DNA of 64,000 nucleotides from assembly GCA_937136395.1 (NCBI GenBank), contig CAKZOI010000047.1, positions 1-64,000 on the forward strand, in the 5' to 3' direction. Origin of the DNA: an uncultured Opitutia bacterium (GTDB lineage Bacteria > Verrucomicrobiota > Verrucomicrobiia > Opitutales > Coraliomargaritaceae). Shown here piece after piece: positions 1 to 64,000 of this stretch. Below the pieces are notes generated by a model, which saw only the letters and a list, made by a program, of their open reading frames with translations, had not been told where the DNA came from and did not search any database. The first letter of the stretch is position 1. Every line of letters begins with the position of its first letter. A program made the translations under genes and the position numbers.

Positions 1-198
1 GTAAATGGGATGCCGCAGCTTCTTCAAGGCCTTCGCTTCAATTTGTCGAACCCGCTCTCGAGTCACACCCATGATAGTGCCAACCTCTTCGAGGGTAAGT
101 TGCCGGCCGGGGCAGTGCTCGGACACCCATCGATGCGCGGCCGATAGTCGAGCCTCTGCGTCGCGACCGGTAAATTGAGGTAAATTAAAGGCTTCCAT
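1..198 (-). CDS. Sigma-70 region 4-like HTH protein (partial)
   Basis: The gene starts at an ATG at 198 and runs leftward off the window, so only the first 66 codons are visible. The visible C-proximal part contains [20 protein letters not shown], which is the classical recognition helix and tail of sigma-70 region 4.2. A preceding helix with [10 protein letters not shown] completes the helix-turn-helix. The start overlaps the end of the upstream small gene by 14 bases in another frame, which suggests translational coupling. No region 2 is seen upstream, so this is probably a stand-alone region-4 DNA-binding protein or the N-terminal part of a somewhat longer one. Family assignment is strong for the HTH; the cellular role is unknown. 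It lies in the accessory element that ends near 3240. Confidence 0.75.
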
Positions 199-388
199 AA
201 TGCTTGTGGAGGTTCAGTTCCCGAAGGTCAGGGTGTTCCTTCAACTTTGCCAGCGTGGAATTGAAAAGCAAACGAGCGCTTTCCCTGGAAGTCCCGAGTG
301 ACTCTCCAATCGCTTCGAAGGATCGCCCATCGGAGGCGTCGAGGACCGAATCCTCATGATTGATAGTTCTGTCGTTCTGTTGGATCAT
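185..388 (-). CDS. Small sigma region 4-like HTH protein
   Basis: This 67-residue protein has a helix-turn-helix resembling sigma-70 region 4.2: residues about 23-52 include [20 protein letters not shown] followed by a helix ending in [10 protein letters not shown]. It is preceded by a purine-rich AGGTG ribosome binding site directly before the ATG. It overlaps the next minus-strand gene, which also carries a region-4 HTH, by 14 bases. Two adjacent mini-proteins with only region 4 are unusual; they could be transcription regulators of the island or a split regulator. No function is assigned. The divergent gene at 602 and a strong inverted repeat at 417-453 lie upstream. Confidence 0.6.
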
Positions 389-416
389 TCACCTATAATA
401 CCAAAATTTTTCGCCG

Positions 417-453
417 TTTGCCAAAAAAGTTGAAAAAACTTTTGCACGGCAAA
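417..453. promoter_or_regulatory. Inverted repeat between divergent island genes
   Basis: The sequence contains TTTGCC, then AAAAGTT, a short GAAAAA-type loop, AACTTTT and finally GGCAAA, giving two nested complementary arms (417-422 with 448-453, and 425-431 with 437-443). It sits in the AT-rich gap between the leftward HTH pair (start 388) and the rightward gene at 602. It could be an operator for the HTH proteins or a transcript hairpin. The pairing is seen directly; the function is inference. Confidence 0.4.
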
Positions 454-601
454 ATCTGCCGAAATTTTTTAATAGAATCTAACCCTACGGGTTAAAAAAC
501 ATTAAGGGCGCGAGCGATTTGACAGGCCCTAAAATTTCCTTTTTCAGCGGCATCCCAACCGAGGCACCCTGCCCCGGAACCATACCAAACCAAGGAAAAC
601 C

Positions 602-970
602 ATGCTCATGCCGAAAAACCTCCGCGAACTCATCGAGTCGCTTGAATCCCTCGTCAGCTTCAGTCGCTGCAATGCTGCCCTCACCCATCTACCGATCGAC
701 GAGCTCCTCGAAAACATGCTTGAAGGTGACTTCAAAGGATCACTCGAGTCCATGCGCTGCCTGATCGAACCCGTCCGCCAAAAGAGCCCTCAGGCCGCTG
801 AGGATTTGGAAAAAATCATTAACGGCGAACTTAGTTTGGCGAAATCTCTACCCCGTATGCTAGAATGCTTGCGACATGTGCAGCCTAATACCGCAGAAGC
901 CTTTCAATGCGAAGTCATCGAAACCGAGACCGGATGGAACATCACCCTCGACGGAGAGGAGGATGTTTAA
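602..970 (+). CDS. Hypothetical acidic helical protein
   Basis: This 122-residue protein is not recognised. It is predicted to be mostly helical and acidic (pattern such as LRELIESLESL near the N-terminus) and has no signal peptide, membrane segment or clear motif. An AAGGA ribosome binding site precedes the ATG. Its stop codon is followed after two bases by the ATG of the zinc-ribbon gene at 973, so the two genes form an operon and may work together. It belongs to the accessory element. Confidence 0.55.
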   Translation: MLMPKNLRELIESLESLVSFSRCNAALTHLPIDELLENMLEGDFKGSLESMRCLIEPVRQKSPQAAEDLEKIINGELSLAKSLPRMLECLRHVQPNTAEAFQCEVIETETGWNITLDGEEDV

Positions 971-972
971 TC

Positions 973-1374
973 ATGGGTAGAGCACTTATAACACGATGCA
1001 AAGATTGTGGAGATGAACGGCGCTACCATACCGGTTTTGGTAGAATGCCTATAAAGGATGTAAGGAAATACGTATTCCATCAATCAGACCCGGCTGATCG
1101 CCGTGAGCTACAAATCATAGACCGTGAACATAGCATAGACTGGTCGAACGTTTCCTGTAGCCGTGGAATACGAAAATGCCCCAGGTGTAAGCTGCTATAC
1201 AGCTTTTTTAGTTGTCGCTTGAGCTACGCCGAAGGCAGAACGTTTGAATCCCTCTGTGAATGTGAGTTATGTATCGAGCCCACTGTGCCTTTTGACTACG
1301 ACTATGATACTGTAAAATGCTACAAATGCTTCAAACCCAGACTTGAACCAATCGGCATGGCCTTCACCGACTAA
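973..1374 (+). CDS. Cysteine-rich zinc-ribbon protein, unknown function
   Basis: The 133-residue product has repeated cysteine pairs: CKDC near residue 9, CPRC near 73, CECELC near 96 and CYKC near 116. These are typical of zinc-ribbon or zinc-finger knuckles. I chose the ATG at 973, two bases after the upstream stop, rather than a possible start at 907 in the same frame, which would lie inside the upstream gene. Such proteins often bind nucleic acid or act as structural partners, but no family is recognised. It is the second gene of a two-gene unit within the island. Confidence 0.55.
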   Translation: MGRALITRCKDCGDERRYHTGFGRMPIKDVRKYVFHQSDPADRRELQIIDREHSIDWSNVSCSRGIRKCPRCKLLYSFFSCRLSYAEGRTFESLCECELCIEPTVPFDYDYDTVKCYKCFKPRLEPIGMAFTD

Positions 1375-1419
1375 TCAACGGCACAACTTGCTGGGGGCTC
1401 AGATGAGGCGAACAGTATA

Positions 1420-2094
1420 CTATTCGCACCTGATTTGTTCTTTCTTTTTAGCAAGTTTCCGCAGGATTTCGATTAAGCATGTGGTGTCGACCCGGTTGTG
1501 CTCCAAAACCTCTCTCCAGGAGCGCCGAGCACTATCGGGAGCCGCAGCCCATTTCTTGGCGGACTGACTGTATTCGCGAACCTCTCGCAGGCGACGAGTC
1601 ATACCTCCCTTTTCAAGTTTTTGTGTAAGGCTCAATCCAACTTTCGCGGCTACGTTTTTCAGAGAATGCTCATTCATGCCCTGCAATTCCTCGAAAACAT
1701 TCGGGTATTTATTAAAGAAACGTTTGGCTATGGCTCTAACGTCGCTAAAGCGCTTCTCAATATCATGCCCTATTTCCTTCTTAATAACTGTCCTCTCGTG
1801 CTCGCTGAAGGCAAACAAGGGTTTACTGCCTGAAGTTGAATCGGCTAGTTCTTTCAAAAAAGAACCTCTGTCCTCACAGTATTCTACAAGATGCTTCACT
1901 CCTGAATCCTTAGCTGCCCACCTGTAAGCCTTGGTAAAGACGACTTGCTTAAATAAACCATCACGAAAGATTCCTACCAAGACCGGTGGAGGCGATGTGG
2001 TATGCTCATTCGGAGCGAACCCCTCAAAGTCAATATAGCACCCTGCATCAATTTTCTGTATCGTAGGTAGTCGTTTAGATTTACTTTTCGCCAT
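1420..2094 (-). CDS. RNase H-fold nuclease-like protein (YprB type)
   Basis: This 224-residue protein shows the pattern of a DEDD/RNase H-like exonuclease domain. Near residue 21 is CYIDFEGF, where the D-x-E pair would bind metal. Near the C-terminus is EHNRVDTTCLIEIL, resembling the last acidic motif of the predicted RNase H-like (YprB, RNase_H_2) superfamily. No helicase or RecB-type partner domain is attached. The gene is convergent with the zinc-ribbon gene. A nuclease in a mobile element suggests DNA or RNA processing or defence, but this is inference; activity on DNA versus RNA cannot be told from the sequence. Confidence 0.55.
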   Translation of the reverse strand: MAKSKSKRLPTIQKIDAGCYIDFEGFAPNEHTTSPPPVLVGIFRDGLFKQVVFTKAYRWAAKDSGVKHLVEYCEDRGSFLKELADSTSGSKPLFAFSEHERTVIKKEIGHDIEKRFSDVRAIAKRFFNKYPNVFEELQGMNEHSLKNVAAKVGLSLTQKLEKGGMTRRLREVREYSQSAKKWAAAPDSARRSWREVLEHNRVDTTCLIEILRKLAKKKEQIRCE

Positions 2095-2188
2095 TAGAGA
2101 ACATCCAAGCTTACAGCTACGATTACTAGCAAGGGTTTAAATAGCACTTCATTAAAGGATTCTTCCTAAAATCTACTAACCATGAAAT

Positions 2189-2536
2189 ATGCAACTCGTT
2201 GAACTAAACTTATCACACTACAACTTCTACTGCCCAGTGACAGGGGTAAAAATCTTTTCAGAAGGTGGGCAACATTTCAGCCCGGCTGTGCTGGGCCTAT
2301 GGGTTCAGGAAATAGCCAATGAACCAGAGATTAAAAACAGTGAGCTTGAGCAAGCATGGCTCCAATGGGTAGCGGCAAACGAAGACAACGATGATTTTTG
2401 TTGGGATGTAGCAGAATTTCTTCATACGCTCGAGCAGTCAAACTGGGTCGCATTCCAAATACAAACTGGCGGACCACTTATGCCTGAGACTGTAACCGTG
2501 CTCATCGATATGGACGCTACCGAGAGTTTTCAATAG
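2189..2536 (+). CDS. Hypothetical protein
   Basis: This 115-residue acidic protein is not recognised. The N-terminal stretch (NFYCPVTGVKIFSEGG) reads like a short beta-rich segment around a Cys, and the middle is helical. There is no signal peptide or membrane segment. It lies alone between the nuclease-like gene on the opposite strand and another small unknown, inside the accessory element. Coding is supported by an ordered composition and a full-length open frame, but a function is not assigned. Confidence 0.5.
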   Translation: MQLVELNLSHYNFYCPVTGVKIFSEGGQHFSPAVLGLWVQEIANEPEIKNSELEQAWLQWVAANEDNDDFCWDVAEFLHTLEQSNWVAFQIQTGGPLMPETVTVLIDMDATESFQ

Positions 2537-2562
2537 CCTGTCTCTTATAATTTTTCTGGCTA

Positions 2563-2772
2563 CTACTTGTTCTTCGATTCCCAAGCTTTTACCATTTCAT
2601 GGGCCATTAAATCTAACTCTGTTAATTTTTCCCAGTCTGACTTCCGCATACTAAATTCTGCGGAATTTACAATATGCTCAGAGTTAAGCTGCCACTCACG
2701 GCCCATTGTAGGCTTTTTCGACTCACGTATAATTTTATCTAACTTTTCTACATTAATACCAATTTTGTCCAT
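2563..2772 (-). CDS. Small hypothetical protein
   Basis: This 69-residue frame encodes a charged helical protein (for example WEKLTELDLMAHEMVKAWES near the C-terminus). It has no recognisable domain. It converges on the gene ending at 2536. It may be a real small island gene, but short length and lack of homologous motifs keep confidence moderate to low. Confidence 0.4.
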   Translation of the reverse strand: MDKIGINVEKLDKIIRESKKPTMGREWQLNSEHIVNSAEFSMRKSDWEKLTELDLMAHEMVKAWESKNK

Positions 2773-2877
2773 ACTTTGAACCTATATTGATTTTTAGTAA
2801 ATGGAAGCAACTACGAAAATAATTAAAGTCTCCCGCCTGCTGGAGACAGGTTGGGATTCCATGACTAGGCACACCGA

Positions 2878-3012
2878 TCATTGAGCTGGGATCGCCGGCA
2901 CAAAGCGCCCTTCCCTCTTTTCGAGTTTTGGCAGCTTGGTGCCCCGGGGGACGATCTTCCAGAACTGGTCGACCTCCTCGGTGGATTTGAGGTCGAGGTA
3001 GTGTTTACGGAT
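2878..3012 (-). pseudogene. Tyrosine recombinase (integrase) C-terminal remnant
   Basis: Reading leftward from 3012, the minus strand encodes 44 residues beginning IRKHYLDLKSTEEVDQFWKI and ending in VPAIPAQ before a TGA. This resembles the C-terminal end of phage-type tyrosine integrases, where the Tyr of the HY pair is the catalytic nucleophile. Immediately upstream in the same frame is a TAG stop and no continuation of the catalytic domain, so only the tail survives. It lies about 200 bases from the tmRNA-like attachment scar, as expected for an island integrase. The match is from memory of the family pattern, not a search. Confidence 0.65.
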
Positions 3013-3215
3013 CTAGAATTGTAGTCTGCTGAATTTGAGATAAGAAAGACGCTGAAAACTATTAGGCGGGACTTAAAAAGTTGCAGAAAAGTTGCAGATT
3101 TCGCCTCAAAAAGGTGCATCTGGCTACATTTCGACGCAACAATCAATTTCCACAAGACTCTCATTAGCAGCAGATAAGGAAATTCTAGTGAACCATTAGG
3201 AAATCTTCAATCCGC

Positions 3216-3238
3216 TTCGACTCCCGCCACCTCCACCA
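3216..3238 (+). other. attachment site: 3' end of a tmRNA-like gene
   Basis: The 23 bases TTCGACTCCCG plus CCACCTCCACCA form a T-loop, the 3' half of a T-stem, a 7-base acceptor strand and an encoded CCA. They closely match the 3' end of bacterial ssrA (tmRNA), which ends in CTCCCGCC..CTCCACCA. Upstream bases cannot form the 5' half of the T-stem, and the region where the rest of tmRNA should lie holds an integrase remnant. So this is a 3' fragment, typical of the distal junction left by an island that integrated into ssrA. A tRNA 3' end is a less likely alternative. Confidence 0.72.
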
Positions 3239-3266
3239 TTTTGCTCCACAAAATACCCTCTTCAAT

Positions 3267-3288
3267 CCCCGCAAGCACGGGGCTTTTC
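3267..3288 (+). terminator. Terminator behind the tmRNA fragment
   Basis: CCCCG and CGGGG pair around a six-base loop (CAAGCA) and are followed by CTTTTCT. It sits 28 bases after the encoded CCA, where an ssrA terminator is expected. It is therefore probably the original chromosomal ssrA terminator displaced by the island. Confidence 0.7.
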
Positions 3289-3328
3289 TGTGTCTGATAA
3301 TCCCGAATTATGTAAACGAATTCTTTGA

Positions 3329-3994
3329 CTACGAATTCTTAGAGTCGGTAGTATACTGATACAGTGCACTGAAGAGCATTTGGCCGCACAAATTTTTGCA
3401 ATTGATTAATTCAAAGGGGCCTTCGTGAAAGCATGCTTGGATAGTGGGCAAGGTATCCGTATCGATTTCGGTCGTGAGGCGAAAGAATTGATAGAGCACC
3501 TTTAACCAAATGATGGCGCGCCAGCGTAAGCATCTACTTGCGGGGATGTAAAAGTCGGACACGAGCCAATGGGCATCTTCGGTGAGAGCTGGGCGTATGT
3601 GATCCATGCAGCGGCGAACGGTGGCATCATCAAAGTTATCGAGAAAGAAGAGCGTGGTGACGAAATCGAAGTGAGTGTTGGGCAACTCACATTGAAGTAA
3701 ATCGGATTGGATGAAGCTTACGCGTTGGCTCGAGAATCCAGCTTTGGCGAAGCGTTCCTTTGCGCGCTGAATCATCGCTCCGCTATGTTCGACAACAGTT
3801 ATTTGGGCGTTTAGGAATTGCGCGGCAAACGCAATGAGGAAAGACCCGTCCCCTTCCCCAATGAGTAATGCGTGGCGAATCGATTTAAGCTGCACTAAGC
3901 GCGATAATTGGCAGGTCCGTGCCGCTTGTAGTGCACGCCCCATAGTCACCGTTTCAATAAGGTGATAGCATGAGGCGATGGGCGAATAATCCAT
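3329..3994 (-). CDS. Class I SAM-dependent methyltransferase
   Basis: The 221-residue product has a Rossmann methyltransferase core. Motif I is seen as LLIGEGDGSFL near residue 44, an acidic strand end ITVVEHS follows, and a later FDFVTTLFFLDNF segment matches motif IV. The protein has no membrane segment. Substrate is unknown; the C-terminal half includes a hydrophobic helix-rich region (WLKVLYQFF) seen in lipid- or quinone-type methyltransferases, but this is weak. It is a single gene divergent from the coiled-coil membrane protein at 4114, and is the first chromosomal gene beyond the island scar. Confidence 0.75.
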   Translation of the reverse strand: MDYSPIASCYHLIETVTMGRALQAARTCQLSRLVQLKSIRHALLIGEGDGSFLIAFAAQFLNAQITVVEHSGAMIQRAKERFAKAGFSSQRVSFIQSDLLQCELPNTHFDFVTTLFFLDNFDDATVRRCMDHIRPALTEDAHWLVSDFYIPASRCLRWRAIIWLKVLYQFFRLTTEIDTDTLPTIQACFHEGPFELINCKNLCGQMLFSALYQYTTDSKNS

Positions 3995-4113
3995 AACTAC
4001 ATAGTGTGCGACTGCCCTTATGCTGCAGGCAATCTCGGAATCGATTGATGGATAATATGATTTGTATCCCTCTAAGATGCAGTATATGTTTGGTTCTGCT
4101 CGTTTGAATTATT

Positions 4114-4629
4114 ATGCAAGAAGCACTCATTAATTTCTTCACCCAACCACTTGTGATTGGTATGTGCATTGGACTGTCGATTGCGCTCGCTATTTGGATA
4201 CGAGGAGTCGCCAAAGCGATGGAGCTCAAATCTGCGGCAGCGGCTAAAGAGGATCGTTTTCAATCTGAAATTGAGCACTTACAAAAGCATTTGCATACAC
4301 AAATGGAAATCACCGCAAAAGGGAATCGATCCATCCAAGAGGAGCTTGAAAAAGCAAAGGAGGTGAATGCGAACCTCAGCCAAACGATCGGTGCCTTAAA
4401 GCAAAAGCCTGGTCGTGCGGAAATCCGCTCATTGCACCTTTATGAAAAAGCGATTCGTATTATGAATACGCGGGCTCCTGGATTTGGTGCCGCATGGGAG
4501 GGTGCGCTCAATGATGCTGAGCAGGAGGTAAAGAAAGAGGAATCAGGAATTATGGGATGGATTAAGAAGCCGTTTTTAGTGAATAGGTCGGCCACCACTG
4601 ATAAGGCCGTGTCGCCCAAGAATGATTAA
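4114..4629 (+). CDS. Membrane-anchored coiled-coil protein
   Basis: The 171-residue protein has one N-terminal membrane helix (residues about 10-29) followed by a long charged coiled coil rich in Glu, Lys and Gln (about 45-105) and a C-terminal charged tail. It has no catalytic motif. Such short anchored coiled coils are often cell-envelope or phage-shock-like structural proteins, but no family is recognised. It stands alone before the Mrp ATPase gene. Confidence 0.6.
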   Translation: MQEALINFFTQPLVIGMCIGLSIALAIWIRGVAKAMELKSAAAAKEDRFQSEIEHLQKHLHTQMEITAKGNRSIQEELEKAKEVNANLSQTIGALKQKPGRAEIRSLHLYEKAIRIMNTRAPGFGAAWEGALNDAEQEVKKEESGIMGWIKKPFLVNRSATTDKAVSPKND

Positions 4630-4755
4630 TTTGTAGAGCTGGCTGCCATCTTGTGTGGATGAGGGCACATCAATAATTAAACGCCTATTTTTGTCGGTTT
4701 CGAGTTGAATTGAGTGCAAAGGGTTTCAGTGTGCTAGCTTTTAACCTTTTAGATC

Positions 4756-5829
4756 GTGGATACAGAAAACATCAAAGCCGCCCTCAAGACAGTTAAGTTT
4801 CCAGGTTTCAGCCGGGATATCGTTTCATTTGGACTCGTTCGCGAAGTCGAAAATACAGATGGGAACGTATTGATTGGAGTCGAGATCACTACAGGTGATT
4901 CCTCTGTGCCAGAAACCATTGCAGCTGACATCAAGCAAGTCGTGGGTGCTTTAGAGGGTATTCACGAGGTGAAGGTCCGCATGGAGATCTCTCAACCCAA
5001 GCAGCAACCTGCAGCTCCTGGAGCTGGCGGTGAAGGTAAGCAGCAAGCCTCTGCGACGATGCAAAAGGTGAAGTATGCGATTGCCATTGCGAGTGGTAAA
5101 GGTGGTGTCGGTAAATCAACCGTTACGGTCAATCTCGCATGTGCGCTTCAGCGCTTACTTGAAGAAGCAGGCAAGCCAGGCGTTGGCATTATGGATTGCG
5201 ATATCTACGGCCCTTCCGTTCCGCTCATGCTCGGCGCGACGGGACGACCTGAGATCGAGAACGATTTAATTCTGCCCGTGAGTAATTTTGGGGTCAGCAC
5301 TATGTCGATGGGCTTTCTTGTCGACGATGATACACCAGTGGTTTGGCGCGGCCCGATGATCATGAAAACGATTCAGCAATTTGCCCAGAATGTGAACTGG
5401 GGAGAATTGGAGATTTTAGTGATCGATTTACCGCCGGGCACTGGTGACGCACAACTTTCATTGGTGCAAACGATTCCACTTGATGGTGCCGTCATTGTCA
5501 CGACTCCGCAGCCAGCTGCATTTAATGTCGCTCGACGCGGTGCTCGTATGTTCGACAAAGTAAACGTCCCACTACTAGGCGTGGTTGAAAATATGAGTTA
5601 CATGGAAACTCCAGACGGACAACGCCAGGCTCTCTTTGGTGAAGGCGGTGGGCAGATCACCGCGGATAGTCTAGAAACTCCACTACTTGGACAGGTGCCG
5701 ATCGACATTGCGCTACGTGAAGGTTGCGACAAAGGCATCCCAATTGTCATCAGCGAACCTGACTCGCCCACTACGAAAGCGTTCCTATCAGTAGCACGTC
5801 AAATTCTTGATGGTTTAGCAAAAAAGTAA
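4756..5829 (+). CDS. apbC: Mrp/NBP35-family Fe-S carrier P-loop ATPase
   Basis: The 357-residue protein starts at a GTG. Residues about 1-80 form a MIP18/DUF59-like domain, then a Pro/Gln/Ala-rich linker, then the ParA-like ATPase with the deviant Walker A GKGGVGKST near residue 117 and a switch motif DLPPGTGDAQLS. Members of this family load or transfer Fe-S clusters to apoproteins in the cytosol. An oddity is that the usual C-x-x-C between NMSY and the FGEGGG motif is absent; here it reads NMSYMETPDGQRQALFGEGGG. In the ApbC group those cysteines bind the bridging cluster, so this copy may use other ligands or differ in role. An A-type Fe-S carrier and an Fe-S fumarase lie nearby. Confidence 0.88.
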   Translation: MDTENIKAALKTVKFPGFSRDIVSFGLVREVENTDGNVLIGVEITTGDSSVPETIAADIKQVVGALEGIHEVKVRMEISQPKQQPAAPGAGGEGKQQASATMQKVKYAIAIASGKGGVGKSTVTVNLACALQRLLEEAGKPGVGIMDCDIYGPSVPLMLGATGRPEIENDLILPVSNFGVSTMSMGFLVDDDTPVVWRGPMIMKTIQQFAQNVNWGELEILVIDLPPGTGDAQLSLVQTIPLDGAVIVTTPQPAAFNVARRGARMFDKVNVPLLGVVENMSYMETPDGQRQALFGEGGGQITADSLETPLLGQVPIDIALREGCDKGIPIVISEPDSPTTKAFLSVARQILDGLAKK

Positions 5830-5913
5830 CACTTATATAGGGCTTTTAGGCTAGCCAATGTCCTATGTGCTACGTAACTATTTAAGGGTTTTAGCGTTTT
5901 TCGAGGCGTCATA

Positions 5914-6156
5914 ATGAATAAAGCAAACAAAGATATGCCAACACAATTACATGGAGCTCAATCGCAAGGCGATTTTGCGGAGCGCTCCAGCCTGTATCAG
6001 GAGTTTTTAGCTGAGCGCGAGGAGATCCTGAGACACAAGTGGTTGGAATCTGAGAAGCACGGTAAGGATATTGGCTTTGAGCGTGCCTTATTGGATTGGA
6101 TTCGCCGACACCGTCAGAACTGGCGCAGTCATCGTTCTAAATCGAACAGCAAATAA
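5914..6156 (+). CDS. Small conserved-looking helical protein
   Basis: This 80-residue protein is highly charged and helical, with a C-terminal block reading HKWLESEKHGKDIGFERALL followed by DWIRRHRQNW. This block has the look of a conserved domain but I cannot name it. There is no signal peptide. A good rho-independent terminator follows the stop by a few bases, supporting a real, separately ended transcript. The gene lies downstream of the Mrp gene by 84 bases and could be cotranscribed with it. Confidence 0.55.
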   Translation: MNKANKDMPTQLHGAQSQGDFAERSSLYQEFLAEREEILRHKWLESEKHGKDIGFERALLDWIRRHRQNWRSHRSKSNSK

Positions 6157-6161
6157 AAAAA

Positions 6162-6185
6162 AACAGGCAAATGGCCTGTTTTTTT
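6162..6185 (+). terminator. Rho-independent terminator
   Basis: AACAGGC and GCCTGTT form a 7-bp stem with a 5-base loop and a run of T residues. It directly follows the small gene ending at 6156. Confidence 0.85.
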
Positions 6186-6204
6186 GTGCGTTAATTGAAC
6201 TCGA

Positions 6205-6317
6205 TGGAGGGCGGTGCTCCGTCACCGCCGTAGAGTCGCCTAAACGGTTCAAACCATCAGCGGTTCCGACAGCATATTTCGCCATAGCCTTGGCGAAGGA
6301 GGAAACGTAGCCCTCTA
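6205..6317. repeat. Hairpin-ended dispersed repeat, copy 1
   Basis: The element begins TGGAGGG followed by the hairpin CGGTGCTCCGTCACCG and CCG, and ends with an imperfect inverse (CCCTCTA). About 85 bases after the start it includes a second hairpin, TTCGCCATAG..TTGGCGAA. It is nearly identical to the copy at 6448 over its first 80 bases. It belongs to the family described in the findings and fills the gene-free stretch 6186-6636. Confidence 0.8.
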
Positions 6318-6384
6318 GAATCTAATGATGAAAGTCATGGTGCCCCGCCCCTACTGCCATCTGATCGTTCGCCGCCGTATCTAT

Positions 6385-6410
6385 GGCACGGAGGGACCCG
6401 CGCCGCTACC
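6385..6410 (-). repeat. Half element of the GGTAGCG-ended repeat family
   Basis: Read on the minus strand this is GGTAGCGGCGCGGGTCCCTC followed by CGTGCC. It matches the left end of the element at 46598-46688 and forms the same hairpin, but no matching second end is seen between the two flanking copies. Confidence 0.65.
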
Positions 6411-6447
6411 TATTTCTAGGGGGAGATTACGCTTAAGGTTGGCTTGA

Positions 6448-6560
6448 TGGAGGGCGGTGCTCCGTCACCGCCGTAGAATCGCCTAAACGGTTCAAACCAT
6501 CAGCGGTCGCGACAGCATATGTCCGCCATAACCTTGGAGAAGAAAGAAGCGACCCCTCCA
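6448..6560. repeat. Hairpin-ended dispersed repeat, copy 2
   Basis: This copy starts with TGGAGGGCGGTGCTCCGTCA, and its first 80 bases differ from the copy at 6205 at only a few positions. It ends with CCCCTCCA, so the ends are inverted. The two copies are direct repeats of each other separated by 130 bases. Confidence 0.8.
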
Positions 6561-6636
6561 GCTTTTTAACGAAGACTTTCTTAACTTAGCCTCCAGAATG
6601 AGTTTCGAGGCCACGATTTCCAGGTCGGTAGGCATG

Positions 6637-6668
6637 AAAAAACCCGCTTCGTGAGGAAACGGGTTTTT
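6637..6668 (-). terminator. Terminator of rpmG
   Basis: AAAAACCCG and CGGGTTTTT pair with a 13-base loop. It can work on both strands; on the minus strand it lies 20 bases beyond the rpmG stop. Confidence 0.8.
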
Positions 6669-6687
6669 AGAAAGAGTAGAACTAGAA

Positions 6688-6858
6688 TTAGTTTTTAATT
6701 TCGCGATGTAGCGTGTGGCGACGAAGATTCTTATTATACTTCATCTTTTCAACGCGATCTGGCTGTTGCTTTTTATCGCGAGTGGTCATGTAGCGTGAAA
6801 CTGGCTTTCCTTCAGCGCGGGCTTCAGTGCATTCGATTGTAACGTGCTCTCTTGGCAT
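6688..6858 (-). CDS. rpmG: 50S ribosomal protein L33
   Basis: The minus strand encodes 56 residues starting [17 protein letters not shown] and ending TLHREIKN, which match ribosomal protein L33 in length and pattern. L33 is part of the large ribosomal subunit near the E site. The two C-x-x-C pairs of the zinc-binding form are missing (only one Cys remains), so this is the zinc-independent type. It is monocistronic with its own terminator. The ATG at 6858 is the only sensible start. Confidence 0.92.
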
Positions 6859-7032
6859 AACTTAAATTCCTATGGTGGTTGACGAAAAAGCGTCGGAAAG
6901 TAAGTGTTCAGCCTCTGAGGGCAACCCTTTTTTACGCAATGATGCAGTAAAAACCGATTTTCGCATTGAATGAACCCTTTTGCCTGACGTAATATTGCAA
7001 AAATACCGAAATTCACTTAACTAAAGGACTTT

Positions 7033-7233
7033 ATGCCATCGCAAGGATCAACAGGAAACGTTATCGCAGCCATCTGTAGTTTTTTCATTCCCGGTCTCGG
7101 GCAACTGGTGCAAGGCCGTCTGCTGATGGCGATTATACACTTCGTTTTTGCCAGCTTATTGTGGATCATTCTCCTAGGATGGATTATTCACCTATGGTCG
7201 ATCTTAGACGCTGCACTATTTAAGGGGAAATAA
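7033..7233 (+). CDS. Small two-helix membrane protein (TM2-like)
   Basis: This 66-residue protein contains FFIPGLGQLVQGR, a motif like that before the first helix of TM2-type small membrane proteins, and hydrophobic segments at about 8-25 and 30-55. An AAAGGAC ribosome binding site precedes the ATG. It lies alone between rpmG and the fumarase gene, which both point away from it. Function is unknown; related small proteins are abundant in many phyla. Confidence 0.7.
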   Translation: MPSQGSTGNVIAAICSFFIPGLGQLVQGRLLMAIIHFVFASLLWIILLGWIIHLWSILDAALFKGK

Positions 7234-7325
7234 GCGCCGCCCGATCACGAGCCTAACATAGTTCGTCTTTTTGATGGTGCGTAACCTTGAAACACCGTTT
7301 CGGAGTATTTTAGTATAGCGGTGCC

Positions 7326-9008
7326 CTACTTCACTTCCGCCTTTGCAGTTTCAAAAGCTTGTAAGGCGCAGGCATTGCACGTGTCGCGAATGCCGGCGAA
7401 GAAGTCATTTCCTTTGTCATCGACGAGGATGTAGGCGGGGAAATTTTCAACTTCGATCTTCCAGATAGCTTCCATACCGAGCTCTGGATATTCAAGCACT
7501 TCGACGCTCTTAATGTTGTGCTCCGCGAGTAATGCCGCAGGACCACCAATCGAACCCAGGTAAAAGCCGCCATACTTGTTACACGCATCCGTCACTTGTT
7601 GAGAACGGTTACCCTTGGCGAGCATGATCATCGATCCACCCTCTGCCTGAAATGGCGCGACATAAGAATCCATACGTCCCGCAGTAGTTGGGCCAAACGA
7701 ACCCGATGGCTTTCCTGCCGGCGTCTTAGCTGGGCCTGCATAGTAAACCGGATGGTTCTTCATGTATTCGGGCATGCCTTCACCGCGGTCCAATCGTTCT
7801 TGCAACTTCGCATGTGCAATATCGCGAGCGACAACAATGGTGCCCGTGAGCGAGAGTGGCGTAGTGACAGGATGTTGGCTCAACTCTGTCAAAATGTCTT
7901 TCATCGGGCGATTCAGATCAATCTTCACCGACTCATCTGGTTTCACTTCGCCGTTCTCAGCAGGAAGGAAGCGGCTTGGGTTCTCTTCAAGTTTTTCTAG
8001 CCAGATGCCATCCTTATCGATGCGCCCTTTTGCGTTTCGATCTGCCGAGCAAGAGACGCCGATACCCACAGGGCAGGAAGCACCATGGCGCGGCAAGCGA
8101 ATCACGCGCACATCGAGAGCGAAATATTTGCCACCAAACTGCGCTCCATAGCCCATTTTGCGTGTATAGCCTAATAGTTTCTGTTCAAGCTCTAGGTCAC
8201 GAAATGCCTGCCCATGTTCGTTGCCCTTGGTGGGCAACTCGTCGTAATATTTGGTCGATGCAAGCTTCACAGTCTTCATCGTAGTCTCCGCGGATGTGCC
8301 GCCGATGACGATTGCAATATGATATGGAGGGCAGGCGGATGTGCCTAAAGTGCCCATCTTTTCGATGCAAAACTTTTCAAGGTTGGCGGGATTTAATAGC
8401 GCCTTTGTTTCTTGAAACAGGAAAGTTTTGTTCGCAGAACCGCCACCCTTTGCGACGAAAAGGAAGTCGTAGCTCGTGCCGTCGGTCGCCAATAAATCGA
8501 TCTGCGCGGGCAGGTTACAGCCAGTATTCACTTCCTCATACATGGAGAGGGGTGCAGTTTGCGAATAGCGCAGATTCTCCTTGGTGTAAGTGTTGTAAAC
8601 TCCTTGCGAAAGCGCAGATTCATCGCCACCCCCCGTCCAAACGCGCTGCCCTTTCTTGCCCAAAATAATTGCGGTTCCTGTGTCTTGGCAGAATGGTAAC
8701 ACACCGTGCGCAGCCACTTCGGCATTGCGTAGCATGGTTAACGCAATCGTGCGATCATTGTCTGTCGCCTCCGGATCCTCCAGAATCGCTGCGACCTCTT
8801 CTAAGTGCTTTGTGCGTAATTTAAACGAAATCTCGCGCATTGCGGTCTCAGCAAGAAAAGTCAGTCCCGCAGGGTCGACCTTAACGATACTTTCGCCATC
8901 GAAATCGACGGTCTCGACGAATTCGCTGGTGAGTAAACGATACTCTGTGCGGTCCGCCGTAAGCGGAAATTGCTTCTGATAGTGGAACGGTGGTGCTGGT
9001 TTAGCCAT
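7326..9008 (-). CDS. Class I fumarate hydratase (Fe-S)
   Basis: The 560-residue protein matches the class I, oxygen-sensitive, 4Fe-4S fumarase family of the FumA type, which converts fumarate to malate in the TCA cycle. The N-terminal alpha domain holds [10 protein letters not shown] and [15 protein letters not shown], and [10 protein letters not shown] follows; the Cys in each is the expected cluster ligand. The C-terminal beta domain carries [10 protein letters not shown]. Length is usual for the single-chain form. The downstream side of its promoter faces an A-type Fe-S carrier gene transcribed in the same direction 87 bases upstream, consistent with an Fe-S theme. Confidence 0.93.
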
Positions 9009-9095
9009 CTATATTTCTAATTTTAAAAGTTTACAGCATTAGAAATACTTACGTAAAGGCAAGTGTGTAATGCGCTTTTGGAAAAGTGCCATGTA

Positions 9096-9413
9096 TTAAT
9101 TGAATGATCGACCGCAACCACATGTGCTAGATGCATTTGGGTTGCGCACTTCAAAGCCTTTGCCGCTTAGGCCATCGTCAAAATCAACTTCTGAACCGTC
9201 TAGGTATTCATAGCTGGTTGCATCCACCAGAAAGGAGATGCCATTACTATCCAACTGCTGGTCATCTTCCTTAGCATCGTCGAAAGACATGCCATACTCG
9301 AAGCCCGAGCAGCCCCCTGCTTCGACGAAAATGCGAAGTCGCTGCCCCTCGGAAGCTTTTTCATCGGCTAGTTTTTGTATTTGTTTTGCTGCACTATCTG
9401 TAAGCGTAATCAT
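9096..9413 (-). CDS. A-type iron-sulfur cluster carrier (HesB/IscA/ErpA)
   Basis: The 105-residue product starts MITLTDSAAKQIQKL and shows the three family cysteines: GGCSGFEY near residue 35 and STCGCGRSF at the C-terminus. These bind an Fe-S cluster for delivery to apoproteins. I chose the ATG at 9413 over an upstream TTG at 9425 because the family begins with this motif. It lies upstream of, and in the same direction as, the fumarase gene and may feed it clusters. Whether it is ErpA or IscA cannot be decided. Confidence 0.9.
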   Translation of the reverse strand: MITLTDSAAKQIQKLADEKASEGQRLRIFVEAGGCSGFEYGMSFDDAKEDDQQLDSNGISFLVDATSYEYLDGSEVDFDDGLSGKGFEVRNPNASSTCGCGRSFN

Positions 9414-9544
9414 ATATAGAATCAAAGCTCAGCTAGCAACGATGTCAACCAGTGGAAGTGCGGAATCATGGTGTAAGCATTTTTCATGCTAGATTTGAAT
9501 AAAATCACTTGCGAATTCATATTGGGACGAGTTTAGTATTCATA

Positions 9545-10546
9545 GTGTCCGATTTTAAACATATCTTTGATGAATTACACTTCGAGTCGACGGATATACT
9601 TGCCGAAGGTGGCATGGGCATTGTTTACGAAGGCATTCAACATGGGGCGGGTAATTTCTCAAAGCGTGTCGCTATCAAACTCATACGCGAAGAGTATTCG
9701 AAAATAGAAGAATTTCGCCGCAATTTCGTAGGCGAAGCGCGCTTGGTCGCCGACTTGATCCATACAAACATTGTCCAGACCTACCACCTAGGGGAAATCA
9801 GTGGGCAGTATTTCATGACGATGGAGTTTGTCGATGGCATCAACTTAGAAGACTTCATTCAGAAGCACACAGATACCGAGCAATTAATCCCCGCTGACAT
9901 AGCCGCGTTTATCGTATCAAGGATTTGTCGTGGCCTAGCCTATGCCCATAAAAAATGCGATAAGGCAGGTCATCCGCTTGGCATTGTCCATCGAGACGTA
10001 AACCCGCGTAACATCATGCTCGCCCATGAGGGCGACGTAAAACTCACCGACTTCGGAATCGCGAAGGCATTTGATCTGATGTATAATAAAGAAGGTGAAG
10101 TCATCGCAGGTAAAGATGAATACCTCTCGCCCAAACAAGCGCGACGTGAAGTGACTGACGCGCGAGCCGACATTTTCAGCTGCGCGATCATATTGGCAGA
10201 GATGTTGCTCGGAGAGAATATATTCGAGGCAAATTCAGAGGCTGCCACTCGACGAAACATCCTAGAACTCACTATCCCCGATTTCAATGAAATGAATTGC
10301 CGGATCGACCCTCGGCTCGACGACATACTGCAACTCGGCTTTCAACGTGATCGCAATAAACGCTATCAAAGTGCAGAGCACATGCTCACAGCGCTTGAGG
10401 AATTTATTTATGGCGATGGCTACGGCCCCACAAATGAAAAATTAGCGAGCTATCTGATTGATTTATATGGCGACGACGGGGCACAGGCCTCACGTCGCTG
10501 GGCGCTCAAGAAAACGCCCGGAGTCAAACCTACTTTCAACGATTAG
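9545..10546 (+). CDS. Serine/threonine protein kinase
   Basis: This cytosolic Hanks-type kinase of about 333 residues has a glycine loop [12 protein letters not shown], the invariant Lys in VAIKLI, the catalytic loop HRDVNPRN near residue 150 and DFG near 168. No membrane helix or sensor domain follows; after the kinase core there are only about 60 residues. The GTG at 9545 gives a start just before the conserved [10 protein letters not shown]; a TTG at 9509 is possible. The stop is 15 bases before rpoN, so the two are very probably cotranscribed and the kinase may modulate sigma-54 activity. Confidence 0.85.
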
Positions 10547-10561
10547 CGTTTTGATGCGCCC

Positions 10562-12010
10562 ATGAGTTCACAAAGCTTCCAGCAGACACAAAAACAAACG
10601 CAGACGCTAGTCCTAGCGCCCCAACTGCGGAATTCACTAAAAATTCTACAAGCACCCGCAGTAGAATTGCGCACCTCCATCCTCGAAGAGCTAGAGGTGA
10701 ACCCTCTGCTCGAAGAGTTGCCAATCGATAGCATTAGCGTTGAGGAAGAGCGCGACAGCGCAGTTGACGACGAGCCTGACGCGGATGAGGAGCTAGATTT
10801 CGATGCCGATGATTACAGCATTCTCGACAAAATGAGTGAAGATATGCGTGAGCAATTTGCCCAAGAGAACAGCGGTCAATCTCACACAACTGAAGACGAA
10901 GAACGGCGCGATCATTTCATGAACTCGCTCACTCAGGGAGTGTCTCTCCAGCAGCACTTAATCGAGCAAGCTGAACTCACTGACAGCTCCGACCAAGAGC
11001 GAGAAGCACTCTACTACTTGATCGGCAGTATCGATGATAATGGCTACTTAACTGAAACCGTTTCGGATATCGCGCTGACAGCGCGTATCCCCTATGGAAC
11101 GATTCAAAAGTGCCTCGAAACGCTCAAGACCTTTGATCCGCCCGGTATTGGCACTAAAGATATGCAGGACTGCTTAATCACTCAGTTAGAACTGCGTGGT
11201 CGCGGCACATCGCTTGCAGTGCGTATTTTACGCGATCACTTCCCCCTACTCGTCCGTCGCCGCATTCCAGAAATTTGCCGCAAGACCGGAACGACAGCCG
11301 ATGATGTGCAAGAATCTATCGAGGAAATAGCCACCTTAGAACCTGCCCCGGGTAAACGATTCAGCGCGGACAGCAACTCGGTTATTGAACCAGATGTAAC
11401 CGTATTTAAAGATGAATACGGCGAGTGGAAGATTGTCCTAAATAATGACTATATACCTCGATTGCGTATTAGCGGAGCCTATAAAGATCTTTTAGCTAAA
11501 GGCGCACTCAGCAAAAAAGAGAAAGACTTCATGTTAGAGCGTATGCGTTCAGGAAAATTTCTTATTAGCTCAATTGAGCAACGCCAGCAGACAATTGAAC
11601 GGATCACACGAGAAATTCTAAGTTTCCAAAATGAGTTCTTCGAAGCGGGCATTTCGAAACTGCGCCCTCTGACAATGAACAGCATTGCGCAGACGGTAAA
11701 CGTCCATGAGACAACTATTAGTCGTGCGATCGCCAATAAGTATATACGCACGCCACATGGTGTGTTCCCTTTTAAATATTTCTTCACTCCAGGTTACACT
11801 TCTGCCAACGGTGAATCCGTTTCTAATAAGACGATTAAAGATATGATCAGCCATATCGTGGAGGATGAGAACCCTGCGAAGCCATTTAGCGATCAAGGCA
11901 TCGTCAATCTGCTCAAGGAGAAGGACATCAAAATTGCCCGACGCACAGTTGCTAAATATCGCGAGGAGTTGGGCATCCTTCCCACAAATTTACGAAGACG
12001 TTATGACTAG
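10562..12010 (+). CDS. rpoN: RNA polymerase sigma-54 factor
   Basis: The 482-residue protein has the Gln- and Leu-rich region I ([20 protein letters not shown] near residue 20-45), an acidic region II, the core-binding region and the DNA-binding C-terminus. The RpoN box [14 protein letters not shown] is present near residue 460, close to the C-terminus, as usual. The factor directs polymerase to -24/-12 promoters and needs enhancer-binding ATPases, none of which is seen in this window. It is the second gene after the Ser/Thr kinase. Confidence 0.96.
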
Positions 12011-12238
12011 GACAATGCCTATACCGGCTCAGCCCCCTCCAAAAAAAAATCTTGCGCAAATCCTGCTTCCAAATTGTGCACTCCAAGTTCCGTTTTACTA
12101 CTGTAATCAGTTCACTTGCGCATAATTCGATGATTGAATATTACGAGGGCGTCGATTTATCTTGTATAATATGACACATAAGTCATTAGAGGAACTAAAC
12201 CTTTGAATAAAGCGTAATAACTAAAACTAATACAAAAA

Positions 12239-13270
<1,032 letters not shown>

Positions 13271-13292
13271 TTCAATCTACACTCTTTTTTCA

Positions 13293-13325
13293 AAAGCCGG
13301 CCGCTAATGCGTCCGGCTTTTTTTT
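13293..13325 (+). terminator. Terminator of the aldolase gene
   Basis: AAAGCCGG and CCGGCTTT pair around a 12-base loop and are followed by T residues, 20 bases after the stop. Confidence 0.85.
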
Positions 13326-13416
13326 ACAACCTTCCTAGCGTGCCGCTTCAGGAAACGATCATCTGAAAGCCAAGAAGTTCGTTCGTTGGACTTGCAGGCT
13401 GCAAAGATCAAATCAC

Positions 13417-13450
13417 AAAAAAAGCCCCGACCAATTAAGGTCGGGGCTTT
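13417..13450 (-). terminator. Terminator of groEL
   Basis: A 12-bp perfect stem (AAAGCCCCGACC with GGTCGGGGCTTT) encloses a 6-base loop. On the minus strand it is followed by seven T residues, about 50 bases past the groEL stop. Confidence 0.9.
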
Positions 13451-13498
13451 GCCTAATTATTTAGCCTAGTGTTGCGGAGCGTCAGTAACCCAAGCGGA

Positions 13499-15172
<1,674 letters not shown>

Positions 15173-15192
15173 TTAGAATTAGGATACGGATC

Positions 15193-15480
15193 TTAAGCAA
15201 TCACACCAAGGATGCTGTCTTCATCGATAAGGATGTATTCGACGCCGTCAACTTTCACAGGTGTGCCGCCATAGCCAGGAAGGAGAACCTTATCGCCCTT
15301 TTTCACGTTAAAAGGAACTGCCTTGCCAGACTCGTCCTTTTTGCCGGTGCCAAGTGCAACAACTTCAGCCTCCTGAGATTTTTCTTTAGCTGAATCAGGG
15401 ATAATGATTCCGCCGCGGATTTGTTCATCTTCTTCAATGCGCTTCAATAGAACGCGTTCACCGAGTGGTTTGATTTTCAT
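15193..15480 (-). CDS. groES: 10 kDa co-chaperonin GroES
   Basis: The 95-residue protein starts [14 protein letters not shown] and has the mobile loop ([18 protein letters not shown]) that contacts GroEL, then the usual C-terminal [10 protein letters not shown]. It caps the GroEL ring. The gene precedes groEL and follows dnaK; between dnaK and groES is only an 85-base gap with a hairpin. No CIRCE element (TTAGCACTC inverted repeat) is present in that gap, so HrcA control is not supported here. Confidence 0.97.
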
Positions 15481-15527
15481 ATTTAGTATCTTTTTATTTT
15501 TGGTTTGAGATAATAGTATTCATAAAA

Positions 15528-15557
15528 GCCGCGCACGAACTGTGGTTAGAGCGCGGC
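15528..15557 (-). terminator. Hairpin between dnaK and groES
   Basis: GCCGCGC and GCGCGGC pair with a 16-base loop and are followed on the minus strand by TTTTATG. It could stop part of the dnaK transcription or act as a processing site that sets the dnaK to groESL ratio. Confidence 0.6.
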
Positions 15558-15565
15558 TAATTAAA

Positions 15566-17521
15566 TTATTTCTTGTCTTCGTCAACGACTTCGAAGTCGG
15601 CATCAACTGTTTCAGCATCTTGAGCTGGCTTTGGCTCGGAATCACCTGCTCCGGCTTCTGGGCCTGCCGCTGCACCACCCATATCTGGGCCTGCACCTTC
15701 AGCGCCTTGTGCAGCATAGAGGTCTTGAGCAAACGATTCCATGATGCCCACAATCTTCTCCTTGGCAGCCTTGAGCGAATCGGCATCTGCTTCTTGATTT
15801 TCAAGAACAGTTTTACCTTCAGCGATTGCAGCTTCGAGTTCAGTCTTCTTATCCTCAGGGATCTTGTCGCCGAGATCAGTGATTTGCTTTTCGGACTGAT
15901 AGATGATGTTGTCGAGTTCATTGCGTGCTTCGACTCCTGCTTTAAGCGCTTCATCCTCTGCCGCGTGTGCTTCAGCTTCGCGCTTGAGCTTCTCAACTTC
16001 GTTCTTATCGAGTCCAGAGGAACCAGAGATGGTAATCTTTTGTTCCTTGCCTGTGCCTTGATCCTTCGCGCTGACATTAAGGATACCGTTGGCATCGATG
16101 TCGAAAGTCACTTCAATTTGAGGAGTGCCGCGAGATGCTGCGGGAATACCATCGAGACGGAAGTTGCCGAGCACTTTGTTATCTTTCGCCATTGGGCGCT
16201 CACCTTGGAGGACTTTAATGTCTACCGCAGTTTGGTTGTCTGCGTAGGTAGAGAAAGTCTGGCTCTTCTTCGTCGGGATCGTGGTGTTACGCTCAATCAT
16301 CGCCGTGGCCACACCACCTGCAGTTTCAATCGCAAGTGTGAGTGGTGTCACGTCGAGGAGCAGCACATCGCGCACGTCGCCTTGCAGCACGCCACCTTGA
16401 ATTGCTGCGCCAATCGCAACCACTTCGTCAGGATTCACACCTTGGTGTGGTGCCTTACCGGTGAGCTCTTTAGCGAGCTCAACAACCTTAGGCGCACGTG
16501 TCATACCACCTACAAGGACAAGTTCGCCGATTTCAGAATTACTGTGACCGGAGTCCTTCAAGCAGGCATTGTATGGTGCGATTGTGCGCTGATAAAGTGC
16601 GTCACAAATTTGCTCCAGCTTCGAGCGGCTTAGCGTGATGTTCAAGTGCTTTGGTCCAGAGGCGTCAGCAGTGATGAACGGCAGGTTGATATCTGTGCTT
16701 TGTGTCGAAGAAAGTGCGATCTTAGCTTTTTCCGCTTCTTCCTTAAGGCGTTGAAGTGCCATCTTATCTGTGCGAAGGTCGATGCCCTGCTCTTGCTTGA
16801 ATTCTTCAACCAAAAAGTCGATCAAAGCGCTGTCCCAGTTATCGCCGCCGAGGTGTGTATCACCATTGGTTGCTTTAACTTCAAACACACCATCACCGAT
16901 TTCCAGGATCGAAACATCGAAGGTGCCACCACCAAGGTCATATACGGCGATCACTTCGTCTTGACCTTTATCAAGACCATAAGCGAGTGCCGCTGCAGTC
17001 GGCTCGTTGATGATGCGCTTCACATCAAGACCGGCGATTTGCCCGGCATCCTTAGTTGCTTGGCGCTGTGCATCATTAAAGTATGCAGGCACAGTGATAA
17101 CCGCTTCAGTGACCGTTTCACCCAGATACGCTTCCGCGTCCGCTTTCAGCTTCTGCAAGATCATCGCAGAGATCTGCTCGGGAGCAAATTGCTCTTTCTG
17201 CCCCTTCACTTCGCATTCAATATACGCATCGCCATTTTTACCCTTAACGATCTCGTAAGGAAGGCTCTTTGCTTCTTCTTGAACTTCAGTGAACTTGCGA
17301 CCGATAAAGCGCTTCGCTGAAAAGATTGTATTGCTCGGATTAGTGACAGCTTGGCGTTTTGCTGCTTGGCCGACGAGTCTCTCGCCGCCTTTGGCAAATG
17401 CCACCACTGAAGGAGTCGTGCGTGCACCCTCCGAGTTTGGTATCACAACAGCTTCGCCGCCTTCCATTACGGACATGCAGGAGTTTGTTGTGCCTAAGTC
17501 GATTCCAATGATTTTACCCAT
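15566..17521 (-). CDS. dnaK: Molecular chaperone DnaK (Hsp70)
   Basis: The 651-residue chaperone has the ATPase domain with [14 protein letters not shown] at the start, [11 protein letters not shown], and [12 protein letters not shown]-type motifs, then the substrate-binding domain with [14 protein letters not shown], and ends in [11 protein letters not shown]. It binds exposed hydrophobic peptides in the cytosol. I chose the ATG at 17521 because the family starts with [10 protein letters not shown]. No grpE or dnaJ gene is adjacent, which is unlike many dnaK operons. Very large open frames on the opposite strand are coding shadows of this GC- and codon-biased gene. Confidence 0.98.
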
Positions 17522-17643
17522 GCCATACAAATAGCATTCCAGATGCCACGTGCATGCCAAAATCATAAACCGCTCATAACCAATAAATTAAATCCAATCA
17601 CGCATTTATCTGCAGGCCAGCCGACAGCTAAAAGTGAGACGCC

Positions 17644-17694
17644 GTGTCACAGTAAATGGCACAGTGTTAAGCCATGTCACATTTCTGTGTCACA
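17644..17694. promoter_or_regulatory. Three TGTGACA-type repeats upstream of dnaK
   Basis: On the plus strand, (G/A)TGTCACA occurs at 17644-17651, 17674-17681 and 17687-17694, with GGCACAGTGTTAAGCC between the first two. On the minus strand these read TGTGACA(C/T) and lie 123-173 bases upstream of the dnaK start. Repeats of this kind often bind a regulator. No known heat-shock operator is matched, so the role is a guess. Confidence 0.35.
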
Positions 17695-17699
17695 CAGTT

Positions 17700-17813
17700 G
17701 GTAGGGTTATCTTGCCAAGACGACCGTTCGCCCGTTGATGCCAAATGCCGACCCATAAGATATCAGTATTCAGTCCCGTTGCCGAACGGTGCTCTCAGCG
17801 AGAGCGCCCTACC
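17700..17813. repeat. GGTAGGG-ended dispersed repeat
   Basis: The ends are exact inverted GGTAGGG (17700) and CCCTACC (17807), and ACCGTTCG / CGAACGGT are inverted at 17723 and 17783. Both 31-base arms have the same lay-out, a 7-base constant, a 16-base hairpin-forming middle and ACCGTTCG, but the two middles differ in sequence. It lies between dnaK and the helicase gene and fills most of that gap. Confidence 0.7.
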
Positions 17814-17837
17814 CAAAGACACCCGATCTCTACGCCT

Positions 17838-18953
17838 TTACTCCACCATGGTGAAGTTAACTGACAGCTCCTGCTCTAGTCGTGCGACTCGACTACGCTC
17901 ATTTGGCTCAATCAGTGTAAGCGAAACGCCCTTCTTCCCTGCGCGAGCTGTGCGTCCACTGCGATGTGTGTAATACTGCATTGCATCTGGTAGTTGGTGC
18001 TGGATGACAAATTCCAAACCTTCAACATCAATACCGCGTGCGGCGACGTCGGTTGCGATCAAATAGTTCAAGCGTTCTTTGGTGAATGCCCGCATGACTT
18101 TGTCGCGATCCTTCTGGCTAAGGTCACCTTGGATAACGCCTACGGAATGCCCGCGTGCAGTTAATTCCTTACCTAATCGTATGGCACCCGCACGTGTGCG
18201 GACGAAAATAAGCCCACGTTCACCTTCATGGTTGGCTAAATATTTGGCAATAAAGTCATCTTTCTCTTCGCGGGCGACGATTGAAAATTGGTGGTCAATG
18301 TTATGATTCACGACCTCCTTAGCCGCCACTTTAACCATATGTGCACTCGGCGAGAGGTTGCCATCGATCAAGCCTTGCACGCGCTTTTGAAAGGTCGCTG
18401 AAAAGAGCCAAGTGCTCTTACGTGCTTTCGTTTCCTTGAAAACGCGTGCCAACTCAGCCTTGAACCCCATACTAAGCATTTCGTCGGCCTCATCGAGCAC
18501 GAGGTATTTTACGGACTCTAAGGTCATTTGCGCTTCCAGTAATTCGATCAAACGACCAGGTGTCGCGACTAGGATATGAGTTGGGCGAGAGAGGCGCTCA
18601 ATTTGCATGGCGATCTTATCACCACCGGCCGCAACTTCGACGAAGATCCTATCTTCCGCGTATTTAGTGTATTTAAATAACTGCTTACCGATCTGCTTTG
18701 CCAGCTCACGGGTCGGCGCGATGATCAATCCTTGAATTTCAGCCTTATTCGGATTCATCTTGGTCAACAAGGGTAAACCAAAAGCCGCCGTCTTACCCGT
18801 GCCCGTTTGTGCTTGAGCAATCAAGTCACTACCATCCTCCATAAGAAACGGAATGACTTTCTCCTGAATGGGTGTCGGTGTCTCAATCCCCAACTCCTCG
18901 ATGCCGAGAATTAAATCTGATGGAATGCCTAATTGATGAAATGTCTGAGCCAT
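17838..18953 (-). CDS. DEAD-box ATP-dependent RNA helicase
   Basis: The 371-residue helicase starts MAQTFHQLGIPSDLI, with a Q motif (PTPIQ), Walker A AQTGTGKT, LDEADEML, SATF and the C-terminal HRSGRTARAG. It unwinds RNA duplexes, typically in ribosome assembly or RNA decay. There is almost nothing after the second RecA domain, so it is a minimal core without the basic tail of RhlE or CsdA. The ATG at 18953 was chosen over an upstream start because homologous sequence begins there. It stands alone upstream of tRNA-His on the same strand. Confidence 0.92.
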   Translation of the reverse strand: MAQTFHQLGIPSDLILGIEELGIETPTPIQEKVIPFLMEDGSDLIAQAQTGTGKTAAFGLPLLTKMNPNKAEIQGLIIAPTRELAKQIGKQLFKYTKYAEDRIFVEVAAGGDKIAMQIERLSRPTHILVATPGRLIELLEAQMTLESVKYLVLDEADEMLSMGFKAELARVFKETKARKSTWLFSATFQKRVQGLIDGNLSPSAHMVKVAAKEVVNHNIDHQFSIVAREEKDDFIAKYLANHEGERGLIFVRTRAGAIRLGKELTARGHSVGVIQGDLSQKDRDKVMRAFTKERLNYLIATDVAARGIDVEGLEFVIQHQLPDAMQYYTHRSGRTARAGKKGVSLTLIEPNERSRVARLEQELSVNFTMVE

Positions 18954-19037
18954 AATATGTAGTAAACACAGTTTCCCAGCGAACTCGACAATAAGAATCG
19001 AACTGCTCGCCGCAAAACTGTAATGGGTGGAAAGCAA

Positions 19038-19065
19038 ATAAGCCGCCCATTTCTGAGCGGCTTAT
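19038..19065 (-). terminator. Probable terminator of tRNA-His
   Basis: ATAAGCCGC and GCGGCTTAT form a 9-bp stem with a 10-base loop just beyond the 3' end of the tRNA on the minus strand. The downstream T content is modest. Confidence 0.55.
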
Positions 19066-19072
19066 AAAAAAA

Positions 19073-19150
19073 TGGGGTGGCTAACGGGATTCGAACCCGC
19101 GACCCTCGGCACCACAAGCCGATGCTCTAACCAGCTGAGCTATAGCCACC
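19073..19150 (-). tRNA. tRNA-His (GTG anticodon)
   Basis: The minus strand folds into a full cloverleaf: acceptor GTGGCTA/TAGCCAC, D-arm with AGCTCAGCTGGTTAGAGC, anticodon stem TCGGC/GCCGA around TTGTGGT (anticodon GTG), and T-arm CGGGTTCGAATCCCG. An extra G at 19150 can serve as the G-1 typical of tRNA-His, and the 3' CCA is encoded. Confidence 0.97.
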
Positions 19151-19280
19151 ATCTGTTGCGAAAAGCGAAGCTTCTCACTGAAGGAATCGGAATGCTCTTT
19201 CTAATCGCGTGCTTGTCAATAGCAGTTTGAAGGAAAATTCGGGGAATGCGCCTTTTATCTAAACGCTCAACATCTACAAA

Positions 19281-19877
19281 TTAATTGGCTCCAACCACCG
19301 CTTCGGCAAGTTGTGCCAGTGATGAGTTAATTGCAGTCACCAAACTTTCCGCATTATCGCGCTCCCATGTAACGCCTTGCGCTTGAAAAGTGCCCGCTCG
19401 TTGAGTTTTAGAGCCAAGCTTTAATTCCCAGGTGGCTGCCATGCGCACTTCGCCATTTTCAAAGGCTCCTAACTTATAGAATTGGACATATAGGTCTAAG
19501 CTTTCCTTCGACCGATCAGGCCATGGATAGAACCCAGCGACATGCTGACCACTTGATTGTATTAGATGTTCAGCGATGCAACGCGCAATACCCTCTTCTA
19601 GTGGTTCAGCCCAGCGAGCATACTTCAAAGCTTCGACTTCTCCCGAAGCAGTCCGATATTGTAAGCGCTTACCGTCGAGATAGGCAGGCATATTTGGGCG
19701 TTCTACATAAATCGAAGGCCCCTGCCCGCTTACGCTTGCCGATGAATCCACTGGGCCCAATGCATACATTTTTACGGGATCAGCCTTTGGTTTTAGATTC
19801 ACACACCCACTCAGTGTGATACCAACTACACTAAGTATTAGCAGGTGTAACAAAAATACGGATTGTTTATTCTTCAT
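19281..19877 (-). CDS. Lipoprotein component of Mla-type ABC transporter (PqiC-like)
   Basis: The 198-residue product starts MKNKQSVFLLHLL, with a signal peptide and a lipobox LSGC near residue 24, then a domain like the ABC-type auxiliary lipoprotein family (PqiC/YmbA), including a YVERPNMPAYLDGKRLQYR strand typical of it. It would sit at the inner face of the outer membrane. It overlaps the upstream MCE gene by 11 bases and is the last gene of a four-gene transport operon. The ATG at 19877 was preferred to one at 19904 because it puts the signal peptide at the start. Confidence 0.82.
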   Translation of the reverse strand: MKNKQSVFLLHLLILSVVGITLSGCVNLKPKADPVKMYALGPVDSSASVSGQGPSIYVERPNMPAYLDGKRLQYRTASGEVEALKYARWAEPLEEGIARCIAEHLIQSSGQHVAGFYPWPDRSKESLDLYVQFYKLGAFENGEVRMAATWELKLGSKTQRAGTFQAQGVTWERDNAESLVTAINSSLAQLAEAVVGAN

Positions 19878-20880
19878 CTTCTGAGCGCCCTGTAAGGACT
19901 GCATTTGGGTTGCGTTCTAGATAGTCGGCTAACAGGCGAATCGACTGCGCTGCTCGGCTTAACTCGCGTAAAGTTGTTTCAAACTCATAGCGTAGATCTA
20001 ATTCTGGGCTGATCAGTTCCCCTGCCTCTTGCACCAAACTATCGAGTCCTTCCATCATCTTCTCATACTGCTGCGTCCATGTGATAATCGTTTCACCGAG
20101 TGGCCCATCATTCAGGTTGTAGGTCTTAACTGTTTCATTAATCACTTCGAAGGCCTCTTGAATCGCAACGATGGATCCCTTCAACTCATCCGAACTGGCG
20201 AGCGCTTTAAACTCGTCGGCTGCACCAATTACCGAACGACTCATCCCTGCAGAATCAATTTCTGCGATCATGGCTGTCAGATTCTCTAGAACGCTGTTTA
20301 CGTTCTCATTGAGCCGCGGGATATCGATGGCTCCGAGTCCAGAAATCAATTTGGCAACATCGCTTGTTATTTGATCGAGCGATGAGCCTAATGTCGGAAT
20401 TTCAATGACACCGTTAACTTCTTCTAAGTGCGGTTTCCAAGTGCTCAAGTCATCTTCATCTTCGAAATTAAATTCCACAAACAATTGGCCGGTAATAAAA
20501 CTTTCGAGGTTCAATTCGGCCACTAATCCACGATCAATCGACTCATGAATATTCTCTGGAGAAAACGATGCTTCAGAAACGCCTAAATCGCGTTCCAAAC
20601 GTGACCGGTCTAATTTAATAATGACGGGGATAGCGGTCGAATCCTCTCGCTGCCCTTCCACTCGAATCAGGATGCGCTCGACAGAGCCAACAGGCACGCC
20701 ACGAAACTTCACCGGTGATCCTGCAGCTAAGCCATTTACCGATTGATCAAAAAACAAGATGAAGCGATCGGACTTTGTTAATAATGATACTGAGCCGAAG
20801 AAGAGCACCATCGCCACGAGTAAAACAGAAGCGGCAGTGACAAAAGCACCGATGGTTTTAGGACTGGGTTTACGGTTCAC
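19867..20880 (-). CDS. MCE-domain substrate-binding protein (MlaD-like)
   Basis: The 337-residue protein starts at GTG, has an N-terminal membrane helix (about 10-32), then an MCE domain with GSPVKFRGVPVGSVERI, followed by a long helical region of coiled-coil character. MCE proteins form hexameric rings or tubes that move lipids between membranes. It precedes the lipoprotein gene with an 11-base overlap and follows the ATPase gene by 42 bases. The long C-terminal helix (about 180-330) resembles the PqiB/YebT or Mycobacterium style tubes more than the short MlaD. Confidence 0.9.
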   Translation of the reverse strand: MNRKPSPKTIGAFVTAASVLLVAMVLFFGSVSLLTKSDRFILFFDQSVNGLAAGSPVKFRGVPVGSVERILIRVEGQREDSTAIPVIIKLDRSRLERDLGVSEASFSPENIHESIDRGLVAELNLESFITGQLFVEFNFEDEDDLSTWKPHLEEVNGVIEIPTLGSSLDQITSDVAKLISGLGAIDIPRLNENVNSVLENLTAMIAEIDSAGMSRSVIGAADEFKALASSDELKGSIVAIQEAFEVINETVKTYNLNDGPLGETIITWTQQYEKMMEGLDSLVQEAGELISPELDLRYEFETTLRELSRAAQSIRLLADYLERNPNAVLTGRSEDEE

Positions 20881-20922
20881 GATCTATTGTTAATGAAGGA
20901 TGGCTGTGGAGAGATCAATTGT

Positions 20923-21693
20923 TTACATCGACTTCTCATCGGTCTCGCCACGTTTCAAAAAGTGGCGAACCTTAGGATCGACATTCATGTCGTCAATGAG
21001 GTCATTAGGGTTTCCATCGCAGAGGGCGCGCTTAGTTTCTGCATCAAGAAATAGTGCACGGTCCGCAATTGCAAAGATGCTAGCGAGTTCATGGGTTACC
21101 ACCACTACTGTCGCACCCAATGCATCGCGCAGTTCCAAAATGAGGTCGTCCAAGCGTCGTGAGCTCAGTGGGTCTAAGCCGGCGGAAGGTTCATCAAAAA
21201 ATAATATTTCTGGGTCGAGTGCGATTGCACGTGCCAAGCCAGCACGCTTACGCATACCACCGCTTAATTCAGAAGGAAAACGATGCCCGAATCCAGCTAG
21301 GCCAACGAGCGACAGTTTAAACTCGACGATCTCACGAATTTCGGCGGGCTTCAGGTCGGTATACTCCTCCAATGGCAAGGCAACATTCTCAGCCACACTC
21401 ATCGAACTCCAGAGTGCACCTCCTTGAAATAAAACGCCAAATTGTCGGCGCATCACGTCACTATCTTTGCTATCAGGATCAAACACTTGACCACCGTAAT
21501 AAATATTTCCAGCTGCTGCGCGTTCCAGCCCGATTAAATGTTTCAATAAAGTGCTCTTCCCGCAACCACTACCGCCCATAATCACCTTCACCTCTCCTCG
21601 GCGCACTTGAAAATCGAGCGATTCCATGACAGTGTAATCACCATACCGCATAGTGAGCTTTTCCGCCTTAATCATTATATCTGTCGCACTCAT
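20923..21693 (-). CDS. ABC transporter ATPase (MlaF-like)
   Basis: The 256-residue ATPase starts MSATDIMIKAEKLTM. It has Walker A GGSGCGKSTL, the signature LSGGMRKRAGLARA, Walker B EILFFDEPSAG and the switch His in VVTHEL. The sequence is typical of the MlaF group of lipid transport. The gene follows the permease by two bases and precedes the MCE gene, so it energises the same complex at the inner membrane. Confidence 0.93.
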   Translation of the reverse strand: MSATDIMIKAEKLTMRYGDYTVMESLDFQVRRGEVKVIMGGSGCGKSTLLKHLIGLERAAAGNIYYGGQVFDPDSKDSDVMRRQFGVLFQGGALWSSMSVAENVALPLEEYTDLKPAEIREIVEFKLSLVGLAGFGHRFPSELSGGMRKRAGLARAIALDPEILFFDEPSAGLDPLSSRRLDDLILELRDALGATVVVVTHELASIFAIADRALFLDAETKRALCDGNPNDLIDDMNVDPKVRHFLKRGETDEKSM

Positions 21694-21695
21694 CG

Positions 21696-22835
21696 CTATA
21701 TACCCAGTAAGTGAAACGAGACTGCAAAAATAGCATCCGCAATCACAATCCATGTAATTGAAGTGACCACTGCAGATGTCGCCGCTTGACCAACCGCAGT
21801 GGCATCGCGGCCGCAATTGAGCCCGCGATAGCAACCAGCTACAGCTATGATTGAGCCGAAAATCGCACTTTTAAAAATACCAGCGAGCAGATCATTGAGC
21901 CCGACTGCGGCCTCCACCTGATTGAAATACTGAACCATGCTCACATCGGATATCGCTACTGCGACCACCATTCCGCCAAGGATGCCGACGAAGTCTGCGC
22001 AAGCGCAGAGCAAAGGCATCATCAACACTAAGGCGATCACTCTTGGCACAACGAGAAACTGCATCGGCGAAATGCCGAAACTCGTTAATGCATCCACCTC
22101 TTCATTAACTTGCATGCTGCCGATCTGTGCTGCAAATGCTGCACCTGTGCGACCAGCCATGATCACTCCAACCATTACTGCGCCGAGTTCACGTGTCACT
22201 GCGAGACCGACGAGGTCAGCGACATAAATATCCGCAGCAAACTTCTGTAATTGGATCACGCCAATGAACGCAATAATCAAGCCGGTCAAAAAACTCAGCA
22301 GGCTCACGATCATGAGTGCTTTGGGTCCAGTCGATTGCAAAAGGTATAAGAAGTCCTGCCAGCGTATCTGAGCCTTTCCTCGTAAAAATTGAAACAGATC
22401 GACCACCAACTGCCCAATAAAGCTGAAATAATTATCAAGCCCATAGTAAGCGTCTACAGCATCATCGCCAATATGGCTTAAAAAACCAGACGGCTTTACA
22501 GCTTTGCGATGCTTCAGCTCTGGAACCGCTTGCGAGAGCTGAATCATATTCTGCACACCTGATGGCAAATCACCAAATTGGTAATTCACCTTAGCATCCT
22601 CAAGCCACACGCATACGCTGCGAACAAAAATCAGTAATGCAGTATCCCATCGGTCCAGTTGATCGACTTCAAAGCGAAGGCAATCGAAGCGTTGTTTCTC
22701 CATTTCTGCGTGCAGTAGATCGACTACATTTGGGCGCTCCGCTTCAAGTGTCCAAGAATTCGAAAAAACCAAGACCAGCACAGAACCTTCATTCCGAATG
22801 CTTAAGCCTGCCCTTCTATCTAAATTAATTGCCAT
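21696..22835 (-). CDS. MlaE-family ABC permease with N-terminal STAS-like domain
   Basis: The 379-residue protein starts MAINLDRRAGLSIRN. Residues about 1-110 form a soluble region resembling the STAS domain of MlaB. The rest is the MlaE permease with VGVIMAGRTGAAFAAQIGSM and EEVDALTSFGISP, and about five to six membrane helices. This is the first gene of a permease-ATPase-MCE-lipoprotein operon that likely carries phospholipid. MlaB is a separate protein in E. coli; here the STAS part is fused to the permease. The ATG at 22835 avoids a TTG at 22880. Confidence 0.88.
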   Translation of the reverse strand: MAINLDRRAGLSIRNEGSVLVLVFSNSWTLEAERPNVVDLLHAEMEKQRFDCLRFEVDQLDRWDTALLIFVRSVCVWLEDAKVNYQFGDLPSGVQNMIQLSQAVPELKHRKAVKPSGFLSHIGDDAVDAYYGLDNYFSFIGQLVVDLFQFLRGKAQIRWQDFLYLLQSTGPKALMIVSLLSFLTGLIIAFIGVIQLQKFAADIYVADLVGLAVTRELGAVMVGVIMAGRTGAAFAAQIGSMQVNEEVDALTSFGISPMQFLVVPRVIALVLMMPLLCACADFVGILGGMVVAVAISDVSMVQYFNQVEAAVGLNDLLAGIFKSAIFGSIIAVAGCYRGLNCGRDATAVGQAATSAVVTSITWIVIADAIFAVSFHLLGI

Positions 22836-22944
22836 TCTATTCGTGCGGATTGCTATACCTTCACTTGCAAATGCTAACAAAGCCCACCATTTCAGTCACG
22901 CAAGCCTGCAAGAAGGCGAAAACGAGATAAAGCACAATTTTACT

Positions 22945-23598
22945 ATGCAAACGATACTCTTCGATCTGGACGGCACACTCGTCGACCACTTCACCACAAT
23001 TACAAATAGCATCGCACACGCACAACAAACAATGGGACTTGAGGAATCAAGTTATGCGAAAGTGCGCGCTACTGTCGGTGGCGGCATTATGCTTACACTG
23101 ACTCGGCTAATGGGCGAAGATAATGCCAAGCGTGCGCATCCCATTTTCACTGAGCATTTCGAAGCAAACCTCTTCAACGGGCTCAAGGAGTTGCCAGGCG
23201 CCTCTTGGTTGCTGGAACAGTTGCACGCAGATGGAAACTATCAAATGGCCGTTTTCACCAACAAGTATGGTGAGCATTCACGAGCGATCACCAAGCATCT
23301 CGGCATGGACAAATGGCTAAGTGCAAATGTAGGCACAGGTGACACAGACTATCGAAAGCCTGACCCGATCTTTACTGCACATATTCTTGAGATTATGAAT
23401 GCGACGTCGGACGAAACGCTCTTAATAGGCGACTCCCCCTTTGATTTTGCCGCAGCCCAAGCGGGTTGCCTACGAAGTATTTTAGTGACTACAGGCAGTC
23501 ATGATAAACAACAACTGACAGAAGCCGCCGACGCCGAGGAGATTTATTCCGATCTTTATGAACTAGGTGAATCCGTCTTCGGATTTGCGAAACCTTAG
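22945..23598 (+). CDS. HAD-family hydrolase (phosphoglycolate phosphatase-like)
   Basis: The 217-residue enzyme starts MQTILFDLDGTLVDHFTT with the nucleophile Asp in DLDGT. Motif II TNK and the C-terminal LIGDSPFDFAAAQAG complete the HAD signature; a helical cap sits between. Substrate is probably a small phosphate such as phosphoglycolate, but this cannot be proved. The ATG at 22945 begins directly at the HAD motif; longer upstream frames overlap the transcript of the divergent permease. Confidence 0.85.
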   Translation: MQTILFDLDGTLVDHFTTITNSIAHAQQTMGLEESSYAKVRATVGGGIMLTLTRLMGEDNAKRAHPIFTEHFEANLFNGLKELPGASWLLEQLHADGNYQMAVFTNKYGEHSRAITKHLGMDKWLSANVGTGDTDYRKPDPIFTAHILEIMNATSDETLLIGDSPFDFAAAQAGCLRSILVTTGSHDKQQLTEAADAEEIYSDLYELGESVFGFAKP

Positions 23599-23650
23599 TA
23601 AAATGGAGGGCAACCGCAGTCTTCACAAATGAAGCCACTAAGTATGTTGA

Positions 23651-24478
23651 TCAATCAATAAGCTTAGCCACTTCATTCATATAGCTTTCAGTGCCAGCAT
23701 AATACGGACAGAATTCCATATGTGGATGAAATGTTTTTAGCGGGAATGGGTTCTCCACGAGGAATTGAAAATCGATATGCACCGCAGCGCAGAGCGCGTG
23801 TGCCGCTGCGATATCCCAAACTTTTACCCGATCATCAAATACCCCTGTCAAATATCCAGTAGCCACATACGTCGCCGTCAGTGCCCCACTACCCAGACAA
23901 CGCACCCGATGCGTCTCTAGTAAAGGCGACAACTGTTTTAGACGTGCGGCGCCGATCGGAAAGTGTAAGCCGATCATCGTCTGCGCTTCGGCTGCCGTAT
24001 CATTACGATTTACCTTCTTCTGATTGCATAAAAGCCCCCGACCAGGGCCGCCTTCCAGTAAGGATTTGGAGCTATGGTCGTAGATGAAGCCATAAATTGG
24101 CACGCCATCCAATAGTAGTGCTAATGAAATAGCGCATACGGAAAAGCCTAGGGCATAATTATTTGTTCCATCAATCGGGTCCACCAGCCACGTAAAACGC
24201 GCATTGAGCTGCAAGGTCTCATCGAGCGGGCACGCTTCTTCGCTGCAATAATCATCCTCTGAAAAATCGCGACGCAATTCCGCAAATATTTTTTCAGAAA
24301 TCGCAAAATCAGCAAAGGTCACACGTGTGTCATCCTCCTTCCATTCACTGACCACTTGCCCAAATTGGCGCTCAAAAAAGGCAATTTGATCACGCACAAC
24401 CACTCGTCCTGCATTGATTCGGTGCCGCAAAAGCACATCTAGCTGTGCTTTTGCCTGCCTGTTTATCTTTTTCGTCAT
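23651..24478 (-). CDS. Inositol-monophosphatase family phosphatase
   Basis: The 275-residue protein has the metal-binding signature LVDPIDGTNNYALGF near residue 100 and the second motif VWDIAAAHALC near 215. Family members dephosphorylate inositol phosphates, histidinol phosphate or PAP. The second motif has His where most carry Gly (WDxAAG), a modest deviation. The gene is convergent with the HAD gene. The ATG at 24478 is used; a GTG at 24487 is possible. Confidence 0.85.
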   Translation of the reverse strand: MTKKINRQAKAQLDVLLRHRINAGRVVVRDQIAFFERQFGQVVSEWKEDDTRVTFADFAISEKIFAELRRDFSEDDYCSEEACPLDETLQLNARFTWLVDPIDGTNNYALGFSVCAISLALLLDGVPIYGFIYDHSSKSLLEGGPGRGLLCNQKKVNRNDTAAEAQTMIGLHFPIGAARLKQLSPLLETHRVRCLGSGALTATYVATGYLTGVFDDRVKVWDIAAAHALCAAVHIDFQFLVENPFPLKTFHPHMEFCPYYAGTESYMNEVAKLID

Positions 24479-24601
24479 CCCAGGCACTACACAACCGCAC
24501 GCATCTCATAGCACAAGGGCAAAGCGATACGGCTAAGGATTTTGAAATGCCCACATCCAGTTCTTGCCAGAAGAAGGGCCAGTGTTACAGATAATACATA
24601 T

Positions 24602-25765
24602 ATGCGTTTTCTGCTGAATTCGATCCTCTTATGCTTATTAACTACCTCATTGTTTGCGGTAGATAAAAAAGTCGGCGTATGGCAGATTCTCGAAGATTGT
24701 CGCTTGGTCCAATCCGATATAAATGATGGCGATAGTTTCCTTGTTCAGCATGGAAACGAAAGTAGTGTCTTTCGAATCTATTACGTCGACACGCCTGAAA
24801 TATCAGAAAAATATATGGATCGAGTTCGTGACCAAGCTCGTTACTTTTCGATTCCCACAGATGATGTGATCACCACAGGCGAACTCGCGGCCAATTTTAG
24901 CAAACTCTTTTTGCGCGATAACTTTACGGTCTATACCAAGTGGGAAGATGCGCGGGGTGACGGCAAGAAGCGCTATTACGCACTGGTCAAAAGTAAGGAT
25001 CGCTATTTATCGATGGAACTTGTCAGTAATGGGCTCGCGCGAATTTACGGTATGCCCACCAAGCAAGCATGGCCAACTGGTTACAGCCCTAGGACCTATT
25101 TGAGTCGCCTGAAAAATGCTGAGCGACAAGCACAGCGCGACCGCACTGGAATCTGGGCGGTAGGAGGAAGCTCTAAGCAAATGGCAGGTTTAGAGTCGCT
25201 TCGCGAAAATGCCGAAAACGCCTCTCAAGCAGGAGCGCCTAAACTCGATACAATTGATCGCAGCCGCGCCTCCAGCAAAACGGGCATGCTGAACGTCAAT
25301 ACCGCTAGCCAAGCAGAACTCGAAACGCTTCCAGGCATCGGACCCGCATATGCCAAAGCAATCATACAAGCTCGCCCAATAGAAACTATTGATTCACTCG
25401 TTAATATCCCAGGAATCAGTGCCAACAAGCTCGCGGCCTTCAGGTCGCTGATCATTGTCGCCGAGCCACCACCACCGCCAAACACAGTTGAGTTTTACCT
25501 AGCAGACCTACCAAGCTATTTGAACAAAGACGTCACCCTATCCATTGCATCGGTGAGTGACTCCAAGGTAGCAAGTCCTGAAAGCTTTCGATCAGTCACG
25601 CTTTACACCGCCTTCGAAGGTGAAGCCGGCGGCAATATCACCGCATTCATCCCAGACGAGTTCTACGATTCTTTTATTCAGTATTACCGTGAATCTGGTC
25701 GAGAGTTAAAAGGGCTCCTCTATGACCGCGAGGGTGAAACTGTATTGGTCTACCGCAGGCAGTAA
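24602..25765 (+). CDS. Secreted thermonuclease-like/helix-hairpin-helix fusion protein
   Basis: The 387-residue protein starts with a signal peptide (RFLLNSILLCLLTTSLFA). Residues about 20-190 form a staphylococcal nuclease-like OB-fold with YVDTPE and a later RAQRDRTGIW end typical of the family. Residues about 235-295 form a ComEA-type helix-hairpin-helix pair: LNVNTASQAELETLPGIGPA. A C-terminal domain of about 90 residues is unassigned. It probably acts on or binds DNA outside the cytoplasm. The ATG at 24602 was chosen because the signal peptide starts there. The classical nuclease Arg and Glu residues were not checked in detail, so activity is uncertain. Confidence 0.8.
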   Translation: MRFLLNSILLCLLTTSLFAVDKKVGVWQILEDCRLVQSDINDGDSFLVQHGNESSVFRIYYVDTPEISEKYMDRVRDQARYFSIPTDDVITTGELAANFSKLFLRDNFTVYTKWEDARGDGKKRYYALVKSKDRYLSMELVSNGLARIYGMPTKQAWPTGYSPRTYLSRLKNAERQAQRDRTGIWAVGGSSKQMAGLESLRENAENASQAGAPKLDTIDRSRASSKTGMLNVNTASQAELETLPGIGPAYAKAIIQARPIETIDSLVNIPGISANKLAAFRSLIIVAEPPPPPNTVEFYLADLPSYLNKDVTLSIASVSDSKVASPESFRSVTLYTAFEGEAGGNITAFIPDEFYDSFIQYYRESGRELKGLLYDREGETVLVYRRQ

Positions 25766-25800
25766 ACGACTCACATAAAATAGCTCACTTTATAAATATC

Positions 25801-26619
25801 ATGAACTTGAAATATTTTAACCGCTATCTCATCAAAAAAGGGCGCAATGATGACTTAAGAAAAGTTGTTTCAGACCCGTGGGATGACCTACCAAAAAGCA
25901 AGAGCGAAGCGAATAAAGAGCTCCATTCGCTCCATATACGCCTAGGAGACCTGCAACAACGCTTCTTTGTCGACCGTCGCAAAAAACTCCTCTTCGTGCT
26001 GCAAGGTATGGATACCAGCGGAAAAAATGGCACCATTAAACATGTGTTCAGAGGGGTGAATCCACAAGGTGTGCATGTCGCCAGCTTCGAAAAACCTTCC
26101 ACACGAGAGCTCAATCATGACTACCTCTGGCGGGTGCACAAGCGCACGCCATCCAATGGTGAAATAATGATTTTTGACCGTAGTCATTACGAAGATGTCC
26201 TCGCAGTCAGAGTCAACAATTTGCAGCCCGAAGCAATCTGGCGTAAGCGCTATCGTCATATCAACGATTTCGAACAACTCCTCGTCGACGAAAACACAGT
26301 CATCATTAAGTTCTTTTTACACATCGACAAAACGACACAGAAGCAGCGCTTACAAGAGCGCCTCGACATACCCGCAAAGAATTGGAAATTCGACCCCTCC
26401 GATATCGTCGCACGCAGCAAGTGGGATCAGTATTTTGAAGCCTACGAAGAAGTCTTCGAGAAAACAAGTAAACCACATGCTCCATGGTATGTGATACCGG
26501 CGAATAAAAAATGGGCGCGTAATCTTTTAGTCGCACGTATCGTGGTCGCCTGCTTGGAAGACATGCAATTAAGCTATCCCAAGGTCGACTATGATCCAAG
26601 CTCCGTGCAAATCGATTAA
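25801..26619 (+). CDS. Polyphosphate kinase 2 family protein
   Basis: The 272-residue cytosolic enzyme carries Walker A GMDTSGKNGTIKH, Walker B DRSHYEDVL and a lid-like region rich in Arg, matching PPK2. These enzymes transfer phosphate between polyphosphate and nucleotides; class I or III cannot be split by eye. The gene follows the nuclease-like gene by 35 bases and precedes moaE by 11 bases, so it may be part of a short operon, although the functions are unrelated. Confidence 0.9.
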   Translation: MNLKYFNRYLIKKGRNDDLRKVVSDPWDDLPKSKSEANKELHSLHIRLGDLQQRFFVDRRKKLLFVLQGMDTSGKNGTIKHVFRGVNPQGVHVASFEKPSTRELNHDYLWRVHKRTPSNGEIMIFDRSHYEDVLAVRVNNLQPEAIWRKRYRHINDFEQLLVDENTVIIKFFLHIDKTTQKQRLQERLDIPAKNWKFDPSDIVARSKWDQYFEAYEEVFEKTSKPHAPWYVIPANKKWARNLLVARIVVACLEDMQLSYPKVDYDPSSVQID

Positions 26620-26630
26620 TTTGAAACTGG

Positions 26631-27086
26631 ATGAAATTCAAACTCACCGACTCCACAATCGATCCAACTATCTTACGGACTGAGATGCTTGATCTCTCTG
26701 CAGGTGCCTACTGCAGCTACGAAGGTTGGGTGCGTAATCATAATGAAGGCAAAGCAGTGGCCTCGCTTCATTACAGTGGCTACCCGCAACTCGCTCCAGC
26801 AATAGCAGATGCGATACTGGCCGAGGCTAACGCAAAATTTCACCTCCTCGATGCTTCTGTCGTGCACCGCACGGGATCGCTGAATAAGGGTGATATTGCA
26901 GTATGGGTCGGCGTCACTGCACACCACCGTGGAGACACATTCCTTGCCTGTCGCTACATCATCGATAACGTAAAGCACCGCCTCCCAATCTGGAAGAAAG
27001 AAGTCTATACAGACGAGACTGAAGCTTGGATCGAAAGTAATCACTGCGGTTGCGCCGACCCAAAGAACTTGGAGCATCATCATTGA
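26631..27086 (+). CDS. moaE: Molybdopterin synthase catalytic subunit MoaE
   Basis: The 151-residue protein matches MoaE, which makes the dithiolene of molybdopterin with sulfur from MoaD thiocarboxylate. The conserved SYEGWVRNHNEGK (substrate loop) and NVKHRLPIWKKE with the catalytic Lys are present. No moaD or moaA lies in this window. It is followed by a MOSC-domain gene, which fits a molybdenum cofactor theme. Confidence 0.92.
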   Translation: MKFKLTDSTIDPTILRTEMLDLSAGAYCSYEGWVRNHNEGKAVASLHYSGYPQLAPAIADAILAEANAKFHLLDASVVHRTGSLNKGDIAVWVGVTAHHRGDTFLACRYIIDNVKHRLPIWKKEVYTDETEAWIESNHCGCADPKNLEHHH

Positions 27087-27127
27087 CGATTAGTGGAAAG
27101 TAGACAGTGGGTAGTTAAAGCAAATAA

Positions 27128-27179
27128 GTCATAATCTTACCCCCAAAAAACAGATTACGATTAAGAGTAAGATTAAGAC
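27128..27179. repeat. GATTAAGA inverted repeat, moaE-MOSC gap
   Basis: The gap holds CATAATCTTAC and, 18 bases later, GATTAAGAGTAAGATTAAGA, which pair as inverted arms. The same design recurs at 52481-52557, with half copies at 44712-44740 and 52154-52173. A run of eight C and nine A follows at 27194-27210. Confidence 0.5.
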
Positions 27180-27230
27180 AAAACTCCTGCCCTCCCCCCC
27201 CAAAAAAAAACATCCACTACTCACTTCACC

Positions 27231-27683
27231 ATGCACATCAAAGCCATCTACATTTCCGCCGGACACGACTTTGTGGGTCGACATGGCAAGGGTCGATTGC
27301 ATCACGGTATTGAAAAGGTGGATACTATTGAATGCCTCGAAGGGCGCGGAATCGTTGGTGATCGCTATCTCGACCACAAAGAAGATTTCAAAGGTCAGAT
27401 CACCTTCTTTGATTGGTCGGTTTATTTACGCATCCGCGACAACTTCAACTTGCCCGAACTTGATCCCGAAAAATTCCGGCGCAACGTCCTCGTCGAAGGT
27501 GTCGATCTCAATACATTAATCGGGCAAAAATTCACCCTACAAGGCGTTGAATTTGAAGGCATCGAAGAATGCCGCCCCTGTTACTGGATGGACGAAGCCG
27601 TCAATCCTGGCGTCCACGAAGCCCTCAAGGGTCATGGAGGCCTACGCGCTAAGATCTTAACGAGTGGCACTTTATCTCTTTGA
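27231..27683 (+). CDS. MOSC domain-containing protein
   Basis: The 150-residue protein is a single MOSC domain, with RRNVLVEGVDLNTLIGQKF and the Cys motif ECRPCYW typical of the family. MOSC domains bind the molybdenum cofactor or shuttle sulfur. The upstream MoaE gene supports a cofactor role. It is a stand-alone MOSC rather than the large MOCO sulfurase C-terminal type. Confidence 0.85.
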   Translation: MHIKAIYISAGHDFVGRHGKGRLHHGIEKVDTIECLEGRGIVGDRYLDHKEDFKGQITFFDWSVYLRIRDNFNLPELDPEKFRRNVLVEGVDLNTLIGQKFTLQGVEFEGIEECRPCYWMDEAVNPGVHEALKGHGGLRAKILTSGTLSL

Positions 27684-27821
27684 GTGAAGGGGTGCCTTTC
27701 AGGTGAACTGCCAAATTGACCTAAAGATGTATGGCTCCTCCACTTCAATTTAAGTCTCAAGGCGGATACAAATTATAGGTTTCTCATTGCGGCGCCTCGC
27801 TCACTAAGCTCTCATCCCCAA

Positions 27822-28632
27822 GTGAAAATTGGATTTGTGCTTTATGACTATTACCCTTTTTTGGGGGGTGCAGGAAGATTGCTTGGCGATAGCCTTGCAG
27901 TGTGCGAGTCGCGGACATGAAGTGCATGTATTCTGCTGCAGCTGGAAAGGTGAACAGCCTGACAGTCTCCAAATCCACATTTTAGGCAAATTGGGGTGGA
28001 GCAACATCGCTCGTAATCGACATTTCTTTAGGCAACTAGAGTTTATTTTACCCAAACACCGCCTAGATGGCGTCGTTGCATTTAACCGTATGCCAAATGC
28101 AGACCCCTACGCGCAACGCATGGGTTGGCTCAACCAAATTGTAGGTCTCAAATATTATAATGTGTATGGCCCCAACGAAGCACATAAAGGCGACATGCGC
28201 AGTCTCGTTGCTAAAGCTTATGAGCAAATCCAAGAAACGGGCCAACTCGGTCTTTTTAAAAGCTATCATCCAGACTATACGGATGGTAATCAGATGCGCG
28301 ACTTTCTCTATGTTAAAGATGCAGTCGCAATGACTTTGCACCTCGCCAATACAGACACTGCAAATGGTTTATATAATCTAGGCAGTGGTCAGGCCAACAC
28401 ATGGAATACCTTGGCGAATGCTATTTTTAGCGCACTTGGGAAAGAACCCAATATCCGCTACATCGACATGCCTGATGCGCTTAAAGGTAAGTATCAATAT
28501 TACACCTGCGCGAATACTGATAAACTACGTAAGAGTGGTTATACAAATCCAGGCTACAGCTTAGAAGATGGCGTTAAAGACTATGTGCAAAACTACTTAG
28601 TTACCAACCAGCATCTCGGTCAAGAGTACTAA
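27822..28632 (+). pseudogene. Chimera: WaaG-like glycosyltransferase N-part fused to HldD C-part
   Basis: The first part, from a GTG at 27822, is the N-terminal domain of a WaaG-like GT4 glycosyltransferase: KIGFVLYDYYPF, then after a frame change CASRGHEVHVFCCSWKG and VVAFNRMPNADPY. From about 28111 it becomes the C-terminal part of ADP-glyceromanno-heptose 6-epimerase: LNQIVGLKYYNVYGPNEAHK, MRDFLYVKDAVAMTLHLA and KGKYQYYT. A one-base frame change near a T6G6 tract (27857-27868) separates the first codons from the rest. The epimerase lacks its NAD-binding N-terminal half and the transferase its C-terminal half, so neither enzyme should work. Deletion between two neighbouring genes is the simplest cause; an assembly join is possible. 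Confidence 0.8.
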
Positions 28633-28636
28633 TACT

Positions 28637-29133
28637 ATGCATTTATCGAATGACAAATTGCTCACGATTGAGCAAGCCCTTGAAGCTCGTCGAAAATTAC
28701 GATCAGAGAACAAAACCATGGTCCTCACCAACGGTTGCTTCGACATTCTTCATGCTGGGCATATTTCGTATTTACAAGCAGCACAGAAAATAGGCGATGA
28801 ACTCTGGATCCTCATAAATAGCGATGCAAGCGTTCGCACCCTCAAGGGACCTCACCGACCAATCGTCCAGCAAGCTGAACGCGCCTACTGTCTTGCCGCG
28901 CTCAACTGCGTCGATCGTATTATTATTTTCAATACACCAAGGATAAGCAAAAAAATCACACAGCTGACTCCTGATATTTATACAAAAGCCGGTGACTACA
29001 CAATCGAAACACTGAATAAGGAAAGCGAGCGGCTCTCGAATCTATTGAAGCAGACATTCAGTTCCTGCCGTTCCTCGAAGGCTTTAGCACTACAAGTATG
29101 ATTGAAAAAATCAAAACTGCTGGCTCACTCTAA
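28637..29133 (+). pseudogene. hldE: Heptose 1-phosphate adenylyltransferase, C-terminally frameshifted
   Basis: The first 130 codons encode the nucleotidyltransferase domain of HldE/RfaE2: LTNGCFDILHAGHISYLQAA with the HxGH motif, and KAGDYTIETLNKE. Near 29028-29033 the frame shifts by one base; the expected C-terminus (ADIQFLPFLEGFSTTSMIEK) is encoded in the next frame up to the TAA at 29131. As read, the protein ends at 29101 with a scrambled tail. The enzyme makes ADP-heptose for LPS core. Either the base is missing from the sequence or the gene has a real C-terminal frameshift. Confidence 0.8.
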
Positions 29134-29147
29134 CTCAACCACTACTC

Positions 29148-29729
29148 ATGTCTCTAGTAACCAAAGACTATCAAGCCCTCAAGGCTTGTATTGACGTAAT
29201 TGAACCACAGTTAAGTCTCATCGAGACCACCGGTGAACTTGTATTAAATCGACTAACGAAGGGCCATACACTCTTTGCCTGCGGCAATGGTGGAAGCGCT
29301 ACTGATTCGATGCATCTTTGCGAGGAATTGGTTGGGCGCTATCGAGGTGACCGCTGTCCACTACCTGCGGTTTCACTCAACACTGATACCTCGGTGCTTA
29401 CTTGCATCAGCAACGACTATGGGTTTGTTGCGATTTTCAGTCGTCAAATTCAGGCCTTAGGTAAGTCTAACGATATCCTTGTAGGATTCTCGACTAGCGG
29501 CAATTCTGAGAACATTGCCCTAGCCTTCGAAACCGCGAAGAAAAAAGGTCTGACGACGATCTTACTGACTGGGGAAACTGGAGGTAAAATCAAGGGGCTT
29601 GCGGACCATTCAATCCTCATACCCAGTCAAAATACCGCTCGAATTCAAGAACTGCACACATTTGTATTGCATGCTTGTCTCGAAATCGTCGAAAACCATA
29701 ATTGGTCTTCATTGAAAGACCGCGAATAA
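29148..29729 (+). CDS. gmhA: Sedoheptulose-7-phosphate isomerase GmhA
   Basis: The 193-residue SIS-domain protein shows CGNGGSATDSMHLCEELVGR, LVGFSTSGNSENI and QELHTFVLHACLEIVE, as in GmhA. It converts sedoheptulose 7-phosphate to glycero-manno-heptose 7-phosphate, the first step of heptose synthesis for LPS. It appears intact, unlike the two genes before it. The kinase gene follows by 11 bases. Confidence 0.92.
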   Translation: MSLVTKDYQALKACIDVIEPQLSLIETTGELVLNRLTKGHTLFACGNGGSATDSMHLCEELVGRYRGDRCPLPAVSLNTDTSVLTCISNDYGFVAIFSRQIQALGKSNDILVGFSTSGNSENIALAFETAKKKGLTTILLTGETGGKIKGLADHSILIPSQNTARIQELHTFVLHACLEIVENHNWSSLKDRE

Positions 29730-29740
29730 CCCTTCATGAA

Positions 29741-30727
29741 GTGGATACTGAAAGCTTACTCAACAAATTCTCTAATTTAAACATCGTCGTTATTGGCGAT
29801 ATTATGCTCGACCATTATATTATGGGCGAAGCGAGACGCATCTCTCCGGAGGCTCCCGTTCCAGTGGTTTCAGTTTCAAGTGATACCTATGTGCCGGGCG
29901 GTGCGGCGAATGTAGCCAACAATCTCTCAGGAATTGGCGCACCTGCGCAACTGATTGGTGCATATTGCGATGATCCTGAAAGTAAATTGCTCAATGATGT
30001 GCTGGTTCAGCGTGCAATCACATTATCAAGCCTCGGCAAACAAGCGGGTGCCACTACGATCGTCAAAACACGAGTCGTAGTGCAACGACAGCAGCTATGC
30101 CGAATTGACCGTGAGGCAAAGCCTAAGGCATACGCTATCGACCATCTATTCGAAAATCCTGAATTTATAGAACTCATCACAAACGCCGATGCAGTGCTCT
30201 TTTCCGACTATGCTAAAGGCGTGATCAATGATCCATTGCTCAATACGGTTCGTGCCATTGTTCGCACACTGACTACGCCGCCAATGTTAGTCATAGACCC
30301 CAAGCCTAAACGTCAACTTGACCTGTCGGGGATGTCTTTGATGACTCCAAATCGTAGTGAAGCTCTGTTTATGGCTGGGTTGGATGATTGCCAAAGCGCT
30401 GATTTTGATGACGTAGCTGTCGCAGAAGCCATCTTTCAGAAATACTGCCCTGATATGTTGGTCATAACTTTAGGCGCAGAGGGCATGCTACTCGGTGAGA
30501 ACGGTAAAATCATTGGGCGTATTGAGACCGAAGCACGCGAGGTCTTTGACGTGTCTGGAGCAGGTGACACCGTTGTGGCAGTATTGACTGCGGCACTAGC
30601 CAGTGGCGAGTCGCTGATTTCCGCCGCATCATTGGCGAATCGAGCGGCAGGCATCGCAGTGAGTCATCTTGGGACGGCCCCCGTCTCTACGGCAGAGCTT
30701 CTCGAGCAGGACACGGTGAGCACGTAG
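29741..30727 (+). CDS. Heptose 7-phosphate kinase (RfaE1 type)
   Basis: The 328-residue PfkB/ribokinase-fold protein has VVIGDIMLDHYI, YVPGGAANVANN and the catalytic DVSGAGDTVVAVL motif. It phosphorylates heptose 7-phosphate to the 1,7-bisphosphate. In E. coli this is the N-terminal half of HldE; here it is a separate gene. I used the GTG at 29741, 12 bases after gmhA ends; a TTG at 29702 inside gmhA is possible. GmhB, the phosphatase needed next, is not seen in this window. Confidence 0.88.
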   Translation: MDTESLLNKFSNLNIVVIGDIMLDHYIMGEARRISPEAPVPVVSVSSDTYVPGGAANVANNLSGIGAPAQLIGAYCDDPESKLLNDVLVQRAITLSSLGKQAGATTIVKTRVVVQRQQLCRIDREAKPKAYAIDHLFENPEFIELITNADAVLFSDYAKGVINDPLLNTVRAIVRTLTTPPMLVIDPKPKRQLDLSGMSLMTPNRSEALFMAGLDDCQSADFDDVAVAEAIFQKYCPDMLVITLGAEGMLLGENGKIIGRIETEAREVFDVSGAGDTVVAVLTAALASGESLISAASLANRAAGIAVSHLGTAPVSTAELLEQDTVST

Positions 30728-30743
30728 GCACCATGTATTACCA

Positions 30744-31490
30744 ATGAATATTATCGCACTTCATGGGTTTACAGGATGTGGCGCAGACTTTGAACCATTT
30801 GCTCAGCAATGTATTGGAACTTGGCATTGCCCTGACCTACCAGGACATGGCGCAGCGAATTCACAGTCGTGCTCACCTCAATCAACCGTGCGATCGATTC
30901 AACATGCAGTCGATTGCTTAGCTCAAGCTGAACCAAAGATACTTGTAGCTTATTCAATGGGTGCCAGGGCTGCGCTCCAACATGCGATACAGAGCCCGAC
31001 TATTTGGGATGCCCTAATACTATTTAGCCCGAACCCTGGAATTGAAAATGAACCAGAGCGTGAACAACGACGTCAGGCCGACGAAGCGCTTGCCCAGCGA
31101 ATGGAAGCAGAAGGCTTGGTGCCTTTTCTCGAGTATTGGCGATCCACACCCCTTATTCAAAGTCAGCAAAACATACCCACTGAATGGCTACAGACGATGC
31201 AGTCCAATCGACTTCGACAATCGACGCAAGGGCTTGCTCAGAGTTTGCGTCAGTTCGGTCAGGGCAATTGCCCCAATTTATGGCCAAAGCTGGATGTGCT
31301 ACAAATTCCTCTACTCTGTATAACCGGCGAATCGGATACAAAATATTCCAAGATTAGTGAACGTATTGCGCGGGAATTAATGAACGCCACACACATCACT
31401 ATACCCGACGCGGGGCATATGCCACATTTAGAAAAGCCGAGAGCTAGCGTCGAAACGGTGAATGCATTCCTTCGCCAGTTTACTAACTAG
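30744..31490 (+). CDS. Alpha/beta hydrolase, MenH-like
   Basis: The 248-residue protein has an N-terminal LHGFTGCGADFEP, the nucleophile elbow AYSMGARAAL with Ser, and the catalytic His near the end in GHMPHLEKP. The arrangement (SMGGR-like elbow, HGF start) resembles MenH of menaquinone synthesis, but other esterases share it. It follows the heptose kinase by 16 bases and may be cotranscribed. Confidence 0.72.
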   Translation: MNIIALHGFTGCGADFEPFAQQCIGTWHCPDLPGHGAANSQSCSPQSTVRSIQHAVDCLAQAEPKILVAYSMGARAALQHAIQSPTIWDALILFSPNPGIENEPEREQRRQADEALAQRMEAEGLVPFLEYWRSTPLIQSQQNIPTEWLQTMQSNRLRQSTQGLAQSLRQFGQGNCPNLWPKLDVLQIPLLCITGESDTKYSKISERIARELMNATHITIPDAGHMPHLEKPRASVETVNAFLRQFTN

Positions 31491-31506
31491 AACAACTGAC
31501 TTGGAG

Positions 31507-32064
31507 TTAATCCAAATCCGGAAGCGTTGGATCCTTTTCTATACGCTTAGGGAAATTTTCAATGGCACGAGCCAGAGAAGCATTCAGGCGTTTTTCAGTC
31601 AGTTCGACCGCATCGAAAATATTCGGTAGATCTTTTCGCCAGAACATCCGGTTACCTTCCGTCTCATAAATCTCGAGTGTAAGGTGTAAGCGCGAAGCAA
31701 ATTTGTGACTAGGACGGTATCGATCGTTAAAGGAATCGTATGGTCCATTTATTGAGTCGAAAGGTTGAGGGTAGCTGCTGACGGCTTTCTTCCACTTAAC
31801 CACGACATAAAAGTCCGATCCAGAATCCACTTCATCAAACCCTCGCGAGGATAATTCACGTGTCAAAACTGCTTGGGACATTTCTTCGATCAAATACTCA
31901 TCGGAACTACGGAAATCCATGCCCGATATCAACGTGTGCTTATAGTCAAAAGTCTCCAAACCTGAGAAATTAACCGAAGCTACAAATTCAGCGTTTGGTG
32001 GCGGCGTGGTTGCGCAACCAAATAAGAATAGGGTCATTAATGGAAGTATTAGCGATGATTTCAT
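31507..32064 (-). CDS. DUF4136-like lipoprotein
   Basis: The 185-residue protein starts MKSSLILPLMTLFLFGC with a lipobox Cys near residue 17. A periplasmic beta-rich domain follows, with FVASVNFSGLETFDYK and MSQAVLTRELSSRGFDEV, which fits the DUF4136 lipoproteins. It converges on the MenH-like gene. Function of the family is unknown; it may be an outer-membrane-linked stress protein. The ATG at 32064 is chosen for the signal peptide. Confidence 0.72.
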   Translation of the reverse strand: MKSSLILPLMTLFLFGCATTPPPNAEFVASVNFSGLETFDYKHTLISGMDFRSSDEYLIEEMSQAVLTRELSSRGFDEVDSGSDFYVVVKWKKAVSSYPQPFDSINGPYDSFNDRYRPSHKFASRLHLTLEIYETEGNRMFWRKDLPNIFDAVELTEKRLNASLARAIENFPKRIEKDPTLPDLD

Positions 32065-32138
32065 ATCTGACACTAAATCGATCAAAATCGAAAATTCAAA
32101 CCTTGTCCTCGATGAAACAAGAAATTGAACTTTAACTC

Positions 32139-32225
32139 ATGCGCATAACCAAACAAGAACGCACATCGCTATCGATCCTAATGCTCATTCTGGTTTTGGC
32201 CCTGATTGGCTACTTTATTTTCTAG
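32139..32225 (+). CDS. Possible 28-residue membrane peptide
   Basis: A short frame encodes MRITKQERTSLSILMLILVL followed by ALIGYFIF, a charged start and one hydrophobic helix. It lies between the lipoprotein gene and argH. No strong ribosome binding site is seen, so it may be chance or a decayed gene. Confidence 0.3.
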   Translation: MRITKQERTSLSILMLILVLALIGYFIF

Positions 32226-32256
32226 GTTGCCTGCTCGACAACCCCGAGCCTTGCCC

Positions 32257-33651
32257 TCACTCCCGCCAATGCGCAATTCTTGCTGCCACTTGCTTCGGGC
32301 CAGGCATGCCAATCTTCTCACGCGCCTCTAATGCGCGCTTAAGATCAAAAACACGATTCCAATCTTCGCCAAGTTGCGGATGAATTTTAGATACCTCATC
32401 GTAAGGTAATTCATTTAGAGCTGTCTCCAATTTTTCAGAGAGGCCGACTAAGGCACCGACAACATGGTGCGCCTCACGAAAGGCGACCCCCTTCTCAACC
32501 AAATAATCGACGACATCGGTTGCTAACAAGGCAGGATCGGCAACTGCCTCTGCGCAACGTGCTTCATTAGCAGTCACACCGTGCAGGCATGCCGCAACAC
32601 TATCGAGCATCAGCAATGATTGATCAAGAGAGTCAAATACTGGCGGCTTATCTTCTTGAAGGTCTCGGTTATAGGTAAGCGGCAAACCTTTTACCATTGT
32701 CAGCAGCATTTGCAAGTTGCCTGTAAGTCGAGCCGATTTACCACGTATCAATTCAAAGGCGTCCGGATTCTTCTTCTGCGGCATTAGGCTGGACCCCGTC
32801 GTGAAAGCATCGGGCAGTTTCACAAAACCAAATTCAGCACTACTCCAGAGGATAAAATCTTCCGAAAGACGTGACAGATGCACGCCGATCGTCGCACAAG
32901 CAGAGGCGAAACCAATGAAGGCATCTCGATCGCTCACTGCATCCATACTATTTGGTGTGCACTTTGCATTTCCATCAGCATCCACGAAGCCTAGCAGTTT
33001 CGCGACAAACTCTCGATCAATCGGCAAAGTCGTGCCAGCAATCGCCCCAGACCCTAGTGGACAGACATTTGCCTCCTCCTTGACTGCGGCAACTCGCGTG
33101 CGATCTCGGTCAAACATTTCCACATAAGCCAATAGATGATGCGCCATGGAGACTGGTTGCGCGCGCTGCAGGTGCGTGTAGCCAGGAATGATAACTGTCT
33201 GCGTGCGATCAGCTAGATCCACAAGAGATGTAATCACCGAGTCTAAAGAGGCAGTCAATTGATCACAGGCGAACTTGAACCAGAGACGCATATCAGTAGC
33301 GACTTGGTCATTACGACTCCGTGCGGTGTGCAACTTCGCCGCGGCAGGCACCGCCTGTGTCAGTGCTTGCTCGATGTTCATGTGCACATCTTCCAACTCA
33401 GTATTCCAAACAAAGTGTCCCGCTTCAATTTGAGCCAACACTTGATCGAGACCATCTTGAATCGCATCGCGCTCCGCTTCGGTAATGATACCAACATGCG
33501 CCAGCATTGCCGCTTGCGCCTGGCTACCAAGCACATCAAAAGGCGCCAAGCGTTGATCGAAAGATACCGATTCGCCAATGCGTAGCATTAATTCAGCGGG
33601 TCCTTCCGAGAACCGCCCTCCCCAAGTTGCTTGCTTTGATTCGTTTGCCAT
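32257..33651 (-). CDS. argH: Argininosuccinate lyase
   Basis: The 464-residue enzyme splits argininosuccinate into arginine and fumarate, the last step of arginine synthesis. The family signature [11 protein letters not shown] with the catalytic Ser is present, as are [16 protein letters not shown] and [10 protein letters not shown]. Length is standard. It is a single gene; argG is not in the window. Confidence 0.97.
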
Positions 33652-33797
33652 ATGAGGCGAGACTTTTCATCGCCGTAACGCATTTGGCAAATCTAAAGCA
33701 AAACCGAATCTATCGGAAGCAAGTGTAGAGGGTCCAGTCTAGATGATCCAATCAGAGGACGCTTGCCTCACCGGGGGAGTTGCACGCATTTTTGAAT

Positions 33798-35717
33798 TTA
33801 TTCAGCCAATACGGACGAGCCATCACCTGTTCGAAAGCGGAACCAGTAGGCACCATCGTTCAATGGACCAACTGGCTTGCCGCCCAGTGTCATCCATCCA
33901 GCGTCTGAACGGAGGCAATACGTTGTATTTGGTTTCAGGCGCGGCAAATCGTTGAAGATGATCCTACGCTTCCCCTCAGCCTCATGCCCTGGTTCAGGAT
34001 CCAGCTCCCATAACACACGCCCTGGCTCGCTAGTGCTGTATAATCGAAGTGTTTTACCTTTTGAATTTTCGAATCCAATTGGCTGCGAGAAATTAAACAC
34101 TAAATCCGTATCGAGCGGCACATTCATTTCAGACATATGCGGTGTCGCCGATATATATGCAGGCATGACCATACGAATGCGATGGTAACCCCACCCTTCT
34201 TGATAGTTCTTTAGTGGCTGACACCAAAACTCGGGCATCGCCGTGCGGTTTTCGGCAAAATCAAACCAACGTTGACTCATCTGCGCCAATTTTTCTGGCA
34301 TTTCTTTGGACAGGTCGCGTGAAGTGGCAGGATCTTCCTCTACATTGTAAAGACGCCAAGGACCGTCACTGATACTTGAAATTTTCCAATCCCCAAGTAG
34401 CAAGCCTTTGCCAGTCGTGTTAAACGCCCAGAAGATTTCATTGTGGATGGCATACTTCGGCAGTGACGAATCATACCACAGCGGAAGCATTGATTTACCG
34501 TAGAGAGGCTCCAACTTGCGTGATCCATCCCTCTCAGGATATTCCTCGCCTAAGAGTTCCAAAAAAGTCGGATATAGGTCAGAGACGTGCAGGCGCTGCT
34601 TGCGAATCGCTCCCGCTTGATTCGACAATTCCTTGGGCCATTTTACGATCAAAGGAGCGGATACCCCGCCCTCTTCAGCCGAAGACTTATAACGGGGGAA
34701 AGGGGTGTTACGTAAATAGCTCCAGCCATTTGAGCAAAATGGATTACTATTTCGCTCCCATGGAATCTGCTCAGCATCCGTGCGAAAATTCCCATTGCTA
34801 TACGCTCCACCATTGTCAGAGAAAAAAATCACGATGGTGTTCTCAGCCAACCCGCGACGGTCTAAGTGGTCTAACACTCTACCAATGTTCTGATCCATGC
34901 GGTCAACCATGCCAGCATAGGAAGCCATACGGCCGACTTCTAAGCGTTGCGTTTCCGGTGCCATCTCATCCCAGATGCGCACATCTCCGAAAGGCGGTGA
35001 AAGCTTATACCGCTCATCAATAATGCCCATCGCCAACATGCGTGCATAACGCTGTTGGCGTAGCGTTTCCCAGCCTGCATAATAGCGATCAATATACTTC
35101 ACGACATCTTCCTTGTAGGCATGCAGTGGTGTGTGCGGCGCATTAAAAGACAGATAGGTGAAAAAGGGTTTTCCCTGTTTTACAGCTGAGTTAATTTCCT
35201 CGATCGCATGATCTGTAAACGCGTCAGTCGCATACCAATCAGATGCCACCGGTTGAGGCGACTCACGTCCTTCTCGAATGCGGTGCTTTCCAGCCATTTT
35301 CCCAGTCCAGCTATTGATCGCTCCCTCTAGAAATCCATAAAAGGAGGTAAAGCCCCAATCTAATGGATTCTTCGGTTGATGCCATTTACCCGAAATCGAG
35401 GTATGATAACCTGCATCTTTGAAAAATTTGGGAAAGGGTAACGATTTTTTATAATTGTTCGATTGCGAGTGGGTGTGCCCCGTAAATAAACTTGTGCGTG
35501 TAACCGTGCACATCGGATTTACATGATACTCAGTAAAACGAATCCCTTCGCCAGCAAGTCGGTCGATACTCGGGGTATCTATTTCGCCACCAAAGCAAGC
35601 GATATCCGAATACCCCAGATCGTCGGCAATAATCAGCAATATATTTGGCTTAGATGCCGCGTTGGCGATACTAGCAAGCGCAAGTAATACAAAGGCTAAT
35701 AGCAGGCTTTTCATCAT
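33798..35717 (-). CDS. Secreted sulfatase
   Basis: The 639-residue protein starts with a signal peptide and then PNILLIIADDLGYSDIACFG, the metal-binding start of the alkaline phosphatase-like sulfatases. The catalytic Cys region reads MCTVTRTSLFTGH near residue 70, where Cys would become formylglycine; the residue two after Cys is Val, not the usual Pro. Metal ligands continue in IVIFFSDNGG near residue 295. A C-terminal domain of about 120 residues is unassigned. The enzyme likely removes sulfate from algal polysaccharide. No formylglycine-generating enzyme is seen nearby. Confidence 0.9.
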   Translation of the reverse strand: MMKSLLLAFVLLALASIANAASKPNILLIIADDLGYSDIACFGGEIDTPSIDRLAGEGIRFTEYHVNPMCTVTRTSLFTGHTHSQSNNYKKSLPFPKFFKDAGYHTSISGKWHQPKNPLDWGFTSFYGFLEGAINSWTGKMAGKHRIREGRESPQPVASDWYATDAFTDHAIEEINSAVKQGKPFFTYLSFNAPHTPLHAYKEDVVKYIDRYYAGWETLRQQRYARMLAMGIIDERYKLSPPFGDVRIWDEMAPETQRLEVGRMASYAGMVDRMDQNIGRVLDHLDRRGLAENTIVIFFSDNGGAYSNGNFRTDAEQIPWERNSNPFCSNGWSYLRNTPFPRYKSSAEEGGVSAPLIVKWPKELSNQAGAIRKQRLHVSDLYPTFLELLGEEYPERDGSRKLEPLYGKSMLPLWYDSSLPKYAIHNEIFWAFNTTGKGLLLGDWKISSISDGPWRLYNVEEDPATSRDLSKEMPEKLAQMSQRWFDFAENRTAMPEFWCQPLKNYQEGWGYHRIRMVMPAYISATPHMSEMNVPLDTDLVFNFSQPIGFENSKGKTLRLYSTSEPGRVLWELDPEPGHEAEGKRRIIFNDLPRLKPNTTYCLRSDAGWMTLGGKPVGPLNDGAYWFRFRTGDGSSVLAE

Positions 35718-35899
35718 TTGGGGATTAGGGCTTCATGCGCGTCTTCAATCGAAGAGACAAAGGAAAGTATTCAATAGCACAGATAGATCAAAACACTCAA
35801 CCACGACTTTCAGCTAAATGTATATGAGGGTGCACACCCTTATACGATGCCATACCTGACAGGATGTTCCTTTAAGTATTGAATGAAAGTCGTCGCCGA

Positions 35900-40118
<4,219 letters not shown>

Positions 40119-40155
40119 AGCGTATTGCAATTTAGTTTCAAACGCCAAAACCTTC

Positions 40156-41323
40156 ATGTCTCAGGAAAAATCAACGAAAAAAAAGCCGGAAATAAAGTCT
40201 TCGGCTTCCTCTTTGGTGGGATATTTTTTGGCATGGGCGCCCTCTTCTGTTGGATGATGGGTTTGAGTCCTTTGCTCCAATCCCTCGGCAGTGAGGATTG
40301 GATGGAAACCAGCTGCGTGATAGAATCGAGCGAAGTCGAATCACATAGTAGTAGCAAGGCACCACCTATAGTATTGAGATTCGCTTTAGCTACACGATCA
40401 ACGGCACAGCATATGTGAGCGACACCTACAACTTTGACTCCAGTAGCTCGAGCGGTCGCAAAGGTAAGGCTAAGGTGGTCCGAAGTTTTCCCGTAGGGTC
40501 GACACAAACATGTTGGGTCAACCCAAAGGATCCTAGCGAGGCGGTGCTTTCTCGTGAGATACCAGGTATCGTCTACATCATCATTCCATTTAGTTCGATC
40601 TTTATGGTTATTGGACTGTTCGTGTTACTTGGTAGTTTTGGTTTTTTACCCAAAAAATGGTCGATCTCCTTTCAAAGTAATCGCCATAAGCGTGTTCGCA
40701 ACGAGGCGTCTGGCAGCCAGCAATTGAAAGCAAAAACATCACGGATGGGTAAAATCGTTGGCTACACTTTTTTCGCCTGTTTCTGGAATGGTATCGTGAG
40801 CGTATTTGTTACGATTGCCGTTAAAAGCCATTTGAGTGGCGATCCGGAGTGGTTCCTCACATTCTTCATAATTCCTTTCGTGTGTATTGGATTGGGCCTT
40901 ATATTTGCCGTTTTTCACGCAATTCTAGGGCTGGCAAATCCAGAAATTAAGCTGACACTCAGTGAGTCAAGCCCTGCCCTCGGTGATCACGTCGATCTAG
41001 AGTGGCAAGCCACCAAGCCGCTTACACGAGTTCGGGGTCTACGTATCTTACTAGAAGGTCAAGAAGCGGCTACCTACCGCCGCGGCACAGACACTCGAAC
41101 CGACACTTCCACATTTTATAGAGCGGTCCTGCTAGATCTGGAAGCCCCAAAAGCGCAACAGCGCGGCACGCTATCCATTGCAATACCAATCGATAGCATG
41201 CATAGCTTCGATAGCGGCAATAATAAGATCCTATGGCAACTGCAGGTGTTGGGGGACATTCCGCGTTTCCCTGACATCAAAGACTGCTACCCTATCACCG
41301 TTCGCCCTCTCCAACTCCACTAG
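40156..41323 (+). pseudogene. DUF3592 membrane protein with two frameshifts
   Basis: Joining three frames gives one protein: MSQEKSTKKK, then a membrane helix region GFLFGGIFFGMGALFCWMMG and WMETSCVIES, then IEIRFSYTINGTAYVSDTYN, a second membrane region and a C-terminal beta-sandwich. The DUF3592 pattern (W..TSC.I.S...) is clear. The breaks are at an A8 run (40177-40184) and near the GG at 40358-40359, each needing one extra base. Both breaks may be sequence errors. If real, the gene is dead. A beta-sandwich protein and a P-loop ATPase follow. Confidence 0.75.
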
Positions 41324-41334
41324 CTAAAAGTAAT

Positions 41335-41742
41335 ATGGATGACTCTATTTTCATTGATGTTGAACCGACGCAATTCCAGCCAGGGCAAGTGGTTTCCGGG
41401 AAACTACTTTGGGCCTTAACCAAAGCCCCAAAGGAAATACGCCTTGAGCTCAGTTGGTCGACAGAAGGCCGCTGCACGAATGATAAAAAAATCGAAGCTG
41501 AACGAACATGGAATACCCAAGAGACTAGTGGCGAGGAAGCCTTTGAGTTTACTCTACCGCCCTCGCCTTATTCATTTAACGGCCCACTGATCGCTCTGAA
41601 TTGGAAGCTATCCGTTTCAGTTAAAAAAGGTCAGGCGGAATGTGATTTACCCATTGCCGTATCTCCCAACCTAAGCCCTGTCGAACTCACGGCCATAGAA
41701 GATGAAGGCAAACGAAAATCCTTTTCGAAGTTCAAAAGTTGA
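41335..41742 (+). CDS. Small arrestin-like beta-sandwich protein
   Basis: The 135-residue protein contains FQPGQVVSGKLLWAL, similar to the strand pattern of arrestin-like or Spo0M-type domains, and continues with alternating beta strands. It resembles the C-terminal region of the preceding DUF3592 protein (both have a W-rich beta-sandwich with a late conserved PI-V strand). Its 3' end overlaps the next gene by 41 bases, so the three genes form a tight unit. No function is known. Confidence 0.55.
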   Translation: MDDSIFIDVEPTQFQPGQVVSGKLLWALTKAPKEIRLELSWSTEGRCTNDKKIEAERTWNTQETSGEEAFEFTLPPSPYSFNGPLIALNWKLSVSVKKGQAECDLPIAVSPNLSPVELTAIEDEGKRKSFSKFKS

Positions 41743-42277
41743 GCAGATACGCTACGCGCTCAACCCCGTAGAGTTGACAGCGCTGAGCGATCAAATTTTG
41801 GCTCAAGCTTGTAGTTGTCTACTCGGTCCGAAGGGCACGGGTAAGACGACTTTAATGGAGGATTTAGAGCCCTATGTGCGAGCGCGTGGCTACCAAACGC
41901 ATTGGGTGAGATTGAACCTGGAGTCTACTCGCACAGCGACACGTGATGCGATCGGGCAATTGAGCTCACTTGGCCAGCAAGACATCTGCCTGTTCGATGG
42001 CGCTGAAGTGCTCAATTGGTGGCAGTGGAGAAAGCTGCGGCGAGCTGCCATTCAGCAAGGCTTCAAGTTAGTGGCGACTTTGCACCAGAAGCGTGGCGTC
42101 TCGGTGGCTCTGAATACCCGCGCCGACTGGAACCTGGCAAAACGCTTCGTTGAGCAAATTGCTGGCGATCACTATACAAGCGAACTAAACAATCGGGCAA
42201 AGTGCGCCTTCGATAGTAACCAAGGCAATATGCGCGAAGTATTTCGCAGTTGTTATCTGTATTTGGCGCAGGTCTAA
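41702..42277 (+). CDS. P-loop NTPase
   Basis: The 191-residue protein has Walker A GPKGTGKTTL near residue 42, a possible Walker B ICLFDGAEVL near 98, and a helical C-terminus. It is shorter than typical AAA proteins and has no known partner domain. It overlaps the upstream gene and may energise or scaffold a membrane process with the two proteins encoded before it. Confidence 0.65.
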   Translation: MKANENPFRSSKVEQIRYALNPVELTALSDQILAQACSCLLGPKGTGKTTLMEDLEPYVRARGYQTHWVRLNLESTRTATRDAIGQLSSLGQQDICLFDGAEVLNWWQWRKLRRAAIQQGFKLVATLHQKRGVSVALNTRADWNLAKRFVEQIAGDHYTSELNNRAKCAFDSNQGNMREVFRSCYLYLAQV

Positions 42278-42316
42278 ATGAAACCTTGGCGTGAAGACGC
42301 CCTGGGCTACTCGCCG

Positions 42317-43339
42317 CTAATCCACTCGAAGCGCGGGCTGGATACTGAAGTCACCTTGAGCGGTTCCACTTGAATCTGCAAATGCGGCAAAGGCGATCAT
42401 TGCGGCGTTGTCGCCTGTATGCTTTGGCTGCGCAATTAGGCATGGCATACGGTAGTGTTTCGCCAAACGTTCCATCGCCGCACGAAGGGCTTTATTGTTG
42501 GAGACCCCACCCGATAAGCCGAGGCTTTTGTAGCGGTCGACTTCTAGGATGTGCTTTGTTTTGCCAAAAAGTTGGTCAATCACGGCACTTTGGTAAGAGG
42601 CGCAAATGTCAGGAAGTGCGGCTTCCAATTCGGCGTCGTCCATCTTTTCGATACGGTAGCGCAAACTTGTCTTTAACCCGGAAAAACTAAATCGACGCTC
42701 ATTTCGTGGCGCGATCGCTTTGGGGAAATCAAAAGCCTTCGGATCACCGCTTGCGGCGATTTTCTCCACGTGGGGACCACCGGGATACGGTAGCCCTAAT
42801 AGTTTGGCGCCTTTATCGAGTGCCTCACCTGCAGCATCATCGACTGTCTCCGCCAGCACGTTCAGTTGTGCCGCCTTGGTGATTTCAAACAATATCGTGT
42901 TGCCACCCGATACAATTAAACCGAGGTGTGGCAACAAACCATCAAACGCTTCGTCGAAATCCGACGGATTGTTTTCATGCAAAGCAATGAATGGCGAATA
43001 CGCATGCCCGCGTAAATGATTCACACCGCACAGCGGCAACTCCCAAGCCAGTGATAGACTTTTCGCAAACGCAATTCCTAGCGCGAGGCAACCCGCGAGA
43101 CCTGGCCCATTGGTTACGGCAATCGCCGTGATCGCTTCCTTATGCTCCAACACCTTAGATGCTTCCAACAAAGGAAAGAAATTTTTCAAGTGCTCACGGG
43201 TCGCCAAGTCTGGAACCACACCACCATACTCTTTATGCAAATCTATCTGGCTGTGCACCCACTCACCAACGATCCCTGTTTGAGGGTCGAATAAAGCTAG
43301 AGCAGATTCATCACATGAACTTTCGATCGCGAGTAACAT
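42317..43339 (-). CDS. tsaD: tRNA threonylcarbamoyladenosine synthase subunit TsaD
   Basis: The 340-residue ASKHA-fold protein has the metal-binding HxxxH in GVNHLRGHAYSPF and the GVSNNKALRAAM motif. It adds threonylcarbamoyl to A37 of ANN-decoding tRNAs. Length fits the family (about 340). It converges on the ATPase gene and lies 55 bases downstream of the protease gene on the same strand. Confidence 0.95.
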   Translation of the reverse strand: MLLAIESSCDESALALFDPQTGIVGEWVHSQIDLHKEYGGVVPDLATREHLKNFFPLLEASKVLEHKEAITAIAVTNGPGLAGCLALGIAFAKSLSLAWELPLCGVNHLRGHAYSPFIALHENNPSDFDEAFDGLLPHLGLIVSGGNTILFEITKAAQLNVLAETVDDAAGEALDKGAKLLGLPYPGGPHVEKIAASGDPKAFDFPKAIAPRNERRFSFSGLKTSLRYRIEKMDDAELEAALPDICASYQSAVIDQLFGKTKHILEVDRYKSLGLSGGVSNNKALRAAMERLAKHYRMPCLIAQPKHTGDNAAMIAFAAFADSSGTAQGDFSIQPALRVD

Positions 43340-43393
43340 ACAGACTAGATGAACTCTGTGCGCGGAACGCTCAACTTAGAAAATGGAATCTTT

Positions 43394-44638
43394 TCAACCA
43401 GCATCACTATCTAATAATTGAATCGCGACCCCAAGGGCTTCATCTTCAATAGGCGCAAAGCCAAAGACTTCTTGAAAGGTTTCGGGCGACAAACTTCGTA
43501 AATGGTGACGCTGCAACAGCAACAACATCGTCTTTTCGATCGTATGCTCAACCGTGACGTCTGGGTAGACCCCAAAACCATTAATCGCCTCTCCTTTGGG
43601 GAGTAAATAGCGCGCACTAGTAATCTTTAGTCCGTCACCACCGGGAAAACCAATCACCGATTGCACCGAACCTTTGCCATACGATTTTTGCCCGACCAAT
43701 ATGGCTCGATCATGATCGCGCAAGGCACCCGCAAGGATTTCTGAAGCACTCGCGCTACGACCGTCAATTAGGACAATAAGGGCACCATCATAGGCATGTT
43801 TAGACCCACGGGATTGAAAGATATCTTCGACGCCACGGCGTGATTGGACCGTTAAGATCGTTTGCCCTTTCTCCAGAAACACTTCAGCCATACGAGCCGC
43901 GGCATCTAATCGGCCGCCAGGGTTGCCGCGTAAATCAATAATGAGATGCTGCATCCCTTGCTGCTCTAATTCCTCAATAGCTCGCACCATTTCGTCATCG
44001 GATTCATCGGTAAATTGACGGATCAATAAATAACCGACCGTATCGGTCTTCATTTCGATTTCGACGACCGCATCTAAAACAAGCTCGATGCGCTCCATCT
44101 CAAAATTAAAAATTTGATGATCCATCGGGCGCTCGACCTCAATGGACACCATTGTGCCAGGTTCACCGCGTATACGCTTCACCACCTCCGCCAGAGTTTC
44201 GCCACGTGTATCGACGCCATCCACACCTACAATGTAGTCACCTGGCAAAACACCTACCCGCCCTGCAGAGCCTTGCTCAAATACTTGAGCAATGGTCACA
44301 CGACCTGAGAATTCACTCACCTCAATGCCAACACCAACATACTCTTGGTTGGCTGCCATATTAAAGGCATCGTAATCCTCAGCGACCATGTAGTCGGAAT
44401 AGCTATCGAGCGAACGCACACTTTCCCGCAAAGCGATGTCTGTAAAATGCTCGAATTCGACATCATCAGCATGCACATAGCGTGCCTCAACGATACGTAG
44501 CACCTTTCCGTAGCGCAGCACACTTTGCCAATAATCAAAGGAGAATAGAGCATGCATTTCGGGTCGCGCCCAAAACTGAGCAGCCAGAATTGAAAACAGT
44601 GCTACCGGTAGTAGCCACTTTACATAGCGTCTATTCAT
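43394..44638 (-). CDS. C-terminal processing peptidase, S41 family
   Basis: The 414-residue protein starts MNRRYVKWLLPVALFSILAA, an N-terminal membrane anchor or signal. A PDZ domain follows (about 130-210, with VGVLPGDYIVGVDGVDT) and then the S41 protease, with the catalytic Ser in DGRSASASEIL and the Lys in YGKGSVQ. It would cut periplasmic substrate C-termini, for example tmRNA-tagged or PBP-related proteins. The ATG at 44638 was chosen for the membrane segment. Confidence 0.92.
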   Translation of the reverse strand: MNRRYVKWLLPVALFSILAAQFWARPEMHALFSFDYWQSVLRYGKVLRIVEARYVHADDVEFEHFTDIALRESVRSLDSYSDYMVAEDYDAFNMAANQEYVGVGIEVSEFSGRVTIAQVFEQGSAGRVGVLPGDYIVGVDGVDTRGETLAEVVKRIRGEPGTMVSIEVERPMDHQIFNFEMERIELVLDAVVEIEMKTDTVGYLLIRQFTDESDDEMVRAIEELEQQGMQHLIIDLRGNPGGRLDAAARMAEVFLEKGQTILTVQSRRGVEDIFQSRGSKHAYDGALIVLIDGRSASASEILAGALRDHDRAILVGQKSYGKGSVQSVIGFPGGDGLKITSARYLLPKGEAINGFGVYPDVTVEHTIEKTMLLLLQRHHLRSLSPETFQEVFGFAPIEDEALGVAIQLLDSDAG

Positions 44639-44803
44639 TAGGTGGCACTGTGCCACGTGATCGGGATTTGTAAATAATTGTGTGGTGGATCCTAAAGATT
44701 CACTCACATATCTGCCCCTAATCATAATCTTAATCCTGGTCCTCTCCACGGAATCAGGTAGCGCGCGTATGCCTAGAATGACACTACTTTCAGAGATTTT
44801 TTT

Positions 44804-44952
44804 GGTAGGGTCGCCTCGCCGAGGCGACCGTTTACCCTGTTTAGGAGCAGCCAAAAGGTTGTGGATGGCCGTTTTATAGAGTTAGATCATCCACACTCTT
44901 TAGGCATACGGTGTCTGTTACCAAACGGTCGCCTCGGCGAGGCGACCCTACC
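44804..44952. repeat. GGTAGGG-ended element with 30-bp inverted ends
   Basis: The left end GGTAGGG, the hairpin TCGCCTCGCCGAGGCG and ACCGTTT is repeated exactly in inverse at the right end, giving 30-bp terminal inverted repeats around a 90-base unrelated core. The 149-bp element lies between the protease and MidA genes and fills much of the 436-base gap. It resembles a MITE. Confidence 0.85.
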
Positions 44953-45074
44953 TCTTAATTAGAGCGTGTTATCCTTAACGAGCCGCCACCACCTAAAGAT
45001 TCACCCGCATATCTGCGCAGGATTAAGACTGAATATCCTCGACTCCACCTGAGAAGCCTCATTCTTGAAGTTCA

Positions 45075-46070
45075 ATGAGCCACCCCGAGCAAACAGTCCT
45101 CGAAACCCTACGCGCTGCCTGCGCGAAGGGCCCGATTAGCTATGCAGACTATATTCAGCATGCGCTCTACTCGGAAGCTTGTGGTTATTATACGAAGCAA
45201 CGGGAACGAGTTGGACGTCACCCGAATCGTGACTTCTATACGGCAGAAAGTCTCGGATCTGTTTTTGCTCAGTTAGTCACAACAGCCGCTGAAGATCTGC
45301 TTCCTGATGGAGTCGCCGCTCAAAGCACATTTATCGAAATCGCGGCAGAGCCGGGCGCTGAGCTACTAAGTCATCTAAGTAGCCATCCATTTGCAAATAG
45401 CCGCGTGATTCGACAAGGCGATGCGATCGATGCCGAAGGCCCCGTAGTGATTTTTGCCAACGAATGGCTCGATGCGCTGCCCTTTCATCGCTTAATCTTT
45501 AAAGATGGCGCATGGCGAGAGCGCGGTGTCGATTTCAATGAAAAGGGTGAATTGATCGACGTTTTACTCTCCGGTCTGAGTGATCCTGTCGCTCAAATCG
45601 TAGCACGGTTACCGGAATCGATTGAAGACGGCTACGAATTGGACCTGCCTTTGGCCGCAGAAGCAGCCTTACATGAGCTATGCCAGCAAGACTGGACGGG
45701 GCTCATTGTGCTCTTTGATTATGGTAAAACCTGGACTTCGCTCTGTATCGATTGCCCAAGTGGCACGGCCCGCACTTACCATCAGCATACTCAAGACAAC
45801 GACCTTTTAGCGCTTCCAGGGGAAAAAGATATCACCTGCGATGTCTGCTGGGATCGACTCTCTGAGGCGCTTCAACAGACAAAATTCACCTCAATTACAC
45901 TCGAAAGTCAGGAATCGTTTATCGTTCAGCGCGCCCAACGTGCAGCAGAAGCTATTGTCAGTCAGAATGCTGGAAATTTCAGCCAAGATCGCCAAACGCT
46001 GATGGAGCTCATTCATCCCGCACATATGGGGCAGCGCTTCCAAGTATTATGGGGATTACGAAAAGCTTAA
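45075..46070 (+). CDS. MidA-family SAM-dependent methyltransferase
   Basis: The 331-residue protein resembles the MidA/NDUFAF7 family. The start ISYADYIQHALYSEACGYYT is like the family N-terminus, and FIEIAAEPGAEL, VIFANEWLDALPFHR (a D-A-x-P-like site) and later FDYG motifs match. NDUFAF7 methylates an arginine of complex I; the bacterial substrate is unknown. It lies upstream of rpmB by 78 bases and probably has its own promoter. Confidence 0.82.
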   Translation: MSHPEQTVLETLRAACAKGPISYADYIQHALYSEACGYYTKQRERVGRHPNRDFYTAESLGSVFAQLVTTAAEDLLPDGVAAQSTFIEIAAEPGAELLSHLSSHPFANSRVIRQGDAIDAEGPVVIFANEWLDALPFHRLIFKDGAWRERGVDFNEKGELIDVLLSGLSDPVAQIVARLPESIEDGYELDLPLAAEAALHELCQQDWTGLIVLFDYGKTWTSLCIDCPSGTARTYHQHTQDNDLLALPGEKDITCDVCWDRLSEALQQTKFTSITLESQESFIVQRAQRAAEAIVSQNAGNFSQDRQTLMELIHPAHMGQRFQVLWGLRKA

Positions 46071-46144
46071 AATTTTCCGAGAAAACGCTTGCTAGTGTGC
46101 AATTGAGCCCTACTTTCCCGTCCTTTAATTTTAAACGAAGGAAC

Positions 46145-46379
<235 letters not shown>

Positions 46380-46399
46380 TCAGCTCGCACAATTTTTTA

Positions 46400-46429
46400 A
46401 AAAGCCTCGGATTCGTCCGAGGCTTTTTT
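46400..46429 (+). terminator. Terminator of rpmB
   Basis: AAAAGCCTCGG and CCGAGGCTTTT form an 11-bp stem with a 6-base loop followed by T residues, about 20 bases after the stop. Confidence 0.9.
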
Positions 46430-46493
46430 GTGTTTAGATTTTCAGAAAACTTTATTCTAGAGCATTCTGCAATTAGGTTGACGTATCCTAGGT

Positions 46494-46563
46494 GGTAGGG
46501 AGCGTTATCCTTATCGCTCCGCGGGCATACTGTGACGGTTTGATAAAGATATCGAACCCTACC
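46494..46563. repeat. Short GGTAGGG-ended repeat
   Basis: Exact GGTAGGG and CCCTACC ends bracket 70 bases. The left hairpin region is AGCGTTATCCTTATCGCT, followed by CCGCG; the right hairpin region differs. It is the shortest member of the family and lies between rpmB and hrpA. Confidence 0.65.
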
Positions 46564-46597
46564 TTATTTCTCTGAATAAACGCAGAATGCACTAAAA

Positions 46598-46688
46598 GGT
46601 AGCGGCGCGGGTCCCTCCGCGCCACCCGTCAGAGTCAGCACCCATAATCACAAGCCAACCATGGCGCGCAGGGACGCACGCCGCTACC
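46598..46688. repeat. GGTAGCG-ended repeat before hrpA
   Basis: GGTAGCG with the hairpin GGCGCGGGTCCCTCCGCGCC at the left is mirrored by GCGCGCAGGGACGCACGCC and CGCTACC at the right. It ends 33 bases before the hrpA ATG, so the hrpA 5' untranslated region contains it. Confidence 0.8.
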
Positions 46689-46720
46689 AAACTGCCACTC
46701 CCCACTCCTCAAACCCACCC

Positions 46721-49700
46721 ATGCCTCAGACCCTCAAACCAACCTATTCCGAAGACCTCCCGATCCATGCACGGCGGGAGGAAATCATTCGTGCCATACT
46801 GGAGAATCAGGTAGTTGTCATCGCAGGTGAAACGGGCTCGGGTAAAACCACCCAACTTCCCAAATTTCTAATCGACGCAGGTCTCGGTCAAAACGGACTG
46901 CTCGGCTGCACACAGCCTCGGCGCGTAGCGGCGCTCTCTGTTGCACAACGGATCGCCGAAGAGCTCGGCGTCACTTACGGCAACGAAGTCGGCGCGAAAA
47001 TTCGCTTCACCGATCAGACCAAGAGGAACACCGTCATCAAAGTTATGACCGACGGCATCTTGCTCAACGAGATCCAAGACGACCCCTTACTCAAGAAATA
47101 CGAAGCCATCGTTATCGACGAAGCACATGAGCGCAGCCTCAACATCGACTTTATTCTCGGCTTCCTGCGCCTGCTCTCCGAAAAGCGCAAAGACCTCAAG
47201 ATCATCATCACTTCGGCAACGATTGATACCGAGACCTTTTCCAAAGCCTTTGGCGGTGCACCGATTATCGGAGTGTCGGGGCGTATGTATCCAGTAGACT
47301 TAATCTACCGTCCTCTTGAAGCGATGCTCGAAGACGCCGGCGACCTCACTTATATAGAGGCAGCTGCGGAAATCATCACCGAGATCATTCAAGACAACCA
47401 CGAAGGCGATGTCCTCGTATTCCTCCCCGGCGAGCGCGACATCCACGAGCTAAACCGCAAACTCGCAGACACCCGCGCGCGTAGCTGCGATATCCTGCCA
47501 CTCTACGGTCGTCTGGCCAACGCCGACCAGCAGCGCATCTTTCACCCAAGTGGAAGACGTCGACGTATCATCCTATCGACCAATATCGCCGAAACATCGC
47601 TCACCGTCCCCGGCATACGCTACGTCGTGGATGCAGGGCTCGCGCGTATCAGTCGTTACAGTGCCACTTCACGCACCCAACGCCTCCCCATCGAACCCGT
47701 CGCACAATCCAGCGCCGATCAACGAAAAGGTCGCTGTGGACGTGTTAGTAATGGCGTCTGTTACCGTCTCTACTCCGAGCAAGATTTCTTAGGGCGCCCA
47801 CGCTTCACCACACCCGAGATTCATCGCTCGAATTTAGCCGCGGTCATTCTGCGCATGCTCGCCTTCAAACTCGGCGACATCCGCACCTTTCCTTTCATCG
47901 ATCCACCGTCCGATACGGCGATCAAAGGCGGCTATCGACTCCTCGACGAACTCGGCGCGGTCTATGGCGATCAGCACGCACAAAACGAAGACGCCTACCG
48001 CCTTACCAAACTCGGCCGCAAGCTCGCGCACCTCCCCGTCGACCCGACTGTCGCACGCATGCTGCTCCAGGCAAAAGATGAAGGTGTGCTCGAAGACGTG
48101 CTCGTCATCGCATCCGGGCTATCCATTCAAGATCCCCGCGAGCGCCCCGCCGAGCTCGCCAAGGAAGCCGACGAAATGCAAAAGTGCTTCGTCCATAAAG
48201 AATCCGACTTCCTCACCCTACTCAATATATGGGATGCCTATCACGACGAGATGGACCGCCTCTCACAAGGGCAGCTGCGTAAATTCTGCAAAAAGCATTT
48301 CGTCTCCTACCAACGTATGCGCGAATGGCGCGACATCCATCACCAACTGGAACGGATACTTAAACAACAGTTTAAGGAACGAGGGGAACGTCGAACGTCC
48401 AACGTCGAACGTCCAAAGGTGAATAAAGAGAAAAATAATTCAAAATTGGACGTTCGACGTTCGATGTTGGACGTTCCCCAAAATACATCGTTGGACGTCT
48501 CCCCTATAAAGTTCACTGACGCTCATTATACGGCGATACATCGCAGCATATTGAGCGGGCTCCTCAGCAACATCGCGATTAAAGAAGAAGCGCACACCTA
48601 CCGCGGCCCTCGCAACCGCAAAGCGTTGCTCTTCCCGGGCTCCGGGCTATTCGATCACGAGACCGCGAAGAAACAACGTAAGGCCTCTTACGCGAAAAAG
48701 GCCAAACCGAAAGCGGCCAAGACTAGCGCACCTGCATGGCTGGTTTGTGGTGAATGGATGGAAACCAGCCGACTCTTTGCCCGCACCGCGGCAAAAATAG
48801 AAGTCGAGTGGATCGAAGAACTCGCAGCCGATCTCATTAATGTCCGCCACTCCGAGCCGTTCTGGAGCACGAAGTCGGCCGCCGTGCTGTGCAAACAACG
48901 CAAAATTCTCTTCGGGCTAGAAATCAACCGCGCCAATGTCAGCTACACGCCCATCGATCCCGAGGAAGCAACCGACATCTTTGTCCGCAATGGACTCGTG
49001 GAAGAAGGTATCAAAGAACGCCCAAAGTTTCTCACGCACAACGCCGAGGTTCGCGAAAAAGCCGAATCCGAAATTGCTCGCCTCCGTCTCGGCTCCGGGC
49101 TGGTAGTAGAAGATACACTGTTCGATTTCTATCGTGCACGCATGCAACGCGTTGGTTCCTTTGCCGAGCTGCGCCGCTTCGCTAAAGCAAAACACGGTGG
49201 TCACCTCGAATTCCTCAAAGCCAGCCTCCAAGATCTCATTCCAACTGCAGAAGCAGAGTCGAGCATCGAAGACTATCCACGCGAACTACAAATTGGCGGC
49301 ACGACACTCGACCTGCTCTATCGCAACGAGCCCGGCAACGACGCCGATGGTGTCACCCTACGCGTGCCGATCTCACAAGTCGGTGCCATTCAACAAGGCA
49401 CCCTCGACTGGGCAGTGCCTGGACATATTGAGGAAAAGATCGAAAGTATCCTACGTGGCTTACCTAAACCCATCCGCATCAAGCTACACCCGCTCAAGGA
49501 ACGTGCTGCAGGACTTAAAAAGCAACTACAGCCCTCCGCTGTTTCACTGCGCGATCAACTCGCCGAAGTGCTGCGCAAAGATTTCGGCATACAAACCTAT
49601 AAAGACGATTGGGCAAAAACCGAGATCCCCAAATACCTCAAGCCACGTATCCAAGTAGAAACTACAAAAGGCGACATTCTCGCCGATGGACGCGAACTCG

Positions 49701-50689
49701 ACACCCTACGCAAACAACTTAATCAAACCACCAAAGAAGTCGCCAAAGGCGACGGACTCGATGCCGTGCCTGCGTGGCAGGCCGCGACCGAGCGCTACGA
49801 AAAAGAGAAGCTCAGCGAGTGGTCTTTCGGCGACCATCCTGAATCCATCGATCTCACTGGTGATGCCGGACTCCCACTCAAAGCCTACCCCGCGCTTGTC
49901 GCCGATAAGTCAGGCGTGCACCTGCGCCTACTCTCCGACCTCAACACCGCACAAACCGCCACCGAACAAGGCTGGCCCGCACTCGGCGAACAGATCCTAG
50001 GCCGCGACCTCGCCTGGGTGCGCCGCGACCTCAAGGAACTCAAACAGCTCGGCGCCCTACTCCTGCCTCTTGGAAACTTGGATACCATCAAAGAAGACGC
50101 TTGGTTACATCTGAAACGCCACCTATTCCGCAGTGACAACAAGCTTCCCCTCAAACAAACCCACTTTGAAAAAGTCTGCCAACGCGCCGATGACGAACGC
50201 AAGGGAATCGTCCACCAACTCAGCCAACGCCTCAAGGAACTCCTCGAAGCCCGACAAGACGTCGCCCTCATTGTCGAACAAAAGAAGACCAACAAAGCCA
50301 TCAGCTACCCCGGCATGCGCGCCCACATGGAAAGCCTCGCCGGAGAGAATCTCCTAAACGACTTCGACTTCGATGAACTCCCCCACCTCAACCGCTTCTT
50401 AAAAGCCATGCGCATCCGCGCCGAACGCGCCAAAGAAAGCATCCAACGCGATATTGAAAAATCAAAACGCATCGTCCCTTTCGAAGCAAAGCTTCAGCAA
50501 TTAGAACAACGCGCAAAGAAACATTCAACATCCAGCATCGCTCAGCAAAAATCCCGAATCAAACCCTACACCATCCTCTTAGAAGAATTCAAAGTCTCCG
50601 TCTTCGCCCAAGAACTCGGCACCGCACAAAAGGTTTCTGAGAAGCGACTGGAGAAGCTGGCTGACGAGATTGAGCGGGAGTTAAGGTAG
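46721..50689 (+). CDS. hrpA: ATP-dependent RNA helicase HrpA (DEAH box)
   Basis: The 1322-residue protein starts [20 protein letters not shown]. Walker [23 protein letters not shown], the SAT motif and the QRKGRCGR motif VI are present, followed by the HA2, OB-fold and long C-terminal HrpA domain. It unwinds RNA, possibly to free stalled ribosomes. The ATG at 46721 was chosen because an earlier in-frame ATG at 46661 lies inside a dispersed repeat. Residues about 555-586 are encoded by an in-frame palindromic repeat (48383-48479) not expected in this family. Confidence 0.95.
48383..48479. repeat. Palindromic repeat inserted in frame in hrpA
   Basis: The arm GGGGAACGTCGAACGTCCAA (left) is matched in inverse by TTGGACGTTCGATGTTGGAC in the right arm at 48446-48479; over 34 bases the arms differ at three positions. 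Read as protein it gives [11 protein letters not shown] on one side and [11 protein letters not shown] on the other. The insertion keeps frame, so the helicase is probably still made. Confidence 0.75.
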
Positions 50690-51142
50690 TGCAGTTTTAA
50701 CCGTTATCCCGTATCTGCTATTTCACATTATATAGATTATAGGTTACCACATCGTCATTAAATGCGATTATTCCTCAAAGTCCGTGCCTTCGTGATTCAA
50801 TACATCCGCCAAAGACCGCACATACGAGTAGATTAACCGCCCGCTTGCGCTAGAGAACACAGAGGGCTTAAACCAATAAGGAGAACCTTCTAACAAAGTA
50901 TCCAATCTCAACGTCCTCGGCGATCTCTAAGGTTAAAACACGTTTGACGAACCAACCCACGCGCTCCCGTCGAGAAGCACGTGCGACAAGTATTCAGCAT
51001 TCGTATCCATAGGTGGTTCCAATCACTTCTGAGCGATATCTCAATCCATCCGACTTGCGACATGAAGGGAGCCATGCACTCTAGCCACAGACTTGACTTC
51101 ATTCCCTCCGCCACTGATTGTCTGCGACTTCATTTTTTCAAT
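50690..51142. other. Gene-free stretch before nadA
   Basis: This 453-base gap holds no convincing gene, no dispersed repeat of the kinds seen elsewhere and no clear riboswitch. Short open frames on both strands (for example 50908-51114 minus) lack ribosome binding sites and family motifs. It may hold the nadA promoter and a decayed gene, but I see no proof. Confidence 0.4.
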
Positions 51143-52126
51143 ATGGCTACTGCAACACTCAACTACGAACCTATGGTATTTAACCCTCGCAATGAGGAGG
51201 CACCGCTTTCTGCGATTCAGGAGGAAGTGCTGAAGCTCAAGAAGGAGCGCAATGCCGTAATTCTGGCACATAACTACCAAGTCGACGAAATCCAGCGCGT
51301 TGCGGACTATGTGGGCGACTCCCTCGGCCTTGCCTACCACGCAGCGGAAGCCGACCAAGACTGCATCGTATTCTGCGGAGTGCACTTCATGGCGGAAACT
51401 GCCAAAATCGTGAATCCTTCCAAAACGGTGCTCCTTCCTGACATGGAAGCAGGTTGCTCGCTGGCAGACTCTTGCCCAGCTGAGAAGTTGGCCGCTTACA
51501 AGGAAGCGAATCCAAATGTTTATGTGGTGGCTTACATCAACTGCTCCGCTGCAGTGAAAGCACTCTGCGATGTGATCTGCACCAGCGGCAACGCCAAGAA
51601 GATAATCGAAAACGTGCCGGCGGACCGTGATATCCTGTTCGTGCCCGACCAAAACCTCGGCCAATGGGTCTCCAAGCAGACTGGCCGTGAAATGCAGCTA
51701 TGGCCAGGCTCGTGCTATGCGCATGTGCTGTTCACGCAACAAGCGATCGAGAAGATTAAGCTCAAGTTCCCGGATGCGCTCGTCGTCGCCCACCCGGAAT
51801 GCGTGGAAACGGTGCGCGACAACGCCGACGAAGTGTGCAGCACCGAAAAGATGATTGATTTCTGCCGCGATAGCGACGCCGAGCAATTCATCGTGGTGAC
51901 TGAGCCAGGCATGATTCACCGCCTACAACGCGAAGTGCCAAGCAAGACTTTCATCGCTGGTCCGACGGATACGTGCGCCTGCAACGAGTGCCGCTTCATG
52001 AAGATGAACACCATCGAAAAGCTCCGCGACTGTCTCCGCGACATGACACCTGTGATTGAGATGGAAGAATCCGTGCGCAAGCAGGCATTCGTGCCGCTCA
52101 AACGCATGTTAGACTGGAGCCGGTAG
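51143..52126 (+). CDS. nadA: Quinolinate synthase NadA
   Basis: The 327-residue enzyme makes quinolinate from iminoaspartate and dihydroxyacetone phosphate for NAD synthesis. ILAHNYQVDEIQ, GVHFMAETAKI, LPDMEAGCSLADSC, and CNECRFMKMNT are conserved, and cysteines for the 4Fe-4S cluster are in place. The ATG at 51143 was chosen because upstream in-frame codons have no family similarity. nadB and nadC are not in the window. Confidence 0.95.
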   Translation: MATATLNYEPMVFNPRNEEAPLSAIQEEVLKLKKERNAVILAHNYQVDEIQRVADYVGDSLGLAYHAAEADQDCIVFCGVHFMAETAKIVNPSKTVLLPDMEAGCSLADSCPAEKLAAYKEANPNVYVVAYINCSAAVKALCDVICTSGNAKKIIENVPADRDILFVPDQNLGQWVSKQTGREMQLWPGSCYAHVLFTQQAIEKIKLKFPDALVVAHPECVETVRDNADEVCSTEKMIDFCRDSDAEQFIVVTEPGMIHRLQREVPSKTFIAGPTDTCACNECRFMKMNTIEKLRDCLRDMTPVIEMEESVRKQAFVPLKRMLDWSR

Positions 52127-52263
52127 CATTTTATAAGCCTTAATCGCAATCTGACTCTTAATCTTAATCTTCTCGTGTGGTTAGATTACGGCACGGGCAT
52201 GTTAGGTCGTAGCTTTAGAGAAGGCTAGTTCCTCCGTGCCATGGATACCTTGTTAATACGGTC

Positions 52264-52347
52264 CTGGAGGGTTGCGCTCTGTCGCAACCGCGTTGTGTCC
52301 GATATGCCTCGAAGTATCTGCGGCGGTGACGGAGCACCGCCCTCCAG
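52264..52347. repeat. 84-bp hairpin-ended repeat, copy 1
   Basis: The unit starts CTGGAGGG plus the hairpin TTGCGCTCTGTCGCAA and CCGCG, and ends with CGGCGGTGACGGAGCACCGC and CCTCCAG. Its ends are inverted CTGGAGGG/CCCTCCAG, but the two hairpins are different in sequence. Confidence 0.85.
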
Positions 52348-52380
52348 TTATCCGTCTTCTTCGTAATTTGTTAACCGGTC

Positions 52381-52464
52381 CTGGAGGGTTGCGCTCTGTC
52401 GCAACCGCGTTGTGTCCGATACGCCTCAAAGTATCTGCGGCGGTGACGGAGCACCGCCCTCCAG
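52381..52464. repeat. 84-bp hairpin-ended repeat, copy 2
   Basis: Nearly identical to the copy at 52264 and in the same orientation, giving a 117-base tandem period. The two copies are joined by TTATCCGTCTTCTTCGTAA and TTTGTTAACCGGTC, and the TTATCC...CTTCGTAA part recurs after copy 2. Confidence 0.85.
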
Positions 52465-52480
52465 TTATCCGCCCTCTTCG

Positions 52481-52557
52481 TAATCTTACTCATAATCTCC
52501 ACATAATATTGCATCTCGCACCGAGATTGAGATTAAGAGTATGAATAAGATTAAGAC
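52481..52557. repeat. GATTAAGA inverted repeat before the MFS gene
   Basis: TAATCTTACTCATAATCTCC and, after about 30 bases, GAGATTGAGATTAAGAGTA and TGAATAAGATTAAGA are inverted arms. A similar arrangement is at 27128-27179. It ends 16 bases before the MFS start codon. Confidence 0.5.
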
Positions 52558-52572
52558 CTAACCTAAGACCCA

Positions 52573-53769
52573 ATGGACACATCCAACAACGCTGAGCAAA
52601 CCTATCACTACGATAAGTTACGTGCGCCCTTTTACGGGATTCTCGAAGCGGGTTGGAGCACCTTTGCATTGGTGATCGCGATTCGTTACTTTGAGGCACC
52701 AGATAAATATAAATCGTTTATCGCAGGTGCGTGGTCGATGGGGTTCTTGCTCACCCCGTTGACACTCTACCTCGTGGCAAAACTGCAGCACCGTTCCAGC
52801 ATGGCCTGTGCGTGCATGTTTGGCGCTTCTGCAGTGCTCATGGTTGGGGCAACGCTCGCACAGAGCCTGATAATTTTCACTTTGCTGATCATGCTCAGCC
52901 AAATAGCGACCGCACAGCAAGGGCCCTTGATGTTGCAGATCTACGCGGATAACTACACCTCGAGGGAACGCGGTGGGCGCATGACGGTGCCGTTTATTCT
53001 CACTGCACTTAGCGCAATACTCTTCGCTTACTTTGGCGGTAAGCTACTCGACGCCTCGATCGAATACTATCGTATACTCTTCACCTTGATCACACTGGCT
53101 GCCGTGGGCGCCGCATGGGCGGTCTCGCGTATGCCGAGTCATGCACTCAATACGGAACATGTCGGCAATCCTTGGCAGAGCTTTAGTCTAATCTGGAAAG
53201 ATAAACTCTTTGGCTACCTACTCGGCAGTTGGATGTTGCTTGGGTTCGGCAACCTCATTGCTCTCCCCATTCGCGTCGAATACCTAGCCAATCCTGACTA
53301 TGGGGTGAATGCGACTAACACTACGATTGCATTTCTGGTGCTGATCGTGCCAGCGATCGCACGTATCCTGAGCACAAAAATCTGGGGACGTATTTTCGAT
53401 CACATGCACCTGATCACAACGCGTAATTTACTCAGCTCTGTCTTTGTGCTGAGTATTGGTTGTTTCTTTTTTACGACAAACTTAGTCGTCCTCACCATCG
53501 CGATGGCACTGCAGGGAGTTGCTGTGGGCGGCGGTAAAATCGTATGGAGTCTCTGGGTGACAAAGATCGCACCCAATGAAAAAGCTTCTTCCTATATGAG
53601 TATCCACATGGCCATGACTGGATTTCGAGGGACATTCGCACCTTTTATCGGCTATTGGATTCTCAGTCAATCAAGCCCAACCTACGTTGCGATTGTGGGC
53701 ATGTTACTCATCATCGTTTCAATGTTACTGTTTGAAGTCGTGCGCAAGCATGGACGGTTCGGGAGTTAG
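52573..53769 (+). CDS. MFS transporter
   Basis: The 398-residue integral membrane protein has about twelve hydrophobic segments and a positively charged central loop, as expected for the major facilitator superfamily; a segment YTSRERGGRMTVPFILTALS near residue 130 is like the loop between helices. The substrate cannot be told. The gene is sandwiched between copies of the 84-bp repeat, and the last copy begins directly at its stop codon. Confidence 0.82.
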   Translation: MDTSNNAEQTYHYDKLRAPFYGILEAGWSTFALVIAIRYFEAPDKYKSFIAGAWSMGFLLTPLTLYLVAKLQHRSSMACACMFGASAVLMVGATLAQSLIIFTLLIMLSQIATAQQGPLMLQIYADNYTSRERGGRMTVPFILTALSAILFAYFGGKLLDASIEYYRILFTLITLAAVGAAWAVSRMPSHALNTEHVGNPWQSFSLIWKDKLFGYLLGSWMLLGFGNLIALPIRVEYLANPDYGVNATNTTIAFLVLIVPAIARILSTKIWGRIFDHMHLITTRNLLSSVFVLSIGCFFFTTNLVVLTIAMALQGVAVGGGKIVWSLWVTKIAPNEKASSYMSIHMAMTGFRGTFAPFIGYWILSQSSPTYVAIVGMLLIIVSMLLFEVVRKHGRFGS

Positions 53770-53796
53770 CGGCGGTGACGGAGCACCGCCCTCCAG
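53770..53796. repeat. Partial 84-bp repeat (right end only)
   Basis: It begins at the base after the MFS stop codon and matches the right-hand hairpin end (CGGCGGTGACGGAGCACCGC and CCTCCAG) of the 84-bp repeat. The left half is absent. Confidence 0.75.
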
Positions 53797-53829
53797 TTAT
53801 CCACCTTCTTCGCAATTTGTTAATCGGTC

Positions 53830-53913
53830 CTGGAGGGTTGCGCTCTGTCGCAACCGCGTTGTGTCCGATACGCCTCAAAGCATCTGCGGCGGTGACGGAG
53901 CACCGCCCTCCAG
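53830..53913. repeat. 84-bp hairpin-ended repeat, copy 3
   Basis: Same orientation and nearly the same sequence as the copies at 52264 and 52381. The MFS gene lies between copies 2 and 3, which are direct repeats 1366 bases apart. Confidence 0.85.
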
Positions 53914-54033
53914 TTATCCGTCTTAATTTTAACCTGACTCCTATCACTTTCGTGAGCCTGGACGGCACCGACTACACTACAACATATCCATAGGGATCGG
54001 TGTAAAAAATGCATGCATCGGAAAGTCATCAAT

Positions 54034-54774
54034 TTAATAAGCTCCGTCCTTTAGTCGGCGTCGAATACGTAACAAACCAAGTAGCATAGCCCAAGCATCA
54101 CGCAATGGATGCACTTTACCATTTGGCATTTCCGACCACGGAATCGGCACTTCAGTAATGCGACAACCAAACTGTTGCAATGCGAGTAACAGTTCCACAT
54201 CGAAAACAAAACCGCATTCTAACAATCGACTGCGCCTCGAACGAAACGCCGCGGCTGGCACGACTTTAACACCGCATTGCGTATCCGTGAACGCGACACC
54301 AAGTAAACTGCGCACAAGGAAAGTAAACAGTCCAAAAGATAAGGAACGTCCTAGTGGTCGATGCACGGGATTATCCGACGTGTTTTGACGCACACCTACA
54401 ACGACATCGTTTGATGCTTGTGACCGCTTAAGCAAGTCAACCACAGTTGTCGCTCCGATGGCGCCATCTGCATCCACAAATGCATACAAATCGGCGGATT
54501 GGTCACTATCCCATGCTTGATAGATCGCTCCACCCTTGCGGAAACGATTCGGGCATCGCAGATACGAGACCTTAGGATAGACTTCGGCAAAATCGGCAAC
54601 TAAGTGTTTCAACTTATCAACTTCAGACGACGATCCGTCGTCGCTGATGACCCAATGAACCGACAAGGAAGACGCGGCCAATGCATGCGCAAGCCCAGCG
54701 CCGAATTTGCTCAAACGGAACGAGTCGTTCCACACAGGAGTCACCAGTAATATATGCTTATCAACAGAGGGCAC
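54034..54774 (-). CDS. Family 2 glycosyltransferase
   Basis: The 246-residue protein starts at GTG and has the GT2 fold: HILLVTPVWND, the nucleotide site ISDDGSSSE and the DXD-like FVDADGAIG. It resembles dolichyl- or undecaprenyl-phosphate sugar transferases such as Alg5. There is no membrane helix. It is divergent from the Agl23-like gene by 88 bases and may provide lipid-linked sugar for it. Confidence 0.82.
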   Translation of the reverse strand: MPSVDKHILLVTPVWNDSFRLSKFGAGLAHALAASSLSVHWVISDDGSSSEVDKLKHLVADFAEVYPKVSYLRCPNRFRKGGAIYQAWDSDQSADLYAFVDADGAIGATTVVDLLKRSQASNDVVVGVRQNTSDNPVHRPLGRSLSFGLFTFLVRSLLGVAFTDTQCGVKVVPAAAFRSRRSRLLECGFVFDVELLLALQQFGCRITEVPIPWSEMPNGKVHPLRDAWAMLLGLLRIRRRLKDGAY

Positions 54775-54862
54775 GACGACGATTAAAGGACAAGTGGAGT
54801 TTGCATCAACGGCAAAGAGGGTTGCAGCAAATCAAAAAGCATTATCCACTATTCACGAATTT

Positions 54863-56383
54863 ATGCATAAACGCCCTCTTATTATATGCACATGGCTTGG
54901 AATCATAATCCTAGCTGTTTTTTTGCGCTTTAATGACTTAGAGCAGCGCCCGATGCACGCCGACGAGGCAACGGGTGCACGAATACTCTCCAATCGATTA
55001 GAGGCCAATTCTTACCAATTCGACCCGAAACATTTCCACGGCCCGCTGCTCAGTATTACAGCTGAGCCAATTGCTCAGCTAGCAGGTGAAACTTCTTGGC
55101 AGCGATTAAGCAAACACAGCCTACGCATCGGCCCTGCGATCGCCGGTATACTCTTGGTCCTCACACCCCTATTGTGGCAAAGACGGATCGGTGCGATCGC
55201 GGCCCTGACAGCAGGCATGCTCCTCGCGACTTCGCCGATCATCGTCTACTACAATCGAATGTATATTCATGAAAGCCTACTCGCCCTATTGGCGATGCTT
55301 GCATTGGCGACTGGCTACCAACTACTCGAAAACCCAAAGCGCGGCAGCGGGCTAATGACGGGGCTTTTCATCGGGTTAATGTTCGCCACCAAGGAAACCG
55401 CAGCTATATCCGTCATCGCATGGGTGGTCGCGAGCTTTGTTTATCGCTTTGCTCCAATAACTGACCGCCCTCCGCTATCGGCTCGACTCCAAATCTATCT
55501 CAAACCCTTCATCTATCTTGGATTGGCAACAGCGGTGAGTGCCGCATTTTTCTATAGCAATGGCTTTAAATCAGCACAAGGGGTCATCGATGCGATCCGA
55601 ACCTACTTCATCTACGAAACCACTGCTGGGCATGAGAAAGCATGGAGTTATTATTTTGAGCTACTGCTATGGCCCAAGCACCGTCTTGGCATGTGGTGGA
55701 GTGAAGCTTCCGTCCTCCTCCTAGGTATTGCCTCAGTAGGTGCATTGTGGAAGTATCGCGATACGAGCCAAAAGACAGGTCGATTCCTATTTGCGGCAAC
55801 ATTCACTCATATACTCATTTATAGTCTGATCAGCTATAAAACACCTTGGCTCATGCTGGTTCCATGGGCGCACGGCTGCCTCCTCGTAGGTTTTTTGACT
55901 CAAAAGCTGCCTCAAGCAAAGCGCGCAACACGTATCTTTTTAACACTACTTCTAATTGCCAGCTTTAGCATACAAACGAGACAGTGCCTACTCGCCAATA
56001 GCCTTTATGCAAGCGATGCTCGCAACCCCTATGCTTACGTGCCAACCAGTAAGAATGTAGAAGCCCTAGAAGTCTGGCTGGATGAACTGATCGAACAAAA
56101 TCCGAGCATCACGAGGTCGACAATCGCTGTCGTCGGCAATGAGTATTGGCCACTGCCTTGGTATCTGAAAGCATTTGAGACGATTGGCTATTGGCCCGAA
56201 ATAGAGACCATGCATCGTGATTTCCCATTGGTCTTTGCAATGCCAGGACAGGCACAAAGAACGGCGGCTCAACTTCAGGACACTCACACCGCACTCCCAC
56301 GCTCTTTACGCGCGGATGTGCCCGTGGTCCTCTACCTGCGCAATGATATTTGGCAACAATGGACGAAGGAGCCTGCGCTATGA
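54863..56383 (+). CDS. Agl23-like (TIGR03663) membrane protein
   Basis: The 506-residue membrane protein has many helices and an early loop RPMHADEATGARI, as in the flippase-associated Agl23/TIGR03663 family related to the GT-C fold, where the acidic pair would be catalytic. These proteins are linked to protein or lipid glycosylation. I chose the ATG at 54863 (MHKRPLIICTWLG), which puts the first helix near the start. It overlaps apbE by four bases (ATGA). Confidence 0.8.
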   Translation: MHKRPLIICTWLGIIILAVFLRFNDLEQRPMHADEATGARILSNRLEANSYQFDPKHFHGPLLSITAEPIAQLAGETSWQRLSKHSLRIGPAIAGILLVLTPLLWQRRIGAIAALTAGMLLATSPIIVYYNRMYIHESLLALLAMLALATGYQLLENPKRGSGLMTGLFIGLMFATKETAAISVIAWVVASFVYRFAPITDRPPLSARLQIYLKPFIYLGLATAVSAAFFYSNGFKSAQGVIDAIRTYFIYETTAGHEKAWSYYFELLLWPKHRLGMWWSEASVLLLGIASVGALWKYRDTSQKTGRFLFAATFTHILIYSLISYKTPWLMLVPWAHGCLLVGFLTQKLPQAKRATRIFLTLLLIASFSIQTRQCLLANSLYASDARNPYAYVPTSKNVEALEVWLDELIEQNPSITRSTIAVVGNEYWPLPWYLKAFETIGYWPEIETMHRDFPLVFAMPGQAQRTAAQLQDTHTALPRSLRADVPVVLYLRNDIWQQWTKEPAL

Positions 56384-57195
56384 GTGAGGCGCTTGTATAT
56401 ACTCACGAGGCGATGAAGACAATCTTCACGTTTCGAATCGTATCCGAAGATCCAAGACTGGCACATGATGTAGCGCACGCAAGTATCGGTCTCTTAGACG
56501 AAATTGATAATACGCTCAGCCGCTATGTCGCCGGTAGCGACGTATGGCTCATCAACCAAATGCAATCAGGTGAAACACGTTTTTTAAGTGAGCGCTGCTA
56601 CGAGTGCCTACGCCTAGCGCTGGATGCATATGTGCAAACTGGCGGCCTATTCGACATCACCTTAGGTCGACAAATCGAACACCAAAAAAATGAGGTAGAG
56701 GGGCCCGCTCCCGCGCTGCAAGGTCAACTCATGGTCGACCCCGACAAACCCGCAATCCATTGCGCTGAAGCGGGTCGAGAGATTGACTTAGGTGGGATTG
56801 GCAAAGGCTATGCACTCGATGAGATACGAAAGCTCATGCAAGAATGGGGCATTCAGTCCGCCCTGCTCTCCGCTGGCGGTAGCACGCAGCTCGCATTCGG
56901 CCCGACGACATGGAGCATCGAGCTACAAGGTGACAATAGTAAGCATACGATCGAGCTACGGAATCAGGCATTAAGCGCTTCAGGCACAGGCATACAAGGC
57001 AGCCATATTATCTCACCACGCGATAGTAGCTCGCGCTACTCATACAAACGAATGTGGTGCATCGAAGACAGTGCAACCTTTGCTGATGCGTGGTCCACAA
57101 CCCTTATGTTGATGGCCCCTTCAGAGATACAGGCGCTCTCAACAAATGGTGCTGAGATCTATGCGGAAGCAGATGGTAAAATCAGTCGTCTTTAA
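56380..57195 (+). CDS. apbE: FAD:protein FMN transferase
   Basis: The 271-residue protein matches ApbE, which attaches FMN to Thr or Ser of flavoproteins such as NqrB/RnfG. The motif DLGGIGKGYALDEI and the metal/flavin loop with SAGGSTQLAFG are present, and ATFADAWSTTLML is a late conserved segment. There is no clear lipobox, so it may be cytosolic or the signal was lost. It overlaps the upstream gene by ATGA, so both are translated together. No nqr or rnf gene is in this window. Confidence 0.86.
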   Translation: MSEALVYTHEAMKTIFTFRIVSEDPRLAHDVAHASIGLLDEIDNTLSRYVAGSDVWLINQMQSGETRFLSERCYECLRLALDAYVQTGGLFDITLGRQIEHQKNEVEGPAPALQGQLMVDPDKPAIHCAEAGREIDLGGIGKGYALDEIRKLMQEWGIQSALLSAGGSTQLAFGPTTWSIELQGDNSKHTIELRNQALSASGTGIQGSHIISPRDSSSRYSYKRMWCIEDSATFADAWSTTLMLMAPSEIQALSTNGAEIYAEADGKISRL

Positions 57196-58619
57196 TACGC
57201 CGACATATCAATCGGCGTTGACGCCGCTGTCGCCCCGGTCATCTCCAGCCAGCTTTCGATCGAATAGCCACCACCGCCATTAATGATTTCACGCAATGCC
57301 TCATCAAAGTGAAATGAACTGCCCCCATTCAGCTTGGCACTGTATGCAACCACGCCACCCATGACTTGCCCATTGGTGCCGCCACCGTTCAAAGTAACGT
57401 CTGCTGTAGGAGCATACACCGCTGCTAACAATTGACCGTTGCCCGAGATTGAAATGGATTGAGCTGCTACTTCAGAATCTCCAGAGCCATTTGGCAAAGC
57501 AGTGCCATAGAGGCTGAATGACGATGCGTTGTCGTTACCATTTGAGATACCATTTCCTGCGATCGCCACATCGTTTTGCGTGTAAACAGTCAATGAACCA
57601 CCACTTACGATGTTAATACTCGCACTGCCGTTAACCGCAATGTCACCATCCATAACAAGCACAACGTGCCCCGAGACTGTCAAAATATTCGAGGCACTTC
57701 CTCCCATGGAAATTGCATCCACCGAATACACTTTCGGACTCGCTTCGGTGCCTAACGCCATCGCTTCAATTAAGGTCGTGCCATTAGAAATCGTGCCCAA
57801 ACTGGTGCCACCCGTAGGGTATGTCTCTACTGGAAAATCGGCATAGAAATCCTCGGATATGCGCGGATTGTCTTCGTGATTCGCAATACGCGCTTCACCG
57901 TATCCAGTAACCGCACCTCGTGGACCGATGGTATATGTATTGTTCTCCGAAACTTGCAAATTCCCATAGATCGTGCCGTTACCTGCGTCGACTACAGTTA
58001 CGCCGTCTGAGCTAGACAGGCTATCACTTGCGACCGTAATGTCTGAATTAATATTATCGCCTCCGTAGCCATATCCAACAGGTGGATTCCCTAAGGCAGT
58101 CAATGCAGCGCCATAAGCGCCGTAGTTTGAATTGTAGCTATCCAGTAGCACATTTCGACCGCTAAATGTGATACCATTACGTGCAGAGAAACCTGTTTCG
58201 TAAGGCGCGAAACCACTACTCAATTCGACACGCACTTGCTTCGTTACAGCACCTGATGGGTGGCCATTAATTTCACCTTCAGCGTAGATAGTGGGAGCCC
58301 TAGAGCTTGCATTCAAAATGACTACTTTAACGTCGCCTGTGTAGGCAGCGTCAGTAAGAAAACCAGTTGACGTAGTTGTCCAGGTGGATCCTGAAGTTAA
58401 ATCCGTGGCGAGAGCATTGATCCCCATCTCCACGCCAGACTCGGCTAAATTCAAACTGGATGCATACAAGGTCGAGCGAACCGACGCACGGTATTCATTA
58501 CTCGCAAGTTTTAAAAATGTAACTGCCAACGCCCCAATAATAAACGAAAAGATAACTGCCGTTATCAGTGCCGAACCGCGGCGGCTCTTTTGCGATCTAT
58601 ACATATGTTTTTGATTCAT
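57192..58619 (-). CDS. PilX-like protein, pseudopilin module 1
   Basis: The 475-residue protein starts with a basic leader and a hydrophobic helix (SRRGSALITAVIFSFIIGAL) as in PilX/GspK-like proteins; the usual Phe-Thr-Leu-Ile-Glu is absent. The rest is a large beta-rich secreted region with many Gly, Asn, Ser and repeated GGS/NGG motifs. An AGGGGGA ribosome binding site precedes the ATG. It is the last gene of the module. Confidence 0.7.
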   Translation of the reverse strand: MNQKHMYRSQKSRRGSALITAVIFSFIIGALAVTFLKLASNEYRASVRSTLYASSLNLAESGVEMGINALATDLTSGSTWTTTSTGFLTDAAYTGDVKVVILNASSRAPTIYAEGEINGHPSGAVTKQVRVELSSGFAPYETGFSARNGITFSGRNVLLDSYNSNYGAYGAALTALGNPPVGYGYGGDNINSDITVASDSLSSSDGVTVVDAGNGTIYGNLQVSENNTYTIGPRGAVTGYGEARIANHEDNPRISEDFYADFPVETYPTGGTSLGTISNGTTLIEAMALGTEASPKVYSVDAISMGGSASNILTVSGHVVLVMDGDIAVNGSASINIVSGGSLTVYTQNDVAIAGNGISNGNDNASSFSLYGTALPNGSGDSEVAAQSISISGNGQLLAAVYAPTADVTLNGGGTNGQVMGGVVAYSAKLNGGSSFHFDEALREIINGGGGYSIESWLEMTGATAASTPIDMSAY

Positions 58620-58645
58620 CGATTCCCCCTATCCTGTCTACGGTT

Positions 58646-59206
58646 CTAAATATTACGCATTAAAAAACGGGCGGAAATAATATAGTCCGTTGTATCTGTT
58701 GTGATGACTTTCTTGACGAGTGTCGCATCCACTTGAACGCTCTTTGCTGAAGTTAAATTTGTGGTAATCGAATTCCCTAAACGATTGAAATAGAAAAATT
58801 CAAACTCACTGACGTCGTCAAATAACACATCGCTCGTGGTTCCAGATGCGTCCTTAATTGAACGAGTTACCGTCTCAGCCGAACTATCGTAAACATAAGC
58901 AACCAGGGCACCACCAAGATCTACTGGGAGTTCCAGGGTTAAGCCTGCGCTAGTCGCCGCGTTGATGGATTCGGCAGCGTGCAAATCTCTCGCCAATACT
59001 TCGAGTGCCTTACGGCTATCACGGCTCATGGTGCTATAATTACCTAAACTCGCTACATTTTTAGAGAAAAATATTGAGGTCGATAAAATCGAGGCCATCG
59101 CAATGGCTAAGATCGTTACCGTCACCATCATTTCAACCATGGTAAACGCGCGCCTCCGATGCATCGGCTTAATTGAAGAAGCTGCTTTGCTATTGGATAT
59201 AGTCAT
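58646..59206 (-). CDS. PilW/PulJ-like prepilin, module 1
   Basis: The 186-residue protein has RRRAFTMVEMMVTVTILAIA, a type IV prepilin signal with cleavage before Phe or Ala and the Glu at +5. The ATG at 59206 follows a GGAGGG ribosome site and overlaps the upstream gene by 17 bases. The beta-rich C-terminal region is like PilW or GspJ. Confidence 0.82.
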   Translation of the reverse strand: MTISNSKAASSIKPMHRRRAFTMVEMMVTVTILAIAMASILSTSIFFSKNVASLGNYSTMSRDSRKALEVLARDLHAAESINAATSAGLTLELPVDLGGALVAYVYDSSAETVTRSIKDASGTTSDVLFDDVSEFEFFYFNRLGNSITTNLTSAKSVQVDATLVKKVITTDTTDYIISARFLMRNI

Positions 59207-59624
59207 ACAACCCTCCTCTCGTGTATTGTGTGACATAAGTTTTGGAATTCGATAGCCCCGAGAGATCTTTCCATGTGATGACTAAAGTGATCTTACGTGT
59301 ATCACCTGTTCCGGTTATCGTGCGTTTCAAAACGTAATCCGCGTAGCTCGCATCTTTAAACTTATTTGAAATCGACAAGGTCGTTTCAGTGGCCGTCTCA
59401 TCGTTTAACGTCGCCCATGCTAAAGAGCGAATGCGCTCAATTTCACTTTGCATGATCTGCGACGCACGGGTGTGGTGGCGTGAGTTATCGGCAAGCCCCA
59501 TTCCTATTTTGACGCATGCAAAACCACTCGCGATAACAACCGCGAATATAGTAATCGCTATCATCACCTCAATTAAGGTAAAACCGCTACCTTTGAGCCG
59601 CCTTGCTCCATGTTGATTAAGCAT
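59190..59624 (-). CDS. PilV/GspI-like prepilin, module 1
   Basis: The 144-residue protein has a prepilin signal KGSGFTLIEVMIAITIFAVV (cleavage between Gly and Phe), and the short C-terminus typical of GspI/PilV minor pilins. It is the first gene of a PilV-PilW-PilX order read leftward. No pilB, pilC or pilD gene is seen in the window. Confidence 0.85.
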   Translation of the reverse strand: MLNQHGARRLKGSGFTLIEVMIAITIFAVVIASGFACVKIGMGLADNSRHHTRASQIMQSEIERIRSLAWATLNDETATETTLSISNKFKDASYADYVLKRTITGTGDTRKITLVITWKDLSGLSNSKTYVTQYTRGGLYDYIQ

Positions 59625-59788
59625 ACACTTATAATACGATCTAATGCGTCGAGATCAATCATTTAATGAAGCTTCGCAGCTAAAGAATTTAACTTAAGTT
59701 CTTATTTAACAAAAATTTACAGGAGTCGGGGCTGAGGCGATGACATTTCGTTCGCATTTTTTATCAAAGGGCTCACAAATAGGTTAAA

Positions 59789-60574
59789 ATGTCACCAAAA
59801 ACACTCATCTCATGGAACGTCAATGGACTGCGCGCGGTTCTCAAAAAAGGCTTCAGCGACTTTTTAGCAGAAGCAGCACCAGACGTCATCTGCCTACAAG
59901 AAACAAAAATATCGAACGACTTATGCGATCAATTCGAATTTGAAGCCTATCCCTATACTTACTGGAATTGTGCAGATAAAAAGGGCTACTCGAGCACTGC
60001 CATTATTAGTAAGATCGAGCCACTTTCCGTCACCTATGGCCTCGGCATTGAGGCGCATGACAATGAAGGACGAGTAATCACCGCTGAATTCGAAGATTAC
60101 TATTTAACAACCGTTTACACGCCAAATGCTCAAAACCATGACGAGAACCGGCGCCCTCGTCGATTAGACTATCGCACTAAAAAGTGGGATGTCGCTTTTC
60201 TACAATTCGTAAAAGAATTGGAAGCGAGTAAACCGGTGATTTTCTGCGGCGATCTGAATGTCGCTCATAAAGAGATCGACTTGGCAAATCCAAAGACAAA
60301 TCGCAAAAATGCGGGCTTTACCGATGAGGAACGCGCTGGTTTTGATGCCATCCTTGACGCTGGTTTCGTTGACAGTTTCCGCCAGTTACACCCAGATGAA
60401 CCGCAACGCTACAGTTGGTGGTCCTACCGGGCGGCTGCACGCCAACGCAATATCGGGTGGCGGATCGACTACTTCTGCGCGTCAGAGTCTTTAAGCTCAC
60501 AGATTGAAGCAGCTGACATCCTCCACGAGGTGCTTGGCTCGGATCACTGCCCGGTGACTTTAACACTGCAGTAA
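59789..60574 (+). CDS. xth: Exodeoxyribonuclease III
   Basis: The 261-residue EEP-family nuclease starts with [17 protein letters not shown] and has [22 protein letters not shown] and [10 protein letters not shown], the catalytic motifs of ExoIII-type AP endonucleases. It repairs abasic sites and trims 3' ends. It lies on the plus strand between two minus-strand pseudopilin modules and converges on the second. Confidence 0.93.
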
Positions 60575-60592
60575 TACCAAGCACATACCTCT

Positions 60593-62827
60593 TTAATGCC
60601 CTCGGGAACTGCTATTCGGATCAAATCCGTCAATTTTAGTGAGCGCTTCATCGTATTCAGATTTTGACAAGTAACGAAAATCAATACGCCGATAATCACG
60701 AGTATTTGGTGTGGCTGGTGGATAGATACCATCTCCGAACAAATCATTATAGCCCCAATTACGCTTTGGCGGCCTATACCATGCGCTATGCCGATCAGTC
60801 ATGGGCGCGATACCGGCTTCGCTTTCATAGAGTGAGACCAGAGAGCCACGATACCGGAATTCAATACCACTCCACTTTTCCAAGAAACGCGGCAAATTAT
60901 GAGCACCGCCACTTTGTTGCCCCGTTAATTCAATTGATGGAACTAGCCCCGTCACCAAGGCAGCACTGACCTCCGTATATTCAGCAACACGGTTTTTAGG
61001 GGATAACTTGGTCTTAGTGTCGTCAAAGGAATCGGAGAGGATTGTTATTGAATCCGCATAAAGCGCAGCGCTGGCTTCAGCACTTGTAAACGTATCTCCA
61101 TCATCGGTGGAAGTCGAACTTCCCGTTGAAGGATTACCATCTGAATTAAAGTGTCCTTGAACATACAGTTGGCCATTGGTTGCTAATGTGAAACCTTCAT
61201 CGAAACCACCTTTTTTAGTGAAATCAGGATTGGGCACTTCCCCGCCATTTAAGAGTCTAAGCGCGACGTTTCGGTCCGCAGGCATGACCTTATCCACACG
61301 TGAGCTTGTGCGTTGATCGAAAGGAAGCTCGACATAGACTAAGCCATTCCAATCAACAGCCTTGCCCGGATTTAAGTGATATTGACCGTTCCATGGGTCA
61401 TCATTTCCTCCGTTCGCTTCACCGTTGTTAATGATGTCCGCGAGCAGGCCGATATCGAGATCGATGACGTCCATTGACTGCTGCTGGCGTCGATCATAGA
61501 AGCCTGATTGTGGATGCCCTGTAGCGTCTTCGGCATACTTGTTGACAGTCACGAGTGGCTTCCCCTTTTTTTGAATCACTTTATCTAGTGACAGGTAATT
61601 CCTTTTTAAGGTGCCATCATTATTCTGCTTTGGTCTACTTTTCGGATTTAACTGACTATCACGGTTATATTTATAGGCAGTGACGGCATAATCGTAACCT
61701 CCGGGTAATGTCGGTGCGGCGACACGCTGAACTTCGATCACTAAACCTGCCTTGTAAGAAAGCTGCTCTTGTTGCACCGCAGCACCTTTAAAATTGTCAT
61801 GCGTATTTGCAACCTGTGGCTCAATCAGCGCATAAGCATGATTTTCACGTTCATCAGTGATCGTGCTAGGATCGTCCGGCACATAATCTTCGATACTGAC
61901 TGGATTTAACTTAGGAACATCATGGTCCTTCGATCCCACGTTACCATCCCAACGCTCAATCGCAGCCTCACGCCATTCATCACCCATACGACTATCCACA
62001 TAGCTGCTATCAGCATTGCGACTGCCACCTTTATACACATCCACCCAATCGCCATCAATGTTCTTAATCAGAACTTTACCATCCTGCGTGTGAGTGCCCG
62101 TATATTTAGACCCATGTAGAATGTCTCCATTCGCCATAAGCGTTGAATGGAAGCGGAGCTGATTCACTGCTTGCAAATAAAGATCACCATTCGAATGCAC
62201 TGGCCCTTGCATCTCCATTTTCGGCCCGGGGTGGAACTCTAAGTCCATGTTATAGAAAATCGCATGAGAAAACAACGGGGCATCTCTAACGGACAGAACT
62301 TGAGCACAATATACGGTCTTCTTCCCGAGTGTTGGATGATTCACCACCGCTTTACCAAATACATCAACATCTCGACTGAATACAATCTTTCCACGCTGAG
62401 GATCGGTCTGATTAGCAGGTGCTTCTGGATCGATATAATTCCATTCACCAAAAGGAACATTGCCGCCTACGAGCTCGAAATCTTCGTAGACAATATTTGT
62501 ATCCGCATAGAAATCTTGGACCGTCGAAGGAATCAATAAGGGATTGTTCTGCAACTCCCGAAGCGTGAATGAAGTCTGACTAGTCCAACGTTTACGTAAT
62601 TCAGCAAAGCCATATTCTACAATCGATTCAGCAGCGTTGCTTGCCTCTTGATGCAGGAAGTGGCTTTTATTGAGTCGCATCTCTGTCGCTCCATAGCGAA
62701 GCAAAGATGCCGCAATGATCCCCAAAGCTGCCGTAAAAATAATGACAATGACAAATGCCGAGCCTTCTTTCTGATTACAACCGAAGCAAGTCAGGGACTC
62801 ACGATTATATGTAAATGAGCTAGCCAC
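60593..62827 (-). CDS. Large PilX-like protein, module 2
   Basis: The protein of about 744 residues has a hydrophobic helix near its start (KEGSAFVIVIIFTAALGIIA), like PilX or GspK, then a very long extracellular region with many Asp, Asn, Gly and Tyr. The start is uncertain: I use the GTG at 62827, which follows the upstream gene with a small overlap; an ATG at 62881 is possible. No known enzyme domain is seen. It may be a secreted surface protein assembled by pseudopilins. Confidence 0.65.
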   Translation of the reverse strand: MASSFTYNRESLTCFGCNQKEGSAFVIVIIFTAALGIIAASLLRYGATEMRLNKSHFLHQEASNAAESIVEYGFAELRKRWTSQTSFTLRELQNNPLLIPSTVQDFYADTNIVYEDFELVGGNVPFGEWNYIDPEAPANQTDPQRGKIVFSRDVDVFGKAVVNHPTLGKKTVYCAQVLSVRDAPLFSHAIFYNMDLEFHPGPKMEMQGPVHSNGDLYLQAVNQLRFHSTLMANGDILHGSKYTGTHTQDGKVLIKNIDGDWVDVYKGGSRNADSSYVDSRMGDEWREAAIERWDGNVGSKDHDVPKLNPVSIEDYVPDDPSTITDERENHAYALIEPQVANTHDNFKGAAVQQEQLSYKAGLVIEVQRVAAPTLPGGYDYAVTAYKYNRDSQLNPKSRPKQNNDGTLKRNYLSLDKVIQKKGKPLVTVNKYAEDATGHPQSGFYDRRQQQSMDVIDLDIGLLADIINNGEANGGNDDPWNGQYHLNPGKAVDWNGLVYVELPFDQRTSSRVDKVMPADRNVALRLLNGGEVPNPDFTKKGGFDEGFTLATNGQLYVQGHFNSDGNPSTGSSTSTDDGDTFTSAEASAALYADSITILSDSFDDTKTKLSPKNRVAEYTEVSAALVTGLVPSIELTGQQSGGAHNLPRFLEKWSGIEFRYRGSLVSLYESEAGIAPMTDRHSAWYRPPKRNWGYNDLFGDGIYPPATPNTRDYRRIDFRYLSKSEYDEALTKIDGFDPNSSSRGH

Positions 62828-63488
62828 GGGGTGATATAGTATAGTTGTAGGTTTCGGTAACACGCTTAGCGTCGTTACCATGATAGATTTGTCCATTGAG
62901 CATAATGCTCTTACCTAAGAAATTGTAAAACAAACGACCGTCAGCTAATCCCTTAGAAAGCTCAATGACGACATCTGGTTCTGGCAATGAATCGACCTTA
63001 GGTATCAGCTTTTCTATAGCGAGCTGACTCGCAGGACTAAAATGAACCTCAAAGCGCATAACAGGGCCAAGTGCATCGGGATCGGATGCCTCGGATGCAC
63101 GGTAATAGCCAACGATACGCTCCGTCTCATTTTTCGAGGAGTCGGAATTATAAGTGAACACAAGTAGATCGCCAGAGGTTCCATCTAGCTGACGGTCGTT
63201 CGGTGCATCCCGAGCGTCATTGGCGATCGATTCATAGATAAAAAAGTCGTTTGACTGTTTACCGACTCGCGTCAACTCCGAGGTCAATTGCCTGATGTCG
63301 CGGTTAATTCGATTTCGTTGCTCATTCACATAGCCCATTTTTAAAAATTGAATATAAAATGATAAGACTCCCGTAACGAGTAGCAGAGAGATCGACATCA
63401 CGACCATTATCTCAACAAGCGTGAGGCCATCTTTAGATGATTTTTGGTTCGAACTTAGTAGCGTCAGTTCTTTTTCAGGTGTGCGCAT
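62820..63488 (-). CDS. PilW-like prepilin, module 2
   Basis: The 222-residue protein has a prepilin N-terminus SSKDGLTLVEIMVVMSISLL with the Glu at the fifth position after the Gly. The rest is beta-rich with many Asp and Ser, typical of PilW/GspJ. It is the middle gene of the second module and begins four bases after the upstream gene ends. Confidence 0.8.
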   Translation of the reverse strand: MRTPEKELTLLSSNQKSSKDGLTLVEIMVVMSISLLLVTGVLSFYIQFLKMGYVNEQRNRINRDIRQLTSELTRVGKQSNDFFIYESIANDARDAPNDRQLDGTSGDLLVFTYNSDSSKNETERIVGYYRASEASDPDALGPVMRFEVHFSPASQLAIEKLIPKVDSLPEPDVVIELSKGLADGRLFYNFLGKSIMLNGQIYHGNDAKRVTETYNYTISPRG

Positions 63489-63492
63489 GAAT

Positions 63493-64000
63493 CTAATACT
63501 CCGTGATATCGGTTTTAACGAACTTGAGGGTTTCTTTGTTCATTTTTGAAAAGCCAGCCATCACCAACTCCCATTCAAATTCTAAGGTAATCTCGATCAC
63601 TTTAAGTTCATCGTTTTCCTTAGTTAAATCGCGACCTTTTGGCGTGATCCACATTTTCATAACTCTCTCTTTAAGTGTCCCATCTTTCTGCTTCTGAACA
63701 TCGATAACGATTTCCTTCAGCATACGCTCATTAAACACCAGATAATCATCGATTTCCGACGTGCCACTCGCACCAAAACTTAAGCTTTTGGTCGGTATCT
63801 CAAATAGCGCAGGATCCCTAAGTGCGTTATCAATAACGATGTAAGGGATACTTTTGATTTGTTCACTAAAGCCTTGAGCCACTGTGAAAGCAGTGTTCCG
63901 GTATACATTCGAGTAAGCAATTCGACCTGTCTGTAGGGTAGCCGAAGCGACCCCAACCGATACTAATGCAAACACTAATGTGCCGATCATTACTTCGATC
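63493..64000 (-). CDS. PilV-like prepilin, module 2 (partial)
   Basis: The minus-strand frame runs off the right edge. The last visible upstream codons read IEVMIGTLVFALVSVGV, which is the prepilin helix beginning with the family Glu-Val, so the Phe-Thr-Leu part lies beyond the window. The 165 or more residues seen include a beta-rich tail. It is the first gene of the second PilV-PilW-PilX module. Confidence 0.75.
   Translation of the reverse strand, partial: IEVMIGTLVFALVSVGVASATLQTGRIAYSNVYRNTAFTVAQGFSEQIKSIPYIVIDNALRDPALFEIPTKSLSFGASGTSEIDDYLVFNERMLKEIVIDVQKQKDGTLKERVMKMWITPKGRDLTKENDELKVIEITLEFEWELVMAGFSKMNKETLKFVKTDITEY

Follow-up and report, generated by a model that had tools for sequence, protein, structure and literature searches.

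The 64,000-nucleotide stretch of DNA analysed here, which comes from a bacterium of the Opitutales and is referred to as the window, encodes a protein in which a staphylococcal nuclease (SNase) domain bearing its core active-site residues is joined to a ComEA-type helix-hairpin-helix (HhH) pair and a probable OB fold, behind a signal-like N-terminus (Table 1). We favor the explanation, to which we give about an even chance of being right, that this is an exported DNA-tethered nuclease that degrades DNA from the environment or the periplasm so that nucleotides and phosphate can be salvaged. Once its signal peptide had been removed, the mature three-module protein would lie outside the cytosol, where the SNase domain would cut nucleic acid while the HhH pair, perhaps together with the OB domain, would hold DNA. 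With the substrate held in this way, cutting on the cell surface or in the periplasm could be kept local or made processive, and the degraded DNA would feed the salvage pathways.

Table 1. Coordinates of the SNase-HhH-OB gene, its parts, its conserved neighbor and related stand-alone proteins
Feature	Position	Strand	Basis or remarks
Whole gene: signal-like N-terminus, SNase, (HhH)2, OB	24602..25765	+	387 aa
Signal-peptide-like N-terminus, residues 1-19	24602..24658	+	By eye; pattern recurs in homologues
SNase catalytic domain with core active-site residues and an extra helix	24671..25171	+	PF00565, profile alignment, fold, conservation
ComEA-type HhH pair, residues 229-281	25286..25444	+	Pfam PF12836; PDB ComEA chains
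Proline-rich hinge and C-terminal OB-like domain, residues 289-387	25466..25762	+	AlphaFold2 model, structural matches
PPK2-family polyphosphate:nucleotide kinase	25801..26619	+	Pfam PF03976, TIGR03709; conserved neighbor
Stand-alone OB-like small proteins	L085:1408-1842, L087:1381-1824, L088:1306-1818 (-)		Signal-like N-termini

Domain architecture and conserved residues

The reading frame opens with an ATG at 24602, and its stop codon ends at 25765; a longer frame from a TTG at 24542 is also present, and a Met-Arg start at an ATG is possible in most homologues. Judged by its relatives, the frame is real and not a product of chance, because matches at E<=1e-5 occur in 23 of the 57 genomes around the window and extend over approximately the full length in 15 of those 23, its own genome included. 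A promoter scan returned no sigma-70-like site. The N-terminus, read by eye, consists of Met-Arg followed by a hydrophobic run and an Ala near residue 19. The signal peptide proposed by the first-pass annotation, an earlier reading of this DNA, is therefore borne out by eye only, with the same pattern in homologues, and export of the protein is likely. The corresponding helix (residues 2-17) falls in a low-confidence part of the whole-protein AlphaFold2 model, which is itself modest (pLDDT 61, pTM 0.44, from an alignment of 4 sequences).

The nuclease-like domain named by the same annotation scores above the Pfam cut-off and adopts the SNase fold. Pfam SNase (PF00565) matches residues 57-186 with an E-value of 7.7e-7 and 30 bits against a cut-off of 21, while residues 27-186 of the model superpose on 1snc, which is among the tied best matches, with Z 15.9 and rmsd 2.4 over 130 aligned residues; the best Foldseek E-value for this part of the model is 3.6e-7. 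The first half of the protein also gives matches to the calcium-activated nuclease and thermonuclease models of NCBIfam, all of them sub-threshold. No Pfam family of the DNA/RNA non-specific endonuclease (NucA/EndA) type matches at E<=1, and the catalytic domain is SNase.

Residues were mapped by aligning a profile of the SNase part, built from the window protein and 21 homologues (22 sequences), to SNase chains; the alignments left out L032, whose gene lies in two frames, as well as the copies in G003 and G015 that are split or partial (L022, L023, L026-L028). D42, D44, R58, D63, E66 and R124 align on SNase D19, D21, R35, D40, E43 and R87, of which we take Arg35, Glu43 and Arg87 to be the catalytic residues and Asp21 and Asp40 to form the metal site; over the front part, which has no gaps, the PDB sequence matches give the same correspondence. 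The alignment check of catalytic residues that the annotation had suggested thus came out in favor of a nuclease: E66 and R124 are invariant in all 22 sequences, as are D42, D44 and D63, and R58 is kept in 21, being Gln in L014. At the position of SNase Thr41, the sequences carry Cys (11), Thr (7) or Ala (4). An extra helix, spanning about residues 69-82 in the model, follows E66 where the SNase chains show a gap in the profile alignment, and R74, Q78, Y81, F82 and I84 are invariant. We also observed that Cys33 (24698-24700), the sole Cys of the mature chain, is invariant in 22 of 22 sequences and has no obvious partner.

This anatomy, together with the conservation of the active site, makes a strong case for predicted nuclease function. 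A rival explanation, in which the protein binds DNA but is inactive or structural and has retained nothing of SNase beyond its fold, would accommodate the Gln that replaces Arg35 in one sequence and the modest SNase score; it is contradicted by the retention of five active-site positions in every sequence and of R58 in all but one, and we regard it as very improbable.

The second module was correctly named as a ComEA-type HhH pair. Pfam HHH_3 (PF12836) matches it with an E-value of 4.3e-12 and 46.4 bits against a cut-off of 27, and its PDB sequence matches include the ComEA chains 8dss and 2duy. The comEA models of NCBIfam give sub-threshold matches over the HhH part; for the full model TIGR01259, the score is 40.4 bits against a cut-off of 152.35, with the HhH part alone aligning. 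The pair is likely to grip DNA.

The C-terminal 99 residues, which the first-pass annotation left unassigned, indeed belong to no library family, but they model as a probable OB fold. They match no Pfam family and no PDB sequence at E<=1, and a comparison of 16 members against Pfam returned two weak, unrelated names and nothing more. Modelled alone with AlphaFold2 from 4 sequences, the domain reaches a middling pLDDT of 69.8 and a pTM of 0.65, with strands at 22-32, 41-50 and 53-63, a helix at 64-73 and strands at 79-88 and 91-96 (domain model), an E-E-E-H-E-E order that corresponds to the OB arrangement b1-b2-b3-a-b4-b5. The top Foldseek rows are mostly OB proteins (RPA, Teb1, SSB), at E-values no better than 4e-3 and with nothing at E<=1e-3. 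With VIA-align, the OB-bearing chains retrieved belong to MCM, aminoacyl-tRNA synthetases and SSB and reach a Z of no more than 7.6 (rmsd 3.1, 85 aligned), where a Z under 8 may reflect just a common arrangement. OB folds that bind nucleic acid feature prominently in these structural matches. An OB fold is thus the likely identity of the modelled domain, and it is possible that it also holds nucleic acid. The domain is carried by 16 of the 22 aligned sequences and was found in 10 of the 387 genomes of the phylum. In G210, G213 and G349, it stands alone in small proteins of 144, 147 and 170 aa with signal-like N-termini, which suggests that the domain is a module for export.

Distribution and gene neighbors

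The near relatives of the protein come from Opitutales or Opitutia MAGs. Among the genomes around the window, matches occur in 23 of the 37 of the same family and in none of the 20 from other families of the order. Across the phylum, 168 of 387 genomes match the alignment query; many of these matches are SNase alone, and the weak ones are HhH alone. SNase-HhH fusions, defined as a match over both parts or as both parts in one frame, are present in at least 35 of the 387 genomes, a count that leaves out G015 (split) and G290 (partial). In family f27 (G118, G233, G245, G262, G279), SNase matches and short HhH frames (124-153 aa) are separate. Two fusions, L092:2911-4509 (-) and L095:1545-3761 (+), are extended at the N-terminus by 270-470 residues that match nothing in Pfam. 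By these matches, the SNase-HhH pairing is a common verrucomicrobial architecture, of which the OB-bearing form is a restricted variant. A plasmid search for relatives returned 2 records, matching in the HhH part only, and a phage search returned none. Neither Pfam nor NCBIfam holds a model spanning the whole SNase-HhH(-OB) protein, and no title or abstract found among the open-access papers searched describes a ComEA-nuclease fusion.

The PPK2 gene starts 35 bp downstream of the SNase-HhH-OB gene on the same strand. A PPK2 gene lies directly downstream, on the same strand, at 10 of the 14 other full-length loci (11 of 15 genomes when the window is counted); at L010, L013, L014 and L015, it was not found within the flank of approximately 1.5 kb. 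At L074 (family f22), genes for IMPDH and adenylosuccinate synthetase, the fusion and RNase HII follow one another in this order on one strand, and at L091 (G195), the fusion directly follows CTP synthase, overlapping its end by a few bases. Most other scanned neighbors of the relatives are unrelated (helicases, transferases or no match); the scan left out L075, L089 and L093, and at L095 covered the fusion itself only.

The degradation of DNA for nucleotides and phosphate is our preferred explanation because of these PPK2, purine and CTP-synthase settings. It is further preferred because SNase relatives are multiplied in the phylum, with as many as four in one genome among the matches listed (the window's own genome has one SNase protein), a pattern that would fit enzymes for scavenging better than an uptake component present in single copy, and because comEC persists in family members that lack the protein. 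SNase is Ca2+-dependent and leaves 3'-phosphates, and PPK2 is cytosolic and acts on 5'-nucleotides, so any link between the kinase and the nuclease would be indirect; the neighbor argument is accordingly one of gene order alone. The absence of an adjacent PPK2 gene in 4 of the 15 genomes counts against salvage, as do the mostly unrelated neighbors of the other relatives. Among the open-access papers searched, no title or abstract describes the use of extracellular DNA by Verrucomicrobiota.

A nuclease at the surface or in the periplasm could also serve other ends, such as clearance of extracellular DNA from biofilms or action on RNA, with the HhH pair and OB domain providing a general grip. 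Both are general nucleic-acid-binding folds, and SNase enzymes cleave RNA as well as DNA and can have a part in the turnover of biofilms. Such a role would not predict the nucleotide-metabolism neighborhoods, and we consider it distinctly unlikely.

Elsewhere in the window, the genes of the heptose pathway occupy 28637-30727, with the HldE adenylyltransferase and kinase encoded as separate genes that flank gmhA. Ahead of this cluster, the front of the ORF at 27829-28629 weakly matches a glycosyltransferase family and its rear matches the C-terminal third of an epimerase profile only, so that the frame may be truncated or a composite. Between ORFs at 52250-52484 (after nadA, before 52573), a 117-bp unit occurs twice in tandem, the copies being 94% alike; this is possibly an intergenic repeat element.

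Competence genes and the question of DNA uptake

The first-pass annotation noted that no com genes are seen nearby, which holds for the neighborhood, but comEC, dprA and pilT are present elsewhere in the same genome. Among the 57 genomes around the window, comEC and dprA were each found in 48 and pilT over its cut-off in 44, with the window's genome positive each time; its comEC lies on another contig (G000:C22), not beside the SNase-HhH gene. The encoded ComEC, of 572 aa, has DUF4131 and Competence domains and lacks the lactamase-like nuclease domain; according to an excerpt of PMC5031224, the Helicobacter pylori ComEC likewise stops before its nuclease domain. No title or abstract among the open-access papers searched describes verrucomicrobial ComEC.

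Two HHH_3 proteins are encoded in the window's genome, the SNase-HhH protein and Tex. Of the 23 genomes with the protein, one (G019) has a further short HHH_3 frame, of 147 aa, and 4 of the 35 fusion genomes (G386, G223, G315, G205) have an additional, nearly full HHH_3 match that lies in neither a Tex-like frame nor a fusion. For the 23 genomes, score and size served to set aside matches of approximately 100 bits as Tex and frames of approximately 1250 aa as a different large protein of the cytosol, Tex being checked in the window's genome (G000) alone. Fusion-free genomes mostly also lack a non-Tex HHH_3 protein, which implies that ComEC in the phylum often occurs without a recognizable ComEA.

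These observations bear on natural transformation, in which the protein would be a fused DNA receptor and entry nuclease. The HhH pair would do the job of ComEA in the periplasm and, by analogy with the separate ComEA and NucA/EndA proteins found elsewhere, the SNase domain would make free ends or single strand for ComEC. In the excerpt of PMC6384898 that treats this partnership, ComEA hands DNA to entry nucleases, one of which works in a Gram-negative. Three points keep this explanation in play: the genome has comEC, dprA and pilT but, Tex apart, no other HHH_3 protein; the ComEC it encodes lacks a nuclease domain; and a nuclease is already known as a partner of ComEA. The evidence against it is that none of the 27 scanned neighbors of relatives, at 12 loci, is a com gene, and that comEC, found in 22 of the 23 genomes with the protein, is also kept in 9 of the 14 family members without it. 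We therefore judge a role in transformation to be a minority possibility.

The idea that SNase substitutes for the lactamase-like nuclease domain that ComEC lacks was rejected, as the trend is opposite to the prediction. With stop-to-stop frame length as a mere stand-in for the domain, ComEC frames of at least 700 aa were found in 16 of 35 genomes with SNase-HhH and in 6 of 45 without it; these 80 genomes were chosen among the matches listed, and include a partial ComEC match in G011, while 2 of the 45 genomes have no ComEC match. Within the order of the window, such frames occur in 0 of 11 genomes with SNase-HhH and 1 of 26 without it, short ComEC being present in both groups. The boldest version of the uptake explanation, in which Verrucomicrobiota would transform with a single fused periplasmic protein that combines an HhH receptor, an SNase entry nuclease and, in Opitutales, a strand-holding OB domain, and that feeds a ComEC without a nuclease domain of its own in this order, is in our view improbable.

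The first-pass annotation had proposed processing of external DNA for uptake or feeding, and processing of external DNA is still the best reading. Between the two, the gene neighbors lean toward nucleotide metabolism, while the ComEA-type HhH pair, in the sole non-Tex HHH_3 protein of the genome, speaks as well for DNA uptake. If feeding is correct, these DNA-gripping exported nucleases would offer a handle on the consumers of extracellular DNA; if uptake is correct, a single protein would serve transformation as both receptor and nuclease, in a phylum where competence has received little study.

Comparison with known systems

With staphylococcal nuclease/thermonuclease (PF00565), the window protein shares the fold, the active-site residues and a signal-like N-terminus; it differs in approximately 15 extra residues, which form the conserved helix after the catalytic Glu, and in the fused HhH and OB domains. 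With ComEA (HHH_3, TIGR01259), it shares the (HhH)2 unit and probably an exported context, but it contains a nuclease and an OB domain in addition, TIGR01259 stays below its cut-off and the gene is not beside comEC, a genetic link that is usual for ComEA but not universal. ComEA-like HhH repeats are also combined with a nuclease-fold domain in EEPD1 (9yi2), a eukaryotic protein, whose nuclease fold is EEP and differs from SNase. The periplasmic BOF/YgiW proteins offer a small OB fold for comparison with the C-terminal domain: 1nnx appears among many OB rows with Z 6.4, rmsd 3.5 and 80 aligned residues, a Z under 8 that may reflect no more than a common arrangement, and the two have no sequence match in Pfam.

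The pairing of NucA, EndA or NucM with ComEA, as portrayed in the excerpt of PMC6384898, may follow a common logic, in which an HhH protein holds DNA and an exported nuclease cuts it, although these nucleases have another fold and are separate proteins, unlike the fused SNase-HhH. Set against these systems, the protein is a variation on known parts and not a new kind of system.
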